Assembly: GCA_036574075.1 (NCBI GenBank)
Contig: JAINCN010000016.1
Location: 1 to 57,182, forward strand
Direction of reading: 5' to 3'
Length of the DNA stretch: 57,182 bases
DNA from: Deltaproteobacteria bacterium
GTDB lineage: Bacteria; Desulfobacterota; Dissulfuribacteria; Dissulfuribacterales; UBA5754
The position numbers and the translations under genes are program-made. Of this stretch, positions 1 through 57,182 are shown piece after piece. The number at the start of each line of letters is the position of its first letter. The first letter of the stretch is position 1. The notes beneath the pieces were generated by a model. The model was not told where the DNA came from. It saw nothing but the letters and a program-made list of their open reading frames with translations, and made no database searches.

Positions 1-296
1 ACCGCCGGTTCAACCATGTCCTGGACAAACTGGCCAAGACGATTGCCAAGCTCCCCAAGCTTTCTGCTGACCTCACGCACCAGACGATCCGTTTCCTTCA
101 GACGCTGGTCGGTCTCCCGCATACGACGGTCGGTCTCCTGCATTCGGCGGTCGGTCTCCTGCATTCGCCGGTCGGTCTCCTGGCTACTCTCGCGCAGCTC
201 GCGGATGAGCCGGTCGGTCTCCCGGCCTTGCTCAGCCAGCCCGGCGATCATGGCCTTGAGGTCATCCCAGCTAAGATCCGTTGTAATCGTGGTCAT
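1..296 (-). CDS. Coiled-coil protein, DUF3782-like (partial, runs off left edge)
   Basis: Ninety-eight codons are visible from an ATG at 296 and the frame is open to the window edge. The protein begins MTTITTDLSWDDLKAMIAGL and then carries a heptad-like tandem of QETDRRM units (about residues 38-60), continuing as RETDQRLKETDRLVREV. The repeat is visible in the DNA as direct copies between about 110 and 190. This N-terminal coiled coil followed by FVQDMVEPA is typical of bacterial proteins with a DUF3782 or PD-(D/E)XK nuclease-like C-terminal domain, but that domain lies outside the window, so no function is assigned. The tandem can vary in copy number by slippage without changing frame, because each unit is 21 nt. 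Confidence 0.7.
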   Translation of the reverse strand, partial: MTTITTDLSWDDLKAMIAGLAEQGRETDRLIRELRESSQETDRRMQETDRRMQETDRRMRETDQRLKETDRLVREVSRKLGELGNRLGQFVQDMVEPA

Positions 297-394
297 GGTG
301 AAATCCAAAGGGTTGTTTATATCATTAAACCATAGCCGCGCGTTTAGTGGAAGCCTGGGACGTCAAGCTTGGTGGTTCACATAAAACCGTAGCT

Positions 395-423
395 GTAGGC
401 CGGATAAGCGAAGCGCATCCGGC
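395..423. repeat. REP/BIME-like short palindrome
   Basis: The 29-bp stretch starts GTAGGCCGGATAAGC and ends GCATCCGGC, so GCCGGAT pairs with ATCCGGC. It has the layout of enterobacterial REP (Y-type) units and is a single copy here. The rest of 297-460 shows no gene; it lies between the leftmost CDS start and the repeat-truncated DUF488 fragment. Confidence 0.5.
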
Positions 424-460
424 TAAAAAAAGCATAGTTTACCTGTCCCTTTTTCCGCGA

Positions 461-525
461 CCCCATGGATGGGGGCTATTTGCCGCACGAAACAAATACC
501 CCGGCCGTAGGCTCACGGATTCAGG
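461..525 (-). repeat. Palindromic element family A, copy A1 (half element)
   Basis: Right half of a family A element: CATGGATGGGGGCTATTTG, then CCCCGGCCGTAGGC and the terminal CTCACGGATTCAGG. The other half is missing, and the left side merges into unrelated sequence near the REP-like hairpin. The terminal repeat abuts the first readable codons of a DUF488 fragment at 526, so the element marks a gene breakpoint. Confidence 0.75.
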
Positions 526-704
526 AAGTTTTCAATCGCCGGTATTGTTCTGAGCTTGACACAAAATCCGAGGTGGTGACGCGGCTCTTCGAAGATGCAG
601 AACGAGGTAGGCTTACTCTGCTGTATTCGGCTCGCGATGCTGAATACAATCAAGCGGTGGCACTAAGAGAGCTTGGGTGCGGACTCAAACCGCGAGTTCC
701 TTGA
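526..704 (+). pseudogene. DUF488 family protein, C-terminal fragment
   Basis: The frame entering from element A1 reads FNRRYCSELDTKSEVVTRLF, then LFEDAERGRLTLLYSARD and NQAVALREL before a stop at 704. This matches the C-terminal end of the DUF488 family, which normally has a Y-x-x-E-L stretch followed by a T-L-L-Y-x-A-(K/R)-D strand. The first roughly 60-70 residues are missing, and the homology starts right at the element terminus, so the gene was truncated at that point. The 3' end overlaps the end of the convergent GNAT gene. Confidence 0.6.
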
Positions 705-1344
705 CATACGTTGACACATAGACGGCCATTTTGACATCAGGGGCGAATTTGGTGATCTGTCTTCGGTCGAGGAACTGGAATCCGTACCTTTCGAATACGC
801 ATGGATGCCGTCTATCTTCGAAGGTCTGGATCTGGCCGTAGACGCGCCTGGCTCCACGGCGTTTTGCGGCTTCAAGAAAGGTGAAAACGAGCCTTCGGGA
901 CGCGGTCCCGTTCCGCCACTCAGGCAGGAGATTGATGTGGAAGTGGGCGGAGTTTCGGGGTTTTTTAGGGGTCTCGAAAAATGCACGTTTTACGGTCCAA
1001 AGAATGAAATCCCTGCTTCTGGCGTCGTAGCGGCCTCGAAGAAGATTGTATGCAACCCGGGGGACGATCTTCCCCATGAAAATGGCCCCTTGTGCCCAAG
1101 GGTGAAGCAGGTGTCTGAGGCAACCGGTGAGATATCCGATCACCTGCCCTTCGGCAACGGCAACAAAACAGCTTTCCGGCTCCCAGAAGGTGTAGTAGTT
1201 CGTGAAGAAGTCCGCAAACGCACGACGGTCTGAAAAGATAGGATCTATGGGATTTCCCATGAACCCCGTCTCGCAGCAGATGCGCCGGATGTCTTCCCGG
1301 TCATCGGGGCGATACGGCCTGATGATACAGGGTTTTGATGTCAT
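685..1344 (-). CDS. GNAT-family N-acetyltransferase
   Basis: A 219-residue protein starting MTSKPCIIRPYRPDDREDIR. The N-terminal I-R-P-x-x-x-x-D pattern and the central FVAVAEGQVIGYLTG strand are typical of the GNAT fold. The C-terminal LEAAKRRGARRVYGQIQTF and FERYGFQF segments fit the acetyl-CoA-binding helix and last strands. I chose ATG 1344 over an in-frame upstream start at 1521 because the extra 59 residues are the antisense of the glycosyltransferase end and look non-protein-like. The gene overlaps the 3' end of the upstream glycosyltransferase by 44 nt, indicating co-transcription and translational coupling. The substrate is unknown; the context suggests glycan or lipid modification. 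Confidence 0.75.
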   Translation of the reverse strand: MTSKPCIIRPYRPDDREDIRRICCETGFMGNPIDPIFSDRRAFADFFTNYYTFWEPESCFVAVAEGQVIGYLTGCLRHLLHPWAQGAIFMGKIVPRVAYNLLRGRYDARSRDFILWTVKRAFFETPKKPRNSAHFHINLLPEWRNGTASRRLVFTFLEAAKRRGARRVYGQIQTFEDRRHPCVFERYGFQFLDRRQITKFAPDVKMAVYVSTYVKELAV

Positions 1345-2536
1345 TTCCGGGGGTCTTTTCGAGGAGGGATTCGTGACTTCGCTCCGCAACGGCCCGGTAG
1401 AGACGAAACAGGCGATCGAATACGATAGTGGAGTCGTAGCGGCTTCGCATCCTTTCGATGCGGGCACGTTTTTTTTCTGCGGTTTCCCCGATCCGAAAGA
1501 CCTGGATAACGGCCTCGGCAAGGGCGTCAGGCTCAGGCCCCTTTGCCATTACGGCCGGGATCTCGCCTTGGGTCACCTCTTCGAGCCCGCCTCCTTCCAC
1601 CCCAAGGACGCGGGTGCCGCATGCCTGGGCCTCTGCGGCCGCAAGGCCGAAGGTCTCGCATGTTCCGGCGTGCACGAATAAATCCGCTGCCGAATAGTAT
1701 TCAGCAAGGGTTTCCGTGCCTTCGATGTACGCTATGTGGGTAATATCCGGGTAGTTGCGGGTCGCGTGTAAGACCAGATCACTCAGTTCTCCATCGCCTA
1801 TGAGTAGGAGGTGGTAACGATCCTCTGCTTGCCGGAGATGGTCCATCATCCCGATAAGGGAGCGGATGTTTTTCTCTCGGGCGAGCCGTCCGGAAAAGAG
1901 AAGGAGGCGGACATCAGGCGCTATACCCAGCTCCATTCGGATGCGTTTACTGGAATCGCAGGGGGAGAAGCGGACTGTGTCTGTTCCAAGGGGGACGTGC
2001 ACCAGATTCCTGATGCCGATCTTTTCGAGTTCATGGACAAGGCGGCGTGCGGGGACGAAAGTGGCGTCCATGCAGTTATAAAGACGGACCAGATAACGGG
2101 AGACGAGCCTGGAAAAAGACCTTTCGGCAAGGGAACCTGCGAATCTTTGGATGGTGCGACCGAGGGCGCGGGGGTAATCCGAATGGTAGAAGGCCACGAC
2201 CGGGATCCGATGGCGTTCACCGGCCTCGATCCCGATCCAGGCCGCACGGTAGGGGTCTCCGACCTCGATCACGTCCGGCGCCTCCTGCGCGATCACGTCG
2301 AGGATCTTCGCGCGAGCCACGAGCATCCGGTAGCTTTTGGAGCCGGGAAGACGGGGAGATGCGATTTCATGGACGGTGGCGTTTTTCTCGATCCTCGTAC
2401 GGTCACGGTCGGACGGGACGATGACACAGTGGCTGAGGGCGCTGTTGCGGCCGATGAAACGCATCTTGTCGCGGATGTAACGCTTCACTCCGCCGCTCAG
2501 CGGGCTGTAGAACTGTACGATATCACAGATTTTCAT
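1301..2536 (-). CDS. Glycosyltransferase family 4 (GT-B fold)
   Basis: A 411-residue protein beginning MKICDIVQFYSPLSGGVKRY, with the N-terminal glycine-rich acceptor-site loop of GT4 enzymes. The C-terminal half has the nucleotide-sugar site: LLFSGRLAREKNIRSLIGMM, then a TCETFGLAAAEAQACG segment with the E-x7-E pattern. It presumably transfers a sugar from a nucleotide-sugar donor to a lipid or glycan; the acceptor cannot be read from sequence. It is transcribed away from the PHP-GT4 fusion and followed by the GNAT gene. The palindromic element B1 begins at its start codon, so its ribosome-binding region lies inside the element and only a weak CAGG-type Shine-Dalgarno is visible. Confidence 0.85.
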   Translation of the reverse strand: MKICDIVQFYSPLSGGVKRYIRDKMRFIGRNSALSHCVIVPSDRDRTRIEKNATVHEIASPRLPGSKSYRMLVARAKILDVIAQEAPDVIEVGDPYRAAWIGIEAGERHRIPVVAFYHSDYPRALGRTIQRFAGSLAERSFSRLVSRYLVRLYNCMDATFVPARRLVHELEKIGIRNLVHVPLGTDTVRFSPCDSSKRIRMELGIAPDVRLLLFSGRLAREKNIRSLIGMMDHLRQAEDRYHLLLIGDGELSDLVLHATRNYPDITHIAYIEGTETLAEYYSAADLFVHAGTCETFGLAAAEAQACGTRVLGVEGGGLEEVTQGEIPAVMAKGPEPDALAEAVIQVFRIGETAEKKRARIERMRSRYDSTIVFDRLFRLYRAVAERSHESLLEKTPGNDIKTLYHQAVSPR

Positions 2537-2731
2537 GGCCTGATCCCGCTGAAAAAACCCGATTCTCGCGGCGTTACTTCAATTTTCCAGCCCATGCGAC
2601 TGATGATCCCACACCCTTCCCCTCCCCCGATGGGGGAGGGATGGGGAGGAGGAAAATTTTACGACTTCCCTACGGTCGGGCTTTTTGAGCGGGATCAGAT
2701 TCTTAGGTTTTTGTAGTGCGATCATGGCCTG
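2534..2731. repeat. Palindromic element family B, copy B1, with flanking 9-bp direct repeats
   Basis: The outer shell is TGATCCCGCTGAAAAAACCC on the left and TCGGGCTTTTTGAGCGGGAT on the right, which pair with each other. It is followed by a tail ending AGGTTTTTGTAGTGCGATCA. The inner core is a separate C-rich/G-rich hairpin around 2610-2655 (CCTCCCCCGATGGGGGAGG). CATGGCCTG occurs at both 2534-2542 and 2723-2731, consistent with a target duplication. The left copy contains the start codon of the minus-strand glycosyltransferase. Confidence 0.7.
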
Positions 2732-2814
2732 GATACCGGAATTTTACTGAATCTGACATGTAAGCGTATAAAACCTACAGGAGGATTTCCCTTTTCTGAA
2801 CCGTTCTGACTGTA

Positions 2815-2870
2815 TTGTCACATAAATGTAACTCCTTCGTCATCATCCTGTAACAATATCGGACTACGAT
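2815..2870 (+). promoter_or_regulatory. Four-unit Pho box array with candidate -10 element
   Basis: Four 7-mers lie on an exact 11-bp period: TTGTCAC (2815), ATGTAAC (2826), TCGTCAT (2837) and CTGTAAC (2848). The Pho-box consensus is CTGTCAT units spaced by 4-bp AT-rich gaps, an 11-bp period. Ten bases after the last unit is TACGAT (2865-2870), a plausible -10. In PhoB-dependent promoters the box replaces the -35 and lies about this far from the -10. The downstream gene is the PHP-GT4 fusion; transcription would start near 2877, giving a leader of about 42 nt. The rest of 2732-2918 has no gene. Confidence 0.6.
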
Positions 2871-2918
2871 CCAAATGAAACGGCCTCAACGATCCGTCCT
2901 CTCAAAGGAGGTGCGAAG

Positions 2919-5366
2919 GTGGACAACCCTTCTGGTGACGCGATCCGCATCGATCTACATGTCCATTCCCGCTTTTCCAATGAGCCAGGTCAGTGGATAC
3001 TTAGAAAGATGGGATTCCGGGAGAGTTACACAGACCCCCTGGAGCTTTATTCCATCGCGCGAGATCGGGGCATGACACATGTAACCATCACGGATCATAA
3101 TACCATAGATGGGTGTCTGTGCATCGCCCACCTTCCTGACGTCATGGTCAGCGAGGAGGTGACGGCCGTCTTTCCCGAGGACGGATGCAAGATCCATGTT
3201 CTCGTCCTGGATATCACCGAGTCCATGCACGCGGAGATCCAGAGGCTCAGGGAAAACGTCTATGACCTCGTGCAATATCTGAACATGGAAGGGATCACCC
3301 ACATCCTCGCCCACGCCCTCTATCCGGTGAATCAGCGGCTCACCATGGAGCACGTGGAAAAGCTTCTCATACTCTTCAAGAATTTCGAGATGAATGGGGC
3401 GAGAAGCGCACTTCCCAACCAGACGCTCGAACTCATCTTTTCCGAACTCACGCCCTCGTTCATGGCCGAGCTTTCGGAAAGGCACCGAATCACCCCTCTG
3501 TATCCTGAGCCATGGCGCAAGACCGTCACGGGTGGCTCGGATGATCACAGCTCTCTCAACATCGCGCGGACCTATACGACCGTTCCTGCCGGGACGACCA
3601 TTGCCGATATCTTAGCAGCTATACGTCGGGGCGATACCCGGGTCGTCTCCCGCCCTCCGTCACCTCGGACCTTTGCCCACAACCTCTACGGAATCGGCTG
3701 GCGTTACTATAAGGAGAGGTTTTCCCTGGGAAACCGGGTGGGAAAGGACGTCCTGCTCGCCTGGATCGAAGAGGTCCTTCGCCCGGAGGCCACGGGTAAC
3801 TCCGGTCTCTGGAAGAGACTTTGCAGGCTTTATACCCAGTACCGGCCGGCAAGATCGACGCGGCATTTTGACGCGACTTCCCAGGGGATGTTCTACGATG
3901 TGGCGAAAAAGGTGGTGACCGGCGACCGGGTCCTTCTCTCATGCCTGGGCGGGAAAATCGGTCAGAAAGAGAAGGAACAGGCCCTTTTCAGGTTTGCGTG
4001 CGCAGTGTCCAACCAGGTCCTTGGAAAGGCGACCGATTTCCTGTCGAATAACGCGCTTTCCTTTAATATCTTTCAGATCTTCCAGTTCTTGGGGTCAGCC
4101 GGGTCCCTGCACACCGCCCTTTCCCCATACTTTGTGGCCTACGCACTTTTCCAGCAGGACCGGGCCCTTTGCCGGAAGGTGATCGGCCATTTCATCCCCC
4201 AAGGTCCGCGGTCATCCTTACCGTGTATGAAGGTTGCCCACTTTACGGACACATTCTTCGACGTCAACGGAGTCGCCCTCACCATCCAGCAGCAGGCGAG
4301 GATCGCAAAGGAGACGGGCAAGCCCCTTACGGTCATCACGTGCGGCAAGGAATCGGATCCTGCCAACGCCCCCTACAGGAATTTTACCCCCATTAGTCTT
4401 TTGCGCCTTCCAGAGTATCCCCTTCAGGAGCTTGCCATTCCACCCTTTCTCGAAATGCTCGATTACTGCTATGAGAGGGGCTTTACCCATTTTCATCTCG
4501 CAACGCCTGGGCCGGTGGGCCTTGCCGGGCTCGCCATCGCCAAGATCCTCGGACTTCCTTGTTTCGGAACGTATCACACGGCCTTTCCCGAGTACGCGGG
4601 AAGGCTCACGGCAGACAGCGACATCGAGGCCGGGATGTGGCAGTTCATGCTCTGGTTCTACCGGAACATGGACGCCGTTTTCGTCCCTTCTTGTAGCACC
4701 GCTGAAGAACTTGCAGGCCACGGGGTGGAACAGGACCGCATCCAGATCTATCCCCGGGGGGTGGACACTCGAAGGTTTCATCCCTCGAAGCGGAACGGTT
4801 TCTATGGCCGTTACGGCAAGGAAGGGGGCATCAAGCTCCTTTACGTAGGCCGGGTGTCTCGGGAAAAGAATCTCGACATCCTGGCAGAGGCATACAGGCG
4901 TATCCACAAAGAGGACCCCAACGTCCATCTCATCATCGTTGGAGACGGCCCCTACAGGGAAGAACTCCAGGCCTCCCTTGCCGGGACCTCGGCGCTATGC
5001 ACAGGGGTCCTTAGGGGGGAAGATCTTGCCGCCGCGTATGCGTCAGCGGATCTCTTTGTGTTTCCCAGCACCACTGACACCTTCGGGAACGTAGTCCTCG
5101 AGGCCCAGGCCTCGGGGCTGCCTGTGGTGGTGACGGATCGTGGTGGGCCGCGGGAAAACATGATCCCGGAGAAGACCGGAGTTGTCGTCCCTGGAGACGA
5201 TATCGAAGGGATGACCCACGCCATCTGGGCGCTTGTCACAGATGAAACGAGGAGGAAAGCCATGGGAACAGCCGCCTTTGAGTACATGCGGGAACGCTCC
5301 TTCGAAAAGGCATTCGAGCGCACATGGGAGCTTTACGGCCGGATCCGGCCGGTGGCCGTCTGCTGA
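2919..5366 (+). CDS. PHP-domain / GT4 glycosyltransferase fusion
   Basis: An 815-residue protein starting at GTG 2919, with AAGGAGGTG at 2905-2913 as ribosome-binding site. Residues 1 to about 215 form a PHP metal-dependent phosphoesterase domain: DLHVHSRFS near residue 8, DHNTIDG near 57, and GGSDDHSS near 205 supply the usual His/Asp metal ligands. Residues about 215-430 are helical and unassigned. From about 436 (MKVAHFTDTFFDVNGVA) there is a complete GT4 enzyme of the diacylglycerol-glucosyltransferase/SqdX type, with GRVSREKN near 645 and a C-terminal FPSTTDTFGNVVLEAQASG donor site. The Pho boxes suggest induction by phosphate starvation. I infer that the PHP half frees diacylglycerol or a related acceptor from a phospholipid and the GT half glycosylates it; that coupling is not proven by sequence. 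Confidence 0.85.
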   Translation: MDNPSGDAIRIDLHVHSRFSNEPGQWILRKMGFRESYTDPLELYSIARDRGMTHVTITDHNTIDGCLCIAHLPDVMVSEEVTAVFPEDGCKIHVLVLDITESMHAEIQRLRENVYDLVQYLNMEGITHILAHALYPVNQRLTMEHVEKLLILFKNFEMNGARSALPNQTLELIFSELTPSFMAELSERHRITPLYPEPWRKTVTGGSDDHSSLNIARTYTTVPAGTTIADILAAIRRGDTRVVSRPPSPRTFAHNLYGIGWRYYKERFSLGNRVGKDVLLAWIEEVLRPEATGNSGLWKRLCRLYTQYRPARSTRHFDATSQGMFYDVAKKVVTGDRVLLSCLGGKIGQKEKEQALFRFACAVSNQVLGKATDFLSNNALSFNIFQIFQFLGSAGSLHTALSPYFVAYALFQQDRALCRKVIGHFIPQGPRSSLPCMKVAHFTDTFFDVNGVALTIQQQARIAKETGKPLTVITCGKESDPANAPYRNFTPISLLRLPEYPLQELAIPPFLEMLDYCYERGFTHFHLATPGPVGLAGLAIAKILGLPCFGTYHTAFPEYAGRLTADSDIEAGMWQFMLWFYRNMDAVFVPSCSTAEELAGHGVEQDRIQIYPRGVDTRRFHPSKRNGFYGRYGKEGGIKLLYVGRVSREKNLDILAEAYRRIHKEDPNVHLIIVGDGPYREELQASLAGTSALCTGVLRGEDLAAAYASADLFVFPSTTDTFGNVVLEAQASGLPVVVTDRGGPRENMIPEKTGVVVPGDDIEGMTHAIWALVTDETRRKAMGTAAFEYMRERSFEKAFERTWELYGRIRPVAVC

Positions 5367-5382
5367 TCGGGCCATCGCCGTC

Positions 5383-6681
5383 ATGCCCAAGACCTTTGTC
5401 CTCGACACCAATGTCCTTCTTCACAATCCGAGTTCTGTCTTTGCCTTTGAGAAAAACCAGGTCGTCATCCCCTTTGCCGTCATCGAAGAGATCGACAACC
5501 AGAAGCGCAGACAGGACGAGATCGGCAGAAACGCCCGTGAGATCTCCCGCATACTCGACGGGCTGAGAAACGGCTCGCGCCTGTCCGATGAGGTGGGCCT
5601 GCCAAACGGAGGTACACTTCGAATCGAGCTCAACCACCTGGATGTGCAGGGGCTTCCCCTGGGAATGGACCCTGAAAAATCCGACAACCGCATCCTCGCC
5701 GTGGCCCATGCCCTCAATGCCGAGGGGCGTTTTCCAGTCGTTCTTGTCACGAAGGACCTGAATCTCCGCATCAAGGCGGACGTCTTGGGGATTCGGGCAG
5801 AAGATTTCTCAAACGACAAGGTGGATTATCTCCAGCTCTATACAGGAGTGGCTGAAAAAGGGCTGACAGCCGAGGAATTGGACGTCTTTTTTCGAGATAA
5901 GGGCCTTTTCGTCCAGGACGGGGCCTTTTATCCCAACCAGTTCCTCATTCTAAGAAACAGTTCGTGTCCCTCCCAATCAGCGCTCGGGCGATACAGGCGC
6001 GGGAAGGTCCATGCCCTGCGTCACGCCGACGCGGTCTGTTTCGAAGTCCGAGCCCGGAACAAGGAGCAGCGGTTCGCTTTCGAGCTCCTTCTCGACGACG
6101 AGGTCAAGGTCGTGACCCTTGTCGGAAACGCGGGTACGGGAAAGACCTTGCTGGCCCTGGCGGTGGGGCTTGAAAAGGTCCTCGAAGAGGGGCTCTATTC
6201 GAGGCTCCTCGTGACGAGGCCCCTTGTCCCCATGGGGGATGACCTTGGCTATCTGCCCGGGAGCAAGGAAGAAAAGCTCAGGCCATGGATGCAGCCTATC
6301 TACGACAATCTGGAGTACCTCCTCGGAAACTGCGCAGACAGGGGCGACATCATTCGGGACTATATGTCAAGGGACATCATCCAGATGGAGGCCCTGACCT
6401 ACATTCGGGGGCGAAGCATCCCGAACCAGTTCATCATCTGTGACGAGGCCCAGAACCTCACGCCCCACATGATCAAGACCTTGGTCACGCGCGTCGGCGA
6501 GGGCTCGAAGATCGTCTTTACCGGGGATCCGGAGCAGATCGACAATCCCTATCTCGATGCGAGCAGCAACGGACTTACCTATCTGGTGGAAAAGTTCAAG
6601 ACCGAGGAGATCGCTGGCCATGTGAGCCTCGTAAAGGGCGAACGCTCCCGCGTTGCCGAGATCGGGGCCAGGGTCTTGTAA
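5383..6681 (+). CDS. PIN-domain / PhoH-like ATPase
   Basis: A 432-residue protein starting [16 protein letters not shown] (ATG 5383, 16 nt after the fusion gene). The first ~150 residues are a PIN ribonuclease-like domain with the acidic residues DTNVL, EEID and DNRILA. Residues ~225-432 are a PhoH ATPase domain: [13 protein letters not shown] (Walker A), [19 protein letters not shown] (Walker B) and [12 protein letters not shown]-PhoH proteins (PhoH2 type) are thought to act as RNA helicase/ribonucleases. An in-frame start at 5233 would overlap the fusion gene's C-terminus and is not needed. Despite the name, PhoH-like proteins are not necessarily phosphate-regulated, though this copy may share the upstream transcript. 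Confidence 0.9.
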
Positions 6682-6770
6682 GACCGGGGCCGGGTCATTT
6701 CCCCTGCGCTTGCCCGCAGGTTCATCCGGGTTTATCCTCTCGATCCCACATTTCAGATATCAGAGGCCCC

Positions 6771-8564
6771 ATGCCAGCACTCCCTTTTAGAAATATCGCC
6801 ATCATCGCCCACGTCGACCACGGAAAGACCACTCTCGTGGATGCCATGCTCAAGCAGAGCGGCATCTTTCGTGAAAATCAGGTGGTCGAGGAGCGGATCA
6901 TGGACTCCAACGTCCTTGAAAAGGAACGCGGGATCACGATACTTGCCAAGAATACCGCAGTCACGTACGAGGGGATCAAGATCAACATCGTGGACACCCC
7001 TGGGCACGCCGACTTTGGGGGGGAAGTGGAACGGACGCTCCGCATGGTGGACGGGGTGATCCTGCTGGTTGACTCTGCAGAAGGCCCGCTTCCACAGACC
7101 CGCTATGTCCTGAGAAAGGCCCTCGAGCTGGGTCTTCCACAGATCGTGGTTGTGAACAAGATAGACCGCTCGGACGCGAGGCCCGGGGAGGTCCTGGACG
7201 AGGTATATGACCTCTTCATCGAGCTCGATGCCACTGATGAACAGCTCGATTTTCCGGTGCTTTACACCAACGCCAAAAAGGGCGTGGCCCACCGGGAGCC
7301 TGGAGACGACTCCCTGGACCTCCGGCCCCTTTTCGAGGAAATCGTGCGCCGCCTTCCGCCCCCGTCCGGGGATCCGGAGGCCCCGCTCCAGCTCCTCGTC
7401 ACCAACCTCGACTACAGCGACTACCTGGGGATGCTTGCCATCGGAAGGGTTTTCAACGGCCGGATCCGCACGGGAAGCACTGTCGGCATCTCGAAGGAAA
7501 ACGGGATCGTTCCCGTGCGCGTGGGTGAGCTTTTCACCCATGAGGGACTCGAGAGGATCAGGGTGAGCGAGGCATTGGCGGGCGACATAGTCGCCCTTGC
7601 GGGCATCGACGACGTGGCGATCGGAGATACCCTTGTGGACACGGAAAACCCCAGGCCCATGCATCGTCTTCGAGTAGACGAACCCACGCTTGCCATGGTC
7701 TTCTCCGTCAACTCTTCGCCCTTTGCCGGAAAGGAAGGCAAATCCGTCACCTCCCGGCATATTCGGGCCAGGCTTGAAAAGGAGATGCTCCACAACGTGA
7801 GCTTGCGGGTCGAGGTCCTCGAGACGGATGCCTTCAAGGTCATGGGAAGGGGTGAACTCCAGCTCGCCATCCTCATCGAGACCATGAGGCGCGAGGGTTT
7901 CGAACTCAGCGTCTCCCGCCCGGAGATCCTCACCAGGGAGATCGACGGGGTCCTTCATGAGCCTGTCGAGATAGTCGTGGTGGACTGCCCGGAGGAATAC
8001 CTCGGCATCGTGACCCAGGGTCTCGGGGCCCGGCGGGGAAAGATGCTCAAGATGTCAAACCTCGGAGGGAGGGTCAGGGTCGAATTCCGCATCCCCTCCC
8101 GGGGACTCATAGGATACCGCTCCCAGTTCCTCACCGAGACCAGGGGGACCGGCATCCTCACCCACCTCTTCGACGGCTACGAACCCTGGCACGGACCCAT
8201 CCCGGAGAGGACCAACGGCGCCCTTGTCGCGGACCGCGTGGGCAGGACCACCACGTACGCCCTTTTCCATCTCCAGCCCCGGGGGATCCTCTTCGTGGGG
8301 CCGGGCGTGGAATGCTACGAGGGCATGATCATCGGAGAGCACAACCGGGACGTGGATCTGGACGTGAATGTCACCAGGGAAAAGAAACTCACAAACATCC
8401 GGGCAGCCGGGTCCGACGAGGCCCTCAGGCTCGTCCCCCCACAGGTCATGACCCTTGAAAAGTCCCTTGAGTGGATCGCCTCGGACGAACTCGTGGAGGT
8501 CACCCCCACTCGAATCCGTCTCAGAAAAAAGGTGCTTCAGACAGGCAGACGGCCCAGGAAATAG
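6771..8564 (+). CDS. typA: Ribosome-associated GTPase TypA/BipA
   Basis: A 597-residue translational GTPase, the usual length for TypA/BipA. G motifs are visible near the N-terminus: [12 protein letters not shown] (G1), GITILAKN (G2), [14 protein letters not shown] (G3) and [10 protein letters not shown] (G4). Domains II, III and V and the C-terminal TypA-specific region ([17 protein letters not shown]) follow. It acts on the ribosome in stress and cold adaptation and in 50S assembly. The 89-nt gap after phoH-like (6682-6770) holds no further gene, and the gene converges with flxA, only 6 nt between the two stops. Confidence 0.95.
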
Positions 8565-8570
8565 GGGCTG

Positions 8571-9422
8571 TCAGTACTCAGCGGGGAGTCTCTTCACCTC
8601 TTTGCGCGTAAAGACCGGTCCATCCTTGCATACATAGACCGGTCCTACGTTGCAGTGCCCGCATACACCGAGCCCGCACTTCATGCGGTTCTCCATGGAG
8701 AGATAGACCTGGTCGTCCGACCAGCCGATCTTTTCCAGGGGAGGCATGGTGAAGCGGATCATGATGGGAGGCCCGCAGATGAGGGCGGCGGCGTTTTCAG
8801 GCGAGGGGGCCACCTTTTCCGTGATCGTGGGCACAAAGCCCACTAGACCGGTCCAGCCTGGGGCCTCGCGGTCAACGGTCACGTAGAGATCGAGGTCGTC
8901 CCGTTTCCCCCAGGCGGCAAGTTCGTCCCGGTAGAGGAGCATCCCAGGGGTCCGTGCCCCGTAGATGACCGTGATCTTTCCGTAATCTCCACGGTGGGCA
9001 AGGAGGTAGAGAAGGGTCGCACGCAGGGTGGTAAAGGCGAACCCGCCTGCGATGATCACGATGTTCTTGCCCTTCAGGGTCGTGTCCACAGGAAATCCGT
9101 TTCCGAGCGGTCCACGCACCCCGATCCGATCCCCTTCGGTCATCTGGTGGAGGGCCGTGGTCACCACCCCGGCCCTGTTCACGGTGAAGAGGAGATATCC
9201 CCGCTCCTCCGGGGAGGATGCGATCCCGATGGGGATCTCGCCCTTTCCCGCCAGGGAAAGCATGGCGAACTGGCCGGGGACATGGGTCCAGGAGGCCCGA
9301 TCTTCGTCCCTTTCAAGGACGAGCCGATAGGTCTTGATGTTGCCGTCCTCGGTTTCGATGGTGATGCCCTCGATTCGGGCGGGATAAGGGAGATATGGGT
9401 TTGGGTTCATGGCGTCTCTCAT
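8571..9422 (-). CDS. flxA: FlxA-like FAD/NAD(P)-binding and [2Fe-2S] oxidoreductase subunit
   Basis: A 283-residue protein (279 if the second Met at 9410 is used). It has a ferredoxin-reductase FAD domain (residues ~10-110), an NAD(P)-binding domain (GGFAFTTLRATLLYL, then ALICGPPIMI), and a C-terminal PyrK-type [2Fe-2S] motif MKCGLGVCGHCNVG with a fourth Cys in YVCKDG. In FlxABCD-HdrABC complexes this subunit oxidises NADH and passes electrons to the Hdr part by flavin-based bifurcation. It is the last gene of the minus-strand operon. Element B2 lies directly upstream and separates it from flxB; no strong Shine-Dalgarno is visible (GAGAG before the second Met). Confidence 0.85.
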   Translation of the reverse strand: MRDAMNPNPYLPYPARIEGITIETEDGNIKTYRLVLERDEDRASWTHVPGQFAMLSLAGKGEIPIGIASSPEERGYLLFTVNRAGVVTTALHQMTEGDRIGVRGPLGNGFPVDTTLKGKNIVIIAGGFAFTTLRATLLYLLAHRGDYGKITVIYGARTPGMLLYRDELAAWGKRDDLDLYVTVDREAPGWTGLVGFVPTITEKVAPSPENAAALICGPPIMIRFTMPPLEKIGWSDDQVYLSMENRMKCGLGVCGHCNVGPVYVCKDGPVFTRKEVKRLPAEY

Positions 9423-9424
9423 TT

Positions 9425-9608
9425 CATAACTGATCTCGCTGAAAAAACCCGATCTGCAGCGTTACTTCAATTTTCCAGTCACTGCGGCGTACGCTGTAGG
9501 GGCGAATCGTGATTCGCCCTCCTCATTCCTGGAAAATTTCGCGCCTTGCATCTCGGGCTTTTTGAGCGAGATCAGATTTCGAGGTTTTTGCAGTGCGATC
9601 ATAACTGA
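9425..9608. repeat. Palindromic element family B, copy B2, with flanking 9-bp direct repeats
   Basis: The shell arms are TGATCTCGCTGAAAAAACCC and TCGGGCTTTTTGAGCGAGAT, followed by the tail AGGTTTTTGCAGTGCGATCA, as in B1. The arm has changed C to T on the left and the matching G to A on the right compared with B1, which preserves pairing. The core differs from B1: a GGGCGAATCGTGATTCGCCC palindrome near 9500. CATAACTGA occurs at 9425-9433 and at 9600-9608, consistent with a target duplication. It sits inside the flx operon, just upstream of flxA. The bases up to 9633 are short AACTGATAGCTGA-type repeats. Confidence 0.7.
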
Positions 9609-9633
9609 CAACTGATAGCTGACCACTGACAAC

Positions 9634-10665
9634 TCACGAACTAAGAAGTGATTTCATGACCTCGCGTATGTCTATGTTAACAGGGCACGCACGGATGCAC
9701 CGGCCGCAACCCACGCAGGAAAGGGGCCCGAATCTCTCGGGAAAATACTTCAGCTTGTGCATGAAACGGTTTCTCACCCTCTGGACCTTCTCGCCTCGCG
9801 GGTTGTGGCCTGATGCATGGAGGGTGAACAAGGGAAACATGCAGGAATCCCAGTACCGGATACGCCGCCCGACACCCTTAGCCGACTCGTCCTGTATGTC
9901 GAAGCAGTAGCAGGTCGGACAGAGAAATGTACAGGTGCCGCAGTTGATGCAGGAAGAGGCGGTCTCATTCCAAAAGGGGGCGTTGTACAAGGAAAGGAGG
10001 TCCTTTTCCCTCAGGACGACAGCCGGGTCCGGAACAGAGGCCGAGGCATTCGATGCCGCAACGATTCGGGCCTCGATCTTTTCCACATCCCCATCCTCAG
10101 GGGCCTCACCTGCAAGGGCGCCTTTTTCGGCAAGGGCCTTTCCCCGGTCCGTCAGGATCTTGGCAAGGAAGGCGTCTTCATCCAGGGGGTGAAGTGCGAT
10201 GTCGAGCCCGTCTGTCCCCACAGGGGATCCGCCGGCCCAGATGCAAAAACAGGTCCTGCATCGCTCAGTGCAGGTGATCCCGACCATGGCGGTCCGCCTG
10301 CGCTGTTCCTGAAAGTACGGGTCGTTTTTATAGGGCATGGCATTAAGGAGCACACTTCTTGCATCACATGGCCTTACGCCGAAAAGGATGGTCATGTTCG
10401 GCCTTGAAGCGGGCTCCTTAAGGAGGAAGGCGTCTTCGCCGCGGGTAGAAAAGGTGAAGAGTGTCTCGGGCTGTGGAAAGAAAAAGGCCTTGAGGGAGCT
10501 TCGGGGCGTACCTGGCTGAACAGAGGGGAGGGCGTCTTTCAGAGGCCTCCAATCCGTCTCTCCTCCTTTGACAGGTGCGGGAGCGTATATCGCTGCGTCC
10601 TTTCGCCACTCTGAAAGAGACCTTTCGAGGTCAGTCCGGCGGACCTTGATATATTTCACCTTCAT
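9634..10665 (-). CDS. FlxB-like 4Fe-4S dicluster subunit (AsrA/HydB family)
   Basis: A 343-residue cytoplasmic iron-sulfur protein. The N-terminal half is the AsrA/sulfhydrogenase-beta-like region (FGVRPCDARS, then ERCRTCFC). The C-terminal half has two clusters: CINCGTCTFLCPTCYCFD (about residue 240) and CVGCGRCIRACPVNIDIREV (about residue 320). In Flx-type complexes this subunit carries electrons between the FAD/NADH subunit and the other Fe-S proteins. Its start overlaps the end of the upstream gene by 4 nt. FlxB rather than FlxC is a judgement from its AsrA-like N-terminus. Confidence 0.75.
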   Translation of the reverse strand: MKVKYIKVRRTDLERSLSEWRKDAAIYAPAPVKGGETDWRPLKDALPSVQPGTPRSSLKAFFFPQPETLFTFSTRGEDAFLLKEPASRPNMTILFGVRPCDARSVLLNAMPYKNDPYFQEQRRRTAMVGITCTERCRTCFCIWAGGSPVGTDGLDIALHPLDEDAFLAKILTDRGKALAEKGALAGEAPEDGDVEKIEARIVAASNASASVPDPAVVLREKDLLSLYNAPFWNETASSCINCGTCTFLCPTCYCFDIQDESAKGVGRRIRYWDSCMFPLFTLHASGHNPRGEKVQRVRNRFMHKLKYFPERFGPLSCVGCGRCIRACPVNIDIREVMKSLLSS

Positions 10666-11696
10666 GCCCCGTCACCTCCCGCCGTGATGATGAAGTCCTC
10701 CGGATCCTCCTGGTTGTACGTCGTAAGAGGCAGGGGGACGTTCGGATCGAGGCCTGCCTCAGAGCCAAAGAGCTCGAAGACGTCCTTTTCGAGCTTCTTC
10801 GTGAGGAGCCTCATGCGGATGCCCATAGGACAGGCGCTCTCGCAGGATCCGCAGTCCGTGCACCTGCCGGCGCAATGGAAGGCCCTCAGAAGGTGAAAAA
10901 GGGCGGTGTCAGAGGAATCGATGCTCTTTCCCACCCATTGGGGCCGAGAGTCGTCCACAAAACAGGTGGGGCAGTAACAGAGGGGGCAGGCGTTTCTGCA
11001 TGCATAACAACGGATGCAGGAGGAGATCTCTTCTGTGAACCATGCCCAGCGCTTGTTACAAGAAAGGGATTCTATCTCTTCCACCTGTCTAAAACGATCG
11101 GTTACGGCCCTCTCGACCGGCTCTCCGAGCATCTCGTCCGATATGACAGGTGTAGGGTGGACGCAGGTCTGGCAGTTATCCCTGACAACCTCCCACCGAT
11201 TTATCCTCTCCTTAAGGCCCTTTCCCTCAACCACGAGGTCGGTTCCGTCCTCAGAGACGCTCAGGATCTCCCGTCCTGGAAATCTCTCCTGGACCTTTCT
11301 CCGACTCACCATTCCACGGCTCGGGATGCCGATGACATAGATCCTGTCCCTCTGGAGCTGGTTCTCCTGCATCTGGACCACCATGTTTCTGGACCAGCAG
11401 CCGGTTGCGAGAACCCCGACCCTGGGGAGCGGCCCTTCCGGAGGCGGGTCCTTCGGGCCCCTTTTGGGTTCGAGGGACTTCAAGAGGGCCGGGAGGTAAT
11501 TGGCCAGATTCATGACGCAGAAGTCGTTCCATACGAGCCGGGCCGCGTCTTTTGGGCTTCGCGCCACGAATGGTCGGGTCGTCATGGGAAGGCTTCCATC
11601 CGTAAAACCGAGAAATGCCGCGATCTCCCCCTTTTCGAGGAGTTCCTTGGCCCTTTCACGGATGATGTTCGTTATCGTGCCGTTTCGATCATCCAT
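10662..11696 (-). CDS. FlxC-like 4Fe-4S dicluster subunit
   Basis: A 344-residue protein. The N-terminal half has GVLATGCWSRNMVVQMQENQ and DNCQTCVHPTPV, in the style of coenzyme F420 hydrogenase/FrhB-like electron-transfer subunits. The C-terminal half has two Cys clusters, CIRCYACRNACPLCYCPTC and CTDCGSCESACPMGIRMR. It lies between flxD and the FlxB-like gene and overlaps the latter by 4 nt. It is predicted to wire the Flx and Hdr modules together. The 26-nt gap upstream is a purine-rich tandem (AGGATTAG units on the minus strand) that also provides the flxD stop codon and this gene's ribosome-binding region. Confidence 0.7.
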   Translation of the reverse strand: MDDRNGTITNIIRERAKELLEKGEIAAFLGFTDGSLPMTTRPFVARSPKDAARLVWNDFCVMNLANYLPALLKSLEPKRGPKDPPPEGPLPRVGVLATGCWSRNMVVQMQENQLQRDRIYVIGIPSRGMVSRRKVQERFPGREILSVSEDGTDLVVEGKGLKERINRWEVVRDNCQTCVHPTPVISDEMLGEPVERAVTDRFRQVEEIESLSCNKRWAWFTEEISSCIRCYACRNACPLCYCPTCFVDDSRPQWVGKSIDSSDTALFHLLRAFHCAGRCTDCGSCESACPMGIRMRLLTKKLEKDVFELFGSEAGLDPNVPLPLTTYNQEDPEDFIITAGGDGA

Positions 11697-11722
11697 ATAT
11701 AATCCTCTACCCCTTTACCCCT

Positions 11723-12151
11723 CTAATCCTCTAATCCTATCGTCTTTACAAGCCTTCGGGCTGGGCCGAGGGCCCGCACCCGTTCCGTGACATCGGTCAC
11801 GATCCGCGCGAAACTTTCCCCTTCGGATGCGGACACCCAAGTGAAATTCACCCTGCCGGGCTCGATCCCCACGAACTCGAGAAAGTTTTTCAGGAGGGCG
11901 AATCTGCGCCTTGCGTGGAGATTTCCTGTGAGATAATGGCAGTCCCCTGGGTGACAGCCTGAGACAAGGATCCCGTCTGCTCCGGATTTTAGGGCATCGA
12001 GGATCATGGCCGCGCTGATCCGTCCGGAACACGGCACCCGGACGATCCTTATGTTTGGGGGATACTGGAGGCGGCTCACGCCGGCCAGATCCGCTCCGGC
12101 GTAACTGCACCAGTTGCACAGAAAAGCGACGATCTTGGGCTCGAAGGACAT
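11723..12151 (-). CDS. flxD: MvhD/FlxD-type [2Fe-2S] hydrogenase-like delta subunit
   Basis: A 142-residue protein starting MSFEPKIVAFLCNWCSYAGA. The CNWCSYAGAD motif, RVPCSGR and VSGCHPGDCHY are the conserved Cys positions of MvhD-family proteins, which dock to HdrA and carry electrons to it. ATG 12151 overlaps the hdrA stop (TGATG), so the two are translationally coupled. A longer in-frame ORF upstream is the antisense or out-of-frame image of hdrA. All expected Cys codons are standard Cys here; none is TGA. Confidence 0.9.
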   Translation of the reverse strand: MSFEPKIVAFLCNWCSYAGADLAGVSRLQYPPNIRIVRVPCSGRISAAMILDALKSGADGILVSGCHPGDCHYLTGNLHARRRFALLKNFLEFVGIEPGRVNFTWVSASEGESFARIVTDVTERVRALGPARRLVKTIGLED

Positions 12152-15100
12152 CAGGCCACCTCCGTCATTACTTCCACCTCGGACATGATCTCCAGGTTCC
12201 CCAGATTCAGGAGGGTGACGGCGTCCGACCGGCAGCCTGCCACACACGCCCCGCAGCCCTTGCAGAGACCTGCGTTCACCACGGCCTTTCCGCTGGAAGG
12301 ATCGAGATTGATGGCCGAATATGCACAGGAAAGGGCACAGACCCCGCAGCCCGTGCACTTGGATGTGTTGACAAAGGCCGTGATGCTCTCACCTGGGATG
12401 GTATCCTTGGAGAGCAGGATGGACGCACGGGCGGCCGCGGCCTTGGCCTGGGCGATGGTCTCGTCGATGGGTTTGGGATAGTGACAGAGACCTGCCAGAT
12501 ACACCCCGTCTGTGGCAAAATCCACCGGTCTGAGCTTCATGTGGGCCTCGAGGAGAAAGCCGTTGGCATCCATCGCGCACTTGAAGAATTTGGAAAGGGC
12601 AGGGGCATCATCCCTGGGACGGACCGCTGAGGCAAGGACGAGGAGGTCAGGAGAGAACGAGACCTTTCTTTCGAGTATGTGATCCAGGGCCTCCACACGT
12701 ATCCGACCCCCTTCTTCCCGGACCTCCGGGAGATGCTCGAGATCGTAGCGGATGAAGAGGATCCCCTTGGCGCGGGCCTCCTGGTATAGCCTCTCACGCT
12801 TTCCGTAGGTGCGGATGTCCCGGTAGAGCATGACGATCTCCATCTCCGGGTTGAGCTCCTTGAGCTTCAGGGCCTGATCAATGGCATGGGTGCAGCAGAC
12901 ACGGCTGCAGTATGGGCGCTCAGGTACGCGGGAGCCCACGCAGTGTATGAAGACCGCGCTCGACAGACCTTTCAGGGCCTCGTCGCCTGCGATGAACCTC
13001 TGGTCGAGTTCGAGGAGGGTATGGACTCCGGGGTGTTTCCCGTAGAGGTAGTTCCATCTCCCCTCCCTGGGCTTGTAGGATTCCCCTCCGACCGCGATCA
13101 CAACCACGCCGTGCTCCACCTGCTCCCCGCCTGAAAGGACCGTGCGGAACCGGCCCGCAGAGCCAGTTACATCCTTAACAGTCCGTTCGAGGGCCAGGGT
13201 GATGCGTGGGTTATTGGAGCACCTCTCTACGAGTTCGGCGAGAAAGCCGGCGATCTCCTTCCCCTGCCATGTCCGGTAAAACTTTCGGGCATGCCCGCCG
13301 AGGACAGGCTTTCTCTCAACGAGGGTCACGGGATATCCCTGATCTGCAAGGGAAAGGGCGGCTGTCATCCCGGCCACGCCCCCTCCCACCACAAGGGCCG
13401 CCTTGGTTATGGGTATCCTATTCTCGTGAAGTGCTTGGTCTTTCAGGACCTTGGCCACGGCCATGCGCACCAGGTCCTTTGCCTTTTCCGTCGCCTCCCT
13501 TGGGTGGTCCCGGTGGACCCAGGAGTCTTGATCACGGATGTTGGCCATCTCAAAGAGGTTCTTGTTGATCCCGGCCTCCCTGAGCGTCTCCTGAAAAAGG
13601 GGCTCGTGGGTTCGGGGGGTACAGGATGCCACCACCACCCGGTTGAGTCTCTCCCTTCGGATGGTCTCGGCCATGGAGGCGATGGTGTCCTGGGAACAGG
13701 TGAAGAGATTTGCCTGGGCGAAGACCACGCCTGGAAGGGTGCGGGCATAGTCTGTGACGGCCTTCACGTCCACGACGCTTGCAATGTTGATGCCGCAGTG
13801 ACAGACGAATACCCCGACACGTGGGGGTTCGGCGTGCACGTCCCGCTCCGGGGGGAAGGTCTTTTCCCTGGTCTCGGTCCACCTGGACGGGGCAAGGAGC
13901 CTGCTCACCTCGAGGGCCGCGGCACTTGCCTCCATGACGGACTGGGGGATGTCCTTGGGCTCGGATGCTGCACCGCAGACGAAGATCCCGGGCCGGGTGG
14001 TGGATACGGGCCGAAAGGGATCGGTCGCAAAGAAGGCATCGGCATCCAGGCCGACCCCGAGCCTTCCGGCGAGCTGGATGGAGGCCGGATCCATCTCGAG
14101 CCCCACGGAGAGGACTACGAGGTCAAAGTCCTCCTCCTGCAGGCGGCCGTCCTCTTCCACGTATCTGAGGCGAAGATCTCCCTCCTTTTCACCCTGAAGG
14201 ACGCTGTGGACGCGGGCCCTGTGAAAGGCCACCCCTTCATGCCGTGCGCGTTCGTAATAGGCCTCGAACTCCTTTCCGTGGGTGCGCATGTCCATGAAGA
14301 AGATTCCGGCCTCAAGTCCACCGCTCGAGTGTTCCCTGGCGATCACCGCCTGCTTTATGGCATACATGCAGCAGACGGAGGAACAGTAGCCGTGGCAGGC
14401 CCGGTTGATGTCGCGAGACCCTACGCACTGGAGCCAGGCAATGCGCCGGGGCTCTTTGTGGTCGGAAGGGCGCACCATGTGCCCGGCAAACGGCCCTGAT
14501 GGGGAAAGGAGCCTCTCGAACTCCATGGAGGTCACCACGTTCGGGAGCCTCTTGTAGCCCGTATAATCCAGAGAAGAGGGGTCGAACGGGGCGAAACCCG
14601 GGGCGAGGATCACGGCCCCTATCTCGATCTCCACATCCCGGGCCGTGTCAGAGAAATCGATGGCCCCTGCCGGACAGTTCTTGGCACAGATGCCGCAGCG
14701 GCCCGGCTTGTTCAGCCAGATGCAGTGTTTGGGATCGATGGCATACTTGAGGGGCACGGCCTGCGGATACGTCAGATACACGGCCTTTCTGGTCCCGAGC
14801 CCCATGTCGAACTCGTTCGTGACCTTTTTGGGGCACTTTTCCGCGCACATGCCACAGGCTATGCACTTTGAGACGTCCACGTAGCGGGGATTTTTTCGTA
14901 TGCGGGCCGTGAACGCCCCGGGCCCTCCTTCCACGGAGAGGACCTCGGAGAGGGTGAGGAGTTCTATGTTTATGTGCCGTCCGCACTCGACGAGCTTGGG
15001 AGATAGGATACAGGCCGAGCAGTCATTCGTGGGGAATGTCTTGTCCAGCTGGGCCATGCGCCCGCCGATGCTCGCGGAACGCTCGACGAGGTACACGAAA

Positions 15101-15186
15101 AACCCGGCATCAGCCAGGTCCAGGGCGGCCTGGACCCCTGCGATGCCCCCTCCTACAACGAGGACAGATCCCTTGGGAGATGTCAT
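12151..15186 (-). CDS. hdrA: Double-length HdrA, FAD/iron-sulfur subunit
   Basis: A 1,011-residue protein, against about 650 for canonical HdrA. Residues 1 to ~460 form an HdrA/QmoA-like module: VGGGIAG, the NDCSACILSPKLVECGRH cluster motif (Cys56, 59, 68), CIACGMCAEKC (108-118) and CGICAKNCPAG. A second module begins GVFVCHCGINIASV (~475), with an FAD fold at VVGGGVAGMTAAL and two C-terminal ferredoxin clusters (CTGCGVCALSC, CKGCGACVAGC). The bifurcating flavin would sit in one of the FAD modules. I prefer the ATG at 15186 because AAGAGG lies 8 nt upstream; an ATG at 15192 overlaps the hdrCB stop (TAATG) but is too close to that site. Confidence 0.9.
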   Translation of the reverse strand: MTSPKGSVLVVGGGIAGVQAALDLADAGFFVYLVERSASIGGRMAQLDKTFPTNDCSACILSPKLVECGRHINIELLTLSEVLSVEGGPGAFTARIRKNPRYVDVSKCIACGMCAEKCPKKVTNEFDMGLGTRKAVYLTYPQAVPLKYAIDPKHCIWLNKPGRCGICAKNCPAGAIDFSDTARDVEIEIGAVILAPGFAPFDPSSLDYTGYKRLPNVVTSMEFERLLSPSGPFAGHMVRPSDHKEPRRIAWLQCVGSRDINRACHGYCSSVCCMYAIKQAVIAREHSSGGLEAGIFFMDMRTHGKEFEAYYERARHEGVAFHRARVHSVLQGEKEGDLRLRYVEEDGRLQEEDFDLVVLSVGLEMDPASIQLAGRLGVGLDADAFFATDPFRPVSTTRPGIFVCGAASEPKDIPQSVMEASAAALEVSRLLAPSRWTETREKTFPPERDVHAEPPRVGVFVCHCGINIASVVDVKAVTDYARTLPGVVFAQANLFTCSQDTIASMAETIRRERLNRVVVASCTPRTHEPLFQETLREAGINKNLFEMANIRDQDSWVHRDHPREATEKAKDLVRMAVAKVLKDQALHENRIPITKAALVVGGGVAGMTAALSLADQGYPVTLVERKPVLGGHARKFYRTWQGKEIAGFLAELVERCSNNPRITLALERTVKDVTGSAGRFRTVLSGGEQVEHGVVVIAVGGESYKPREGRWNYLYGKHPGVHTLLELDQRFIAGDEALKGLSSAVFIHCVGSRVPERPYCSRVCCTHAIDQALKLKELNPEMEIVMLYRDIRTYGKRERLYQEARAKGILFIRYDLEHLPEVREEGGRIRVEALDHILERKVSFSPDLLVLASAVRPRDDAPALSKFFKCAMDANGFLLEAHMKLRPVDFATDGVYLAGLCHYPKPIDETIAQAKAAAARASILLSKDTIPGESITAFVNTSKCTGCGVCALSCAYSAINLDPSSGKAVVNAGLCKGCGACVAGCRSDAVTLLNLGNLEIMSEVEVMTEVA

Positions 15187-15191
15187 TGGCA

Positions 15192-16412
15192 TTACCTCTT
15201 CATGGCCTTGACGATCCAGCCCCAGAGGTGGGTCGTCTTCCATTTTCCACCGTAGTGTTCACAGAGGTCGGCGATCTGGGTGTGGCAGTTGTGGCATGGC
15301 GTGATGACCACATCCGCCCCGGTTCGCGCCAGCTGGTCGAACTTGAGCCTTCCGTAACCCCTTCGGTTTTGGGTGAATCCGGCCTGAAGGGCCCCGCCTC
15401 CGCCCCCGCAGCAATAGTTGTTGGATTTGTTCGGCCAGACATCCACGAAGTTTTTCTCGCCCGCCACCTGCTTCACCACGAATCTGAGATCCTCCGCAAC
15501 CTCGTCCCCGATTCCCTGGCGCACGAGCTTGCACGGATCCTGGACGGTGAATTTGAGGCCTTCCGTGTTCCAGGAAGGGTCTACGACGAGCTTTCCTTCA
15601 CGGATCCACCGGGCATAGAGGGTGATTATGCTCACGAACTCGAACTTGTGCGGGATTCCGAACCTTCGCAACCCTTCCAGGGTTGCATAGAACATGTGCC
15701 CTCACTCGGTGTTGATGTAGTATCTGCACCCAAGGGCATCGACCACCTCGGCCTGCTTCCTGACCGTCTCCTTCCAATCCTCCGGATCCCCTGTGAAGAG
15801 ACAGTAATTGGCCCCGTCCCACCACTTGGAGGAATAGGTCCAGTCCGCACCGACCGTGTGGAGGATCTTCCAGAGGGGGACCATCTCTTCGGGCTCGACA
15901 GTGGGTTCCTTGGCGTTCTGGTTCAGGTAGTACTCGGCCCCGGTCTTGTCCATGGGGGCCTCGAGATCCGACCATTCAGGCTCGTTTGCACGGATCTCTT
16001 CAAGGACGTCTCCTACCACCCAGACGAAATCCTCGTTGGGGATCCCGGTGCTGTTAGAGGCCTTCTGCAGATCACAGGAGCGCTGGAGGTTCTTAGGTCG
16101 CTCCTCCCTGGGACGCATCCTCCGGATCTCGTAGACGATCCGGCCGACGTCGATCCCCATGGGGCATGCGTACCTGCACCTGGCACACATGGTACAGGCG
16201 TAAATCCAGTTAGATTTCAGGATCTCCTCGTCCTGGCCGAGGACGAGGAGGCGGAGAAATTTTCGGGGATCAAGCCCCTCTATGCCCGTGGCCGGGCATC
16301 CGCTGGCACACAACCCGCACGTGAGACAATAGTCCATCCGTGCGTCAGGAAAGTTCTTTTCGATCTCCTTCTTGACTGCGGTTCGAATGCCCGAAAGATC
16401 GATTGGTTTCAT
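15192..16412 (-). CDS. HdrC-HdrB fusion, predicted selenoprotein (UGA at 15704-15702 read as Sec237)
   Basis: The frame from ATG 16412 gives 236 residues, a TGA, then 169 more residues in the same frame ending at 15192. The first part has two 4Fe-4S motifs (CLTCGLCASGC, CTMCARCRYAC) of HdrC and leads into a CCG-type domain ending CRYYINTE. The TGA is followed by GHMFYATLEGLRRFG and then a second CCG domain (NNYCCGGGGG, TPCHNCHTQ). HdrD/DsrK-like proteins carry E-C-G-H at this place, so Sec would replace a cluster-ligand Cys. A perfect 7-bp hairpin with a UGGAA loop begins 15 nt after the TGA, fitting a bacterial SECIS. If the TGA is a real stop, this is instead two genes (15702-16412 and 15192-15695). 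Role: the heterodisulfide/thiol-disulfide reducing unit of the Flx-Hdr complex. First gene of the operon. Confidence 0.75.
15661..15691 (-). promoter_or_regulatory. SECIS-like stem-loop downstream of in-frame UGA
   Basis: On the minus strand GCAACCC (15686-15680), loop TGGAA, GGGTTGC (15674-15668) form a perfect 7-bp stem. Further pairs with one mismatch extend it toward 15691. The loop begins 22 nt after the UGA and has G as its second base. Bacterial SECIS elements lie just downstream of UGA, with an apical loop about 16-37 nt away and a G in its first two positions. Confidence 0.65.
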
Positions 16413-16688
16413 GCCCTTCTCCAGGTGAAAAATATACTTTTTTCCTACAGCCAGCGTCGCTTTGTGTCAATAAAAAACACTATGGATGAGGACCGGTTAA
16501 AGGCACAAGAGAAGATTATTATGGGCGTATGCTCATTTTTTCATGCCGAGACGAGCCTTTCCGACCCCATCCACTTCCGGCGCACCGAAAATCCTTATGT
16601 GACTACAGGGGTTTTGCTGATAACTGATAGCTGATAACAGATAGCTGCTTCATTGCCCCTTTCAGCTCCATTGGGTATAAAAAACACC
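16413..16688. promoter_or_regulatory. Divergent intergenic region upstream of hdrCB
   Basis: No gene is seen. On the minus strand a TTGACA (16470-16465) is followed after 17 nt by TAGGAA (16447-16442), a weak -35/-10 pair for the hdr-flx operon, with GGAGAAGGGC before ATG 16412. The right part holds short AACTGATAGCTGATAAC-type direct repeats near 16620-16650, resembling those at 9601-9630. Promoter assignment is tentative. Confidence 0.3.
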
Positions 16689-17531
16689 ATGGTCGCTCAA
16701 CTGTCCTGTCTTGGGGGACGTCTCGAGGCACTTTACCGGACATTCAACAGACGAGAATACGTAAAGCCGGACCCCATACAGTTCCTTTACCTCTACCCTG
16801 ATCCCCGGGACCAGGAGGTCGTGGGCGTCATTGCCTCCTCGCTTGCCTACGGGCGGGTCGCCCAGATCCTCCGATCCGTGGAGGCGGTCCTTTCGATCTT
16901 GGGGCAAAGGCCCGCCATGTTCCTGAGACGCATTGGGAAAAGGCGTCTTTCTCACATGTTATGTGGATTTCGCCACCGCTTTACCACCGGAGACGAGATG
17001 GCATCCCTGCTCTTTTCCGTAAAAAACATCTTGTCCGAGTACGGGTCCCTCGAGGCCTGTTTCCTTGAGGGATATGATGCTGGTTTTCAGACCATCGTCC
17101 CTGCACTCTCGTCTTTTGTCCAGAGGATGCGGGATGCCTCGGACTTGCGCCTTCCATCCTATCTCTTTCCCGATCCAGCCCAGGGAAGCGCCTGCAAGAG
17201 GCCGTTCATGTACCTGCGATGGATGGTGAGGCGTGACGACGTGGATCCTGGCTGCTGGAGCGGAATCAGCCCGGCAAAGCTCGTGGCCCCCCTGGACGCC
17301 CATCTCTTTCGCATCACGCGAGACATGGGCTTCACCCGCCGGAACTCCCCAGACCTTGGGGCAGCCATGGAGGTCACCTCCTGTTTTCGGGAAATTGCCC
17401 CTGACGACCCCCTCAAGTATGATTTCGTCCTCACCCGTTTCGGGATCAGAAAGGATCCCTGCTTTCTCGGCCATCCCCTGACAGCGAAGGTCTTCCCCCC
17501 ATCCGAACCCCCTCAGGACGCCATCCCATGA
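16689..17531 (+). CDS. TIGR02757/DUF2400 family protein
   Basis: A 280-residue cytoplasmic protein starting MVAQLSCLGGRLEALYRTFN. Diagnostic features are the N-terminal PDPIQFLYLYPDPRDQEVVG, the FRHRFTTGDEM helix, KRPFMYLRWMVRRDDVDPG and the C-terminal DFVLTRFGIRKDPCF. The family is widespread in anaerobes and Bacteroidota and has no firm function. It has a HhH-like look in LPLDAHLFRITRDMGF-type segments, so a DNA-related role has been proposed, but I do not assert it. An upstream TTG (16653) is in frame, but ATG 16689 matches the family's length better. The gene overlaps the GTPase by 4 nt. Confidence 0.8.
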   Translation: MVAQLSCLGGRLEALYRTFNRREYVKPDPIQFLYLYPDPRDQEVVGVIASSLAYGRVAQILRSVEAVLSILGQRPAMFLRRIGKRRLSHMLCGFRHRFTTGDEMASLLFSVKNILSEYGSLEACFLEGYDAGFQTIVPALSSFVQRMRDASDLRLPSYLFPDPAQGSACKRPFMYLRWMVRRDDVDPGCWSGISPAKLVAPLDAHLFRITRDMGFTRRNSPDLGAAMEVTSCFREIAPDDPLKYDFVLTRFGIRKDPCFLGHPLTAKVFPPSEPPQDAIP

Positions 17532-18889
17532 CCATGGAAAAAGATATCGCCTCATCCCTTACAGTGGAGCTGGAGGACCTGGTGTCGAGAAAGATCTCTG
17601 GGATCTTTAAGCGCTACGGTCTCGACACTGCCGAACTCTCCACCCAGCTCAAGTGGAAGCCCATTGTCCTTGTCATCGGAAACTATTCCTCCGGAAAGTC
17701 CACGTTCATCAACGAACTTCTGGGCGCCCCCATCCAGCGGACAGGACAATCCCCCACGGACGACAGCTTCACGGTCATCACCTCTCCGGGCCCTGACGAG
17801 CCCGAAGGGCTTGTGCCAGGCGGGTCTGTGGTGGGGGACGAACGTCTTCCGTTTGGCGGGCTTCGGCGTTTCGGCGAGAAACTCATCTCCCATCTCCAGA
17901 TCAGAAAGGTCAGATCCCCCATTGTGGAGGAGATCGCCCTCATCGACACCCCGGGCATGCTCGACTCGGTCACCGAGATGGACCGTGGTTACGACTATCT
18001 CGGGGTGATCGGCGAGATAGCCAAGGTCGCCGACCTCATCATCCTCATGTTCGACCCCCACAAGGCCGGGACCATCAAGGAGACCTACCATGCCATTCGT
18101 GGGACACTTCCAGCAGCAGCCGGCGAAGAACGCGTCCTCTATGTGCTCAATCGAATAGATGAGTGCGCGAATATCCCGGACCTGGTAAGGGCCTACGGGA
18201 CCCTGTGCTGGAACCTCTCCCAGATGACCGGAAGAAAGGACATCCCCCGAATATTTCTCACTTTTTCGCCCCAGGAAGGGAAGACGCCCCCGGGTTTCGA
18301 GATCTGGACCCAGGAAAGGGACGAGCTCAAAAAGGCGGTCCGCGAGGCCCCGAGGATGAGGCTCAATCACATCCTTCAGGTGGTTGACACCTCCCTTCGC
18401 GGGGCCGAACTCGTGGTCGAGGCCATGGCCTCATGGAAAAGGCTTTTCTGGAAGGCCTTCGGGACTGCAGCCCGGTACGGCGTCTTTGCTGCTATAGCGG
18501 CCTTTCTGTTCGGAGATGTGATACTTTCGGCCCTGACCGGCTACCCTGAGCGGACCTTTCTCGGCTGCATGGCCACAGGAGATGCGGGCGTCGAATGCCT
18601 TTTTTTCCCAGCGGCATCAGCCCTTGTCGCCCTTGCCCTCACAGCCCTCTATGTCCAGCGTATTCTTGCACCCCGCTTGAGATCCCAGGCCATTCAGGGG
18701 CTTGACGGCTTCGTGGACCTGGACACCGCATACAAGAAGGATCTCTGGGACCGCATGCGGGGATTTGCACGGCGCATCCTGGAAAACCAGGCCATCCATC
18801 AGATCTGGATCGATCACAAGAGATCCCTTTCCCGCATTCGGGAGGTCCGGGATCGGGATCTCGTCAGGCTCTTTCAGAAGGTATCGTAA
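17528..18889 (+). CDS. Dynamin-like membrane-associated GTPase
   Basis: A 453-residue protein. GNYSSGKSTFINELLG (residues ~50-65) is the P-loop, IDTPGM (~140) is G3, and NRID (~212) is the G4-like motif. The C-terminal third has two hydrophobic segments: the AARYGVFAAIAAFLFGD region (~318) and the ASALVALALTALYVQ region (~363). These fit a protein anchored in the cytoplasmic membrane. The G domain resembles bacterial EHD/dynamin-type GTPases that remodel membranes. The gene overlaps the TIGR02757 gene by 4 nt and is followed by yebC after 24 nt. The cargo or membrane process is unknown. Confidence 0.75.
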   Translation: MTMEKDIASSLTVELEDLVSRKISGIFKRYGLDTAELSTQLKWKPIVLVIGNYSSGKSTFINELLGAPIQRTGQSPTDDSFTVITSPGPDEPEGLVPGGSVVGDERLPFGGLRRFGEKLISHLQIRKVRSPIVEEIALIDTPGMLDSVTEMDRGYDYLGVIGEIAKVADLIILMFDPHKAGTIKETYHAIRGTLPAAAGEERVLYVLNRIDECANIPDLVRAYGTLCWNLSQMTGRKDIPRIFLTFSPQEGKTPPGFEIWTQERDELKKAVREAPRMRLNHILQVVDTSLRGAELVVEAMASWKRLFWKAFGTAARYGVFAAIAAFLFGDVILSALTGYPERTFLGCMATGDAGVECLFFPAASALVALALTALYVQRILAPRLRSQAIQGLDGFVDLDTAYKKDLWDRMRGFARRILENQAIHQIWIDHKRSLSRIREVRDRDLVRLFQKVS

Positions 18890-18913
18890 GGATTTTTATG
18901 AACGGGAGGAACT

Positions 18914-19663
18914 ATGTCCGGCCATTCGAAATGGAGCACCATTAAGCACAAGAAAGGGGCGCAGGACGCCAAGCGCGGAAAGATCTTCACGAAGATCATC
19001 AAGGAGATCATCGTGGCGACCAGGCTCGGTGGGGGTGACCCCTCTGCAAACCCACGGCTCCGAAGCGCCATAGCCGAGGCCAAGAACCAGAACATGCCTA
19101 AGGAAAACATCGAACGGGCCATCAAGAAAGGCACCGGCGAACTCGAGGGCGGGAACTACGAGGAGATCATCTATGAGGGCTATGGACCAGGGGGAGTCGC
19201 CCTGCTTGTCGAGACCATGACGGACAACCGGCAGCGGACCGTCGCTGATATCCGTCACCTCTTTGCTAAGCGTGGAGGAAACCTGGGAGAGCCGGGCAGT
19301 GTGTCCTGGATGTTCGAAAAGATGGGAGTGATCCTCGTGGACAAGAAGGCGATCGACGAGGACACCCTCATGGCCATTGTCCTTGATGCGGGCGCAAGCG
19401 ACCTCAAAGAAGACGAGCACGAGTGGGAGGTCAGGACCCCGCCCGAGGCCCTCGATCAGGTTCGGCAGGCCATTGAGGCCGCATCCATCCCCATTCTCTC
19501 CGCCGAGACGACTATGGTCCCCCAGACCACGGTCCGGATCGATGACGACGAGACCGCAGGCCGCATCCTGAAACTCATGGAGGCTCTTGAGGACAACGAC
19601 GACGTCCAGAAGGTCCACGCCAACTTCGACATACCGGACGAGCTCCTCGAACGGATCGGATGA
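18914..19663 (+). CDS. yebC: YebC/PmpR family translational/transcriptional factor
   Basis: A 249-residue protein with the YebC signature [20 protein letters not shown] at its N-terminus, [19 protein letters not shown] and [16 protein letters not shown] in the first domain, and [19 protein letters not shown] leading into the second. Length and motifs are standard. YebC proteins associate with translating ribosomes to relieve stalling, and some are described as DNA-binding regulators. The yebC-ruvC-ruvA-ruvB order is a conserved bacterial arrangement, and the spacing to ruvC is 9 nt. GGGAGGAAC before ATG 18914 is a clear ribosome-binding site. Confidence 0.95.
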
Positions 19664-19672
19664 GGGCCTCCC

Positions 19673-20209
19673 ATGCCGGATGAGATAATCCTGGGAATCG
19701 ATCCAGGCTCCCACGCGACTGGTTACGGGCTCATTCGCGCGCGCAGCAGCAGTCTCGTGTATCTTGAATCGGGTGTGATCCGGGTCACGGACGCTGGCGA
19801 CCTTCCGGCCCGCCTCCGCAGGCTTTACGAGACCCTGAGCAGGATCCTCCATGCCTCGCGTCCGGACGTCTGCGCGGTAGAAGACGTCTTCTGCGCCATG
19901 AATCCCCGCTCTGCCCTTCTCCTCGGGCACGCCAGGGGGGCCGCGATCCTCGCCCTTGCACAGGCGGACATCCCTGTCTTCACCTACTCCCCCTCCGCGG
20001 TGAAACGCGCTGTGGTGGGCGTCGGCAGGGCGGAGAAGTCACAGGTCCAGCACATGGTCCGGCTCCTCCTCTCCCTGCCAAAGCCCCCGCCAAAGGACGC
20101 GGCTGACGCCCTGGCGCTTGCCGTCTGCCACGCCAACAACTCGCGGTTTCACCAAATCAGCGCCCTGGCAAAAGACATGGAGACCTCGCAGGCAGTCTCG
20201 CGTCCATGA
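19673..20209 (+). CDS. ruvC: Holliday junction resolvase RuvC
   Basis: A 178-residue nuclease. The catalytic acidic residues are visible: Asp in LGIDPGSHATGYG, Glu in AVEDVFCAMNPRSALLLGHA, and two Asp in PPKDAADALALAVCH. RuvC cuts Holliday junctions as a dimer within the RuvABC resolvasome. The gene overlaps ruvA by 4 nt. Confidence 0.97.
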   Translation: MPDEIILGIDPGSHATGYGLIRARSSSLVYLESGVIRVTDAGDLPARLRRLYETLSRILHASRPDVCAVEDVFCAMNPRSALLLGHARGAAILALAQADIPVFTYSPSAVKRAVVGVGRAEKSQVQHMVRLLLSLPKPPPKDAADALALAVCHANNSRFHQISALAKDMETSQAVSRP

Positions 20210-20820
20210 TCGGCTATCTTCGGGGTCGAATACGGGCGCGCACCGAACGCACGGTGCTTGTGGAGGTGGGTGGCATGGGATACGAGGTCCACATACCTGA
20301 GCGGGCCCTCGCCCTCCTTCCCCCCTCGGGCGCACAAGTCGAGCTCCACACGCACCTCGTATGGCGGGAGGACGCCATCTCACTCTACGGCTTTTTGTCC
20401 CAGGAGGAACGGGATGCCTTTCGTCTCCTTCTTGAGGTCTCAGGTGTTGGGCCCAGGCTCGCCATGGGGATCCTCTCCGCCCTTTCGGTTGAGGAACTCC
20501 TTTCCGCCATTGCAGCCAACGACGCCCGCCGCCTCCAGTCCATCCACGGCGTGGGGAAACGGACGGCCGCCCGACTCTGTGTGGACCTTCGGGACAAGGC
20601 CAGGTCTTTGGCAATCCCAGAGACCCCTGCTGAGGCAAGAGAAACTGGATCGGTTTCCGCCAAAGTGGGCATGCTTGACGACTGCCTTGCCGCCCTCATG
20701 AACCTGGGCTACCGGGAATCCGAGGCTCGGCCGGCCATGGAACGCGCGGCCCGGGAACTCGAAGACGGGGCCAGGCTTGAAGACCTTCTCCGGCATACCT
20801 TACAATTGCTTGCGAGATGA
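20206..20820 (+). CDS. ruvA: Holliday junction DNA helicase subunit RuvA
   Basis: A 204-residue protein. Domain I begins [20 protein letters not shown]. Two helix-hairpin-helix motifs follow: [13 protein letters not shown] and [16 protein letters not shown]. The C-terminal domain that contacts RuvB ends [14 protein letters not shown]. RuvA tetramers recognise four-way junctions and recruit RuvB. It overlaps ruvC and ruvB by 4 nt each. Confidence 0.97.
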
Positions 20821-21857
20821 ATGACGACCCGCGCATCCTGAGCCCATCCCTCATAAAAGAGGAGGTCTCTGTGGAGCAGGGCCTCAGGCCCAGGACACTT
20901 GCCGAGTACATCGGCCAGCAGGACCTCAAGGAAAACCTGGGGATCTTCATCAGGGCCGCCAAGAAACGAGGCGAAAGCCTCGATCACATACTGCTATATG
21001 GTCATCCAGGCCTTGGAAAGACCACACTTGCCCAAATCGTGGCCCACGAAATGGGGGTGGGGCTACGCGCCACATCCGGACCGGTGATCGAGCGACAGGG
21101 AGATCTGGCGGCCATCCTCACGAACCTCCAGGAAGGGGATGTCCTCTTTATCGACGAGATCCACCGGCTCCCGCCCACGGTGGAGGAGATCCTCTATCCG
21201 GCCATGGAGGACTTCCAGCTCGACCTCGTCATCGGCCAGGGCCCGGGCGCCCGGACCGTCAGGATAGGGCTGCCCAGGTTCACCCTGGTGGGGGCAACCA
21301 CACGTGCGGGCTTCCTTGCCCCCCCGCTCAGGGACCGTTTCGGTGTGCTCCTTCGGGTGGATTTCTATTCGGACGATGAGCTCTGCCAGATCGTCCACCG
21401 ATCCGCCCGGATCCTCGGTGTCTCCGTGGATCCAGAAGGGGCCTACGAGATCGCCCGGCGCTCCCGTGGTACCCCCCGCATCTCGAACCGTCTTCTCAAG
21501 CGGGTCAGGGACTTTGCTGAAGACCGGGGAAAGAGAAAAATAACCCGCGAGGTGGCGGACCAGGCCCTCTCCCTCTTCGAGGTGGACACGGAGGGACTCG
21601 ACCGCATGGACCGCCTCATCCTCGAGACCATCATCGACAAGTTCGGAGGCGGCCCTGTGGGGATCGAGACCATCGCCACCTCAGTAGCAGAGGAGAAGGA
21701 CACCATCGAAGAAGTGCACGAGCCGTTTCTCATACAGAGGGGTTTCCTCCACCGAACGCCCCGCGGACGGGTGGCGACCGCCCACGCCTACCGGCATCTC
21801 GGAAGACGCCCGCCTGAGAGAAAAGACCTCTTCACCCATGACGACGATACGACTTGA
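20817..21857 (+). CDS. ruvB: Holliday junction branch migration ATPase RuvB
   Basis: A 346-residue AAA+ ATPase: [19 protein letters not shown], Walker [14 protein letters not shown], Walker B LFIDEIHR, sensor GATTRAGFL, and the C-terminal winged helix with [20 protein letters not shown]. It drives branch migration as a hexamer on RuvA-bound junctions. It is the last gene of the conserved yebC-ruvCAB run; the next gene downstream differs sharply in base composition. Confidence 0.97.
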
Positions 21858-21889
21858 TCCATCTCAATAGGGCCCTCAAAGGATCAGCC

Positions 21890-22741
21890 ATGAAACACGT
21901 TCTGACAGTCTTGTTCCTCATCGTCTGCATAGCGTTCACATTGCCCTCACATGCCGGAGAAGGGGATTCATGCGCCTCTTCCGGAGTATCCGGCTCCAAT
22001 CAAGAACCGACGGATCTTTCAATCATAGGATTCGACAGCCGGGTGCGCGTTGATTATCCCCAATACAGTCCATTTTCTCCCGTCGGCTTGGTATTGAGCA
22101 TATGGGATGACAAATCGAAACTTTGCACTGGAACACTCATTTCACGTGATATCGTCATGACGGCAGGCCATTGCATAATGGATGACGACGGAATTCTGTC
22201 TCAAGAAATATATTTCGCACCATCATTCTATGCAGATCCAAACTATATTTATCTTCCATTTGACTATGGAATTGCAGTTCATGCAATTAGCTGGAACAAT
22301 GACGATGACGATATAGCCTTTTTCAAAATCGACAAGGAGCTTGGAGAAAATTCCGGATATTTCAATGTCATTCTCTCGGATAAAACCATTTTGGAATGGT
22401 TTTTTTCTGTATATGGTCCTGTATGGGGCTACAATCCAGGATATCCTGCAGATAAAGATGGAGAAATGTGGTATTCCTTTTGTTCAGCAAAGGAATGGTT
22501 TCCGTATTACAATAAAATTGGATGTGATTGCGACACATTTGAAGGAAGTTCAGGAAGCCCATTTCTTATAGACATAGACGGATTTTTCTATGTAGCAGGA
22601 ATATTGGTTCAGCAAGTTGGTCCTACTTACGCAACAAATAGATTTGGATTTAACTATTTCCTCTTTTCAGATAAAGCCGTTAATCTCATGCAATCCATCC
22701 CTGAAGATTATTACTATCAGGCGATGGAGTGGCTACAATAA
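21890..22741 (+). CDS. Secreted trypsin-like serine protease (AT-rich, likely acquired)
   Basis: A 283-residue protein with a signal peptide (MKHVLTVLFLIVCIAFTLPS, cleavage after SHA). The chymotrypsin-fold triad is readable: His in VMTAGHC, Asp in DDDIAFFKID, and Ser in the GSSGSPFLID strand. It is predicted to be exported and could degrade peptides or act on a surface protein. ATG 21890 has AAAGGA upstream; a longer in-frame start overlapping ruvB is unlikely. From about 22130 the DNA is strikingly AT-rich and uses codons (ATA, AAT, TTT) rare in the neighbours, which suggests horizontal acquisition. It follows ruvB by 32 nt on the same strand. Confidence 0.8.
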   Translation: MKHVLTVLFLIVCIAFTLPSHAGEGDSCASSGVSGSNQEPTDLSIIGFDSRVRVDYPQYSPFSPVGLVLSIWDDKSKLCTGTLISRDIVMTAGHCIMDDDGILSQEIYFAPSFYADPNYIYLPFDYGIAVHAISWNNDDDDIAFFKIDKELGENSGYFNVILSDKTILEWFFSVYGPVWGYNPGYPADKDGEMWYSFCSAKEWFPYYNKIGCDCDTFEGSSGSPFLIDIDGFFYVAGILVQQVGPTYATNRFGFNYFLFSDKAVNLMQSIPEDYYYQAMEWLQ

Positions 22742-22821
22742 ATCTTCTTCCCCCACCTTTCTCCTCCCCCGCTGAGGAAGGGATGTGGGGGGTTCAGCGG
22801 GATCTATGCAGATTTATTGAA
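22742..22821. repeat. Family B core-like hairpin with partial shell (B3 fragment)
   Basis: Contains CCTCCCCCGCTGAGGAAGGG and flanking CCCCCAC/GTGGGGGG arms, resembling the core of B1, followed by CAGCGGGATC, which matches the B1 shell. It directly adjoins element A2. It could also serve as a transcription terminator for the protease gene. Confidence 0.45.
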
Positions 22822-22870
22822 CCTGAATCCGTGAGCCTATGGCCAGGGTATTTGTTCCGCGCGGATTCAG
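22822..22870 (+). repeat. Palindromic element family A, copy A2 (short deletion form)
   Basis: Starts CCTGAATCCGTGAGCCTATG, keeps GGGTATTTGTTCCGCG, and closes with GGATTCAG, so about 125 bp of the usual interior is missing. The remaining bases to 22953 have no gene and contain the GGGAGGG ribosome-binding site of dctP. Confidence 0.7.
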
Positions 22871-22953
22871 TTTTTTGTAAGTTGCTTCATGATAAATTGC
22901 TGCCTCAGACAGTGTGAATCGCTAAATAGTTCGATCAGGGAGGGTACGGATCC

Positions 22954-24039
22954 ATGGACAGGAGATCTTTCGTTAAAACGCTGGGTGTTACAGCCGCATG
23001 CGCTGCCGGAAGCGAGATTCTCTCTGCCCCGTATATCTGGGCGAAGGGTGAAACCATGCGATGGAGGATGGTGACGAGCTGGCCCCCCGGCATGACCATT
23101 CTTCAGACCGGGGCCGAGAGGTTTGCCAAAAGGGTGGGCGAGATGAGCGAAGGCCGTCTCCAGATCCAGGTCTTTGCGGGCGGAGAGCTTGTCCCGCCCC
23201 TCGGCGTTTTTGATGCCGTCTCCCAGGGGATGGTCCAGTGCGGTCACAGCGCGTCCTACTACTGGGCAGGGAAATCCCCGGCGGCCCAGTGGTTCACGTC
23301 CGTCCCCTTCGGGCTCAACGCCCAGGGCATGAACACCTGGCTGTACCATGCAAACGGCCTGGCGCTCTGGGAAGAGACATACGCACCGTTTGGCCTCGTT
23401 CCGAGGCCCGCGGGCAATACCGGTGTCCAGATGGGAGGCTGGTTCAACCGGGAGATCAGGTCCATGGAGGATATAAAAGGCCTCAAGATGCGTATCCCTG
23501 GCCTCGGTGGAAAGGTCCTCGCAAAGGCAGGGGCCACTGTGGTCCTTCTCCCTGCCGGAGAGATCTACACCTCGCTTGAGCGTGGGGTGATCGACGCAAC
23601 TGAATGGGTAGGGCCTGCCCACGACGTGCGGATGGGGTTCCATAAGGTCGCAAAATTCTATTACGCACCCGGGTGGCACGAGCCGGGAAGCGTGCTTGAG
23701 ATCATGATCAACAAGAAGGCATACGACGCCCTTCCGAAGGACCTTGCCCAGATCATTGATGCGGCAGCCGCCCAGTTGAACGTGGAGATGCTCGCCGAGT
23801 TCGAGAGGGAAAACGCATTGGCCATTAATGGACTTCTTGCCGGGGGAAAGGTGACTCTGAAGACCTTTCCGGACCAGGTCCTTTCAGGGCTCAAGGCCCT
23901 CTCAGAGGAGGTCCTGCGGGAAGAGGCCGGAAAGGATCCCCAGGCAAGGAAGGTCCATGAGGCGTTTCTCGCCTTCAGGAAGGAGGTATCTTCCTGGTCG
24001 GGGATTTCGGAGAAGCCCTATTACGAAAAGATCTTTTAA
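22954..24039 (+). CDS. dctP: TRAP transporter solute-binding protein DctP, Tat-exported
   Basis: A 361-residue periplasmic binding protein. The N-terminus MDRRSFVKTLGVTAACAAGS carries a twin-arginine motif (RRSFVK), so it is exported folded, as in TakP-like TRAP binding proteins. The mature part has the DctP fold: WPPGMTILQTGAERFAKRVG, GGELVPPLGVFDAVSQGMV, the ligand-binding Arg region GLKMRIPGLGGKVLAKAG and SLERGVIDATEWVGPA. It probably binds a carboxylate such as a 2-oxoacid or lactate; the exact ligand is not readable. Its membrane partners DctQ and DctM are more than 4 kb away on the other strand, with the cassette island between. Confidence 0.85.
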   Translation: MDRRSFVKTLGVTAACAAGSEILSAPYIWAKGETMRWRMVTSWPPGMTILQTGAERFAKRVGEMSEGRLQIQVFAGGELVPPLGVFDAVSQGMVQCGHSASYYWAGKSPAAQWFTSVPFGLNAQGMNTWLYHANGLALWEETYAPFGLVPRPAGNTGVQMGGWFNREIRSMEDIKGLKMRIPGLGGKVLAKAGATVVLLPAGEIYTSLERGVIDATEWVGPAHDVRMGFHKVAKFYYAPGWHEPGSVLEIMINKKAYDALPKDLAQIIDAAAAQLNVEMLAEFERENALAINGLLAGGKVTLKTFPDQVLSGLKALSEEVLREEAGKDPQARKVHEAFLAFRKEVSSWSGISEKPYYEKIF

Positions 24040-24052
24040 GACGGGCTGAACG

Positions 24053-24084
24053 GGACGTGGCCATGGCATGCCGTGGCCACGTCC
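24053..24084 (+). terminator. Hairpin after dctP
   Basis: GGACGTGGCCA pairs with TGGCCACGTCC (11 bp) around an inner TGGCATGCCG, 13 nt after the dctP stop. No clear T-run follows, so it may be a processing or stability hairpin rather than a strong terminator. Confidence 0.5.
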
Positions 24085-24160
24085 ACGTGATCGGCTCCTC
24101 GACGTTTCGTGTAGATTTGAAGTTTAATGTGCCCCAATTCACACTAAACGGTGGGAGGTG

Positions 24161-24280
24161 ATGAACAGCCGGGATATCATCAGTAAGGTCCTGAGGGTTG
24201 CAAGGAGCATGGCATCAGGCAGAGCGTGGTGCCCCCCTGTCGCCCCCATCCAAGAACTGATCAAAATCCACACGAAATGA
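24161..24280 (+). CDS. Small ORF of unknown function (39 aa)
   Basis: ATG 24161 is preceded by GTGGGAGGTG, a good ribosome-binding site. The product begins MNSRDIISKVLRVARSMASG and ends LIKIHTK. I do not recognise it. It lies between the dctP hairpin and the group II intron maturase remnant, so it may be part of intron or mobile DNA rather than a host gene. Confidence 0.3.
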   Translation: MNSRDIISKVLRVARSMASGRAWCPPVAPIQELIKIHTK

Positions 24281-24289
24281 CGAAGAGTT

Positions 24290-24421
24290 GAGCAGAAAGG
24301 GGCCGTGGCGACTCTCAGGCACGCTGGTCACCCAGACGGGCATGACCAACAAATGGCTCAAGGATCAAGGATTTCTGTAAAGGATCTGTGGGTGAACATC
24401 CATTACCCGGCCAAGGGGTAA
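24290..24421 (+). pseudogene. Group II intron reverse transcriptase/maturase, C-terminal remnant
   Basis: One frame reads GPWRLSGTLVTQTGMTNKW followed by LKDQGF and a stop. The shifted frame continues ISVKDLWVNIHYPAKG and a stop at about 24421. Together they match the C-terminal end of group II intron maturases (GPWRL, then MTN-x-WL-x-x-QGL-x-SV-x-x-LW). One frameshift and the absence of the reverse transcriptase domain show that it is dead. A domain V-like hairpin follows, as expected 3' of an intron ORF. Confidence 0.6.
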
Positions 24422-24428
24422 CCTTCGG

Positions 24429-24463
24429 GAACCGCCTGATGCGGACCCGCATGTCAGGTGGTG
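24429..24463 (+). ncRNA. Group II intron domain V-like hairpin (remnant)
   Basis: A 35-nt hairpin starting GAACCGCCTGATGCGG and ending CATGTCAGGTGGTG. The same structure occurs after the intron ORF at 56928-56962 with compensating changes (TG/CA here, GT/GC there). Size and placement directly after a maturase end match domain V. The 3' intron end would be near 24490-24500, next to the cassette array. Confidence 0.5.
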
Positions 24464-24529
24464 TGGGGAGGGCCGGTTAGAGACCGGCTTATCAGATAGC
24501 CGGTCTCATCGAGAATATGATGCAAGTAT

Positions 24530-24841
24530 TCAAGCGCCGAGCGGGACATATTCCACCTCACGCATGATGTGCGGGCCAATGTAGGGGCTGAGAGCCTCAG
24601 GCGTGATTAATTCAACCTGCCTGCCAAACAACTCCTCTAGGAAGAACGCAAGCTGCATAAAGTTGTCAAAGGTCTTGTAGCCAGCGTCAAAATCCACCAG
24701 TACATCGATATCGCTGTTGGCATCCTGCTGTTCACGAACAAAGGAGCCAAACAGGCCTAGCCTTCTGACACCCAAGTTCTTGATTTGGCTTTGATGTTCT
24801 TGAAGGAGCGACATGATGTGCTCTTTCGTTTGTACAGTCAT
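24530..24841 (-). CDS. MNT-type nucleotidyltransferase (MntA-like)
   Basis: A 103-residue protein with the minimal nucleotidyltransferase signature LGLFGSFVREQQDANSDIDV (G-S-x10-D-x-D) followed by a third acidic residue in VDFDAG. Such proteins are the antitoxin of HEPN/MNT pairs and AMPylate the HEPN partner, but no HEPN gene is adjacent. It sits in the cassette array downstream (minus strand) of attC1, and AGAGG precedes ATG 24841 by 8 nt. The attC expected after its stop is missing and intron remnant sequence is found there instead. Confidence 0.8.
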   Translation of the reverse strand: MTVQTKEHIMSLLQEHQSQIKNLGVRRLGLFGSFVREQQDANSDIDVLVDFDAGYKTFDNFMQLAFFLEELFGRQVELITPEALSPYIGPHIMREVEYVPLGA

Positions 24842-24900
24842 CGCGGTACCTCTTCAGCTACTGCAGATGCTACTCACTATGATCAGAATAGGACAGGACC

Positions 24901-24972
24901 GCCTAACGGCCAGCGGTTCAGCCGCGATGCGGAGCGCAGCGGAGCAGTGTCGGGTGCAAGCGCTTGTTAGAC
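24901..24972 (-). repeat. Integron attC site 1
   Basis: 72 bp bounded by GTTAGAC and GCCTAAC, which obey the attC core rules (GTTRRRY and RYYYAAC). The interior, rich in GCTCCGCTGCGCTCCG on the minus strand, is nearly self-complementary. It begins 4 bp after the stop of the lipoprotein gene, the standard gene-attC spacing, so cassettes are oriented on the minus strand. Confidence 0.85.
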
Positions 24973-24975
24973 GCC

Positions 24976-25395
24976 TCAGAAATAGAAATCAGGGTTCAAG
25001 AGTTTGAAATCAGAAACAAGCCATTTGCCATCTTCGCGTACGAAATTGATGTCATTCTCATGCGTCAGTCCGTCCTTAGTTACCACCCTAACGTGGGCAC
25101 GTGCCGATTCGGTGGACGATTCGACGGACAGGATCTCGAATGCCTGCATGTAGTCCGAACGGTAACAGTATGTCAGATTTTCGTTTGTTATGCCACCCCT
25201 GAGGCTAACGATCTTCTTAAGCTCGGTACTACTCAGGCGATCTTGTGCCTCGAGATGCCGCCCGTCCTTGAGAAGCGACAGGAAGGATTCCTCCGCTCTG
25301 CTGGGTGAGGATGTTGGACTTGGACTGCACCCTACAACCAGTAATGCGCATAGTGCTGCGAAGATCCCCACCTGTACGTGAAGTATTCGATCTAT
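24976..25395 (-). CDS. Cassette-borne putative lipoprotein (possible ATA start)
   Basis: The frame gives a 139-residue product if read from ATA 25395, which lies 5 nt after a perfect AAGGAGG (25407-25401). It would start (M)DRILHVQVGIFAALCALLVV and has a lipobox LVVGC, then a Ser/Pro linker and a small domain ending VREDGKWLVSDFKLLNPDFYF. That C-terminal part resembles the DUF4878/NTF2-like lipoprotein style. Alternative starts are a GTG just before GIFAAL, which lacks a ribosome-binding site, or a long extension through attC2, which is unlikely. It is the cassette that ends in attC1. Confidence 0.6.
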   Translation of the reverse strand: MDRILHVQVGIFAALCALLVVGCSPSPTSSPSRAEESFLSLLKDGRHLEAQDRLSSTELKKIVSLRGGITNENLTYCYRSDYMQAFEILSVESSTESARAHVRVVTKDGLTHENDINFVREDGKWLVSDFKLLNPDFYF

Positions 25396-25419
25396 CTTGG
25401 CCTCCTTCGCAGAAAGGCG

Positions 25420-25526
25420 GGCTAACGTAAAGCTAACCGGACAAGGAACCACGCCGCCAATACACCATAATAATGCTTCCTGAAAACCCAGCGTGGTTCC
25501 TTGTCCGGTTGAGCGACATGTTGGCA
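25420..25526 (-). repeat. Integron attC site 2 (long perfect stem)
   Basis: Outer boxes are GGCTAAC (25420-25426) and GTTGGCA (25520-25526); inner boxes are AGCTAAC (25431) and GTTGAGC (25508). Between them CCGGACAAGGAACCACGC and its reverse complement form a 17-18-bp perfect stem. This is the R-L...L-R plan of an attC site. It lies 9 bp after the stop of the broken cassette gene. Confidence 0.75.
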
Positions 25527-25535
25527 GTTTTTTCA

Positions 25536-26461
25536 TTATGATGATTTTCTTCCTCGTTGAATATTATCAAGCATTTGTTTCAATTCGTTTTGATTATGCA
25601 TATAATTTCGCTGAAATTCCAGGATAATAGCAGTGTTTGTAGATGTTAGCCTTTTCATGTCGTCATAATATTGAGATTGAGCTTGGGTATTTTCATTTGT
25701 TGGGGGAATAGGCTTCACTGGTGAGGGATTCACGTACAGTGAGAAACAATCCTCCGGCTGCAGCGGGGCATTCCACAGGTCAACGGGTGAGTAGAGGACG
25801 CCGGACACAATCGAGAAAGTTGGATTCTCGAACAGAGCACTGTCGACGTCGCTGCCAGAGTCGCGCTTCAGAGAGCTTCTGCGGCTTGAGCACGACGGTC
25901 GTTGTCATCCGATCGTGACCTCGGGCGGTCCTGCTCCGGCCAATACCGCGAGAGGGGCTGGGCGCACGCCATCCAGCAATGTTCCAAATTGGTTCAGGTC
26001 GGATGCACTGATCGCAATGATAGTGCAGGATTCGTGCGAGATTAACTGTGTATCCATGTAGGCGCGGAACCGACCGCACTTCTCTGTGAGTGCTTGGGTC
26101 AGCCGAAGCAAGCACTCACGTTCAGGAACTTAGCGACGTTGTTCAGTACTGGGTCTGGTACGCGATCCGATCCCTTGCCGACCGAAGGGGCAGTTGCTTC
26201 GATGAACACCTGCTGACCTCCAATGTCAAGGGTGACATCCGGTCCGGTGTCTGTCTTGGATACCTTAGGGGAGAGACCGAGGTGCAGAAGGCCAACAACA
26301 AGGTACATCTCCCACCAACGCTGGTGAAACTCAATCTGGAGTTTCTTTAGAAATCCCTTGGGTGCGAAGGGAGCGTACTCATGCCACCATGCTTTGAAGA
26401 ACTCACGACGTTCTGCTGAGTGCGGGTCAGACCCATCGCGGAGGCGTTTATACAGCCTCAC
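25536..26461 (-). pseudogene. Broken cassette gene, uncharacterised EATAP-type nuclease-like protein
   Basis: Three pieces on the minus strand read as one protein of about 305 residues. Piece 1 (26461 to ~26115) begins MRLYKRLRDGSDPHSAERRE and includes GPDVTLDIGGQQVFIEATAP and DRVPDPVLNNVAK. A frameshift then leads into VPERECLLRLTQALTEK and CTIIAISASDLNQ. An in-frame TGA (25907-25905) follows, then DSALFENPTFSIVSGVLYSP and VDLWNAPLQPED, ending at 25536. The D-x-E-A-T-type strand resembles PD-(D/E)XK nuclease cores. One frameshift and one nonsense codon make it a pseudogene. It ends in attC2. Confidence 0.65.
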
Positions 26462-26498
26462 GCTTTGGCTGGAGTAGCTCTTTCATAGTTCTTTGGTG

Positions 26499-26556
26499 AC
26501 CCAACGACTGAAATCAGCGGTGGCTGTAAGCCATCCGCTGGAGTGATTTGTTAGCC
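26499..26556 (-). repeat. Integron attC site 3
   Basis: 58 bp from ACCCAAC to GTTAGCC. Stems AAATCAGCGG and CCGCTGGAGTGATTT pair with a bulge, closed by TGGCTGTAAGCCA. It begins 9 bp after the stop of the WYL gene (26565) and precedes the broken cassette gene on the minus strand. Confidence 0.75.
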
Positions 26557-26564
26557 TAATCACT

Positions 26565-26978
26565 TTATTCTATGCCGAGGTATGTGAAAATGACATGCCG
26601 CAGGCTACGCCACCTATATTTGGGGGAAAACAAGAGCAGTACTAAGAATGCCAAAAATATTACAATGACTGCCACTACAACGCCCCATATTTTTTGCTTT
26701 ATATTAATAGGCTCTTGCTTCGGTTTAACATGCAGCGACTTAATCCTATCTAAGCGGAATACACGAGTATCACCTGAGAAATAGCAATAGGCTCTAAAGT
26801 AAAAACGGTTATTTTTCTGAAATAGGTGACGAGGATAAACGGCATTATGTGTGATAATATCGCCATTTTCCCGTTCGTAGACGAAAGATAGAGTTTGTTT
26901 ATTAATAATCGCTTCTCTTATCTTTTCAAAATATTTTGGCTTATCACCACCAAGTTCGTTGTGTTGAGGTATGTTCAT
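26565..26978 (-). CDS. WYL-domain membrane protein in cassette
   Basis: A 137-residue protein. Residues ~18-85 look like a WYL domain: IREAIINKQTLSFVYERENG, then AVYPRHLFQKNNRFYFRAYC and DTRVFRLDRIKSL, where WYL domains have W/Y-Y-L-x-A-x-C and F-R-x-D-R-I. A single transmembrane segment follows (VVVAVIVIFLAFLVLLLF). WYL domains sense nucleic acid or nucleotide ligands and often regulate defence genes, but usually with an HTH; a WYL-TM protein without HTH is unusual. AT-rich. Its attC is attC3. Element A3 lies 26 bp upstream. Confidence 0.7.
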   Translation of the reverse strand: MNIPQHNELGGDKPKYFEKIREAIINKQTLSFVYERENGDIITHNAVYPRHLFQKNNRFYFRAYCYFSGDTRVFRLDRIKSLHVKPKQEPINIKQKIWGVVVAVIVIFLAFLVLLLFSPKYRWRSLRHVIFTYLGIE

Positions 26979-27004
26979 TCTTCACGCTCAATGATGCAAA
27001 AGTT

Positions 27005-27179
27005 CCTGAATCCGTGAGCCGACGTCCGGGGTATTTGTTCCGTGCGGCAAATAGCCCCCGTCCATGGGGGCGGATTTGCCGTTCGAGCCCCGTCCATGGG
27101 CGCCTCACTCCATAACTACCCCGGACGTCGGCTTATTGTGAAAAATTGCCAAGTTAAGTTCATATCTCACGGATTCAGG
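27005..27179 (+). repeat. Palindromic element family A, copy A3 (full length, 175 bp)
   Basis: Terminal CCTGAATCCGTGAG and CTCACGGATTCAGG. Inner arms GCCGACGTCCGGGGTA and TACCCCGGACGTCGGC pair perfectly. The core contains CCCCCGTCCATGGGGGCGG, and the tail TTATTGTGAAAAATTGCC then AAGTTAAGTTCATAT precedes the right terminus. No clear target duplication is visible. Confidence 0.85.
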
Positions 27180-27259
27180 GAGAAAAAAGACCGCCATTGA
27201 AGAAAATTTGACCCCAACCGGCCCAATAGGGACATTGCAATCTGTACGCTCACGGATCC

Positions 27260-27388
27260 AGGAATCACCAGATCCCCCAAAAGGCACTCGGTCATATCAC
27301 CACGATACAGGCACTCAAAAAATGGCAGGAAACGAAACCGGAACTCTTCACTAAAACAGTCTATGATCTCTCGGGACTCGACAGTTAG
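27260..27388 (+). pseudogene. IS481/integrase-core transposase, C-terminal remnant
   Basis: The plus-strand frame ends GHITTIQALKKWQETKPELF, TKTVYDLSGLDS and a stop at 27386-27388. TPIQAL-x-x-W-type endings followed by K-P-E-L-F are typical of DDE integrase-core transposases of the IS481 type. Only about 40 residues remain. It lies between element A3 and the RelE gene, in the middle of the cassette array. Confidence 0.5.
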
Positions 27389-27413
27389 GCACAATGGCCT
27401 TGTTCGATGAATT

Positions 27414-27665
27414 CTATTTGTAAATCTCGCGCCTATTGCCAATGCGAAGGATCAAGACGTCCTTTCCCAATAAAACATAAATGACCCTGTAGTCACCCAT
27501 TCGCATCTTGCGAAGACCGGAAAAGGGGCCTTTTAAGGTGGGGTAACGCTCGGGGTTGGTTGACAATTCTCTCTCAATCTTATCAAGAAGCTGTTTTGCC
27601 TCTTTCTTTCCAATTCGCGCCAAATCCTTTTCGACGCTTTTCTTATACTGGATATTATAAGCCAA
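27414..27665 (-). CDS. RelE/ParE-family toxin
   Basis: An 83-residue protein: MAYNIQYKKSVEKDLARIGK, then LDKIERELSTNPERYPTLKG, GLRKMRMGDYRVIYVL and ILRIGNRREIYK. The Arg/Lys-rich C-terminal strand with R-x-G-x-Y-R-V-(I/L)-Y is the RelE-family signature for mRNA cleavage on the ribosome. It overlaps the upstream antitoxin gene by 11 nt, a normal type II arrangement, although antitoxin-first order is seen here only because the pair is read on the minus strand. Confidence 0.9.
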   Translation of the reverse strand: MAYNIQYKKSVEKDLARIGKKEAKQLLDKIERELSTNPERYPTLKGPFSGLRKMRMGDYRVIYVLLGKDVLILRIGNRREIYK

Positions 27666-27873
27666 GGGATTTCCTTATGTCCTGGCTAGAGACAACGGTG
27701 TCGGATTGATCGCGCAGACGATCAAGTGCAATCTGAAGATCTGCAAAATCTTTAATGTATGTTTCGAGTGCCTTTTGCACGTGGTATGACCGCGGACGCT
27801 CCGTTTCCTCGGCAATCTGATCAAGCTCTTTGACCAAATTATCAGGCAATCTGATGGATACTGTTGTGCTCAT
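27655..27873 (-). CDS. Ribbon-helix-helix antitoxin
   Basis: A 72-residue protein starting MSTTVSIRLPDNLVKELDQI. The first ~45 residues form a CopG/RHH DNA-binding fold (VSIRLPDNLVKELDQIAE, then RPRSYHVQKALETYI). The C-terminal tail would bind the RelE-like toxin encoded directly downstream. It should repress its own promoter. It lies just downstream (minus strand) of attC4, so the pair is a cassette. Confidence 0.9.
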   Translation of the reverse strand: MSTTVSIRLPDNLVKELDQIAEETERPRSYHVQKALETYIKDFADLQIALDRLRDQSDTVVSSQDIRKSLGL

Positions 27874-27945
27874 GTGACACCTTTTGTAATTGTCTGTAAT
27901 ACAATGTACACGTTGATGCCCATGCCGTCAAGTTCATTTCCATTC

Positions 27946-28016
27946 ATCGAACGTTCGGCTTCACCCGCGCCGCGAAGCGCAGCGGAGCGGCGTCAGATGC
28001 AAGCGCTTGTTAGAAC
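27946..28016 (-). repeat. Integron attC site 4
   Basis: 71 bp, closely related to attC1: on the minus strand TTCTAACAAGCGCTTGCA, then GCTCCGCTGCGCTTCGCGGC, ending GTTCGAT. The core box GTTCGAT departs from GTTRRRY at one place. Size and sequence match attC1, indicating a common attC lineage. Confidence 0.75.
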
Positions 28017-28044
28017 GCAGACTACTTGCCCCCTTCTTTGCCAT
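27961..28044 (-). CDS. 27-aa ORF reading through attC4
   Basis: ATG 28044 lies 8 nt after a perfect AAGGAGG (28059-28053). The product MAKKGASSLRSNKRLHLTPL ends RCASRRG, and its 3' two-thirds is the attC stem itself. It is strongly basic. It may be a real small protein, or a ribosome-binding site left from a deleted cassette gene. Confidence 0.35.
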   Translation of the reverse strand: MAKKGASSLRSNKRLHLTPLRCASRRG

Positions 28045-28067
28045 CTAATGATCCTCCTTTGACGTTC

Positions 28068-28191
28068 TTACCACTGATTAGCTTGCCGTAGCCAAAACTC
28101 CTCGATCAAGTCCGACAGGTACTCCGCCTGCATCACTACTCCATTCACATCGAGCGATCCTACGTGGACTGGATCGTGCACTTTGTTCGTT
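28068..28191 (-). pseudogene. Truncated cassette gene fragment at element A4
   Basis: The readable part is TNKVHDPVHVGSLDVNGVVM, then QAEYLSDLIEEFWLRQANQW and a stop at 28068. Upstream the frame runs into the terminal repeat of element A4, so the 5' part is lost. I do not recognise the family. Its stop lies 23 nt before the small ORF's start. Confidence 0.5.
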
Positions 28192-28366
28192 CCTGAATCC
28201 GTGAGCCTACGGCCGGGGTATTTGTGGATGGAGGCGCCCATAAACGGGCTCAAACGGCAAATCCGCCCCCATGGACAGGAGGCTATTTGCCGAACGAAAC
28301 AAAAACCCCGAACGTCGGCCTATTCTGAAAACTTACCAAGTTAAGTTCATATCTCACGGATTCAGG
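28192..28366 (+). repeat. Palindromic element family A, copy A4 (full length, inverted core)
   Basis: 175 bp with the standard terminal repeats and tail (AAGTTAAGTTCATATCTCAC). The core runs in the opposite direction to A3 and A6: GGATGGAGGCGCCCATAAAC comes first and GGCTATTTGCCG last. Its two inner arms belong to different types (GCCTACGGCCGGGG left, CCCCGAACGTCGGC right) and pair imperfectly. Confidence 0.8.
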
Positions 28367-28392
28367 TTTTGTGGCAGGGGCTCTCGGAATGC

Positions 28393-29706
28393 TCACCGGG
28401 CAAGGACAGACGGAAGCCAGGTCGCGATCCAGGGAAAGGCCGCGACAATGGCCAGGGCCGCGAGCTGCATGAGCACAAAGGGGACGACTCCCCGGTAGAT
28501 CTCCTCGGTCGTGACCCCGGGGGGAGCGACCCCCTTGAGATAGAAGAGGGCGAATCCGAAGGGCGGGGTGAGGAACGAGGTCTGGAGGTTCATGGCAAAG
28601 AGGATAGAGAACCAGAGGGGATCGAAGCCGAGGGAGGCCATGATGGGGGCGAGGACCGGGATGTGTATGAATGTAATCTCGATGAAGTCGAGAAAGAATC
28701 CGAGCACGAAGACCAGGGCCATGACGGTGGTGAGCACCCCCCATTTCCCAAAGGGGATGTGCAGGAGGAGGTTCCGGATGACCGTGTCACCGCCAAGGCC
28801 GCGAAAGACAAGACCAAAGGCCGCGGCCCCAACGAGGATGACAAAGACCATGCTCGTGAGCTGGGTCGTCGCCTCCATGACCTCCCTGAGGACCTGGATG
28901 GTGAGTCTTCGGCGTGCGATGCAGAGGATGGCAGAGACACTTGCCCCGATCCCGGCTGCCTCCGTGGGAGAGGCCACTCCTGCAAATATCGAACCGAGTA
29001 CGGCAAGGATGAGGACGACCGGGGCCAGAAATCCCCAGACGATGCGCCCTATGGGGGATCCTTCGCGCATCTTTTCGTCCTGCATGGGGACCGTCCCTGC
29101 CTCGGCGGGAAAGAGTCGGATCCGGACGATCACATATATCAGATAGAGAAGGACAAGGAGTAGCCCTGGCATCACTGCCCCGATGAAGAGGTCGCCGATG
29201 GAGACCCCGACGATGTCTCCGAGGAGGACGAGGACGATGCTCGGGGGGATGATCTGCCCGAGGGTCCCGGCGGCTGTGATGGCCCCGGTGGAGAGTCTGT
29301 GGTCATAGCCCCATTTTATGAGGGTTGGAAGGGCGATGAGGCCGAGGGTGACGACCGTTGCCCCCACAATCCCGGTGGATGCCCCGAGGACCGCCCCCAC
29401 GAGGATGACGGAGACAACAAGCCCGCCACGGATCCTCCCGAGGAGTTTTCCCATGGTCTCGAGGAGGTCCCGGGCGATCCCGGATTTCTCGAGCATGAGG
29501 CCCATGAAGATGAAGAGGGGGACGGCGACCAGGGTGAAGTTGCTCATGATCCCCCAGATCCGCAAGGGCAGGAGGTTGAAGAATGCCCAGCCGAAACCCG
29601 CGAGCCCGAAGGCGAGGGAGGTCCCGAGGAGGGTGAAGGCCACGGGAAAACCGGTAAAGAGGAGGACAGTGAGGGCGAAAAACATCCAGAGGGCGAGGTA
29701 TTCCAT
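28393..29706 (-). CDS. dctM: TRAP transporter large permease DctM
   Basis: A 437-residue membrane protein with about 12 hydrophobic segments. It starts MEYLALWMFFALTVLLFTGF and contains the DctM-family GGLVVSVILVGAVLGASTGI region, and further on the GTLGQIIPPSIVLVLLGDIV region. It forms the Na+-driven translocation channel of TRAP uptake systems with DctQ and a DctP protein. It overlaps dctQ by 1 nt. The 3' end lies 26 bp from element A4. Its probable binding protein is encoded at 22954-24039 on the other strand. Confidence 0.9.
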   Translation of the reverse strand: MEYLALWMFFALTVLLFTGFPVAFTLLGTSLAFGLAGFGWAFFNLLPLRIWGIMSNFTLVAVPLFIFMGLMLEKSGIARDLLETMGKLLGRIRGGLVVSVILVGAVLGASTGIVGATVVTLGLIALPTLIKWGYDHRLSTGAITAAGTLGQIIPPSIVLVLLGDIVGVSIGDLFIGAVMPGLLLVLLYLIYVIVRIRLFPAEAGTVPMQDEKMREGSPIGRIVWGFLAPVVLILAVLGSIFAGVASPTEAAGIGASVSAILCIARRRLTIQVLREVMEATTQLTSMVFVILVGAAAFGLVFRGLGGDTVIRNLLLHIPFGKWGVLTTVMALVFVLGFFLDFIEITFIHIPVLAPIMASLGFDPLWFSILFAMNLQTSFLTPPFGFALFYLKGVAPPGVTTEEIYRGVVPFVLMQLAALAIVAAFPWIATWLPSVLAR

Positions 29707-30248
29707 CAGTCGTTCTTCCTGGCAGGGTCTTCAGGCGCGAAAAAGGTCAGTGCGGAGCGCGCAAGTAGCGCGAGCCCCTGGAGGAAAACGAGAAAGAACC
29801 CAACTGGAATCGCGGCCTTGAGGATGTATCTCGCAGGGAGTCCGCCTGGGTCAGGCGATCCTTCCTGAAATGCCCACGAGGATTCCACGAAGGGAAGGGA
29901 GGACTTCATGACGAGTATGCAGCCCGGGATGAGAAAAAGGATGCATCCCACAAGATCGATGAAGGCCTTCCCCCTTTTACCAAGGCGCTGGTAAAAGAAG
30001 TCCACCCGGACGTGGGCGTTGTTTTTGAGGGTATATCCTGCGGCAAGAAGAAAGACGAGGGCGAAGATGTGCCACTCGAGCTCCTGCACAGCGACCGAGG
30101 TCTTTTGAAAGAGGTAGCGGGAGAGGACGTCGCCCGAGACGAGAAGGATGAGAAAAAGGGTCAGCCAGGAGCCCCCTTTTCCCACGAACTCGTTTATGCG
30201 GTCTATGATCTCACAGGCGTTCAAGATCCAGTTTTTTCTCCGAACCAT
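29706..30248 (-). CDS. dctQ: TRAP transporter small permease DctQ
   Basis: A 180-residue membrane protein with four predicted hydrophobic helices (GGSWLTLFLILLVSGDVLSR, EWHIFALVFLLAAGYTLKNN, FIDLVGCILFLIPGCILVMK, and a C-terminal AAIPVGFFLVFLQGLALLAR). DctQ bridges the binding protein and DctM. It is co-transcribed with dctM (1-nt overlap). The region 30249-30388 upstream is a divergent promoter region shared with the peroxiredoxin gene. Confidence 0.9.
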   Translation of the reverse strand: MVRRKNWILNACEIIDRINEFVGKGGSWLTLFLILLVSGDVLSRYLFQKTSVAVQELEWHIFALVFLLAAGYTLKNNAHVRVDFFYQRLGKRGKAFIDLVGCILFLIPGCILVMKSSLPFVESSWAFQEGSPDPGGLPARYILKAAIPVGFFLVFLQGLALLARSALTFFAPEDPARKND

Positions 30249-30388
30249 ACCGCTTTTCTATCGCGGGATGTTAGGGGATGCAAGGAGCGAAATGGTGTCG
30301 TTTGGGTCATCGGGCGAAAGGACCATTTTTTGAAACTCCCTTGAGATTCGTGTATATCCTTATCATCACAGACGAGGAGAGATGCCCC

Positions 30389-30865
30389 ATGGTCGCTTCC
30401 GGTGAACACGCCCCAGATTTCTGCCTCCCGAACCAGGACGGTCAGGAGGTCTGTCTCAGTAGCTATCGCGGGAAATGGGTGGTCCTCTACTTTTACCCCA
30501 AGGACAATACGTCGGGGTGCACCCGCGAGGCCTGCGATTTTTCCGATTCCATCGCGACATTTTCCGGGCTCGACGCAGTGGTCTTGGGGGTCAGTCCCGA
30601 TTCAGTGAAGAGCCACGCTAACTTCGCGAAGAGGCACGACCTCAAGGTCTTACTCCTCAGCGACCCTGACAAAAAGGTCCTCGAGTCCTACGGCGTCTGG
30701 CGGGAAAAGAAGATGTACGGCAGGGCCTACATGGGCGTGGTGAGATCTACCTTCCTTATAGATCCAGAGGGCAGGGTCGCCCATGTCTGGGACGGGGTGA
30801 AGGTGCCGGGACACGTCGATGCCGTGAGGGCGCGCCTCGCAGAGCTGCGCGGGAGCAGAACCTAA
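30389..30865 (+). CDS. bcp: Peroxiredoxin, Bcp/PrxQ type
   Basis: A 158-residue thiol peroxidase starting MVASGEHAPDFCLPNQDG. The peroxidatic Cys44 lies in DNTSGCTREAC, with the resolving Cys49 four residues on, the PrxQ/Bcp pattern. VVRSTFLIDPEGRVAHVWDG is the conserved C-terminal strand. It reduces hydroperoxides with thioredoxin. I chose ATG 30389, preceded by GAGGAGA, rather than a longer ORF start at 30278. Confidence 0.95.
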   Translation: MVASGEHAPDFCLPNQDGQEVCLSSYRGKWVVLYFYPKDNTSGCTREACDFSDSIATFSGLDAVVLGVSPDSVKSHANFAKRHDLKVLLLSDPDKKVLESYGVWREKKMYGRAYMGVVRSTFLIDPEGRVAHVWDGVKVPGHVDAVRARLAELRGSRT

Positions 30866-30984
30866 GGATCCGCAGTCATTCCAATGCCGGAGGTGGCTGT
30901 GGAGGTGTGAGCATCTGCAAGGGTAGATCAGGGATCAGCGGACGAGGGGTGATGGTGCATCTCCTGCTGGCATCCTGTATCTCG

Positions 30985-32340
30985 TCATTGCGGGATCCGC
31001 AGCAGGAAGGCAAGGAAGGCGCCGGCAAGTATGAGGGCACCGGTGATAGTGATTCCGGCGGAAAAGGCGCCGAGGTCGCCTGAAAGTCCGATCCCAGCCG
31101 GGACCAGTCCGCCCCCCAGGATGAATGCCAGGGGGACGGTCGAGGATACAGCGACGTTTCTTGTCTGTGCGTCACCTCCTATGCGTGAGAGGACGGAAAA
31201 GCCAGCAGGAAAGAAGGAGACCGCAAAGACGGGCTGAAGAAAGACAGCGGCCATGAGCCTGGGACCGGAAAGGAGTCCGATCATGAGGGACGAGATCCCG
31301 GTCGCAAAGAGGACTGCCAGGATCACCTGTCTGAGCCCGAATCGGTCCGCCGCCCAGCCGGCAGCGAATGCCATGCCAATGCCGGAGATGCGGGAGAGGG
31401 TGACGAGGATGTTCGCCTCCCCCATGGACATGGCATGGCTGGAGACGAGAAATAGGGGGAGCATGGTGTAGATCCCGAGGCTTCCGGCAATACTGAGGCC
31501 GAAGAGGACGACCATGATCCATGCCTCGCGCGTGCTGAAATACCTGCTGATGGTCTGGGGATTGGGCGGGGTGCCGGGGAATTGCCCCCCGCGTCCGAAA
31601 AAGAGGTGGAGGATCCCGGCCGCAAGGGCGAGGATGCCGGTGAGTGAAAGGATTCCCCTCCATCCGAGTGGGGCAAGAAGCAGGTTTGATGCAACGGGTG
31701 CGATGACAAATCCCATATTTGGTGCGAGTTCGTGGATTGCCACGGCCATTCCCCAGCGGCGTTGGTCAACGAGGGAGGTGAGGGTCGCGATTCCAGAGGG
31801 GAGGTAGAGCCCCGCAGCCATCCCAACCAAGGTCATTCCCGCATACATCCCGGCGGCTCCCGTGCTCAGGGCCGAGGCCACGAGGGCGAACCCTAAGGCC
31901 ACGGAGGATAGGACGATGGTGTTTTTGTGTGTGATGCGGGACGTAATGAACCCGGCGCCAGCCATGGAAAGGAAATAGCCGATTGTGATGGAGAGGAAGA
32001 GCCCTCCTGCAGCCCCGTGCCCGAGGGAAAGGTCTTTCTCGATCACGGGCATGAGCGGGGCGATTAGGAGCCTGGACATGAAGTTGAGAAAGAAGATGCC
32101 TGCGAGGAAAAGGGCAGGGGCCAAGAATTCCGTATCCGGCGTGAAACGTTGGTATGTCACGCTGGCACAGGACGCTTTTTGATCGTCCACGCTTGCAGAT
32201 CCGGAGTTTCCGTGTGTCAGCGGCTGTTTCACGTCTTCGTTCCCAGGTTCATCCCATGGGCCTGCATGGGGTTTCGTCTCGGGCAGTATAGGCAAGGGAG
32301 GCGGAAAGTCCATACGTTTATTCGGGCGCCTGGACATCAA
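30985..32340 (-). CDS. Major facilitator superfamily transporter
   Basis: A 451-residue protein with about 12 transmembrane segments from residue ~75. The first ~70 residues are hydrophilic and Pro-rich (MMSRRPNKRMDFPPPLPILP), so translation may start later. MFS features include the loop 2-3 region SLGHGAAGGLFLSITIGYF and FAAGWAADRFGLRQVILAVL (G-x-x-x-D-R-x-G-x-R). The substrate is not readable. It is a lone gene, convergent with bcp and divergent from pgl. 30866-30984 has no gene. Confidence 0.8.
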   Translation of the reverse strand: MMSRRPNKRMDFPPPLPILPETKPHAGPWDEPGNEDVKQPLTHGNSGSASVDDQKASCASVTYQRFTPDTEFLAPALFLAGIFFLNFMSRLLIAPLMPVIEKDLSLGHGAAGGLFLSITIGYFLSMAGAGFITSRITHKNTIVLSSVALGFALVASALSTGAAGMYAGMTLVGMAAGLYLPSGIATLTSLVDQRRWGMAVAIHELAPNMGFVIAPVASNLLLAPLGWRGILSLTGILALAAGILHLFFGRGGQFPGTPPNPQTISRYFSTREAWIMVVLFGLSIAGSLGIYTMLPLFLVSSHAMSMGEANILVTLSRISGIGMAFAAGWAADRFGLRQVILAVLFATGISSLMIGLLSGPRLMAAVFLQPVFAVSFFPAGFSVLSRIGGDAQTRNVAVSSTVPLAFILGGGLVPAGIGLSGDLGAFSAGITITGALILAGAFLAFLLRIPQ

Positions 32341-32448
32341 GGCGTTGCAGGCTGTATCTTTTGTCTTAGTCTGTGGGCCGGCATCTGGTCCGCTGGATCA
32401 GGGCCAAAAAGCGGACCTTGCTGTAATCCGTTTGTTTGTTGGAGTGTC

Positions 32449-33186
32449 ATGACCCACACCGAGATCATAATCAAGGAAAACGCCTATCTCGTGGCTTACG
32501 AGGGGGCGCGGATCTTTTGTCGAATATCCAACGAAGCGGTCTCAGCCCGAGGGAGGTGTTTTGTCGCCCTGTCAGGGAACGAAACGTCGAGATCCATGCA
32601 CAGGTTGATGGCGACAGAGCCGTTTCGTTCCCTTGTTCCGTGGGACTGCACCCATATTTTTTGGGTTGATGAGCGTTTTGTCCCCCATCGGGATCCGCAA
32701 AGCCATTATGGAAAGGCCCTTTTGGATTTTCTCTCCCGCGTCCCCATCCCGACCTCCAACATCCACCCCATGCCCGTGGACTCTCCTCCACAGGAAGCAG
32801 CGGAGAGATACGAAAGGGAGATCATGCGCACGCTTCTTCTCACGGACAATGGAATCCCCTCTTTTGACGCGGTCTTTCTCGGCATAGAACCTGAAGGCGG
32901 CATGACAGTGCCCTTTAGCGTCGCAGAAGGGGAAAGGGATTCCTCCTGCCTTGTCGTTTCGGCATTAGGGGGTGAGTCTCCTGCTGAGCGGCTCATTCTC
33001 GGCCATTTCGTTCTAAGGCACGCAAAAAACCTCGTCTTTTTCGCTGCGGGGTCGGGAAAAGCCCTTGTCATCAAGGACGTCCTCGCCAAGACGGATCCAG
33101 CCCATCATTCATCCCCAAACCAGCCGGATCAGCGAACAGTCCTGTGGATCCTGGATCAGGACGCCGCTTCCCTCCTTCGACCCTGA
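32449..33186 (+). CDS. pgl: 6-phosphogluconolactonase
   Basis: A 245-residue protein: MTHTEIIIKENAYLVAYEGA, then RGRCFVALSGNETSRSMHRL, DCTHIFWVDERFVPHRDPQSHYG and FLGIEPEGGMTVPF. The LSGG-type loop (here LSGN), the D-E-R-x-V motif and the G-x-G-x-D-GHxASLFP-type region (altered to GIEPEGGMTVPF) mark the DevB/Pgl family, which hydrolyses 6-phosphogluconolactone in the pentose phosphate pathway. The GIEPEGGM stretch departs from the usual G-D-GH motif, so activity could be changed. ATG 32449 gives the family length; a longer in-frame ORF from 32149 is not supported. Confidence 0.75.
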   Translation: MTHTEIIIKENAYLVAYEGARIFCRISNEAVSARGRCFVALSGNETSRSMHRLMATEPFRSLVPWDCTHIFWVDERFVPHRDPQSHYGKALLDFLSRVPIPTSNIHPMPVDSPPQEAAERYEREIMRTLLLTDNGIPSFDAVFLGIEPEGGMTVPFSVAEGERDSSCLVVSALGGESPAERLILGHFVLRHAKNLVFFAAGSGKALVIKDVLAKTDPAHHSSPNQPDQRTVLWILDQDAASLLRP

Positions 33187-33225
33187 TCCTGAGAACCGGC
33201 CTCCTGATCTCACTGAAGTTAAGAT

Positions 33226-34257
33226 ATGTCCCGCGGTCCTTGTCTCCTTCTTGCCCTCGAATCCTCGTGCGACGAGACAGCAGCAAGCGTCATCAAGGAC
33301 GGCGTAATCCCCCTGAGTAACGTGGTCTCCTCCCAGATCCGGATTCACAAGGAATTCGGTGGGATCGTCCCGGAGATCGCGTCCCGTCACCACCTCAAGG
33401 CCCTCCTTCAGGTCGTGGACACCGCCATCAGGGATGCTGGGATCGGGCTTTCCGACCTGGATGGCCTTGCCGTCACCCAGGGCCCGGGGCTTATAGGCTC
33501 GCTCGTGGTGACCTGGTCCTTCTCCAAGGCATTGGCCGCCATCCTGGGGATCCCCATGGCCGGCGTGAATCACCTCCACGCCCATCTCCTGTCGGTGTTT
33601 CTCGAACCTGATCCTCCTGGGTTTCCTTACGTGGGCCTTGTGGTCTCCGGTGGGCACACAAGTCTATTTCTCGTGCGTGGCCACCTCTCCGTCGAGCCCC
33701 TCGGCCGCACAAGGGATGACGCCGCAGGAGAGGCCTTTGACAAGGTGGCGACGGTCCTTGGGCTCGAATATCCCGGAGGGCCGGTGGTGAGTAGACTCTC
33801 AGAGGAGGGAGACCCTGGCGCCATTTCGCTTCCGCGTCCGCGGCTTCCGGACACCCCACTTGATTTCAGTTTCAGCGGGCTCAAGACCGCAGTCATTTCC
33901 GTGCTGAGAAAGGCCCCAAGGCCTCTGTCCGACCGGTTCATCGCGGATCTGTGCGCGTCTTTCGAGGAGGCGGTGACAGACGTTCTCACAGAAAAGACGA
34001 TCCATGCAGCCCAGATACATGGGGTCAGTGAGGTTTGTGTCGCTGGTGGCGTGGCCGCAAACCGCAGGCTTCGGGAAAAGATGGGGGCGGCGTGTCTCCA
34101 TGCCGGGTTAAAGGTCCATTTTCCAACCCCTTCCATCTGCACGGACAACGCCGCCATGGTTGGTGTTGTAGGCTTTCACCTCATACAGGCGGGAAGGGCC
34201 ATCACCCCGGAAGACGACGTCTATTCCAGGGCCGCAAACAGGGAGATGGGCTGGTGA
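33226..34257 (+). CDS. tsaD: tRNA N6-adenosine threonylcarbamoyltransferase TsaD
   Basis: A 343-residue ASKHA-fold protein: LLLALESSCDETAASVI, the metal motif NHLHAHL (H-x3-H), LVVSGGHTSLFLV, RTRDDAAGEAFDKVATVLGL and CVAGGVAANRRLREKM. It transfers the threonylcarbamoyl group to A37 of ANN-decoding tRNAs together with TsaBE. It overlaps the DUF2062 gene by 4 nt and is followed by rsmA, forming a translation-maintenance cluster. Confidence 0.97.
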   Translation: MSRGPCLLLALESSCDETAASVIKDGVIPLSNVVSSQIRIHKEFGGIVPEIASRHHLKALLQVVDTAIRDAGIGLSDLDGLAVTQGPGLIGSLVVTWSFSKALAAILGIPMAGVNHLHAHLLSVFLEPDPPGFPYVGLVVSGGHTSLFLVRGHLSVEPLGRTRDDAAGEAFDKVATVLGLEYPGGPVVSRLSEEGDPGAISLPRPRLPDTPLDFSFSGLKTAVISVLRKAPRPLSDRFIADLCASFEEAVTDVLTEKTIHAAQIHGVSEVCVAGGVAANRRLREKMGAACLHAGLKVHFPTPSICTDNAAMVGVVGFHLIQAGRAITPEDDVYSRAANREMGW

Positions 34258-34799
34258 AGGCCAGGTTTGCCCCGCTCCGGTGGTTGATATACCGGGTCAA
34301 AAGGATGCTCCGCCTGAAAGGTGATCCCTTTTCCTTGGCTCGGGGTGCGGGGATCGGGGTTTTCGTGGGGCTCACCCCGACCATCCCCTTTCACACGGCC
34401 CTGACATGCCTTTTTTGTCTTCTCGTCCGGGGAAATGTCCTGGTGGGACTTGCCTGCAACGCCATCGTGAGCAACCCCCTGACCATCCCTCTCCAATACG
34501 CAGCGGCCTGGATGGTCGGCTCTCTCATCTTTCCGGATGTGTCATCCTGGGAGCAGGTCTCGGGCATGCTTATAGGGCTTTCCCATGTCTCCCTGATGGA
34601 TATGTCCGTGCTCCTGGACTATGGTCTCCGGATTCTCGGCCCCCTTTTGGTAGGAGGGGTTCTAATCGCCTTTCTTCCCGCGATCCTTTCCTATTTTATC
34701 GCCCTCCGGCTCTATATCGCCCTCCACCGAAGGCGATACCAAAGGCTTTACTCGTCCGTTTCTTCACAGACAATCCAGACAAAGGGAACTGATGCGTAG
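34254..34799 (+). CDS. DUF2062 membrane protein
   Basis: A 181-residue protein from GTG 34254, which overlaps the tsaD stop (GGTGA). It starts MKARFAPLRWLIYRVKRMLR. The DUF2062 signature GAGIGVFVGLTPTIPFHTAL and CNAIVSNPLTIPLQYAAAWM is clear, with three to four transmembrane segments. The function of the family is not established. A longer upstream start would run through tsaD and is not needed. Overlaps rsmA by 8 nt. Confidence 0.85.
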   Translation: MKARFAPLRWLIYRVKRMLRLKGDPFSLARGAGIGVFVGLTPTIPFHTALTCLFCLLVRGNVLVGLACNAIVSNPLTIPLQYAAAWMVGSLIFPDVSSWEQVSGMLIGLSHVSLMDMSVLLDYGLRILGPLLVGGVLIAFLPAILSYFIALRLYIALHRRRYQRLYSSVSSQTIQTKGTDA

Positions 34800-35634
34800 G
34801 CTAAGGGACGGATCAGAGACACGCCCTTTGGCCAGAAAGTCCCTCGGGCAGAACTTTCTCGTGCGCCGCGAGACCATCGAGGCCATTGTCCGGATAGCAG
34901 ACATCCGTCCCGGCGAGACGGTCATAGAGCTTGGACCAGGGCTCGGGGCCATTACCGGGGAGCTTGCTGCCCGCGCAGCCCGGGTGACAGCGGTCGAGAT
35001 CGATGCGAGGCTCGTCTCCTGGCTCACCAAGCCTGGATGCCTTCCCAAAAACGTGGAGGTCCTTCATCAGGACATGCTCGATGTCTCCTTTTCGGAGCTG
35101 GCCGCCCGCTTCGGCCCTGGGCTCACGGTAGTGGGGAACCTCCCGTACAACATCGCAAGCCGTATGGTCTTTCGGCTCGTGGAGGAACGGGCCTGGATAT
35201 CAAGGGCCATCCTCATGTTTCAGAAGGAGGTGGCGGAGCGGATCCTGGGACGGCCCGGAACCAAGGATTACGGGATCCTCTCTGTCATGGCCCAGGCCTT
35301 TTCGGATATTGACCGTCTTTTTGACATCCCGCCGGGATCTTTCAGACCGGTTCCCAAGGTGACCTCGACCCTTCTTAGGTTCCGGTTCCGTGAGCCTGCG
35401 ACCCCGGTGCTGGACCTGGACGTCTTCAAAAAGGTGGTAAAAGCCGCCTTTTCCCGGCGCAGGAAGATGCTCGCAAACAACCTCAAGACCCTTGCAGAAA
35501 TCTATCCGGAAGTATTGGATGAGGTCCTCGGTTCCTGCGGCATCTCCGCAAGGAGCAGGGCCGAGGAACTCGATGTTCATTCATTCATCTGCCTTGCAAA
35601 TACCCTTGCACTGGGGTGTCTGAAGCAAAAATGA
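34792..35634 (+). CDS. rsmA: 16S rRNA (A1518/A1519) dimethyltransferase RsmA/KsgA
   Basis: A 280-residue methyltransferase: KSLGQNFLVRRETIEAIV, the SAM motif VIELGPGLGAITGELAA, VGNLPYNIASRMVFRLV (the N-L-P-Y catalytic motif) and FRPVPKVTSTLLRFRFRE. It dimethylates two adenines in the 3' helix of 16S rRNA during 30S maturation. The 78-nt space to mfd is filled by repeat A5. Confidence 0.97.
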   Translation: MRRLRDGSETRPLARKSLGQNFLVRRETIEAIVRIADIRPGETVIELGPGLGAITGELAARAARVTAVEIDARLVSWLTKPGCLPKNVEVLHQDMLDVSFSELAARFGPGLTVVGNLPYNIASRMVFRLVEERAWISRAILMFQKEVAERILGRPGTKDYGILSVMAQAFSDIDRLFDIPPGSFRPVPKVTSTLLRFRFREPATPVLDLDVFKKVVKAAFSRRRKMLANNLKTLAEIYPEVLDEVLGSCGISARSRAEELDVHSFICLANTLALGCLKQK

Positions 35635-35651
35635 TGATGGCGGTGATATAT

Positions 35652-35712
35652 CCTGAATCCATGGGCCGACGCCCGTGGCATTTGTTCCGAGGTTTTTGCA
35701 GCGCGATCTGAC
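35652..35712 (+). repeat. Chimeric A/B palindromic fragment A5
   Basis: Begins like a family A terminus (CCTGAATCCATGGGCCGACG, then GGCATTTGTTCCGA) and then switches to the end of family B (GAGGTTTTTGCAGCGCGATC). It ends one base before the mfd start codon. No Shine-Dalgarno is visible for mfd, so the repeat forms its 5' leader. Confidence 0.7.
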
Positions 35713-38700
35713 ATGGATTCCGGCGACATCTTTTCTTGTCTTAAGGCCGCACTACACGACCCAGGCCGTTCATTAATAGAGGTAACGGGCCTTTCCGGTG
35801 GCGCCGTCCCCTGGCTCATGGCCCGGTTTGCCGCCCTTACAAAGAGCCCCATTCTCCTGCTCACGGAGGACGAAAAACGCGCGGAGGTCGTGGCATCGGA
35901 TCTCTCTTTCTTTACGGATCTGCCGGTTCTGCGCTTTCCTGCCCACGAATTTCTCCCTTTCGTCCCTATCCTCCCCCAGGCCGAGACCGCTGCAATGCGT
36001 ATCTCCTCTCTTTACGGGATCTCGAATCCCTCGGGGCCGTTCATTCTCGTGGCATCAGCCCAGGCCCTCTTCGAATCCACAATCCCCCGTGGTGTGCTTG
36101 CCGCAAGCGTCGAATACATCGAGGCAGGGGAGGAGACGGACAGGGACGCACTCGTCGCCTGGCTCGTCCGCTCCGGTTACGAGCGTGTCTCCCTGGTCCA
36201 GCTCCGGGGGGAATTCAGCGTAAGGGGCGGGGTCCTCGACGTCTTTCCTCCCGGGACCGAACTACCCATCCGTGTCGATTTCTTCGGGGACCTGGTGGAA
36301 GGCATCCAGAGTTTTCACCCCCTGACCCAGCGTTCCGTGGATAGTCTCTCCGAGTTTGTCTTTCTCCCGGCCCGCGAGATCGTCCTTGCCGCAGACCCCG
36401 ACGATGCAATCCGGGCACGTGCAGTGGAACTCGCCACCAGTCACGACTGGGAGCCTTACCGTATACACGATCTCCTCCATCATCTCGAGACAGGCCGCCT
36501 CGTGGAGGGCTACCGGGCGCTTCTTCCCCTTTTTCATGGCAGGGCCTTGCTTTTCGATCATCTCCCTGCAGGAATCCCGGTCTTTGTCTTGGAGGCGGAC
36601 CGGGTGGAGGCGAAGATGAAGGCCTTTCGGGAATCCGCTGAGGCGGCCTACAAAACGGCCCTCCAGGAGCACCGTGTCCTCTTCCCACTGGACGATCTTG
36701 TGGCACCTGTCGAGGAGGTCGTCCGAGGACTCCGTTCCCGGCCCTTCTGGTTCACCCGTGAGCTTCTCCTGGAAGGTCCATCTATGATATTCGGGATGTC
36801 AGACGAGGTGAGGGCCGTGCACCTCGAGTCAGCGCGGCCTGCGGCATCCCTTCCTCCGCCCGTATCGCGCAAGGGCGAGGACATCCTCGGCCCTGTATTT
36901 GAAACCGTGAGATCCTGGGCCGATGGAGGAAACCGCGTCGTGATCGTGGTTCCTGGCAAGAGGCATGGGGAAAGGATGCGCGCTCTCCTCCAGGACCACG
37001 AGGTGCCTGATATCGTGCTGGAGGCAGGGGAAGTCTGGTCTCCGGTCCATGGGGATCCCGAAGGCCCCGGGGTCCGCGTGGTTGAGGGAACCCTCTCTGA
37101 GGGGTTCTCCCTTTTGGCGGATAGGCTTGTTTACTGTACAGAGGCGGAGCTTTTTGGGACCCCGGCCAGCCGAAGGCCTGCCCGACGCAGACGGAAGGCC
37201 ACGGTCGGGGATGTGGTCTTTGAGGAGCTTTCTCCCGGAGACCATGTCGTACATCGCGATCACGGCGTGGGACTGTATCTGGGCCTTGAGCGCATGAGCG
37301 CAGGGGGCGTTGAGGGGGAATATCTCCTCATCGAATATCGGGGTGGTGACAGGCTCTATCTGCCGGTGGACCGTCTCGGGCTCGTGGAGAAATACGTCGG
37401 GATCGAGGGCCGGGAGCCCGTGCTCGACAAACTGGGCGGGTCCACCTTTGCCCTCTCGAAACAGAAGGCAAAAAGGGCCGTTTACGAGATCGCCCACGAA
37501 CTCGTGGACCTGTACGCCCGAAGACAGGCGGGCGAGGGGTTCGCCTTTTCCCCGCCGGACGCCCTGTTCCGCGAGTTCGAGGCGGCCTTCCCCTACGAGG
37601 AGACACCGGATCAGGCCGCCTCCATCGAAGAGATACTGCAAGACATGGAATCGCCCCGGCCCATGGACCGGCTCCTTTGCGGGGATGTGGGATACGGAAA
37701 GACGGAGGTCGTCATGCGGGCCGCATTCAAGGCCGTCCAGGACGGGAAACAGGTGGCCGTCCTTGTGCCCACAACCCTACTTGCCGAACAACATGCCCGG
37801 ACCTTCACGAGGCGCTTTCGGAATTTTCCCGTTGAGATCCGCGCACTGAGTCGTCTAACGCCTCGAAAAGTGCAGAGGGAGATCCTTGAGAAGACCAGCA
37901 AGGGAGGGGTGGACATCCTGATCGGTACCCATCGGCTCCTCCAGGCGGATGTCCATTTCAAGGACCTTGGACTCCTCGTCATCGACGAGGAACACCGATT
38001 CGGGGTCAGGCACAAGGAGAGGCTCAAGCAGTTAAAGAGCAGCGTGGATTGCCTCACCCTTACAGCAACGCCCATTCCCCGCACCCTCCAGCTCTCTCTC
38101 ATCGGATTGCGGGATCTGTCCATCATCAACACCCCGCCCCATGAGCGGCTTCCCATCAAGACCTTTCTCACAGGTTTCGATGATGCCGTCATTCGGGAGG
38201 CCGTCATCCGGGAGATCGAGCGCGGAGGACAGGTATTTTTCGTGCACAACCGCGTCAAGGGCATCCACCGGATCGCCGAGCACGTCTCGCGTCTCGTCCC
38301 TGCGGCCCGTGTGGCCGTTGGGCACGGGCAGATGGCCCCGGACGAGCTCGAGGACGTCATGATCCGTTTTGTCAGGGGCGAGATTGATTGCCTCGTCTGC
38401 ACTACCATCATCGAGTCCGGGCTCGACATCCCAACGGCGAACACCATTCTCATTGACCGCGCGGATACCATAGGAGTGGCGGACCTTTATCAGCTTCGAG
38501 GCCGGGTAGGGCGCTCCGCCGAGCAGGCCTATGCATATCTGATCGTCCCCCGACCAGATGAGATGCCGGAGGATGTGTCGCGCAGGCTCAAGGCCATCAT
38601 GGAGCTTTCCGGAGCAGACGGGGGCGGTTTCCGCCTGGCCATGCAGGACCTCCAGGCCCGTGGGGCAGGAAACATCCTGGGGGTGGCCCAGTCCGGGAGC

Positions 38701-39279
38701 ATCGCAGAGGTGGGATACGATCTCTACCTGGACCTTCTTCGGGAGGCCGTTGAAGAGATCCGGGGGACCCCAAGGGTGGCGGAGATCGACCCAGAGATCA
38801 ACGTTGGGGTCGCCGCCTACATCCCGGACGGGTATGTACAGGATGTGGAGCAGCGCCTTCGCCTCTACCGGAGGCTCGCGAGGCTCGCAAACGATGACGA
38901 GGCCCGGGACCTTTTCGAGGAGATGGAAGACCGCTACGGGCCGCCACCGCCGGAGGTCATGACCCTGTTCCAGGTAATGGCGCTCAAAAGGGCCCTTCGA
39001 GTGATCCCATGCATACGGCTCGACCGGACCCCTTCCCGGGACGGACGGCCCGGCGCCTGTGTCTTTCATTTCCTGCCATCAGAGGACCTCAGAACGGATC
39101 TTCTCGTCAGGCTTGCAGAAAAAAGACGGGGCTGGAGGCTCACTCCGGACGGTCGCCTTATAGCTCCGCTGGAATCCGGTTCACTGGAGGAACTTATGCA
39201 GGTGGTCGGGATCGTCGCAGACGGGATGAAGGGGGAAGAGGATCCAAAAGGAGTCCGACGCGGAACAGGGATGGGGTGA
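35713..39279 (+). CDS. mfd: Transcription-repair coupling factor Mfd
   Basis: A 1,188-residue protein with the full Mfd plan. The UvrB-homology region is in the first ~350 residues (LPVLRFPAHEFLPFVPILPQ, GGVLDVFPPGTELPIRVDFF), then the RNA polymerase-interacting domain GDHVVHRDHGVGLYLGLERM (~510). The RecG-like translocase has Walker A GDVGYGKTEVVMRAA (~655) and DEEHRFGVRHKE (~758). The TRG motif region and C-terminal D7 follow. It removes stalled RNA polymerase and recruits UvrA. ATG 35713 directly follows repeat A5. It is the last plus-strand gene before the inserted minus-strand block. Confidence 0.95.
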   Translation: MDSGDIFSCLKAALHDPGRSLIEVTGLSGGAVPWLMARFAALTKSPILLLTEDEKRAEVVASDLSFFTDLPVLRFPAHEFLPFVPILPQAETAAMRISSLYGISNPSGPFILVASAQALFESTIPRGVLAASVEYIEAGEETDRDALVAWLVRSGYERVSLVQLRGEFSVRGGVLDVFPPGTELPIRVDFFGDLVEGIQSFHPLTQRSVDSLSEFVFLPAREIVLAADPDDAIRARAVELATSHDWEPYRIHDLLHHLETGRLVEGYRALLPLFHGRALLFDHLPAGIPVFVLEADRVEAKMKAFRESAEAAYKTALQEHRVLFPLDDLVAPVEEVVRGLRSRPFWFTRELLLEGPSMIFGMSDEVRAVHLESARPAASLPPPVSRKGEDILGPVFETVRSWADGGNRVVIVVPGKRHGERMRALLQDHEVPDIVLEAGEVWSPVHGDPEGPGVRVVEGTLSEGFSLLADRLVYCTEAELFGTPASRRPARRRRKATVGDVVFEELSPGDHVVHRDHGVGLYLGLERMSAGGVEGEYLLIEYRGGDRLYLPVDRLGLVEKYVGIEGREPVLDKLGGSTFALSKQKAKRAVYEIAHELVDLYARRQAGEGFAFSPPDALFREFEAAFPYEETPDQAASIEEILQDMESPRPMDRLLCGDVGYGKTEVVMRAAFKAVQDGKQVAVLVPTTLLAEQHARTFTRRFRNFPVEIRALSRLTPRKVQREILEKTSKGGVDILIGTHRLLQADVHFKDLGLLVIDEEHRFGVRHKERLKQLKSSVDCLTLTATPIPRTLQLSLIGLRDLSIINTPPHERLPIKTFLTGFDDAVIREAVIREIERGGQVFFVHNRVKGIHRIAEHVSRLVPAARVAVGHGQMAPDELEDVMIRFVRGEIDCLVCTTIIESGLDIPTANTILIDRADTIGVADLYQLRGRVGRSAEQAYAYLIVPRPDEMPEDVSRRLKAIMELSGADGGGFRLAMQDLQARGAGNILGVAQSGSIAEVGYDLYLDLLREAVEEIRGTPRVAEIDPEINVGVAAYIPDGYVQDVEQRLRLYRRLARLANDDEARDLFEEMEDRYGPPPPEVMTLFQVMALKRALRVIPCIRLDRTPSRDGRPGACVFHFLPSEDLRTDLLVRLAEKRRGWRLTPDGRLIAPLESGSLEELMQVVGIVADGMKGEEDPKGVRRGTGMG

Positions 39280-39282
39280 AAC

Positions 39283-39316
39283 AGGGAGGTCTGCCGGGAC
39301 ATCGGCAGGCCTCCCT
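39283..39316. terminator. Bidirectional terminator-like hairpin between mfd and the rhodanese remnant
   Basis: AGGGAGG and CTGCCG on the left pair with CGGCAG and CCTCCCT on the right around GGACAT, a 13-bp stem with symmetrical single-base bulges. It lies 4 nt after the mfd stop and 7 nt from the end of the convergent rhodanese pseudogene. No T-run is obvious. Confidence 0.55.
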
Positions 39317-39322
39317 GAAGGC

Positions 39323-39744
39323 TTAGAAGGGGTGGGACTCCCTCACCCGGTAGTTCTTGTCCCGGAAGTCGGGCTTGTAGTCCTTGTCGAAGTTCTCATA
39401 TTTAGCCATGAATTTACCCATGAACTGGTTCACTACAGGATAACCCGCCTTGACCCAGGAGAGGAGTCCACCATCAAGGATTTTGATGTTTTTGTAGCCG
39501 AATTCCATAAGATATGGAGTGACATAGACCGCCCGATGCGCTGTTCTGCAGATGAGATAGATCTTTACATTGACGTCCGGTATCTTTTTGGGAACGATAT
39601 AGAAATGTCCTGCATGGATATAATTCGTGCCTTCTATGTGGAAGGTATAGAATTACTGATCTGTGCGTACGTCGAGTAAGTATGTATTCGGTCTTTGGCC
39701 GACATTTACCTCAACCCTGACCTTTTTGAATTCATCTACTGATA
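39323..39744 (-). pseudogene. Rhodanese-like protein with a nonsense codon
   Basis: One minus-strand frame runs ISVDEFKKVRVEVNVGQRP, then YLLDVRTDQ, a TAA stop (39655-39653), FYTFHIEGTNYIHAGHFYIV, IYLICRTAHRAVYVTPYLME and FGYKNIKILDGGLLSWVKAG to a stop at 39323. This is a full rhodanese domain with the D-V-R start and an active-site loop CRTAHR. The TAA replaces a codon next to where rhodaneses have E (GAA to TAA is one change). No start codon is visible before the motB stop, so the 5' end is also lost. Confidence 0.65.
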
Positions 39745-40545
39745 TTAAGTGGCGCCTTTTGGAAAGTATAGAAGTATGCTTATCCTTCTATTTCTGGGGT
39801 CTTTGGGGTTATCTGGCACCAGTGGCACTGTATCTGCATAACCAGTGATGCTTTTAAGTCGTGATGGATTTATCCCCATCTGTTCGATTATGTTTCGTGC
39901 TGTGAGGGCCCTTTCGGTAGAGAGCTCCCAATTGGTGTAATTGCTTGTCTTGTACGCCAGAGAATCTGTATGTCCCTCTATAGCTATTGGATTTGTCATA
40001 GATTTTATGTTTTCAGCTATGACTTGCAATATACGAAGGGCCAGGTGGGTAGGCCTGGCTGAGCCTACATCAAACATAGGCTTGCCTTCTTTATCGACAA
40101 GCTGAATACGTACCCCGTCTTTAAATGTATCGACGATTATTTGGTCTTTGATATCGCCAAGTCTGTTTTCTATGGCCTGTTTTATCGCCTTCTGAAATTT
40201 TTCAAGGTTTGTCGCCTCTCCTTCTTCTGATGATAAGGCTGCTTTGCTGCCCTCAAGTTCAGGTTCGATCTTTTCTTCGCTCTGGCCTTGCTGGATCAAT
40301 ATGGCGGCCTGTTTATCCAGGAATGAGGTGCCGCTTTCATCGAATATGCTGAAAAATTTGAAATATGCCGCAACCTGGGGTCTTTTCTCAGGAGACACCA
40401 TAGTGATGAGCCATAATAGCAGGAAAAAGGCCATCATAGCCGTGACAAAGTCCGCATATGCGACCTTCCAGCTACCGCCGTGATGTCCGCCGCCGGAGAC
40501 CTTTTTTATCTTTTTTATAATGATATTGCTCTGTTGGTCGCTCAT
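39745..40545 (-). CDS. motB: Flagellar stator protein MotB-like (set 1)
   Basis: A 266-residue protein: cytoplasmic N-terminus with KKVSGGGHHGGSWKVAYADF, one transmembrane helix with the conserved Asp (YADFVTAMMAFFLLLWLITM), and an OmpA/Pal-type peptidoglycan-binding domain (IEGHTDSLAYK, NWELSTERALTARNIIEQ). The Asp in the helix is the ion-binding residue. It overlaps motA by 4 nt. This block has a lower GC content and more ATA/AGG codons than mfd and surA on either side. A second motAB set lies at 46892-48420. Confidence 0.9.
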   Translation of the reverse strand: MSDQQSNIIIKKIKKVSGGGHHGGSWKVAYADFVTAMMAFFLLLWLITMVSPEKRPQVAAYFKFFSIFDESGTSFLDKQAAILIQQGQSEEKIEPELEGSKAALSSEEGEATNLEKFQKAIKQAIENRLGDIKDQIIVDTFKDGVRIQLVDKEGKPMFDVGSARPTHLALRILQVIAENIKSMTNPIAIEGHTDSLAYKTSNYTNWELSTERALTARNIIEQMGINPSRLKSITGYADTVPLVPDNPKDPRNRRISILLYFPKGAT

Positions 40546-41399
40546 TTAGCCCTACTTTTCAGGTATTTTTCAAGTTCATCAAAGCTTGGCTTTTCTGAAT
40601 CAGGGATGGCCCTTCGCGCAAATTCCACAGCCATCTGGGGAAACGCTCCGCCGATATATGAGACCAGTGCCCATTTGATTATCTGTAGATATATCTCGTC
40701 ATCATGGGCCTGATGTTCAAAGTTGGTGGCCATTGGTCCGACGAAGCCATAGCACATGAGCACGCCAAGAAAGGTTCCGACGAGCGCGGCGCCGATGCTG
40801 TGACCCAGTTCAGCCGGCGGGCTGTCGATCTTGCCCATGGTTATGACAACGCCCAGGACGGCGGCGACGATACCCAGACCAGGCAGCGAATCAGCGATCT
40901 TTGCTATGCTATGCGCAGGTATCATGGCCTCATTGTGATGTGTTTCTATGTCGAGGTCCATGAGGCTTTCGAGTTCGTGCGCAGGCAGATTGGTCGAAAT
41001 GACCACCTTCAGGTTGTCACAAATGATATTGAGCGCATGGTGATTCGCCAGGATATTTGGGTACTTGCTGAAGATCTGGCTTTTTTCAGGGTGTTCGACA
41101 TCTGATTCGATAGCAAGGAGTCCATCCTGCCTGCTCTTTGTAAACAACTGATAAAGCAGGGCAAGAAGCTCCAGATATTTTTCCTTGCTCGGTCCCTTGT
41201 AGGTTATGAGCCTGGCAAAATTCTTCACCACGCTCTTGACTATCTTACTTGGAGAGGCGATGAAAAAAGATCCGATTGCGGCCCCGAAGATTATGACCAC
41301 TTCGGCCGGCTGAACAAGGACGCTTAGATTGCCGTGCTCCATGAGGTAGCCGCCTATGACAGCAATCAAGACAACGCCTATTCCTATCAATACAAACAT
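40542..41399 (-). CDS. motA: Flagellar stator protein MotA-like (set 1)
   Basis: A 285-residue protein of the proton-type MotA family: MFVLIGIGVVLIAVIGGYLM at the start, GPSKEKYLELLALLYQLFTK, SRQDGLLAIESDVEHP in the cytoplasmic loop, and the conserved ADSLPGLGIVAAVLGVVITM and GAALVGTFLGVLMCYGFVGP helices. MotA5B2 units drive the flagellar motor. No flagellar structural genes are in the window. A 55-nt gap separates it from the HD-GYP regulator. Confidence 0.9.
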   Translation of the reverse strand: MFVLIGIGVVLIAVIGGYLMEHGNLSVLVQPAEVVIIFGAAIGSFFIASPSKIVKSVVKNFARLITYKGPSKEKYLELLALLYQLFTKSRQDGLLAIESDVEHPEKSQIFSKYPNILANHHALNIICDNLKVVISTNLPAHELESLMDLDIETHHNEAMIPAHSIAKIADSLPGLGIVAAVLGVVITMGKIDSPPAELGHSIGAALVGTFLGVLMCYGFVGPMATNFEHQAHDDEIYLQIIKWALVSYIGGAFPQMAVEFARRAIPDSEKPSFDELEKYLKSRAK

Positions 41400-41454
41400 A
41401 AGGCCTGTTCCTTCTCCTTTTCTGTTGGGTTATATTTAACCTAAAGAACCAGAT

Positions 41455-42765
41455 TCAGTAAAGATGATATATATATAGCTTGTCTATTATCGGGTCTATT
41501 TCATTAATATTTTTTAGTCTTGTTATGTATGCGTCTGTCAGAACAGAGTCTTTCGCCATGAGCATCCTGCCCGATGCGGTGACTACGTCCCTGCTTAGCT
41601 GAACCCCTGACCTGAGATCGTCAAGTTTTACTGGTTTTTCGCCGCGAACCTGTGGCGAGGAATGTAATGTATCTTCAAACACCCTTACTATCTCGGGATC
41701 CAGGACGGTTCCCGCAAGGGCCCTCAGCTGTTTCAGAGCATCTTCCTTATCCAGATTCTGCTGGTGCAGATAATTGTCATATGTACTGACAACATTTATA
41801 ATCCTCGCCCCTGTTGGTATCGAGATATTGGGAAGGCCGTATGGAAAACCCTTGCCGTCAAAGCGTTCATGGTGACACAATACTATTACAGCGGCCTGCC
41901 TGAGAAATTCGATCTTGTAAAGCAGGTTATAGCCTATCTCAGGGTGGGTCTTGAAAACCGCCTCCTGAGCCGGACTGAAGCCCTCTGATTTTCCCTGCCA
42001 GAATTCCTTTGGAACGCCTATCAGTCCTATGTCATGGAGAAACGCCGCCATCTCCACAAGGTCAAGATCGGCCCCCTCGATGTTCATCTTCTTCGCCAGT
42101 TCCCTGGCCAATACGCCTACGCGTTTTGAGTGGCTGCCCAGGAACGGGTCATATAGTTCTATAAGATTGACAAAGACGCGTACGGTATCTTTAAAATTGC
42201 TCTGAAGCCTCTGGTATAATTTTTTAAGCTCTCGATGTTTCTCAAGCAGTTGTCTGGTGCGTTCCTTGGCCTTTTTTTCAAGACCGGCGTTTAGTTCCTC
42301 AAGCTGCTGGTTCTGTTCCTGTGTCACCTTAAGGAGTCGCTTGTTCTCTACAACAAGGAAGTGTTGGAATATTGCCTGCCTGATGACGGTCTTCAGCTCA
42401 TCATCATCCCAGGGTTTGATTATGAACCTGAACACCTCACCCTTGTTTATGGATTCTATGGCGGTATTTATGTCGGCATAGCCCGTAAGGATTATCCGGA
42501 TGATGTCCGGGTCGATCGCCTTGGCCTTTGTAAGGAGCTCTGTCCCTGTCATCTTGGGTATATTTTGGGCGGATATAATTACGGCTACATCCTCTGTCTT
42601 TAATATCTCAAGGGCCTTATCGGGATCAGTGGTAAAGAGCAGCCTATAATTTTCATTATGCAAAAGGCGATGTATGGCCTTTAATATGTTTTCTTCCTTA
42701 TCTATAAAGAGTATCGTGTCTCTTTGTGACGGTGGGGACTGGCTGGCTGGTTCAGGTGTTTCCAT
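41455..42765 (-). CDS. Degenerate receiver / HD-GYP phosphodiesterase
   Basis: A 436-residue protein starting METPEPASQSPPSQRDTILF; AAAGGAG lies 8 nt before ATG 42765. Residues 15-135 are a CheY-like receiver: the acidic pair is present (FIDKEEN) but the phospho-acceptor position is Ala66 (VIISAQNIPKM), where active domains have Asp. A coiled coil (EQNQQLEELNAGLEKKAKER) leads into an HD-GYP domain with FLHDIGLIGVPKEF, CHHERFDGKGFPYGLP and THPEIGYNLL. It should hydrolyse c-di-GMP, with the receiver acting as a pseudo-receiver. Its position upstream of motAB suggests control of motility. Confidence 0.85.
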   Translation of the reverse strand: METPEPASQSPPSQRDTILFIDKEENILKAIHRLLHNENYRLLFTTDPDKALEILKTEDVAVIISAQNIPKMTGTELLTKAKAIDPDIIRIILTGYADINTAIESINKGEVFRFIIKPWDDDELKTVIRQAIFQHFLVVENKRLLKVTQEQNQQLEELNAGLEKKAKERTRQLLEKHRELKKLYQRLQSNFKDTVRVFVNLIELYDPFLGSHSKRVGVLARELAKKMNIEGADLDLVEMAAFLHDIGLIGVPKEFWQGKSEGFSPAQEAVFKTHPEIGYNLLYKIEFLRQAAVIVLCHHERFDGKGFPYGLPNISIPTGARIINVVSTYDNYLHQQNLDKEDALKQLRALAGTVLDPEIVRVFEDTLHSSPQVRGEKPVKLDDLRSGVQLSRDVVTASGRMLMAKDSVLTDAYITRLKNINEIDPIIDKLYIYHLY

Positions 42766-42916
42766 GGCCAATGCTCCTTTCTGTCAGGGAGGATTTGGGC
42801 TGGTCGATAAAAATCAGGAGATAGCCGTATGCCCCATCTGGATATCTCACTACGGCTCCTCGCATCTCAACCGGACAGCCGGCTTCCCTATCTGCTCCAT
42901 TGATGTCAATGATCAT
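42752..42916 (-). CDS. Small ORF, 54 aa, PilZ-like remnant?
   Basis: Starts at ATG 42916 inside the stop of the preceding ORF (ATGA overlap). The product begins MIIDINGADREAGCPVEMRG, then AVVRYPDGAYGYLLIFIDQP. The G-x-V-V-x-x-x-x-x-x-x-x-x-F-I-D pattern is reminiscent of the second half of PilZ domains, but it is too short to be sure. Coupled upstream of the HD-GYP gene (14-nt overlap). Confidence 0.4.
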   Translation of the reverse strand: MIIDINGADREAGCPVEMRGAVVRYPDGAYGYLLIFIDQPKSSLTERSIGHGNT

Positions 42917-43092
42917 GGATATAGGGCCTTCCCCGCGCCCAAGGCATCAAGTCTGGAGGCCGCATTCGCGCAAGTGATCACCTCGATGTCCTGATCCATC
43001 AGATTTTTCAGCCCGCCTATATGTACATATACCCAATTGTTTGCAAATGCGGCCCTCTTGTCATCCCCTAATCCGATAAAGTCTATGGGCAT
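42913..43092 (-). CDS. Small ORF, 59 aa, unknown
   Basis: Starts ATG 43092, 16 bp from element A6. The product begins MPIDFIGLGDDKRAAFANNW and continues VYVHIGGLKNLMDQDIEVIT. I do not recognise the family. The start may have been separated from its promoter by A6, and together with the next ORF it may be a broken regulator, because both show amphipathic, domain-like sequence. Confidence 0.4.
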   Translation of the reverse strand: MPIDFIGLGDDKRAAFANNWVYVHIGGLKNLMDQDIEVITCANAASRLDALGAGKALYP

Positions 43093-43107
43093 CTGGTGGA
43101 TGATATA

Positions 43108-43280
43108 CCTGAATCCGTGAGCCTACGGCCTGGGTATTTGTTCCGTGCGGCAAATAGCCCCCGTCCATGGGGGCGGATTTGCCGACGGCGCCCATCCGTG
43201 GGCGCCTCACTCCACAAACACCCCGGCCGTAGGCTTATTTTGAAAATCAAATGGTTGACTGCATGTCTCACGGATTCAGG
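43108..43280 (+). repeat. Palindromic element family A, copy A6, with 6-bp target duplication
   Basis: 173 bp with the standard terminal repeats. Inner arms GCCTACGGCCTGGG and CCCCGGCCGTAGGC pair; core orientation is as in A3. GATATA is directly repeated at 43102-43107 and 43281-43286, as expected of a transposed element. Confidence 0.85.
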
Positions 43281-43399
43281 GATATAGTGAAATCTTTCGG
43301 GACAAGACGCATTTTTTTGTAATCCTGGAAAACATCCCATTCATGCCGTCTTTTCCTTAGGGTCTTTTTTCTCCCTTTTCGGCATACCCCTATAAATCT

Positions 43400-43537
43400 T
43401 TACCAGCCTTTAAAGACAGCCAGGTGTCGGGTGGCCGATCTCCGCCAGTTGAAGGCCCTGGCCCTCTCAGAGCTCTTTGACCGGAGTTTTTGTTGCAACT
43501 CGCTGTCGCTTAGCAGCGCCCGATCTTGTCGGCCAGA
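43400..43537 (-). pseudogene. GT4 glycosyltransferase, C-terminal remnant
   Basis: The minus strand reads NSEDLADKIG, a frameshift near 43505, then RALLSDSELQQKLRSKSSER, ARAFNWRRSATRHLAVFKGW and a stop at 43400. This is the typical end of a GT4 enzyme (L-A-x-x-I-x-x-L-L-x-D-x-E-L, A-R-x-F-x-W). Only about 45 residues remain, between elements A6 and A7. I see nothing coding in 43538-43895 apart from an unconvincing short plus-strand ORF near 43727. Confidence 0.55.
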
Positions 43538-43895
43538 TCTTCGCTGTTTTAGGGCCTATGTATAGGGGCGGCATCTCATACCTCCGGGATGAAAGAGGCG
43601 TTTGAGGTTATGAGGTGGGGTGATAGGAAATCGCTTTCCAAGGATTGGGAAGCAGGGTGACCAGTGAACGCTGAATTGCGGGCCCAAAATCTCCTCGGAG
43701 TCCATCTCTTCCAACCCCTATAATATGAAAATCGCGTATCCCGACTGGGATCGGGCTGTCAAGCGATCAAATAATGTTTTTTCAGATACGAAACGATCAG
43801 GATGTCAACGCACGCTGCCCAGGTTCGTAAAAGGTTGATTCTCCTGCCCGCGTGGACTCCATCCCCGCAGTGGTGTAAAGTGGGACACACGAAAA

Positions 43896-44070
43896 CCTGA
43901 ATCCGTGAGATATGAACTCAACTTGGCAATTTTTCAAAATAAGCCGGCGTTCGGGGCATTTGTGGAGTGAGGCGCCCATGGACGGGGCTCGAACGGCAAA
44001 TCCGCCCCCATGGACGGGGGCTATTTGCCGCACGGAACAAATACCCCGAACGCCGGCTCACGGATTCAGG
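43896..44070 (-). repeat. Palindromic element family A, copy A7, with 5-bp target duplication
   Basis: 175 bp in the opposite orientation to A3 (the AACTTGGCAATTTTTC tail is on the left). Inner arms GCCGGCGTTCGGGG and CCCCGAACGCCGGC pair fully. GAAAA repeats at 43891-43895 and 44071-44075. It ends 24 bp before the surA-like start codon. Confidence 0.85.
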
Positions 44071-44094
44071 GAAAAATTCTTGCGTGGTCACACC

Positions 44095-45072
44095 ATGAAA
44101 AGGATCCTTTTCCCCCTCTTTATCGCAGTACCCCTATTTGTCTCCCCCCCTTGCCCTGTTCGGTCCGCCATTGTGGATCGGGTCGTAGCCATCGTGAACG
44201 ACGAGCCCATCACCCTTTCCGAACTGGAGGACAAGGCCCGTCCTGTCCTTCAAAAATATATGGGCGATGACGGGACGGAGGAAAAGAAAAAGGAGATTCT
44301 GGCACAGATCCTTCCCCAGGTGATTGACGAATATCTCGTCCAGGCCGAGGTCAAACGCCGTGGCATCGTTGTAGGAGACGACGAGATCGATGCCGCCATA
44401 GAGCGCATCTGCGCGGATAACGGTATTACCCGGGACGAATTTTTTAAGCGCCTTGCCTCCGAGGGCATGACCATCGAGAAATACCGGGAAGGTCTTCGGG
44501 AGCAGATCCAGCGGGCCCAGCTCATCAATGCCGAGGTCCGGGCCAAGATCGTCGTCACGGATGAGCAGGTGGACGCCTATCTCCAAAAAGACCAAACGGC
44601 CTCAACGCCATCTTCGGATGCTGTGTATGTCGTTGAGCACATCGGGATCGCCTTGCCTGATCCTTCGGATCCCGTCTCAAAGAATGAAGCCCGCAAAAAG
44701 GCAGAAGCCGCACTGGATGCCCTCCAGTCAGGCAGGTCTTTTGCCGAGGTTGCCAGCCAGTATTCAGATTTCCCATCTGCTGGCGACGGAGGCCTCCTTG
44801 GGTCATTCACCGCCAAGGAGATGGCCCCTTTTCTTCGGGACGTCGTGACGGGTCTTGCTCCCGGGAAATACAGTGGGGTTATCGAGACGCCCAACGGGTA
44901 CCAGATATTTCGCCTGAAAGAGGTGAAAAACGCAGGTGGGGGTGCAATCGCTGTGGATGCAGTAAGGCGTGAAGAGATCCGTCAGGAGTTGTACCGCAAG
45001 AGTCTGAACGCCCGGTTCGACGAGTGGTTGAGCGGGTTGCGATCCCAGTCCTCCATCCGTATCCTTTTCTGA
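44095..45072 (+). CDS. surA: SurA-like periplasmic peptidyl-prolyl isomerase/chaperone
   Basis: A 325-residue exported protein. Its signal peptide is MKRILFPLFIAVPLFVSPPC, followed by AIVDRVVAIVNDEPITLSEL, the standard SurA N-terminal chaperone start. A parvulin domain spans ~170-270: VEHIGIALPDPSDPVSKNEA, ASQYSDFPSAGDGGLLGSF and PNGYQIFRLKEVK. It folds outer-membrane proteins. ATG 44095 is chosen; a longer in-frame reading passes through element A7 and is an artefact. No good Shine-Dalgarno lies between A7 and the start. In related genomes such genes follow mfd, so the intervening block is probably inserted. Confidence 0.9.
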   Translation: MKRILFPLFIAVPLFVSPPCPVRSAIVDRVVAIVNDEPITLSELEDKARPVLQKYMGDDGTEEKKKEILAQILPQVIDEYLVQAEVKRRGIVVGDDEIDAAIERICADNGITRDEFFKRLASEGMTIEKYREGLREQIQRAQLINAEVRAKIVVTDEQVDAYLQKDQTASTPSSDAVYVVEHIGIALPDPSDPVSKNEARKKAEAALDALQSGRSFAEVASQYSDFPSAGDGGLLGSFTAKEMAPFLRDVVTGLAPGKYSGVIETPNGYQIFRLKEVKNAGGGAIAVDAVRREEIRQELYRKSLNARFDEWLSGLRSQSSIRILF

Positions 45073-45085
45073 CACCCTTTTTACC

Positions 45086-45487
45086 ATGGCCTACGACGAA
45101 AAACTTGGTGATTTTCTCCGGCGGGAGCGGGAGGCCCGCGGCATGGGCATCGAGGCCGTGGCGGAGAAGACGAAGATCTCCCTGGCCAATCTGCGTGCCC
45201 TCGAGCAGGGTAGCTGGTCCGTTTTCAGGTGCGAGTTCTTTATCAAGGGGTTCCTCCGGCAGTATGCGCGCGTGATCGGTCTTGACGAAGGCGAGGTCAT
45301 GGAGCGCTACCAGGCGGAACGTCCCTCCATCCTCGCTGCCTTGCCGCACAGTGAAGAGAGGAGGGCGCGGATGATCATGCAGGAACCTGTATCCCGTCTT
45401 TTCCGTGCCCCCTTTTTCCCCCTCGCAGCGGCAACGCTCTTCGCGATCGTCTTAGGGGTCTGGTACTGGATTTCCCGAACTCCGTAA
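45086..45487 (+). CDS. RodZ-like HTH protein (short form)
   Basis: A 133-residue protein. It starts MAYDEKLGDFLRREREARGM, followed by IEAVAEKTKISLANLRALEQ and FFIKGFLRQYARVIGLDEGE, the HTH_25 domain of RodZ. A single C-terminal membrane segment (FFPLAAATLFAIVLGVWYWI) ends the protein after a short linker. RodZ normally has a further periplasmic domain of ~200 residues, missing here. RodZ connects MreB to the elongation machinery; this short form may only keep the cytoplasmic role or act as a regulator. Confidence 0.75.
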   Translation: MAYDEKLGDFLRREREARGMGIEAVAEKTKISLANLRALEQGSWSVFRCEFFIKGFLRQYARVIGLDEGEVMERYQAERPSILAALPHSEERRARMIMQEPVSRLFRAPFFPLAAATLFAIVLGVWYWISRTP

Positions 45488-45491
45488 GCCC

Positions 45492-46265
45492 ATGCCTGAT
45501 GCGGAAAAGGACCAGGCGATCGTCATTGCAGGGCAGGACCTTGGGGAATCGGATCGTCTCATCACCCTTTTTACCGCCTTGAACGGCAAGGTCAGGGCCG
45601 TGGCCAAGGGGGCGAAGCGCAGCAGAAAACGCTTTGCGAATGCCCTTGAACCCTTTACCCGTCTCGATCTCGTCCTTGTCCCTCCCCGAAACGGGACAGG
45701 TTTTTTCCGTATCGATTCTGCCGAGATCAAGGGGTGTTTCCCCATCATCCTTGAGGATGTGCAGAGGTTCTTTCTTGCAAGCCTCTGCTGCGAACTCGTG
45801 GACAAATGGACCCGCGATGCCGATCCCCATTTGGAGCTTTATCGTCTTCTTGCCTGGATCTTCGAGGAGATCGCCCGGCCTGGGGATGCACGGCAGGCGG
45901 TCCTTGCTTTTCAGGCAAGACTTCTCGGACATACGGGATATGCGCCGGCCTGGACCAGGTGCTCCCTGTGCGGAAACGAGATACGCGGGCCAGCGGCTCG
46001 GATGCGTCTCGACAAAGGAGGGTTCGCCTGTGCGCGTTGCGCCCCCGGAGATGGCTTCGTCTCCATGGGCGCGTTGAAAGGGCTGGAGTTTCTCCAGCAG
46101 TGTCCCCTTGTCCATGTGGGCCGCCTCAGGATCACTGACTCCCAGCTCGCCGAGTCATGGTCCATCGTTCGCGCCTTGCACTGCCACCATCTGGGTGAGG
46201 ATGTCTTTTCCTACGGGTTGATCGCCTGCCCGACGAAGACCCCTCATACAACTGCCCCTGCCTGA
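45492..46265 (+). CDS. recO: DNA repair protein RecO
   Basis: A 257-residue protein. The N-terminal OB fold covers DQAIVIAGQDLGESDRLITL and LNGKVRAVAKGAKRSRKRFA. A zinc-binding segment follows: CSLCGNEIRG and CARCAPGDGFVSM (C-x2-C ... C-x2-C). RecO loads RecA on SSB-coated gaps with RecF and RecR. It follows the HTH gene by 4 nt. Confidence 0.93.
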   Translation: MPDAEKDQAIVIAGQDLGESDRLITLFTALNGKVRAVAKGAKRSRKRFANALEPFTRLDLVLVPPRNGTGFFRIDSAEIKGCFPIILEDVQRFFLASLCCELVDKWTRDADPHLELYRLLAWIFEEIARPGDARQAVLAFQARLLGHTGYAPAWTRCSLCGNEIRGPAARMRLDKGGFACARCAPGDGFVSMGALKGLEFLQQCPLVHVGRLRITDSQLAESWSIVRALHCHHLGEDVFSYGLIACPTKTPHTTAPA

Positions 46266-46284
46266 ACCCGAAGCAGGCCTGTGA

Positions 46285-46884
46285 CTATTCCTTTTCCAGT
46301 GCCTCATCCTCCATCTTCTTTCTGCGCATCCTGAGCTGGAGCATTTGCCGATGGAAGATGTGTTCGATCAGTCGGTCCTGGTGTTCCTCAGTGACCCAGT
46401 CGAACTTGACTGCAATCCGGTAGATATTCGGGGTCGAGGAATCGACACGTTTGACCGTTCCCACTGTGGTGAGGAGTTCATGGGATGGAAGGAGTGCGAT
46501 CCACATCCTGATGCAGGTATTGACCGGGACGAATTCCGGGGAATCGAAGGCGATTCCTGCCGCGCTCAGGTCCACCACGTGTTTTTTCAGCCCGGCATCC
46601 TTTTCCTGATTGATGGAGAGGAGGTTGAGAATGAGGGTGAGTTTCCTGTCGATGGATTCCAGGTAGCTCGCCAGTGGGCCGTGGGCCTCCCGGATTACCT
46701 TTAGGCGGTTGTCCATGGCCCCTGGGCTTGGGAGATGGCACAGGGTCTCTGCCGTTACTCCATCGAATGGTGGGCATGTGAGTCGCCGGCATTCCTCTTC
46801 GCTGATCGGTTCCCACCGAAACAGGATCGTGTCCTGGATCCGAATATGACTTCTTCGTTCCACTGGGTCATCTCTCTGGTTCAT
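46285..46884 (-). CDS. PilZ-domain protein
   Basis: A 199-residue protein. It starts MNQRDDPVERRSHIRIQDTI and ends KKMEDEALEKE. The R-x3-R c-di-GMP motif is RRSHIR and the second motif is VDLSAAGIAFDSPEFVPVNT (D-x-S-x-x-G). The C-terminal helical part (EHQDRLIEHIFHRQMLQLRM) is Arg-rich. It lies 7 nt after motB (set 2) in the same operon, which suggests c-di-GMP control of the stator, a YcgR-like brake or a link to the nearby HD-GYP protein. Confidence 0.85.
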   Translation of the reverse strand: MNQRDDPVERRSHIRIQDTILFRWEPISEEECRRLTCPPFDGVTAETLCHLPSPGAMDNRLKVIREAHGPLASYLESIDRKLTLILNLLSINQEKDAGLKKHVVDLSAAGIAFDSPEFVPVNTCIRMWIALLPSHELLTTVGTVKRVDSSTPNIYRIAVKFDWVTEEHQDRLIEHIFHRQMLQLRMRRKKMEDEALEKE

Positions 46885-46891
46885 GAGTGCC

Positions 46892-47659
46892 TCATTTGAT
46901 CGGGGCCGGCAGGATCTCTTGTTCCCTGAGTCCTTTGCCAGTCAGGGGTCTGATGTCGATTTCGTCTGGTCTTGGCGATTGGAGAAAGGTGAGTTCCACG
47001 CGTCTGTTCCGTTTACGGTTTTCCGGGGTCGTGTTCGGGACGATGGGGCGGCTGTCTCCAAATCCGATCGCAGCAAGCCTCCGGGGATCGATGGTGCGGG
47101 GCAAGAGGAGATAGTCCACGACCGAGGCGGCCCTGGCCGCGGAGAGTCCCCAGTTGGACGGATAGAGGGTGGTGTTTATGACTACGTCGTCCGTGTGTCC
47201 TGAGACCATGAGCTCTCCAGGGACGGTCTCCACGATGGGGCGGATCTTGTCGAGAAGTGCGCGCGCTTTATCTGTCAGATCCGCCTTTCCGGGTTCGAAG
47301 GTGAGGTCGTCGTTCAGGCGGAGGACGACCCGATCCTCCAAGGCCTCGATCTCGATCTCCCCCTTGATGAATTCCAGATTGACGGCCGATTTGATCTTTT
47401 CGAGGATCACATCTACAGAAAAGGTCGGGTTAAAGTCCCGGGAGATGCTGTCCGTCCCCATGGGAACATCATATGTTATTTCATCCCGCTGGACCCCGAG
47501 GGCATCACGAAGGGATCCGGAGACCTCCTTGTACATGGCCTGATCCATGGTGGAAAAGGAGAGTAGCATGATGAAAAAGCAGAGGAGAAGGGACATCATG
47601 TCCCCGAAGGTGGCAAACCAGGCGGGAAGCCCTTTTGGGCAATCGCATTTTTTCCCCAT
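46892..47659 (-). CDS. motB: Flagellar stator protein MotB-like (set 2)
   Basis: A 255-residue protein beginning MGKKCDCPKGLPAWFATFGD. The transmembrane helix has the ion-binding Asp (FGDMMSLLLCFFIMLLSF). The OmpA-like domain is at the C-terminus: VSGHTDDVVINTTLYPSNWG and LSAARAASVVDYLL. It matches the PomB/MotB type with a short linker. It lies 5 nt after motA (set 2). GC-rich and native-looking compared with set 1. Confidence 0.9.
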   Translation of the reverse strand: MGKKCDCPKGLPAWFATFGDMMSLLLCFFIMLLSFSTMDQAMYKEVSGSLRDALGVQRDEITYDVPMGTDSISRDFNPTFSVDVILEKIKSAVNLEFIKGEIEIEALEDRVVLRLNDDLTFEPGKADLTDKARALLDKIRPIVETVPGELMVSGHTDDVVINTTLYPSNWGLSAARAASVVDYLLLPRTIDPRRLAAIGFGDSRPIVPNTTPENRKRNRRVELTFLQSPRPDEIDIRPLTGKGLREQEILPAPIK

Positions 47660-47664
47660 GGCCC

Positions 47665-48420
47665 CTAATCCTTGGCGGTCCGTTTCCCGGGCGGGAGGAA
47701 GGTATTCAGGAGCTCCTCGAGGACGCGCGGGTTCAGGCCCTTCTGGAGCCCGAGGACGCCTTCTACGACGAGCCTCTTGTTGAGTTCCTCCTCCATGGTC
47801 CTGCGCTTGAGTTTGTCTGCGATGGGGAGCATGACAAGGTACGCGATGATGGCGCCGTAGAGGGTAGTGAGAATGGCGACGGCCATGGCAGGCCCGATGC
47901 TTGATGGGTCTTTCAAGTTCCCGAGCATGGCGACAAGGCCGATGAGTGTCCCTATCATGCCGAAGGCCGGAGCTGCGTCACCAAGGGAGGCGAACATGCT
48001 TTGGCCGAGGCTGTGCCGTTGACCCGTGATTTCGATCTCCTTTTCCAGTACCTGCTGGATGAAATCCGGCTCGTGCCCGTCCACGCAGTACATTATGGCC
48101 TTTTTGAGAAACGGGTCCTCTATGGGTTGTTTCTCCAGCTTAAGAAGGCCTTCCTTGCGGGCTATCTGGGAGAGGGTGACGAGTTCCTGGATGATGGACT
48201 CAGGGGTGCGGTTCTTGGCGAAGAAGGCCTTCATGGCCACCTTGGTGCTGTTGATGACGTCCTCCATGGTGAAGCGGATGAAAAGGGTGCAGGTTGCCCC
48301 TCCAAAGACGATCAGGACTGATGGGATGTCGATGTAGGCCCCGATGCTGCCTCCCATGAGGATCGAGACGATGATCAACGCAAATCCGACTACTATGCCG
48401 ATGACCGTGCCGATATCCAT
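47665..48420 (-). CDS. motA: Flagellar stator protein MotA-like (set 2, PomA type)
   Basis: A 251-residue protein starting MDIGTVIGIVVGFALIIVSI. It has the four-helix MotA topology, with LKKAIMYCVDGHEPDFIQQV in the loop and AFGMIGTLIGLVAMLGNL and AILTTLYGAIIAYLVMLPIA as helices 3 and 4. The length and sequence are closer to PomA-type stators than set 1. Two distinct stator sets within 9 kb could be used with different ions or conditions. Confidence 0.9.
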   Translation of the reverse strand: MDIGTVIGIVVGFALIIVSILMGGSIGAYIDIPSVLIVFGGATCTLFIRFTMEDVINSTKVAMKAFFAKNRTPESIIQELVTLSQIARKEGLLKLEKQPIEDPFLKKAIMYCVDGHEPDFIQQVLEKEIEITGQRHSLGQSMFASLGDAAPAFGMIGTLIGLVAMLGNLKDPSSIGPAMAVAILTTLYGAIIAYLVMLPIADKLKRRTMEEELNKRLVVEGVLGLQKGLNPRVLEELLNTFLPPGKRTAKD

Positions 48421-48450
48421 TTCCGGTTGTCTTTTCCCTGATAGATCAGC

Positions 48451-48486
48451 ATAAGCCGTGTCCCAGGGCGCGTGCCCTTGGCTTAT
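48451..48486. terminator. Hairpin between hrpA and motA (set 2)
   Basis: ATAAGCC and GGCTTAT form the outer stem and AGGGC-GCGT-GCCCT an inner stem. It lies 37 nt beyond the hrpA stop on the minus strand and 31 nt upstream of the motA start. It may terminate hrpA transcription. Confidence 0.5.
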
Positions 48487-48522
48487 CTATCGGCAACCGC
48501 CCGAAAATGGATAAACAGGCCA

Positions 48523-51500
48523 TCAATACGGAGAACAGGCTGTGCGAAGGGCCTCGTCGAGGCGTTTTTCAGAGACGGGCACCGAAGTGCCGAGTTCAGG
48601 GGCGAAGACAGAGACCCGGAATTCCTCGAGTAGCCTCAGATAGTTTGCACGGGCTGCACGGGAGGCGGAATCCGATCCTCCATTCAAAGGCGGAATGCGG
48701 GAAATGGCCTCCACATACGGCTCGATCCGTGCGGCTTTTGCCGCGTCCTTTACAGGATCGAGGGCGGCGCGTCCTGCACGGATGGCAAGGGCCTTCAGAT
48801 AGCGTGGAAGATGAGGCAGGTCTTCTAATTCTGTGGACGCGGGAAAATCCTCAGGAAGGAGACGGACAAACTCCCTTGAGAGATCTTCGGTGAGTCGCGC
48901 GCGGGCCGGGGTGTTTCCCCCTCTTTGGATGAGACGGGACAGGGCCTTCTGCGTCTCAGCAGCAGCATGCACACAGGCGGCTATGGCATGCAGGATCGGT
49001 ATGGACAGCTGGTAGAGGTCTTTTTTCAGGTCCTTGGCCCGTAAGATGAGACCTTTACGGTCCTTCGGGATGTCTTCGGAAAGGATGAAGACGCGCTGGA
49101 TCATGGAGATGATGCGTTCACTAAGGCCTTGCGTCCCCCCTAACAGCATGAGGATTTCAGGAGGAAGGCCTGGAGGAACGGCCCTTTTTCGAATATAGGA
49201 GAGTTCGGCCCGAAGCTCTTCAGCAAGCAGGTATGCCAAGGCGTCCCGCGTGGATTGATCTGCACGGTCCCGATCCGGAAAGAGCCGGATCGAAACGGTC
49301 TTCCCTTCCCGTTCGTAGCCCGGAAAGGCAAGCCTCTTCCCCATGCCCGGGCCGGGAACGAAGGGAATGGGATCGGGAAGATCGGGCAGGGTTGACAAGG
49401 TATGCCCACCAGACTCCCACCGTGCGCGAAGGGCGGTCCAGGCGGGATCGCTTGCGAGGCTTTTTTTCGAGGCATCTCCCCAGGCCTTTTTAAGGGCCTC
49501 CAGGTCCCGTCCATGGGCAAGCACCCGTCCACGGTCGTCTACGAGCTCAAAGCGCATGAGGACATGGGGAGGAAGGGCGCCTGAATGTGGCCAGACGGTT
49601 TCCTCAGGCCCGATTCCCAGTTCTTGATGAAGGAATTCCCCAAGGGCTGTTGTAAGGGGTCGGTGGCCAGGGGTAAGTTTCTGACAGATCTTTTCAGCGG
49701 TTTCCAAAAGGGGATGGAGCCTTTTTCGGGTCCCCTTAGGGAGATTTTTCAGGAGTTCCACGACCTTTTGGGGAAGAAGGCCGGGGACGAGCCACTCAAA
49801 AGGGCTGGGGTCGAGGGTGTGGAGGAGGGGGAGGGAGATCACGGCTGTGACGCCGTCTTCTGCGTCCCCTGGCTGGAAGCGGTAACGGAGGGGGATCTCA
49901 TGACCCTGGACCGTGAGGTGGCCGGGAAAAAGCGCAAGTTCTGAGGGACTTGGCGGATTTTTCAGGAGTTCGTCGGCATGTATGGAAAAATACGAGAGGT
50001 CTTTTGCCCTTTTCATGGCGCGGAGAAAGGAGCGTTCGTCAAGGATCGGTGCTGATCCGGTCTCCTCTTCGAGTCGCGTGAGGGCCTTCTCGTACCGGGA
50101 GAAGATCCATGTCTCGTCTACATGGACGGACCTGTCACGGAACCGGGTGCCGAGCTCTTCGACCTCCCGAATGGTCTCGATGTTTTTTTGGATCACTGGT
50201 GGGATGTGCCTGAGGTTACCGGGAATGATGCCGTCTCGAATGAAGATCTCCCGGCTTTCACCAGGGGAGATGCGTCCGTATGAGACCTTTCTCTTTTCGA
50301 CTACCAGAAGCCCGTAGACCCTCACGCGTTCTGAGGCGATCACCTCGCCACGTTCCTTTTCCCAGTGGGGCTCGAAGAATTCAGATTTGGCAAGGGGGCC
50401 GGCCAGCTCCTCGATCCATTCTGGGCGTACCCCGGAGCAGATGCGGGCATAGAGCCTGGTGGTCCTTACGATCTCGGCGGATACGATCCACCGGGGGTGT
50501 GTACGGAAAAGGGCTGAGCTAGGATGTATGTATAGCTCTCGCCCTGACGTCCCGATGTAGCGGGTATATTCCTGGTGTTGGGCGATGTTTCCGAGAAAAC
50601 CCGAGAGGATGGACCGGTGGATGGCATCAGGGCCTGCCGGGTCCCTGTTCACGGAAAATCCCCCTACCTCGCCGAGGATGAAAAGGATCTGGTCCACGAC
50701 GTCTTTCCACTCGCGCATCCTTTGATAGGAGAGGAACCGGGCCTCGCAGAACCGTCTCATCTCAGCGCGGCTTCTTCCCTGGCCCGATTCCGCTTCGAAG
50801 GCGTTCCAGATATTGAGAAAGGTGAGAAAGTCGGACCCGCTATCCTGAAAGGTCCTGTGCGCCTGATCCGCTTGCGTCTCCTTGCCAGCAGGGCGCTCTC
50901 TGGGGTCCTGGATGCTAAGGGCAGCGGCTATGATCGCCACCTCCCTGACGGCCTTTTCCTCCCGGGCCTGGATCACCATGCGAGAGATGCGAGGATCCAG
51001 CGGAAAACGGGCCATGAGGCGTCCGATCCTTGTGAGTCCCTTTTTATCGTCTATGGCGCCCAGCTCCTTGAGGGTAGCGAGCCCCTCCTTGATGGCGTGG
51101 GGGGATGGAGGATCGATGAAGGGGAATTCCTCCACTCGGTCGATTCCGAGGGAGAGGAGTCGGAGCAGGACCTCGGAGAGGTTGGATCTCAGGATCTCGG
51201 GCGAGGTGAAGAGATCCCGCCCCAGGTAGTCCTCCTCGCTGTAGAGGCGCACACAGACCCCGGCGCTCATCCTTCCCGCCCGACCCGCGCGCTGGTCCGC
51301 GCTTGCCCTGGAGATAGGCGCGATGGGAAGGGCGGTTGTCCGGGTGCGCGGGTTGTAGCAGGACACGCGGGCAAGCCCTGAATCCACAACGTATCGAATG
51401 CCCGGAACCGTTATGGACGTCTCTGCCACGTTCGTTGCCACGACGATCTTCTGCCTGTGAGCCGGCTTGAAGATCCGTTCCTGGTCGATGGAGGAGAGTC

Positions 51501-52347
51501 GTCCGTAGAGTGGAAGGACCAGGGCATCATTCTCTAAGGTTGTTGAAAGGGCCTTGACCACCTCCTGAATGATGCGTTCGGTTGGAAGAAAGATGAGTAT
51601 GTCTCCGACAGGGTCTTCCCTGCGGATCTCTTCCACCTCCGAGACCACGTGATCCACCATGTCCATATCCGCCTGGGGCGGGCGGTAACGGATGCGGACA
51701 GGAAAGGATCTACCTCCGACAGAGACCACGGGCGCGCCACCGAAGGCCTGGGAGAACCTTTCTGTATCAATTGTCGCCGATGTGATGATAACCTTGAGAT
51801 CCGGACGCTGGGGAAGGATCCGCCTCAGGGTCCCGATGAGGACGTCAATGTTGAGGCTCCTCTCGTGGGCCTCGTCCACGATGACCGTGTCATAGGCAGA
51901 GAGGCAGGGATCAATGGAGAGCTCGGTGATGAGGATGCCATCTGTCACGAAGTGGACACGGGTAAGAGGCCCTGTCCGATCCCGAAACCGGACCCGGTAA
52001 CCCACGAGTTCCGGTCCGGCCGGGCCGAGCTCCTCGCGAAGCCGCGAGGAGACCGTTATGGCCGCGATCCTTCTGGGTTGGGTGCATACGATCCTTCCGG
52101 CAATACCTCTTCCCGCAGACAGACAGAGTTTCGGGATCTGGGTCGTCTTGCCGGAGCCTGTGTCCCCGGTGACGACAATGACCTGATTCTCTCTGAGCGA
52201 GCGGAGTATCTCCTCTTTCGCACTGGATATAGGGAGATTGACGGCGCAGGTGAGGTCAGCCGCCCTGAGGAGATGCCGGAGCCTCTCCTCCTGCTGGGGC
52301 TGCAACCTTCCACTCGATCTCGACCTCAAGGGAGAACTTCGTCCCAT
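48523..52347 (-). CDS. hrpA: ATP-dependent RNA helicase HrpA
   Basis: A 1,274-residue DEAH-box helicase. Motif I is VVTGDTGSGKTTQIPKL (~57), motif II is VIVDEAHERSLN, then ITSATIDTERFSQ (III) and DQRAGRAGRMSAG (VI). The C-terminal half is the HrpA-specific region (DUF3418) ending VSVFAPELGTSVPVSEKRLD. HrpA helps resolve stalled or collided ribosomes. The annotated ATG 52347 overlaps the amphi-Trp gene by 92 nt; a TTG at 52305 (LQPQQEER) is an alternative. Most of the C-terminal half is rich in Pro and Arg but otherwise complete. Confidence 0.9.
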   Translation of the reverse strand: MGRSSPLRSRSSGRLQPQQEERLRHLLRAADLTCAVNLPISSAKEEILRSLRENQVIVVTGDTGSGKTTQIPKLCLSAGRGIAGRIVCTQPRRIAAITVSSRLREELGPAGPELVGYRVRFRDRTGPLTRVHFVTDGILITELSIDPCLSAYDTVIVDEAHERSLNIDVLIGTLRRILPQRPDLKVIITSATIDTERFSQAFGGAPVVSVGGRSFPVRIRYRPPQADMDMVDHVVSEVEEIRREDPVGDILIFLPTERIIQEVVKALSTTLENDALVLPLYGRLSSIDQERIFKPAHRQKIVVATNVAETSITVPGIRYVVDSGLARVSCYNPRTRTTALPIAPISRASADQRAGRAGRMSAGVCVRLYSEEDYLGRDLFTSPEILRSNLSEVLLRLLSLGIDRVEEFPFIDPPSPHAIKEGLATLKELGAIDDKKGLTRIGRLMARFPLDPRISRMVIQAREEKAVREVAIIAAALSIQDPRERPAGKETQADQAHRTFQDSGSDFLTFLNIWNAFEAESGQGRSRAEMRRFCEARFLSYQRMREWKDVVDQILFILGEVGGFSVNRDPAGPDAIHRSILSGFLGNIAQHQEYTRYIGTSGRELYIHPSSALFRTHPRWIVSAEIVRTTRLYARICSGVRPEWIEELAGPLAKSEFFEPHWEKERGEVIASERVRVYGLLVVEKRKVSYGRISPGESREIFIRDGIIPGNLRHIPPVIQKNIETIREVEELGTRFRDRSVHVDETWIFSRYEKALTRLEEETGSAPILDERSFLRAMKRAKDLSYFSIHADELLKNPPSPSELALFPGHLTVQGHEIPLRYRFQPGDAEDGVTAVISLPLLHTLDPSPFEWLVPGLLPQKVVELLKNLPKGTRKRLHPLLETAEKICQKLTPGHRPLTTALGEFLHQELGIGPEETVWPHSGALPPHVLMRFELVDDRGRVLAHGRDLEALKKAWGDASKKSLASDPAWTALRARWESGGHTLSTLPDLPDPIPFVPGPGMGKRLAFPGYEREGKTVSIRLFPDRDRADQSTRDALAYLLAEELRAELSYIRKRAVPPGLPPEILMLLGGTQGLSERIISMIQRVFILSEDIPKDRKGLILRAKDLKKDLYQLSIPILHAIAACVHAAAETQKALSRLIQRGGNTPARARLTEDLSREFVRLLPEDFPASTELEDLPHLPRYLKALAIRAGRAALDPVKDAAKAARIEPYVEAISRIPPLNGGSDSASRAARANYLRLLEEFRVSVFAPELGTSVPVSEKRLDEALRTACSPY

Positions 52348-52540
52348 CCTTCTTGGTTTTTTTCTTTGCCTTTATCTCAAGGACGATTTCATGTGGCACA
52401 AGGAGAAGAGATTCCGCTGCACCAGGTTCGGGAGTAATGGCGCCGGCCGCCAATTGATCCGCCAAAGTGCGAAGATAAGAGGCGGCTTCTACGCAATCCA
52501 TCCGTTTTCCCCATTCGAAGATCACTTTTTCTTCGCCCAT
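52256..52540 (-). CDS. Amphi-Trp domain-containing protein
   Basis: A 94-residue protein starting MGEEKVIFEWGKRMDCVEAA. Its sequence (SYLRTLADQLAAG and VPHEIVLEIKAKKKTKKDGT followed by KFSLEVEIEWK) matches the amphi-Trp family, small proteins with W-x-x-amphipathic strands common in anaerobes. Function is unknown. It overlaps the start of hrpA and probably shares its transcript. Confidence 0.8.
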   Translation of the reverse strand: MGEEKVIFEWGKRMDCVEAASYLRTLADQLAAGAITPEPGAAESLLLVPHEIVLEIKAKKKTKKDGTKFSLEVEIEWKVAAPAGGEAPASPQGG

Positions 52541-52643
52541 TGGTCTTCTCCTTCACAGCCATCCTGCTCATGAATTCAGCGTGGTAAACGGCTCTACGTG
52601 AAACACGTCCGGAATGTGATTGCGAAACAGATTATAAATCAAT

Positions 52644-52753
52644 CCTAAATCCGTGAGCCGGCCTGTGCCGAGCACGGCAGACAGGTCGGCTTATTTTTGA
52701 AAAATGAAATTTTGAAAAATTGACAAGTTAAGTTCATATCTCACGGATTCAGG
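52644..52753 (+). repeat. Palindromic element family A, copy A8 (short form, 110 bp)
   Basis: Terminal CCTAAATCCGTGAG and CTCACGGATTCAGG, tail AAGTTAAGTTCATATCTCAC, but the core is replaced by a compact hairpin GCCGGCCTGTGCCGAGCACG then GCAGACAGGTCGGC. The right terminus gives the stop codon of the metallo-hydrolase gene (CTGAATCCGTGA read as L-N-P-stop). Between 52541 and 52643 nothing coding is seen. Confidence 0.75.
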
Positions 52754-53385
52754 TGTATGAGAAAGCTGTTTTCCCGTTTTTCCCTCCCGATTGTGGAGGT
52801 AGGGGTGGATCCATAGTCATGACCAGGGAGTATGATAGTATCGTCCGGAAGGGGGGCGATCCTGTCTCGGAGGGATGCAAGGAGGGTCTCAAAGGAGCCT
52901 CCCGGAAGGTCCGTCCTTCCAGCCGCGCCGACGAACAGGGTATCGCCTGTGATAAGGTGGCCGTGACCGTACAGACAGATGGAGCCGGGGCTGTGACCAG
53001 GGGTGTGGATCACACGGAAGGAGAGGGTGCCGACCCGGAGTTCTTCTCCGTCGGAAATGTATCTGTCTGCAGGTGGATGGGGTTCGAAACCCCAGGCTCG
53101 AAAGACGGCGGCAACGGATGGGTCGCGAAACAGCCTGTCGTCCGCATCGTGCATCAGGACCGGGGCCCCGGTGAGTTTTTTCATAAGGGCGTTTCCGGCC
53201 GTATGATCCGGGTGCCCGTGGGTGTTTACGATGGCGATAAGATGTAGGCCTTCCTTTTCGATGGATGCAGCCAGTTCCCTTTCGCTGCCCGCCGGATCCA
53301 CGATGACCGCCTCGCGGGTCTCTGGGCATCCGATTATGTAGGCCCTTACCGCAAGGGCACCGACCGTGCGGGCGTGGATGATCAT
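52741..53385 (-). CDS. Metallo-beta-lactamase-fold hydrolase (glyoxalase II-like)
   Basis: A 214-residue protein starting MIIHARTVGALAVRAYIIGC. Zinc ligands are visible: the NTHGHPDHTAG motif (H-x-H-x-D-H), HTPGHSPGS, GDTLF and PGHDYG. Family members hydrolyse thioesters, persulfides or related substrates; the nearby thioredoxin-reductase-like gene (4-nt overlap) suggests a thiol substrate. The last four codons, LNP and stop, come from the terminus of element A8, so the C-terminus was changed by the insertion. Confidence 0.85.
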   Translation of the reverse strand: MIIHARTVGALAVRAYIIGCPETREAVIVDPAGSERELAASIEKEGLHLIAIVNTHGHPDHTAGNALMKKLTGAPVLMHDADDRLFRDPSVAAVFRAWGFEPHPPADRYISDGEELRVGTLSFRVIHTPGHSPGSICLYGHGHLITGDTLFVGAAGRTDLPGGSFETLLASLRDRIAPLPDDTIILPGHDYGSTPTSTIGREKRENSFLIHLNP

Positions 53386-54320
53386 GGCGCTGCAGCCCCT
53401 TCCTTTTTTCGCCTCAGGGCGTAGGTGCTCGCGGCGAGTCCGGCCACGCAGCCTTCCCCAACGGCCTTTGCCATCTGGTACGGGGGGCCACAGATGTCAC
53501 CTGCTGCGTAGATCCCAGGGATATTCGTGGCGCCTGACCGGTCAGTCAGGATATGGGTGAATTTTTCAGGATCGAGGGCTACGCCCAGAAAAGAGGCGAG
53601 TTCCATGGCCCCCTTTGCCCCCCTTTCGATGAAAAGGCCGTCTGCAGGGAGTTCCGTTCCGTCGTCGAGCATGACCCCTTCTACGCGTTCCGCGCCAAGG
53701 ATCCTAGCGATGTTCCGTCCCTGGTAAAGGGCTACCTTGCTTGCAGCCAGTTCCTTGCGCAGGGCAGGACTCACGTCCATGTCCTTTGAGACGAGGCTGA
53801 CGGATGATGCGATTTTTGAAAGTGTCAGCGCCCCGTGCGCAGCAGCACTTCCGTCACCAGTCACTACGACCGTTGCCTCACGGTAAAAATTGGCGTCGCA
53901 GTCCACGCAGTAACTCACTCCGCGCCCGACGAGTTCCTTTTCCCGGGCGAGGCCGAGTCCCTGGCGCTTGACCCCTGTCGCAAAAAGGAGCGTTATCCCG
54001 TTGAAGACCCTTCCACTTTCGGTCGTCACAAGGAAATCACCCTCCGGTGTCTGTTCCGTCTTGATCACGTCTTCCTCGAGGATCTCGGCCCCGAAGCCCA
54101 GGGCCTGAGCCCTGCCTGTTGCAAGGAGTTCCTCACCAGTCTTTACTCCCTGAACAAAGGCATAGTTCTCGATGTGCGCCCGATAGAGGTTGCTCGCGGT
54201 TGCGCGGCCAAGGAGGAGGACCCGCGCCTTTTTCCTTGCGGCGTGTATGGCGGCCTGAAGTCCCGCAGGCCCCACCCCGAGGATTATCACGTCAAAACGC
54301 AAGAAAGACGTCTCAGGCAT
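53382..54320 (-). CDS. Thioredoxin-reductase-like FAD oxidoreductase
   Basis: A 312-residue protein starting MPETSFLRFDVIILGVGPAG. FAD motif GVGPAGLQAAIHAA, NAD(P) motif VVTGDGSAAAHGALTLS, redox pair SYCVDCDANFY (C-V-D-C; E. coli TrxB has C-A-T-C), and IYAAGDICGPPYQMAKAVGE at the C-terminus. The Asp in the redox loop is a usual feature (C-A-V-C-D and similar). No NADPH-specific G-x-G-x-x-A arginine motif is evident, so the donor may be ferredoxin or NADH. ATG 54320 is preceded by AAGGAACG. Overlaps the yacG end by 8 nt. Confidence 0.85.
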   Translation of the reverse strand: MPETSFLRFDVIILGVGPAGLQAAIHAARKKARVLLLGRATASNLYRAHIENYAFVQGVKTGEELLATGRAQALGFGAEILEEDVIKTEQTPEGDFLVTTESGRVFNGITLLFATGVKRQGLGLAREKELVGRGVSYCVDCDANFYREATVVVTGDGSAAAHGALTLSKIASSVSLVSKDMDVSPALRKELAASKVALYQGRNIARILGAERVEGVMLDDGTELPADGLFIERGAKGAMELASFLGVALDPEKFTHILTDRSGATNIPGIYAAGDICGPPYQMAKAVGEGCVAGLAASTYALRRKKEGAAAP

Positions 54321-54543
54321 GGTACACGTTCCTTTCGGCAAGATCCTGTTCGTTGTCGGCGTTTCCGTCGGATTGGTCTGCGGTGGCAGGAATCGCATAC
54401 TCCTCAGAGATCCATGAATGGAGATCCAGGAGCTTGCAGCGCTCGCTGCAGAAAGGACGATGTGGATTTTCGCGGAATGAGATCGGCTTACCACATTGTG
54501 GACAGCGATGAATGGTCTTCAGGCTGGTGCGTGAAGAGGTCAT
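54313..54543 (-). CDS. yacG: DNA gyrase inhibitor-like zinc protein YacG
   Basis: A 76-residue protein starting MTSSRTSLKTIHRCPQCGKP. The zinc site is C-P-Q-C...FCSERCK (C-x2-C, C-x3-C). The C-terminal LLDLHSWISEEYAIP is the DUF329 signature. In E. coli YacG binds and inhibits DNA gyrase. A longer in-frame start at 54723 reads through element A9 and is rejected. Confidence 0.9.
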   Translation of the reverse strand: MTSSRTSLKTIHRCPQCGKPISFRENPHRPFCSERCKLLDLHSWISEEYAIPATADQSDGNADNEQDLAERNVYHA

Positions 54544-54599
54544 GTGAAACAATATCCGGTCTTCGACACCTTCCGTCAAGGCCGTAGACACAGGGTCAC

Positions 54600-54779
54600 A
54601 GGGATCCGTCAAGTCAAAATCCTGAATCTGTGGGCTGGCGGCGGGGGTATTTGTGGAGTGAAGCGCCCATGGACGGGCGCTGTCGGCAAATCCGCCCCCA
54701 TGGACGGGGGCTATTTGCCGCACGGAATAAATACCCCTGCCGCCAGCCCACAGAACCTCACTGACTTTGACGGATCCCT
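54600..54779. repeat. Palindromic element A9 with extra outer inverted repeat
   Basis: Contains a family A core (CCTGAATCTGTGGGCTGGC on the left, then GCGCCCATGGACGGGCGCTG and GGGGGCTATTTGCCG). Its inner arms are GGGCTGGCGGCGGGGG and CCCCTGCCGCCAGCCC. Outside these is a perfect 14-bp inverted repeat AGGGATCCGTCAAA ... TTTGACGGATCCCT, which the other copies lack. It lies between the AMMECR1 gene (downstream end) and yacG. Confidence 0.7.
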
Positions 54780-54787
54780 ACCTTGGC

Positions 54788-55357
54788 TCAGGCCATGATC
54801 CTGTGAGGATGTTCTCCGAATATCTCGGCGGTGAAGATGAAGATCCGGCACGCCGGGTCTTTCCAGCACCCGGGAGCGAGACCAGCCTTCCAGCATGTCT
54901 GGTCGAGAAAGGTGTCTCGGTCCCATCCATGTTCAGTTGCCACCTGGGGGAGGAGGACACCCCGGTTGGGGCCGAGCGTGATGTATATGCCGTGCGTGCC
55001 CACCTGGATCTCGTCAGGAGACGAAACAAGTCGAAGGGGGCTCAGTGCCGAGATCTCGATATCCACCTCCGGGAGTTCAGCCGAGTGGAGGGGTGGGAAA
55101 CGTGGATCGTGGAATGCAGCTGAGATCGCCATGTCCATGACGACCTCAATGAGGGGTTTTGTGGATTCGAAGATCCCGATGCAGCCCCTGAGTGCCCCCT
55201 TTTTGTGAAGGGTCACAAAGGCCCCCCGCGTCTCGAGGAGGGCTGGATCCGAGACAGAAGGAAGGGGGATTGGGAGGCCGGAGAGCTCGGCTTCGATAGC
55301 ACGGCGTGCCGCATCGAGAAGGATCTTTTTTGCGCGTTCACTCAGGGATGTCATCAT
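54788..55357 (-). CDS. amrA: AMMECR1-domain protein (AmmeMemoRadiSam system protein A)
   Basis: A 189-residue protein from ATG 55357 (M-M-T-S). RGAFVTLHKKGALRGCIGIF is the family signature, followed by AISAAFHDPRFPPLHSAELP and VEISALSPL-type strands, then GWDRDTFLDQTCWKAGLAPG. In many genomes it pairs with a Memo domain and a radical SAM protein (AmrB/AmrS), of which neither is here. Its role is unresolved. It follows the nucleotide-sugar dehydrogenase with 4 nt between the stop and the start. Confidence 0.85.
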   Translation of the reverse strand: MMTSLSERAKKILLDAARRAIEAELSGLPIPLPSVSDPALLETRGAFVTLHKKGALRGCIGIFESTKPLIEVVMDMAISAAFHDPRFPPLHSAELPEVDIEISALSPLRLVSSPDEIQVGTHGIYITLGPNRGVLLPQVATEHGWDRDTFLDQTCWKAGLAPGCWKDPACRIFIFTAEIFGEHPHRIMA

Positions 55358-55361
55358 GTCC

Positions 55362-56654
55362 TTAGAGCCTCCAGTACCGAATAGAGGATCCTGCAAAATC
55401 CTCCCTGTCAAAGATGCCCTTCACGTCCACGACCACCCCCCTGTCGGGCGCGAGTATCTCCTTGACGAGATCCGGCCCCTTTTCTCGGTAGTGTGCATGT
55501 GCCACAGCCAGGATGACGGCGTCCGCATTGACCGGGAGGCCCTTCACGAGCTGGATCCCGTATTCATGGTGTGCATCCCTGGGATCAGCCAGCGGATCGT
55601 GCACAAGGGGGGTGATGCCGTATTCCCTGAGTTCTGTCACGATATCTATGACGCGGGTGTTTCTTATGTCTGGGCAGTTTTCCTTAAAGGTCAGCCCAAG
55701 GATGACGACCCGCGCCCCTTCTACCCGGACCTTTGCATGGATGAGTTCCTTGACCGTGCGCATGGCGATGTAGCGGCCCATGGAGTCGTTGATGCGGCGG
55801 CCGGCGAGGATGACTTCGGGGAGATAGCCCGCCTGCTGGGCGCAAAAGGTGAGATAATACGGATCCACACCGATGCAGTGGCCGCCTACGAGGCCGGGGG
55901 TGAAGGGGAGGAAGTTCCATTTGGTGCTGGCGGCCCGGATCACCGCGCGGGTATCTATCCCAAGGCGGTTGAAGATGATGGCGAGTTCGTTCATCAGGGC
56001 GATGTTGAGGTCCCGCTGGGTATTTTCGATGACCTTGGCGGCCTCGGCTACCCGAATGCTCTCCGCCCTGTAAACACCCGCCTCGACCACAAGTTCGTAT
56101 AGCCGGGCTATCCGCTCGCACGTGGCCTCGTCCTGGCCGGAGACGACCTTCACGATCTTGGCGAGCGTGTGTTCCTTGTCGCCGGGGTTGATCCTCTCAG
56201 GGGAATAGCCCACGGTGAAATCCTTTCCGCAGACGAGTCCGGAGGCCCGTTCAATGACGGGTACGCATATGTCTTCCGTAACCCCTGGGTACACGGTGGA
56301 TTCATATATTATCGTGGCCCCGGGCTTCATGTTTCTCCCCACGATCTCGGATGCCGAGATCATGTGGCCGAGGTCCGGGAGCTTGCATGCGTTGATGGGT
56401 GTGGGGACCGCAACGATGATGAAATCGGCCTCCTTGAGCCGGGAGGGATCGGTGGTACAGGTCAGATGCACCGCACGCTCGAAGTCTTCTTGCGAGACCT
56501 CGCCCGTTGGGTCCATCTTTTTTTCGTAATGGGCGACCTTTTCCTTTGAGACGTCAAATCCGATGGTCTTGATCATCCTGCCGAAGGAAACGGCGAGGTG
56601 AAGCCCCACATACCCAAGACCTACTACCGCGACCGTCATGTCCTCTGTCTTCAT
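55362..56654 (-). CDS. Nucleotide-sugar dehydrogenase (UDP-sugar 6-dehydrogenase family)
   Basis: A 430-residue protein starting MKTEDMTVAVVGLGYVGLHL. VVGLGYVG is the NAD fold, VPTPINACK the substrate-binding strand, ESTVYPGVTEDICVPVIERA, the active-site Cys in VGGHCIGVDPYYLTF and the C-terminal LGLTFKENCPDIRNTRVIDI. Most like TviB/WbpA enzymes that make UDP-GalNAcA or UDP-GlcNAcA; the exact substrate is uncertain. It would feed polysaccharide synthesis. AGGAGG precedes the start. 56655-56798 shows only the leader. Confidence 0.85.
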   Translation of the reverse strand: MKTEDMTVAVVGLGYVGLHLAVSFGRMIKTIGFDVSKEKVAHYEKKMDPTGEVSQEDFERAVHLTCTTDPSRLKEADFIIVAVPTPINACKLPDLGHMISASEIVGRNMKPGATIIYESTVYPGVTEDICVPVIERASGLVCGKDFTVGYSPERINPGDKEHTLAKIVKVVSGQDEATCERIARLYELVVEAGVYRAESIRVAEAAKVIENTQRDLNIALMNELAIIFNRLGIDTRAVIRAASTKWNFLPFTPGLVGGHCIGVDPYYLTFCAQQAGYLPEVILAGRRINDSMGRYIAMRTVKELIHAKVRVEGARVVILGLTFKENCPDIRNTRVIDIVTELREYGITPLVHDPLADPRDAHHEYGIQLVKGLPVNADAVILAVAHAHYREKGPDLVKEILAPDRGVVVDVKGIFDREDFAGSSIRYWRL

Positions 56655-56798
56655 GTGTCCCTCCTGGGGGGGTGGTTCTTGTTCATATAAACATTATTTG
56701 TTGGTGCAGGAAAGCGGATGTTGCCGTCAACTTTTGAGAGACGTTCGTGGTTCATTGCGCTTGAAATCCGGACGGGGATCGGCTACATACAGGCGCAT

Positions 56799-56873
56799 GG
56801 GCGGTTAACTCAGCGGTAGAGTGCCATCCTCACACGGTGGAAGTCACTGGTTCGAATCCAGTACCGCCCACCA
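56799..56873 (+). tRNA. tRNA-Val (anticodon CAC)
   Basis: 75 nt including an encoded CCA. The acceptor stem GGGCGGT pairs with ACCGCCC. The D arm is ACTC-AGCGGTA-GAGT. The anticodon stem CCATC/GGTGG encloses CTCACAC, giving anticodon CAC. The T arm is ACTGG-TTCGAAT-CCAGT. Discriminator A. Confidence 0.95.
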
Positions 56874-56927
56874 CCGTGGCAATCCCCACAATCGACATAG
56901 GTAGGCTTTCACAAGCTTTCCCTGTCA

Positions 56928-56962
56928 CACCACCGCACATGCGGGTCCGCATACGGCGGTTC
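56928..56962 (-). ncRNA. Group II intron domain V-like hairpin
   Basis: 35 nt on the minus strand, GAACCGCCGTATGCGG to CATGTGCGGTGGTG, directly after the maturase stop. It has the same length and pairing as the remnant at 24429-24463. The intron's 3' end would be about 50 nt further on, next to tRNA-Val; 56874-56927 is otherwise empty. Confidence 0.6.
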
Positions 56963-56976
56963 GGCGGATGGAGCGG

Positions 56977-57182
56977 TCACGCGACCACCAGACGAGGGAG
57001 CCCCTGTCGATCAAAGAATGCGATCGGGAAGGCCTTATGGAGCGCAGGGAAGCCTGCCAGCCTCCACGGGCCGTGGGGGCTTCCTGCGGTCTGAGCCGCG
57101 AGGTCTTTTCCGACCCCGCGCTTCACCAGCTCCGCGAATCTCCTTTTCCCGCGTTTCCATGCCTTCCAAATCAAGCTCCGAA
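56977..57182 (-). CDS. Group II intron reverse transcriptase/maturase, C-terminal end (partial)
   Basis: The frame is open from the right edge and stops at 56977. It ends WKAWKRGKRRFAELVKRGVG, then KDLAAQTAGSPHGPWRLAGF and PALHKAFPIAFFDRQGLPRL. The GxxHGPWRL motif and the final aromatic-rich segment are typical of group II intron-encoded proteins (class with an HNH-less C-terminus). The rest lies beyond the window. Confidence 0.8.
   Translation of the reverse strand, partial: RSLIWKAWKRGKRRFAELVKRGVGKDLAAQTAGSPHGPWRLAGFPALHKAFPIAFFDRQGLPRLVVA

Follow-up and report, generated by a model that had tools for sequence, protein, structure and literature searches.

The locus examined here raises the question of whether a single polypeptide, made in response to phosphate (Pi) limitation, could both free diacylglycerol (DAG) from phospholipids and glycosylate it. 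The window, that is, the whole stretch of DNA analysed, comprises 57,182 nucleotides of one contig of a Deltaproteobacteria bacterium whose genome (G000) is 1.99 Mb in 66 contigs and 99.9% complete. A gene on the plus strand (2919..5366, GTG start, with a ribosome-binding site, AAAGGAGG, at 2904..2911 on the same strand) encodes an 815-aa fusion of a PHP domain, a helical linker and a GT4 glycosyltransferase. A PIN-PhoH (PhoH2) gene (5383..6681, plus strand) lies 17 bp downstream. phoH2 is directly downstream of the PHP-GT4 gene in the congener G001 and in G015 as well, and the two genes probably belong to the same operon.

On balance, we lean towards the following scheme. Under Pi limitation, a PhoB-controlled promoter would drive the operon of PHP-GT4 and phoH2. 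The GT4 half, of the Agt type, would transfer sugar from a UDP-sugar onto DAG, and the resulting phosphorus-free glycolipids would replace phospholipids. The PHP half would be a working metal-dependent phosphoesterase, most likely providing DAG in the same chain. The DAG could come from phospholipids, if PHP removes their phosphorylated head group in the way PlcP does in other bacteria, or from phosphatidic acid, if PHP takes off its phosphate.

Four Pho boxes precede the gene on the plus strand: TTGTCAC (2815..2821), ATGTAAC (2826..2832), TCGTCAT (2837..2843) and CTGTAAC (2848..2854). The preliminary description had placed them at an exact 11-bp period, with TACGAT 10 bases past the last box, and both statements hold; 11 bp is the best repeat period at the array among periods of 8-14, and TACGAT (2865..2870, plus strand) is a probable -10 hexamer. 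The region thus has the arrangement by which a Pho promoter is recognized, at least two direct 7-bp repeats with an 11-bp period ahead of a -10 hexamer. In Pho promoters of E. coli, the -10 follows the boxes and no -35 is needed. Scoring with a Pho-box matrix, which had been suggested as a check, made the array the top site of the window. With a matrix based on E. coli Pho boxes, the four boxes (2815-2854) score 24.9 and the next non-overlapping site on either strand scores 11.9, and 60 first-order-shuffled windows gave a maximum of 16.6 and a mean of 8.8.

The genome also contains the regulatory genes. It has two OmpR-type regulators, one of which (on contig C7) is followed by a histidine kinase. 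The best NCBIfam model for this regulator is PhoB (244 bits, cut-off 296), and the best models for the kinase are PnpS and PhoR (261 and 229 bits, below their cut-offs). Searching the genome for PhoB, as the preliminary description had advised, therefore yielded a PhoB/PhoR-like pair (L037) together with pstSCAB-phoU, in which PstS and PhoU score above their NCBIfam cut-offs. A pattern, TGTCACNWAAWTGTAAC, drawn up from the sites before the PHP-GT4 gene, pstS and phoB, matches the genome perfectly at exactly three places, which lie before phoB (C7), before pstS (C31) and before the PHP-GT4 gene, where boxes 1 and 2 form the match. The reversed control pattern has no match genome-wide, even allowing two mismatches. 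G001 was not used in drawing up the pattern, and its perfect matches are again three and again before phoB, pstS and the PHP-GT4 gene. G001 has all four boxes and TACGAT unchanged, although the sequence just before them has diverged and the Pho promoter is separated from the PHP-GT4 gene by an insert of about 150 bp.

In principle, the array could have arisen by chance, the intergenic DNA being richer in AT, and boxes 2-4 do each deviate from the CTGTCAT consensus. Such an origin is scarcely credible, however, for an array that scores beyond all shuffles, has its motif in common with pstS and phoB, and is unchanged in a congener despite diverged flanks and an insertion. We rejected it on the genome-wide pattern matches and the shuffle scores. 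Because three genes share the motif in G000 and again in G001, the case for PhoB control is as strong as sequence evidence gets, and we regard it as nearly certain that the boxes are, as predicted, a genuine PhoB-controlled promoter.

Conservation of the boxes in relatives had been proposed as a further check, and they are retained in G001, G015 and G011. G015 and G011 represent two other genera, each with an orthologue 50% identical to the fusion, and their four-box arrays are weaker. The G015 array, at 11 bp, is CTGTCAT/ATGTTTC/TCGTCAT/TCGTAAA, in which the third box is identical to ours; that of G011, also at 11 bp, is TTGTAAC/TATTTAC/GTGTAAC/TTGTAAA. With a matrix that includes four boxes of our own genome, four-box arrays at p<0.01 occur in 14 of 75 relatives' upstream regions and before 10 of 220 neighbouring genes (Fisher p = 0.0004). 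About two thirds of the relatives have no significant box within 400 bp directly upstream, in part because the gene sits inside an operon. Where dksA stands in front of PHP-GT4, there are boxes before dksA in 4 of the 5 loci tried. The boxes of the PHP-GT4 promoter also agree with the PhoB box of D. vulgaris, (c/t)GT(n)AC, obtained by DAP-chip (PMC3333781).

The GT4 domain (aa 437-809; 4227..5345, plus strand) was described at the outset as complete and of the diacylglycerol-glycosyltransferase type. The completeness is borne out: the catalytic residues R645, E649, K650 and D720-x7-E728 are invariant among 67 aligned members. The acceptor type is argued for by homology. In a plasmid collection and selected glycosyltransferases, the closest characterized relatives of this half are Agt enzymes. 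The nearest stand-alone homologue (33.6%, 174 bits) is the glycosyltransferase of the P. aeruginosa cerN-plcH-plcR locus, which by gene order we take to be PA0842 (Agt2); GpgS-type proteins reach 80-110 bits in direct pairwise comparison. Agt2 is a DAG glycosyltransferase that uses UDP-glucuronate to make glucuronosyl-DAG in vitro, and it is Pi-induced (PMC8528852). Other near homologues adjoin PlcP-like genes in three records, from Sphingomonas, Thiodictyon and Methylobacterium. We took these relationships from pairwise scores and left the GT4-domain tree aside, in which long branches dominate and one row (GpgS_G001) is probably in the wrong frame.

G000 also has a stand-alone Agt1-like gene (C34, 755-1780; L241), 50% identical to the PlcP-linked Sphingomonas Agt. 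No Pho boxes were found at this gene, which could by itself be a glycolipid maker.

Results from Desulfovibrio bear on the function of the GT4 half. In sulfate reducers short of Pi, more than 90% of the phospholipids can be replaced, and Desulfovibrio alaskensis G20 depends under these conditions on Dde_3613, an 'Agt homologue', for MGDG and GADG, all of its glycolipids (PMC5193443). That study names no DAG-freeing enzyme and does not describe the architecture of Dde_3613. With Agt2 as query, there is a strong match in 102 of 206 Desulfovibrionaceae genomes, in nearly all of them in a fusion of more than 800 aa, and a stand-alone Agt1-like form in one of the 206. Because the Agt-like proteins of Desulfovibrionaceae are almost always fused, Dde_3613 is by elimination most likely a fusion as well, and the family-wide architecture counts make it very probably a PHP-GT4 fusion. 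Dde_3613 would then be an Agt homologue from a family in which fusion is near-universal, with a glycolipid requirement seen only under Pi limitation (PMC5193443). It follows from the phenotype of Dde_3613 and the architecture of its family that lipid glycosylation under Pi control is likely and, for the most part, already known. A role as a lipid glycosyltransferase is likely for the fusion and has probably been demonstrated already in a relative. We infer the glycolipid product from homology and from the published mutants of this probable orthologue. The preliminary description had proposed a one-protein remodeller of lipids under Pi starvation. Its Pi-regulated glycosylation is upheld by the boxes, the Agt2 homology and Dde_3613; its cleavage step has the more tentative standing given below. 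The new part is the coupling in a single chain through PHP.

The gene was correctly read as a PHP-GT4 fusion, since Pfam finds GT4 and PHP_C and the PHP fold is clear in the AlphaFold2 model. By Pfam alone PHP_C is weak and the N-terminal PHP fold barely detected. The model (67 sequences, 815 aa, pLDDT 88, pTM 0.88) consists of PHP, helical linker and glycosyltransferase. Structural matches of the PHP domain (aa 9-245; 2943..3653, plus strand) are 3e38 (Z 17.9), 2anu (17.6), 3o0f (16.7), 2yb1 (14.6) and 7ug9 (14.3), and Foldseek matches it to solved PHP phosphoesterases at E 2e-8. The linker (aa 249-425; 3663..4193, plus strand) is all-helical, with no clear transmembrane stretch and no Pfam family. 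Eight positions, H14, H16, H60, E80, H93, H132, D208 and H210, which we take to be the PHP metal ligands, are invariant in 67 of 67 aligned sequences. Many PHP enzymes carry one further metal ligand at the position equivalent to residue 21, the third ligand position of motif I; here this residue is variable (T, K, R, N or D among the 67). The PHP fold and the invariant ligand positions indicate that the PHP half is under selection as an enzyme. PHP phosphoesterases such as TM0559, BAD_1165, RNase AM and CV1693 have the same fold (Z 14-18) and, apart from the third ligand position of motif I, the same metal-ligand pattern; the PHP half differs from them in that variable position and in being fused to a GT4. 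PHP enzymes of known activity have phosphomonoesters, cyclic phosphates or nucleic acids as substrates, and we know of none that cleaves or acts on phospholipids. In the open literature, with most subscription journals outside it, we found no paper on a PHP-glycosyltransferase fusion or a PHP phospholipase.

The fusion is found well beyond this genome and is common among sulfate reducers. There are at least 148 relatives or loci in named genomes, mostly from Desulfobacterota (Desulfovibrionales, Desulfobacterales, Syntrophobacterales); 80 of the 148 were kept, 67 were aligned, and 75 upstream regions were scored. Of 395 genomes of the phylum, about 65-70 have PHP with the linker, and the ORF that carries it is almost always longer than 600-800 aa. 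Close relatives retain the architecture of PHP, linker and GT4, and in its own order the fusion is patchy. Thus, the fusion is old, practically obligate and not peculiar to one genome. We rejected the idea that short PHP matches in the phylum are without linker or GT4 after reading four matches from among the most divergent ones. Three have all three parts, PHP, linker and GT4 (one of these three is truncated), and in the remaining one PHP and linker are joined to a GT4 that is incomplete or degenerate. Another match, of 465 aa, has the look of an internal deletion. One contig (contig_38327) is filed under both an Anaerolineales bin (L090) and a Syntrophobacterales bin (L091), so that the PHP-GT4 ascribed to 'Chloroflexota' probably reflects an error in binning.

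Of 30 genomes with the fusion, 29 have no PlcP-like protein and one has a 28% match. The query used recovers S. meliloti PlcP at 9e-78, and it finds no PlcP-type metallophosphoesterase in G000, where the fusion carries a PHP fold instead. The PlcP-Agt pathway of S. meliloti, Phaeobacter and P. aeruginosa (PA3219/PA3218/PA0842; PMC8528852) has in common with our locus the Pho-box control, an Agt-type GT4 related to PA0842, and a phosphoesterase and a glycosyltransferase in one pathway. The difference is that the fusion occurs without PlcP, which has the metallophosphoesterase fold, and has the unrelated PHP joined to the glycosyltransferase in the same chain by a helical linker.

Two other readings of the fusion have to be weighed, one for each half. 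The GT4 half might use another acceptor, such as phosphatidylglycerol (giving glucosaminyl-PG, as expected of a GpgS-like enzyme), a phosphoinositide or a polysaccharide precursor. This seems improbable to us. The top NCBIfam model for the fusion is indeed GlcNAc-PG synthase (NF053787, 127 bits), but this is also the top model for Agt2, a proven DAG enzyme, which scores much alike (135 bits), and both scores are far under the curated cut-off of 480. PimB' as the top PDB sequence match of the GT4 half, and the gpgS-gpgD-gpgF-like cluster in divergent position, also speak for a different acceptor; against them stand the rank of Agt2 well above GpgS-type proteins in direct comparison and the loss of both MGDG and GADG without Dde_3613. 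GpgS, the GlcNAc-phosphatidylglycerol synthase (PMC12713373), belongs to the same GT4 superfamily as the fusion, whose divergent neighbour is a GpgS-like gene, but the fusion matches GpgS more weakly than it matches Agt2.

For the PHP half, the substrate is what we infer most indirectly. Supply of DAG, whether as a phospholipase C or as a phosphatidic acid phosphatase, is a good candidate function. Activity as a phospholipase C is consistent with the invariant metal site and the absence of PlcP, and phosphatidic acid phosphatase or nucleotide or sugar-phosphate activity would fit these equally. We consider a PHP that stands in for PlcP the economical reading of the sequences, and a phosphatidic acid phosphatase its conservative version. 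That one polypeptide takes phospholipid to glycolipid, with PHP as a new phospholipase C unrelated to PlcP (or as a phosphatidic acid phosphatase) that passes DAG to the attached Agt-type GT4, is a proposal we make tentatively. Somewhat unlikely, in our estimate, is that GT4 makes the glycolipid under PhoB and PHP acts on a small molecule, a nucleotide product or a sugar phosphate, pulling or tuning the reaction or recovering phosphate. The best structural matches of PHP would suit this, as they are nucleotide or nucleic-acid enzymes or uncharacterized phosphoesterases (RNase AM, EndoQ, BAD_1165, and 2yb1, the CV1693 AMP/phosphate complex). A dedicated DAG source also need not exist, because bacteria make DAG by other routes. 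However, PlcP is missing where the fusion occurs, stand-alone Agt relatives adjoin phospholipase genes (a PlcP gene in three records, and plcH in the case of Agt2), and it is simpler to suppose that steps adjacent in a pathway have become fixed in one fusion.

Glycolipids of sulfate reducers are taken to indicate phosphorus stress in anoxic waters, and the PHP-GT4 family is the natural candidate for the DAG-freeing enzyme of these bacteria. If the proposal of a DAG-supplying PHP is true, the fusion would be the DAG source for lipid replacement under Pi starvation in sulfate reducers. Among the PHP enzymes, known as a superfamily for acting on nucleotides and nucleic acids, there would then be one that cleaves lipids, and in Desulfobacterota both activities should appear in the annotation of Agt.

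Divergent from the PHP-GT4 gene is the GpgS-like GT4 (1301..2536, minus strand; top NCBIfam model GlcNAc-PG synthase GpgS, 296 bits, cut-off 480), followed by a GNAT-like protein (685..1521, minus strand). In the congener (L040, 4500-8864) these two continue into a GpgD-like deacetylase (NF053788, 173 bits) and a GpgF-like flippase (NF053789, 111 bits). The scores of this gpgSDF-like cluster are below the curated cut-offs. Elsewhere, genes for Methyltransf_24 and Psd-like proteins stand directly before PHP-GT4 (L085, L091, L102, L104, L113, L115, L121, L125, L129, L136, L138, L149), apparently forming one operon with it in about a dozen loci, and a radical SAM protein follows PHP-GT4 in about 13 others.

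There are further Pho-like sites in G000. A second four-box array on C31 (32744-32784; L226), TTGTCAC/ATGCCAC/ATGTAAC/TCGTCAC, scores 19.0 and is followed by genes for an 805-aa protein with no Pfam or NCBIfam family, phosphatidylserine decarboxylase and an Lgt-like protein. By eye, the 805-aa protein seems to have a homologue near PHP-GT4 in L136, and related proteins are in L085 and L153. Together with the Psd-like neighbours, this array and these homologues suggest a wider Pho-controlled lipid module. Four near-perfect Pho-like boxes, TTGTCAC repeats and then CTGTAAC, are on the minus strand of C31 (44180-44225; L039), about 450 bp beyond phoU, and are present in G001 (C8) too.

Lastly, a dispersed repeat of about 180 bp, with copies about 70% alike, occurs many times in G000 and G001. 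Copies in the window are at 27006-27173, 43109-43242, 43893-44069 and 54633-54731. One copy in G001 (L040, insert near 3870-4060) is between the Pho promoter and PHP-GT4; a partial copy lies between the Pho box and phoB in G000, and one copy is beside the Pho-like site on C47.
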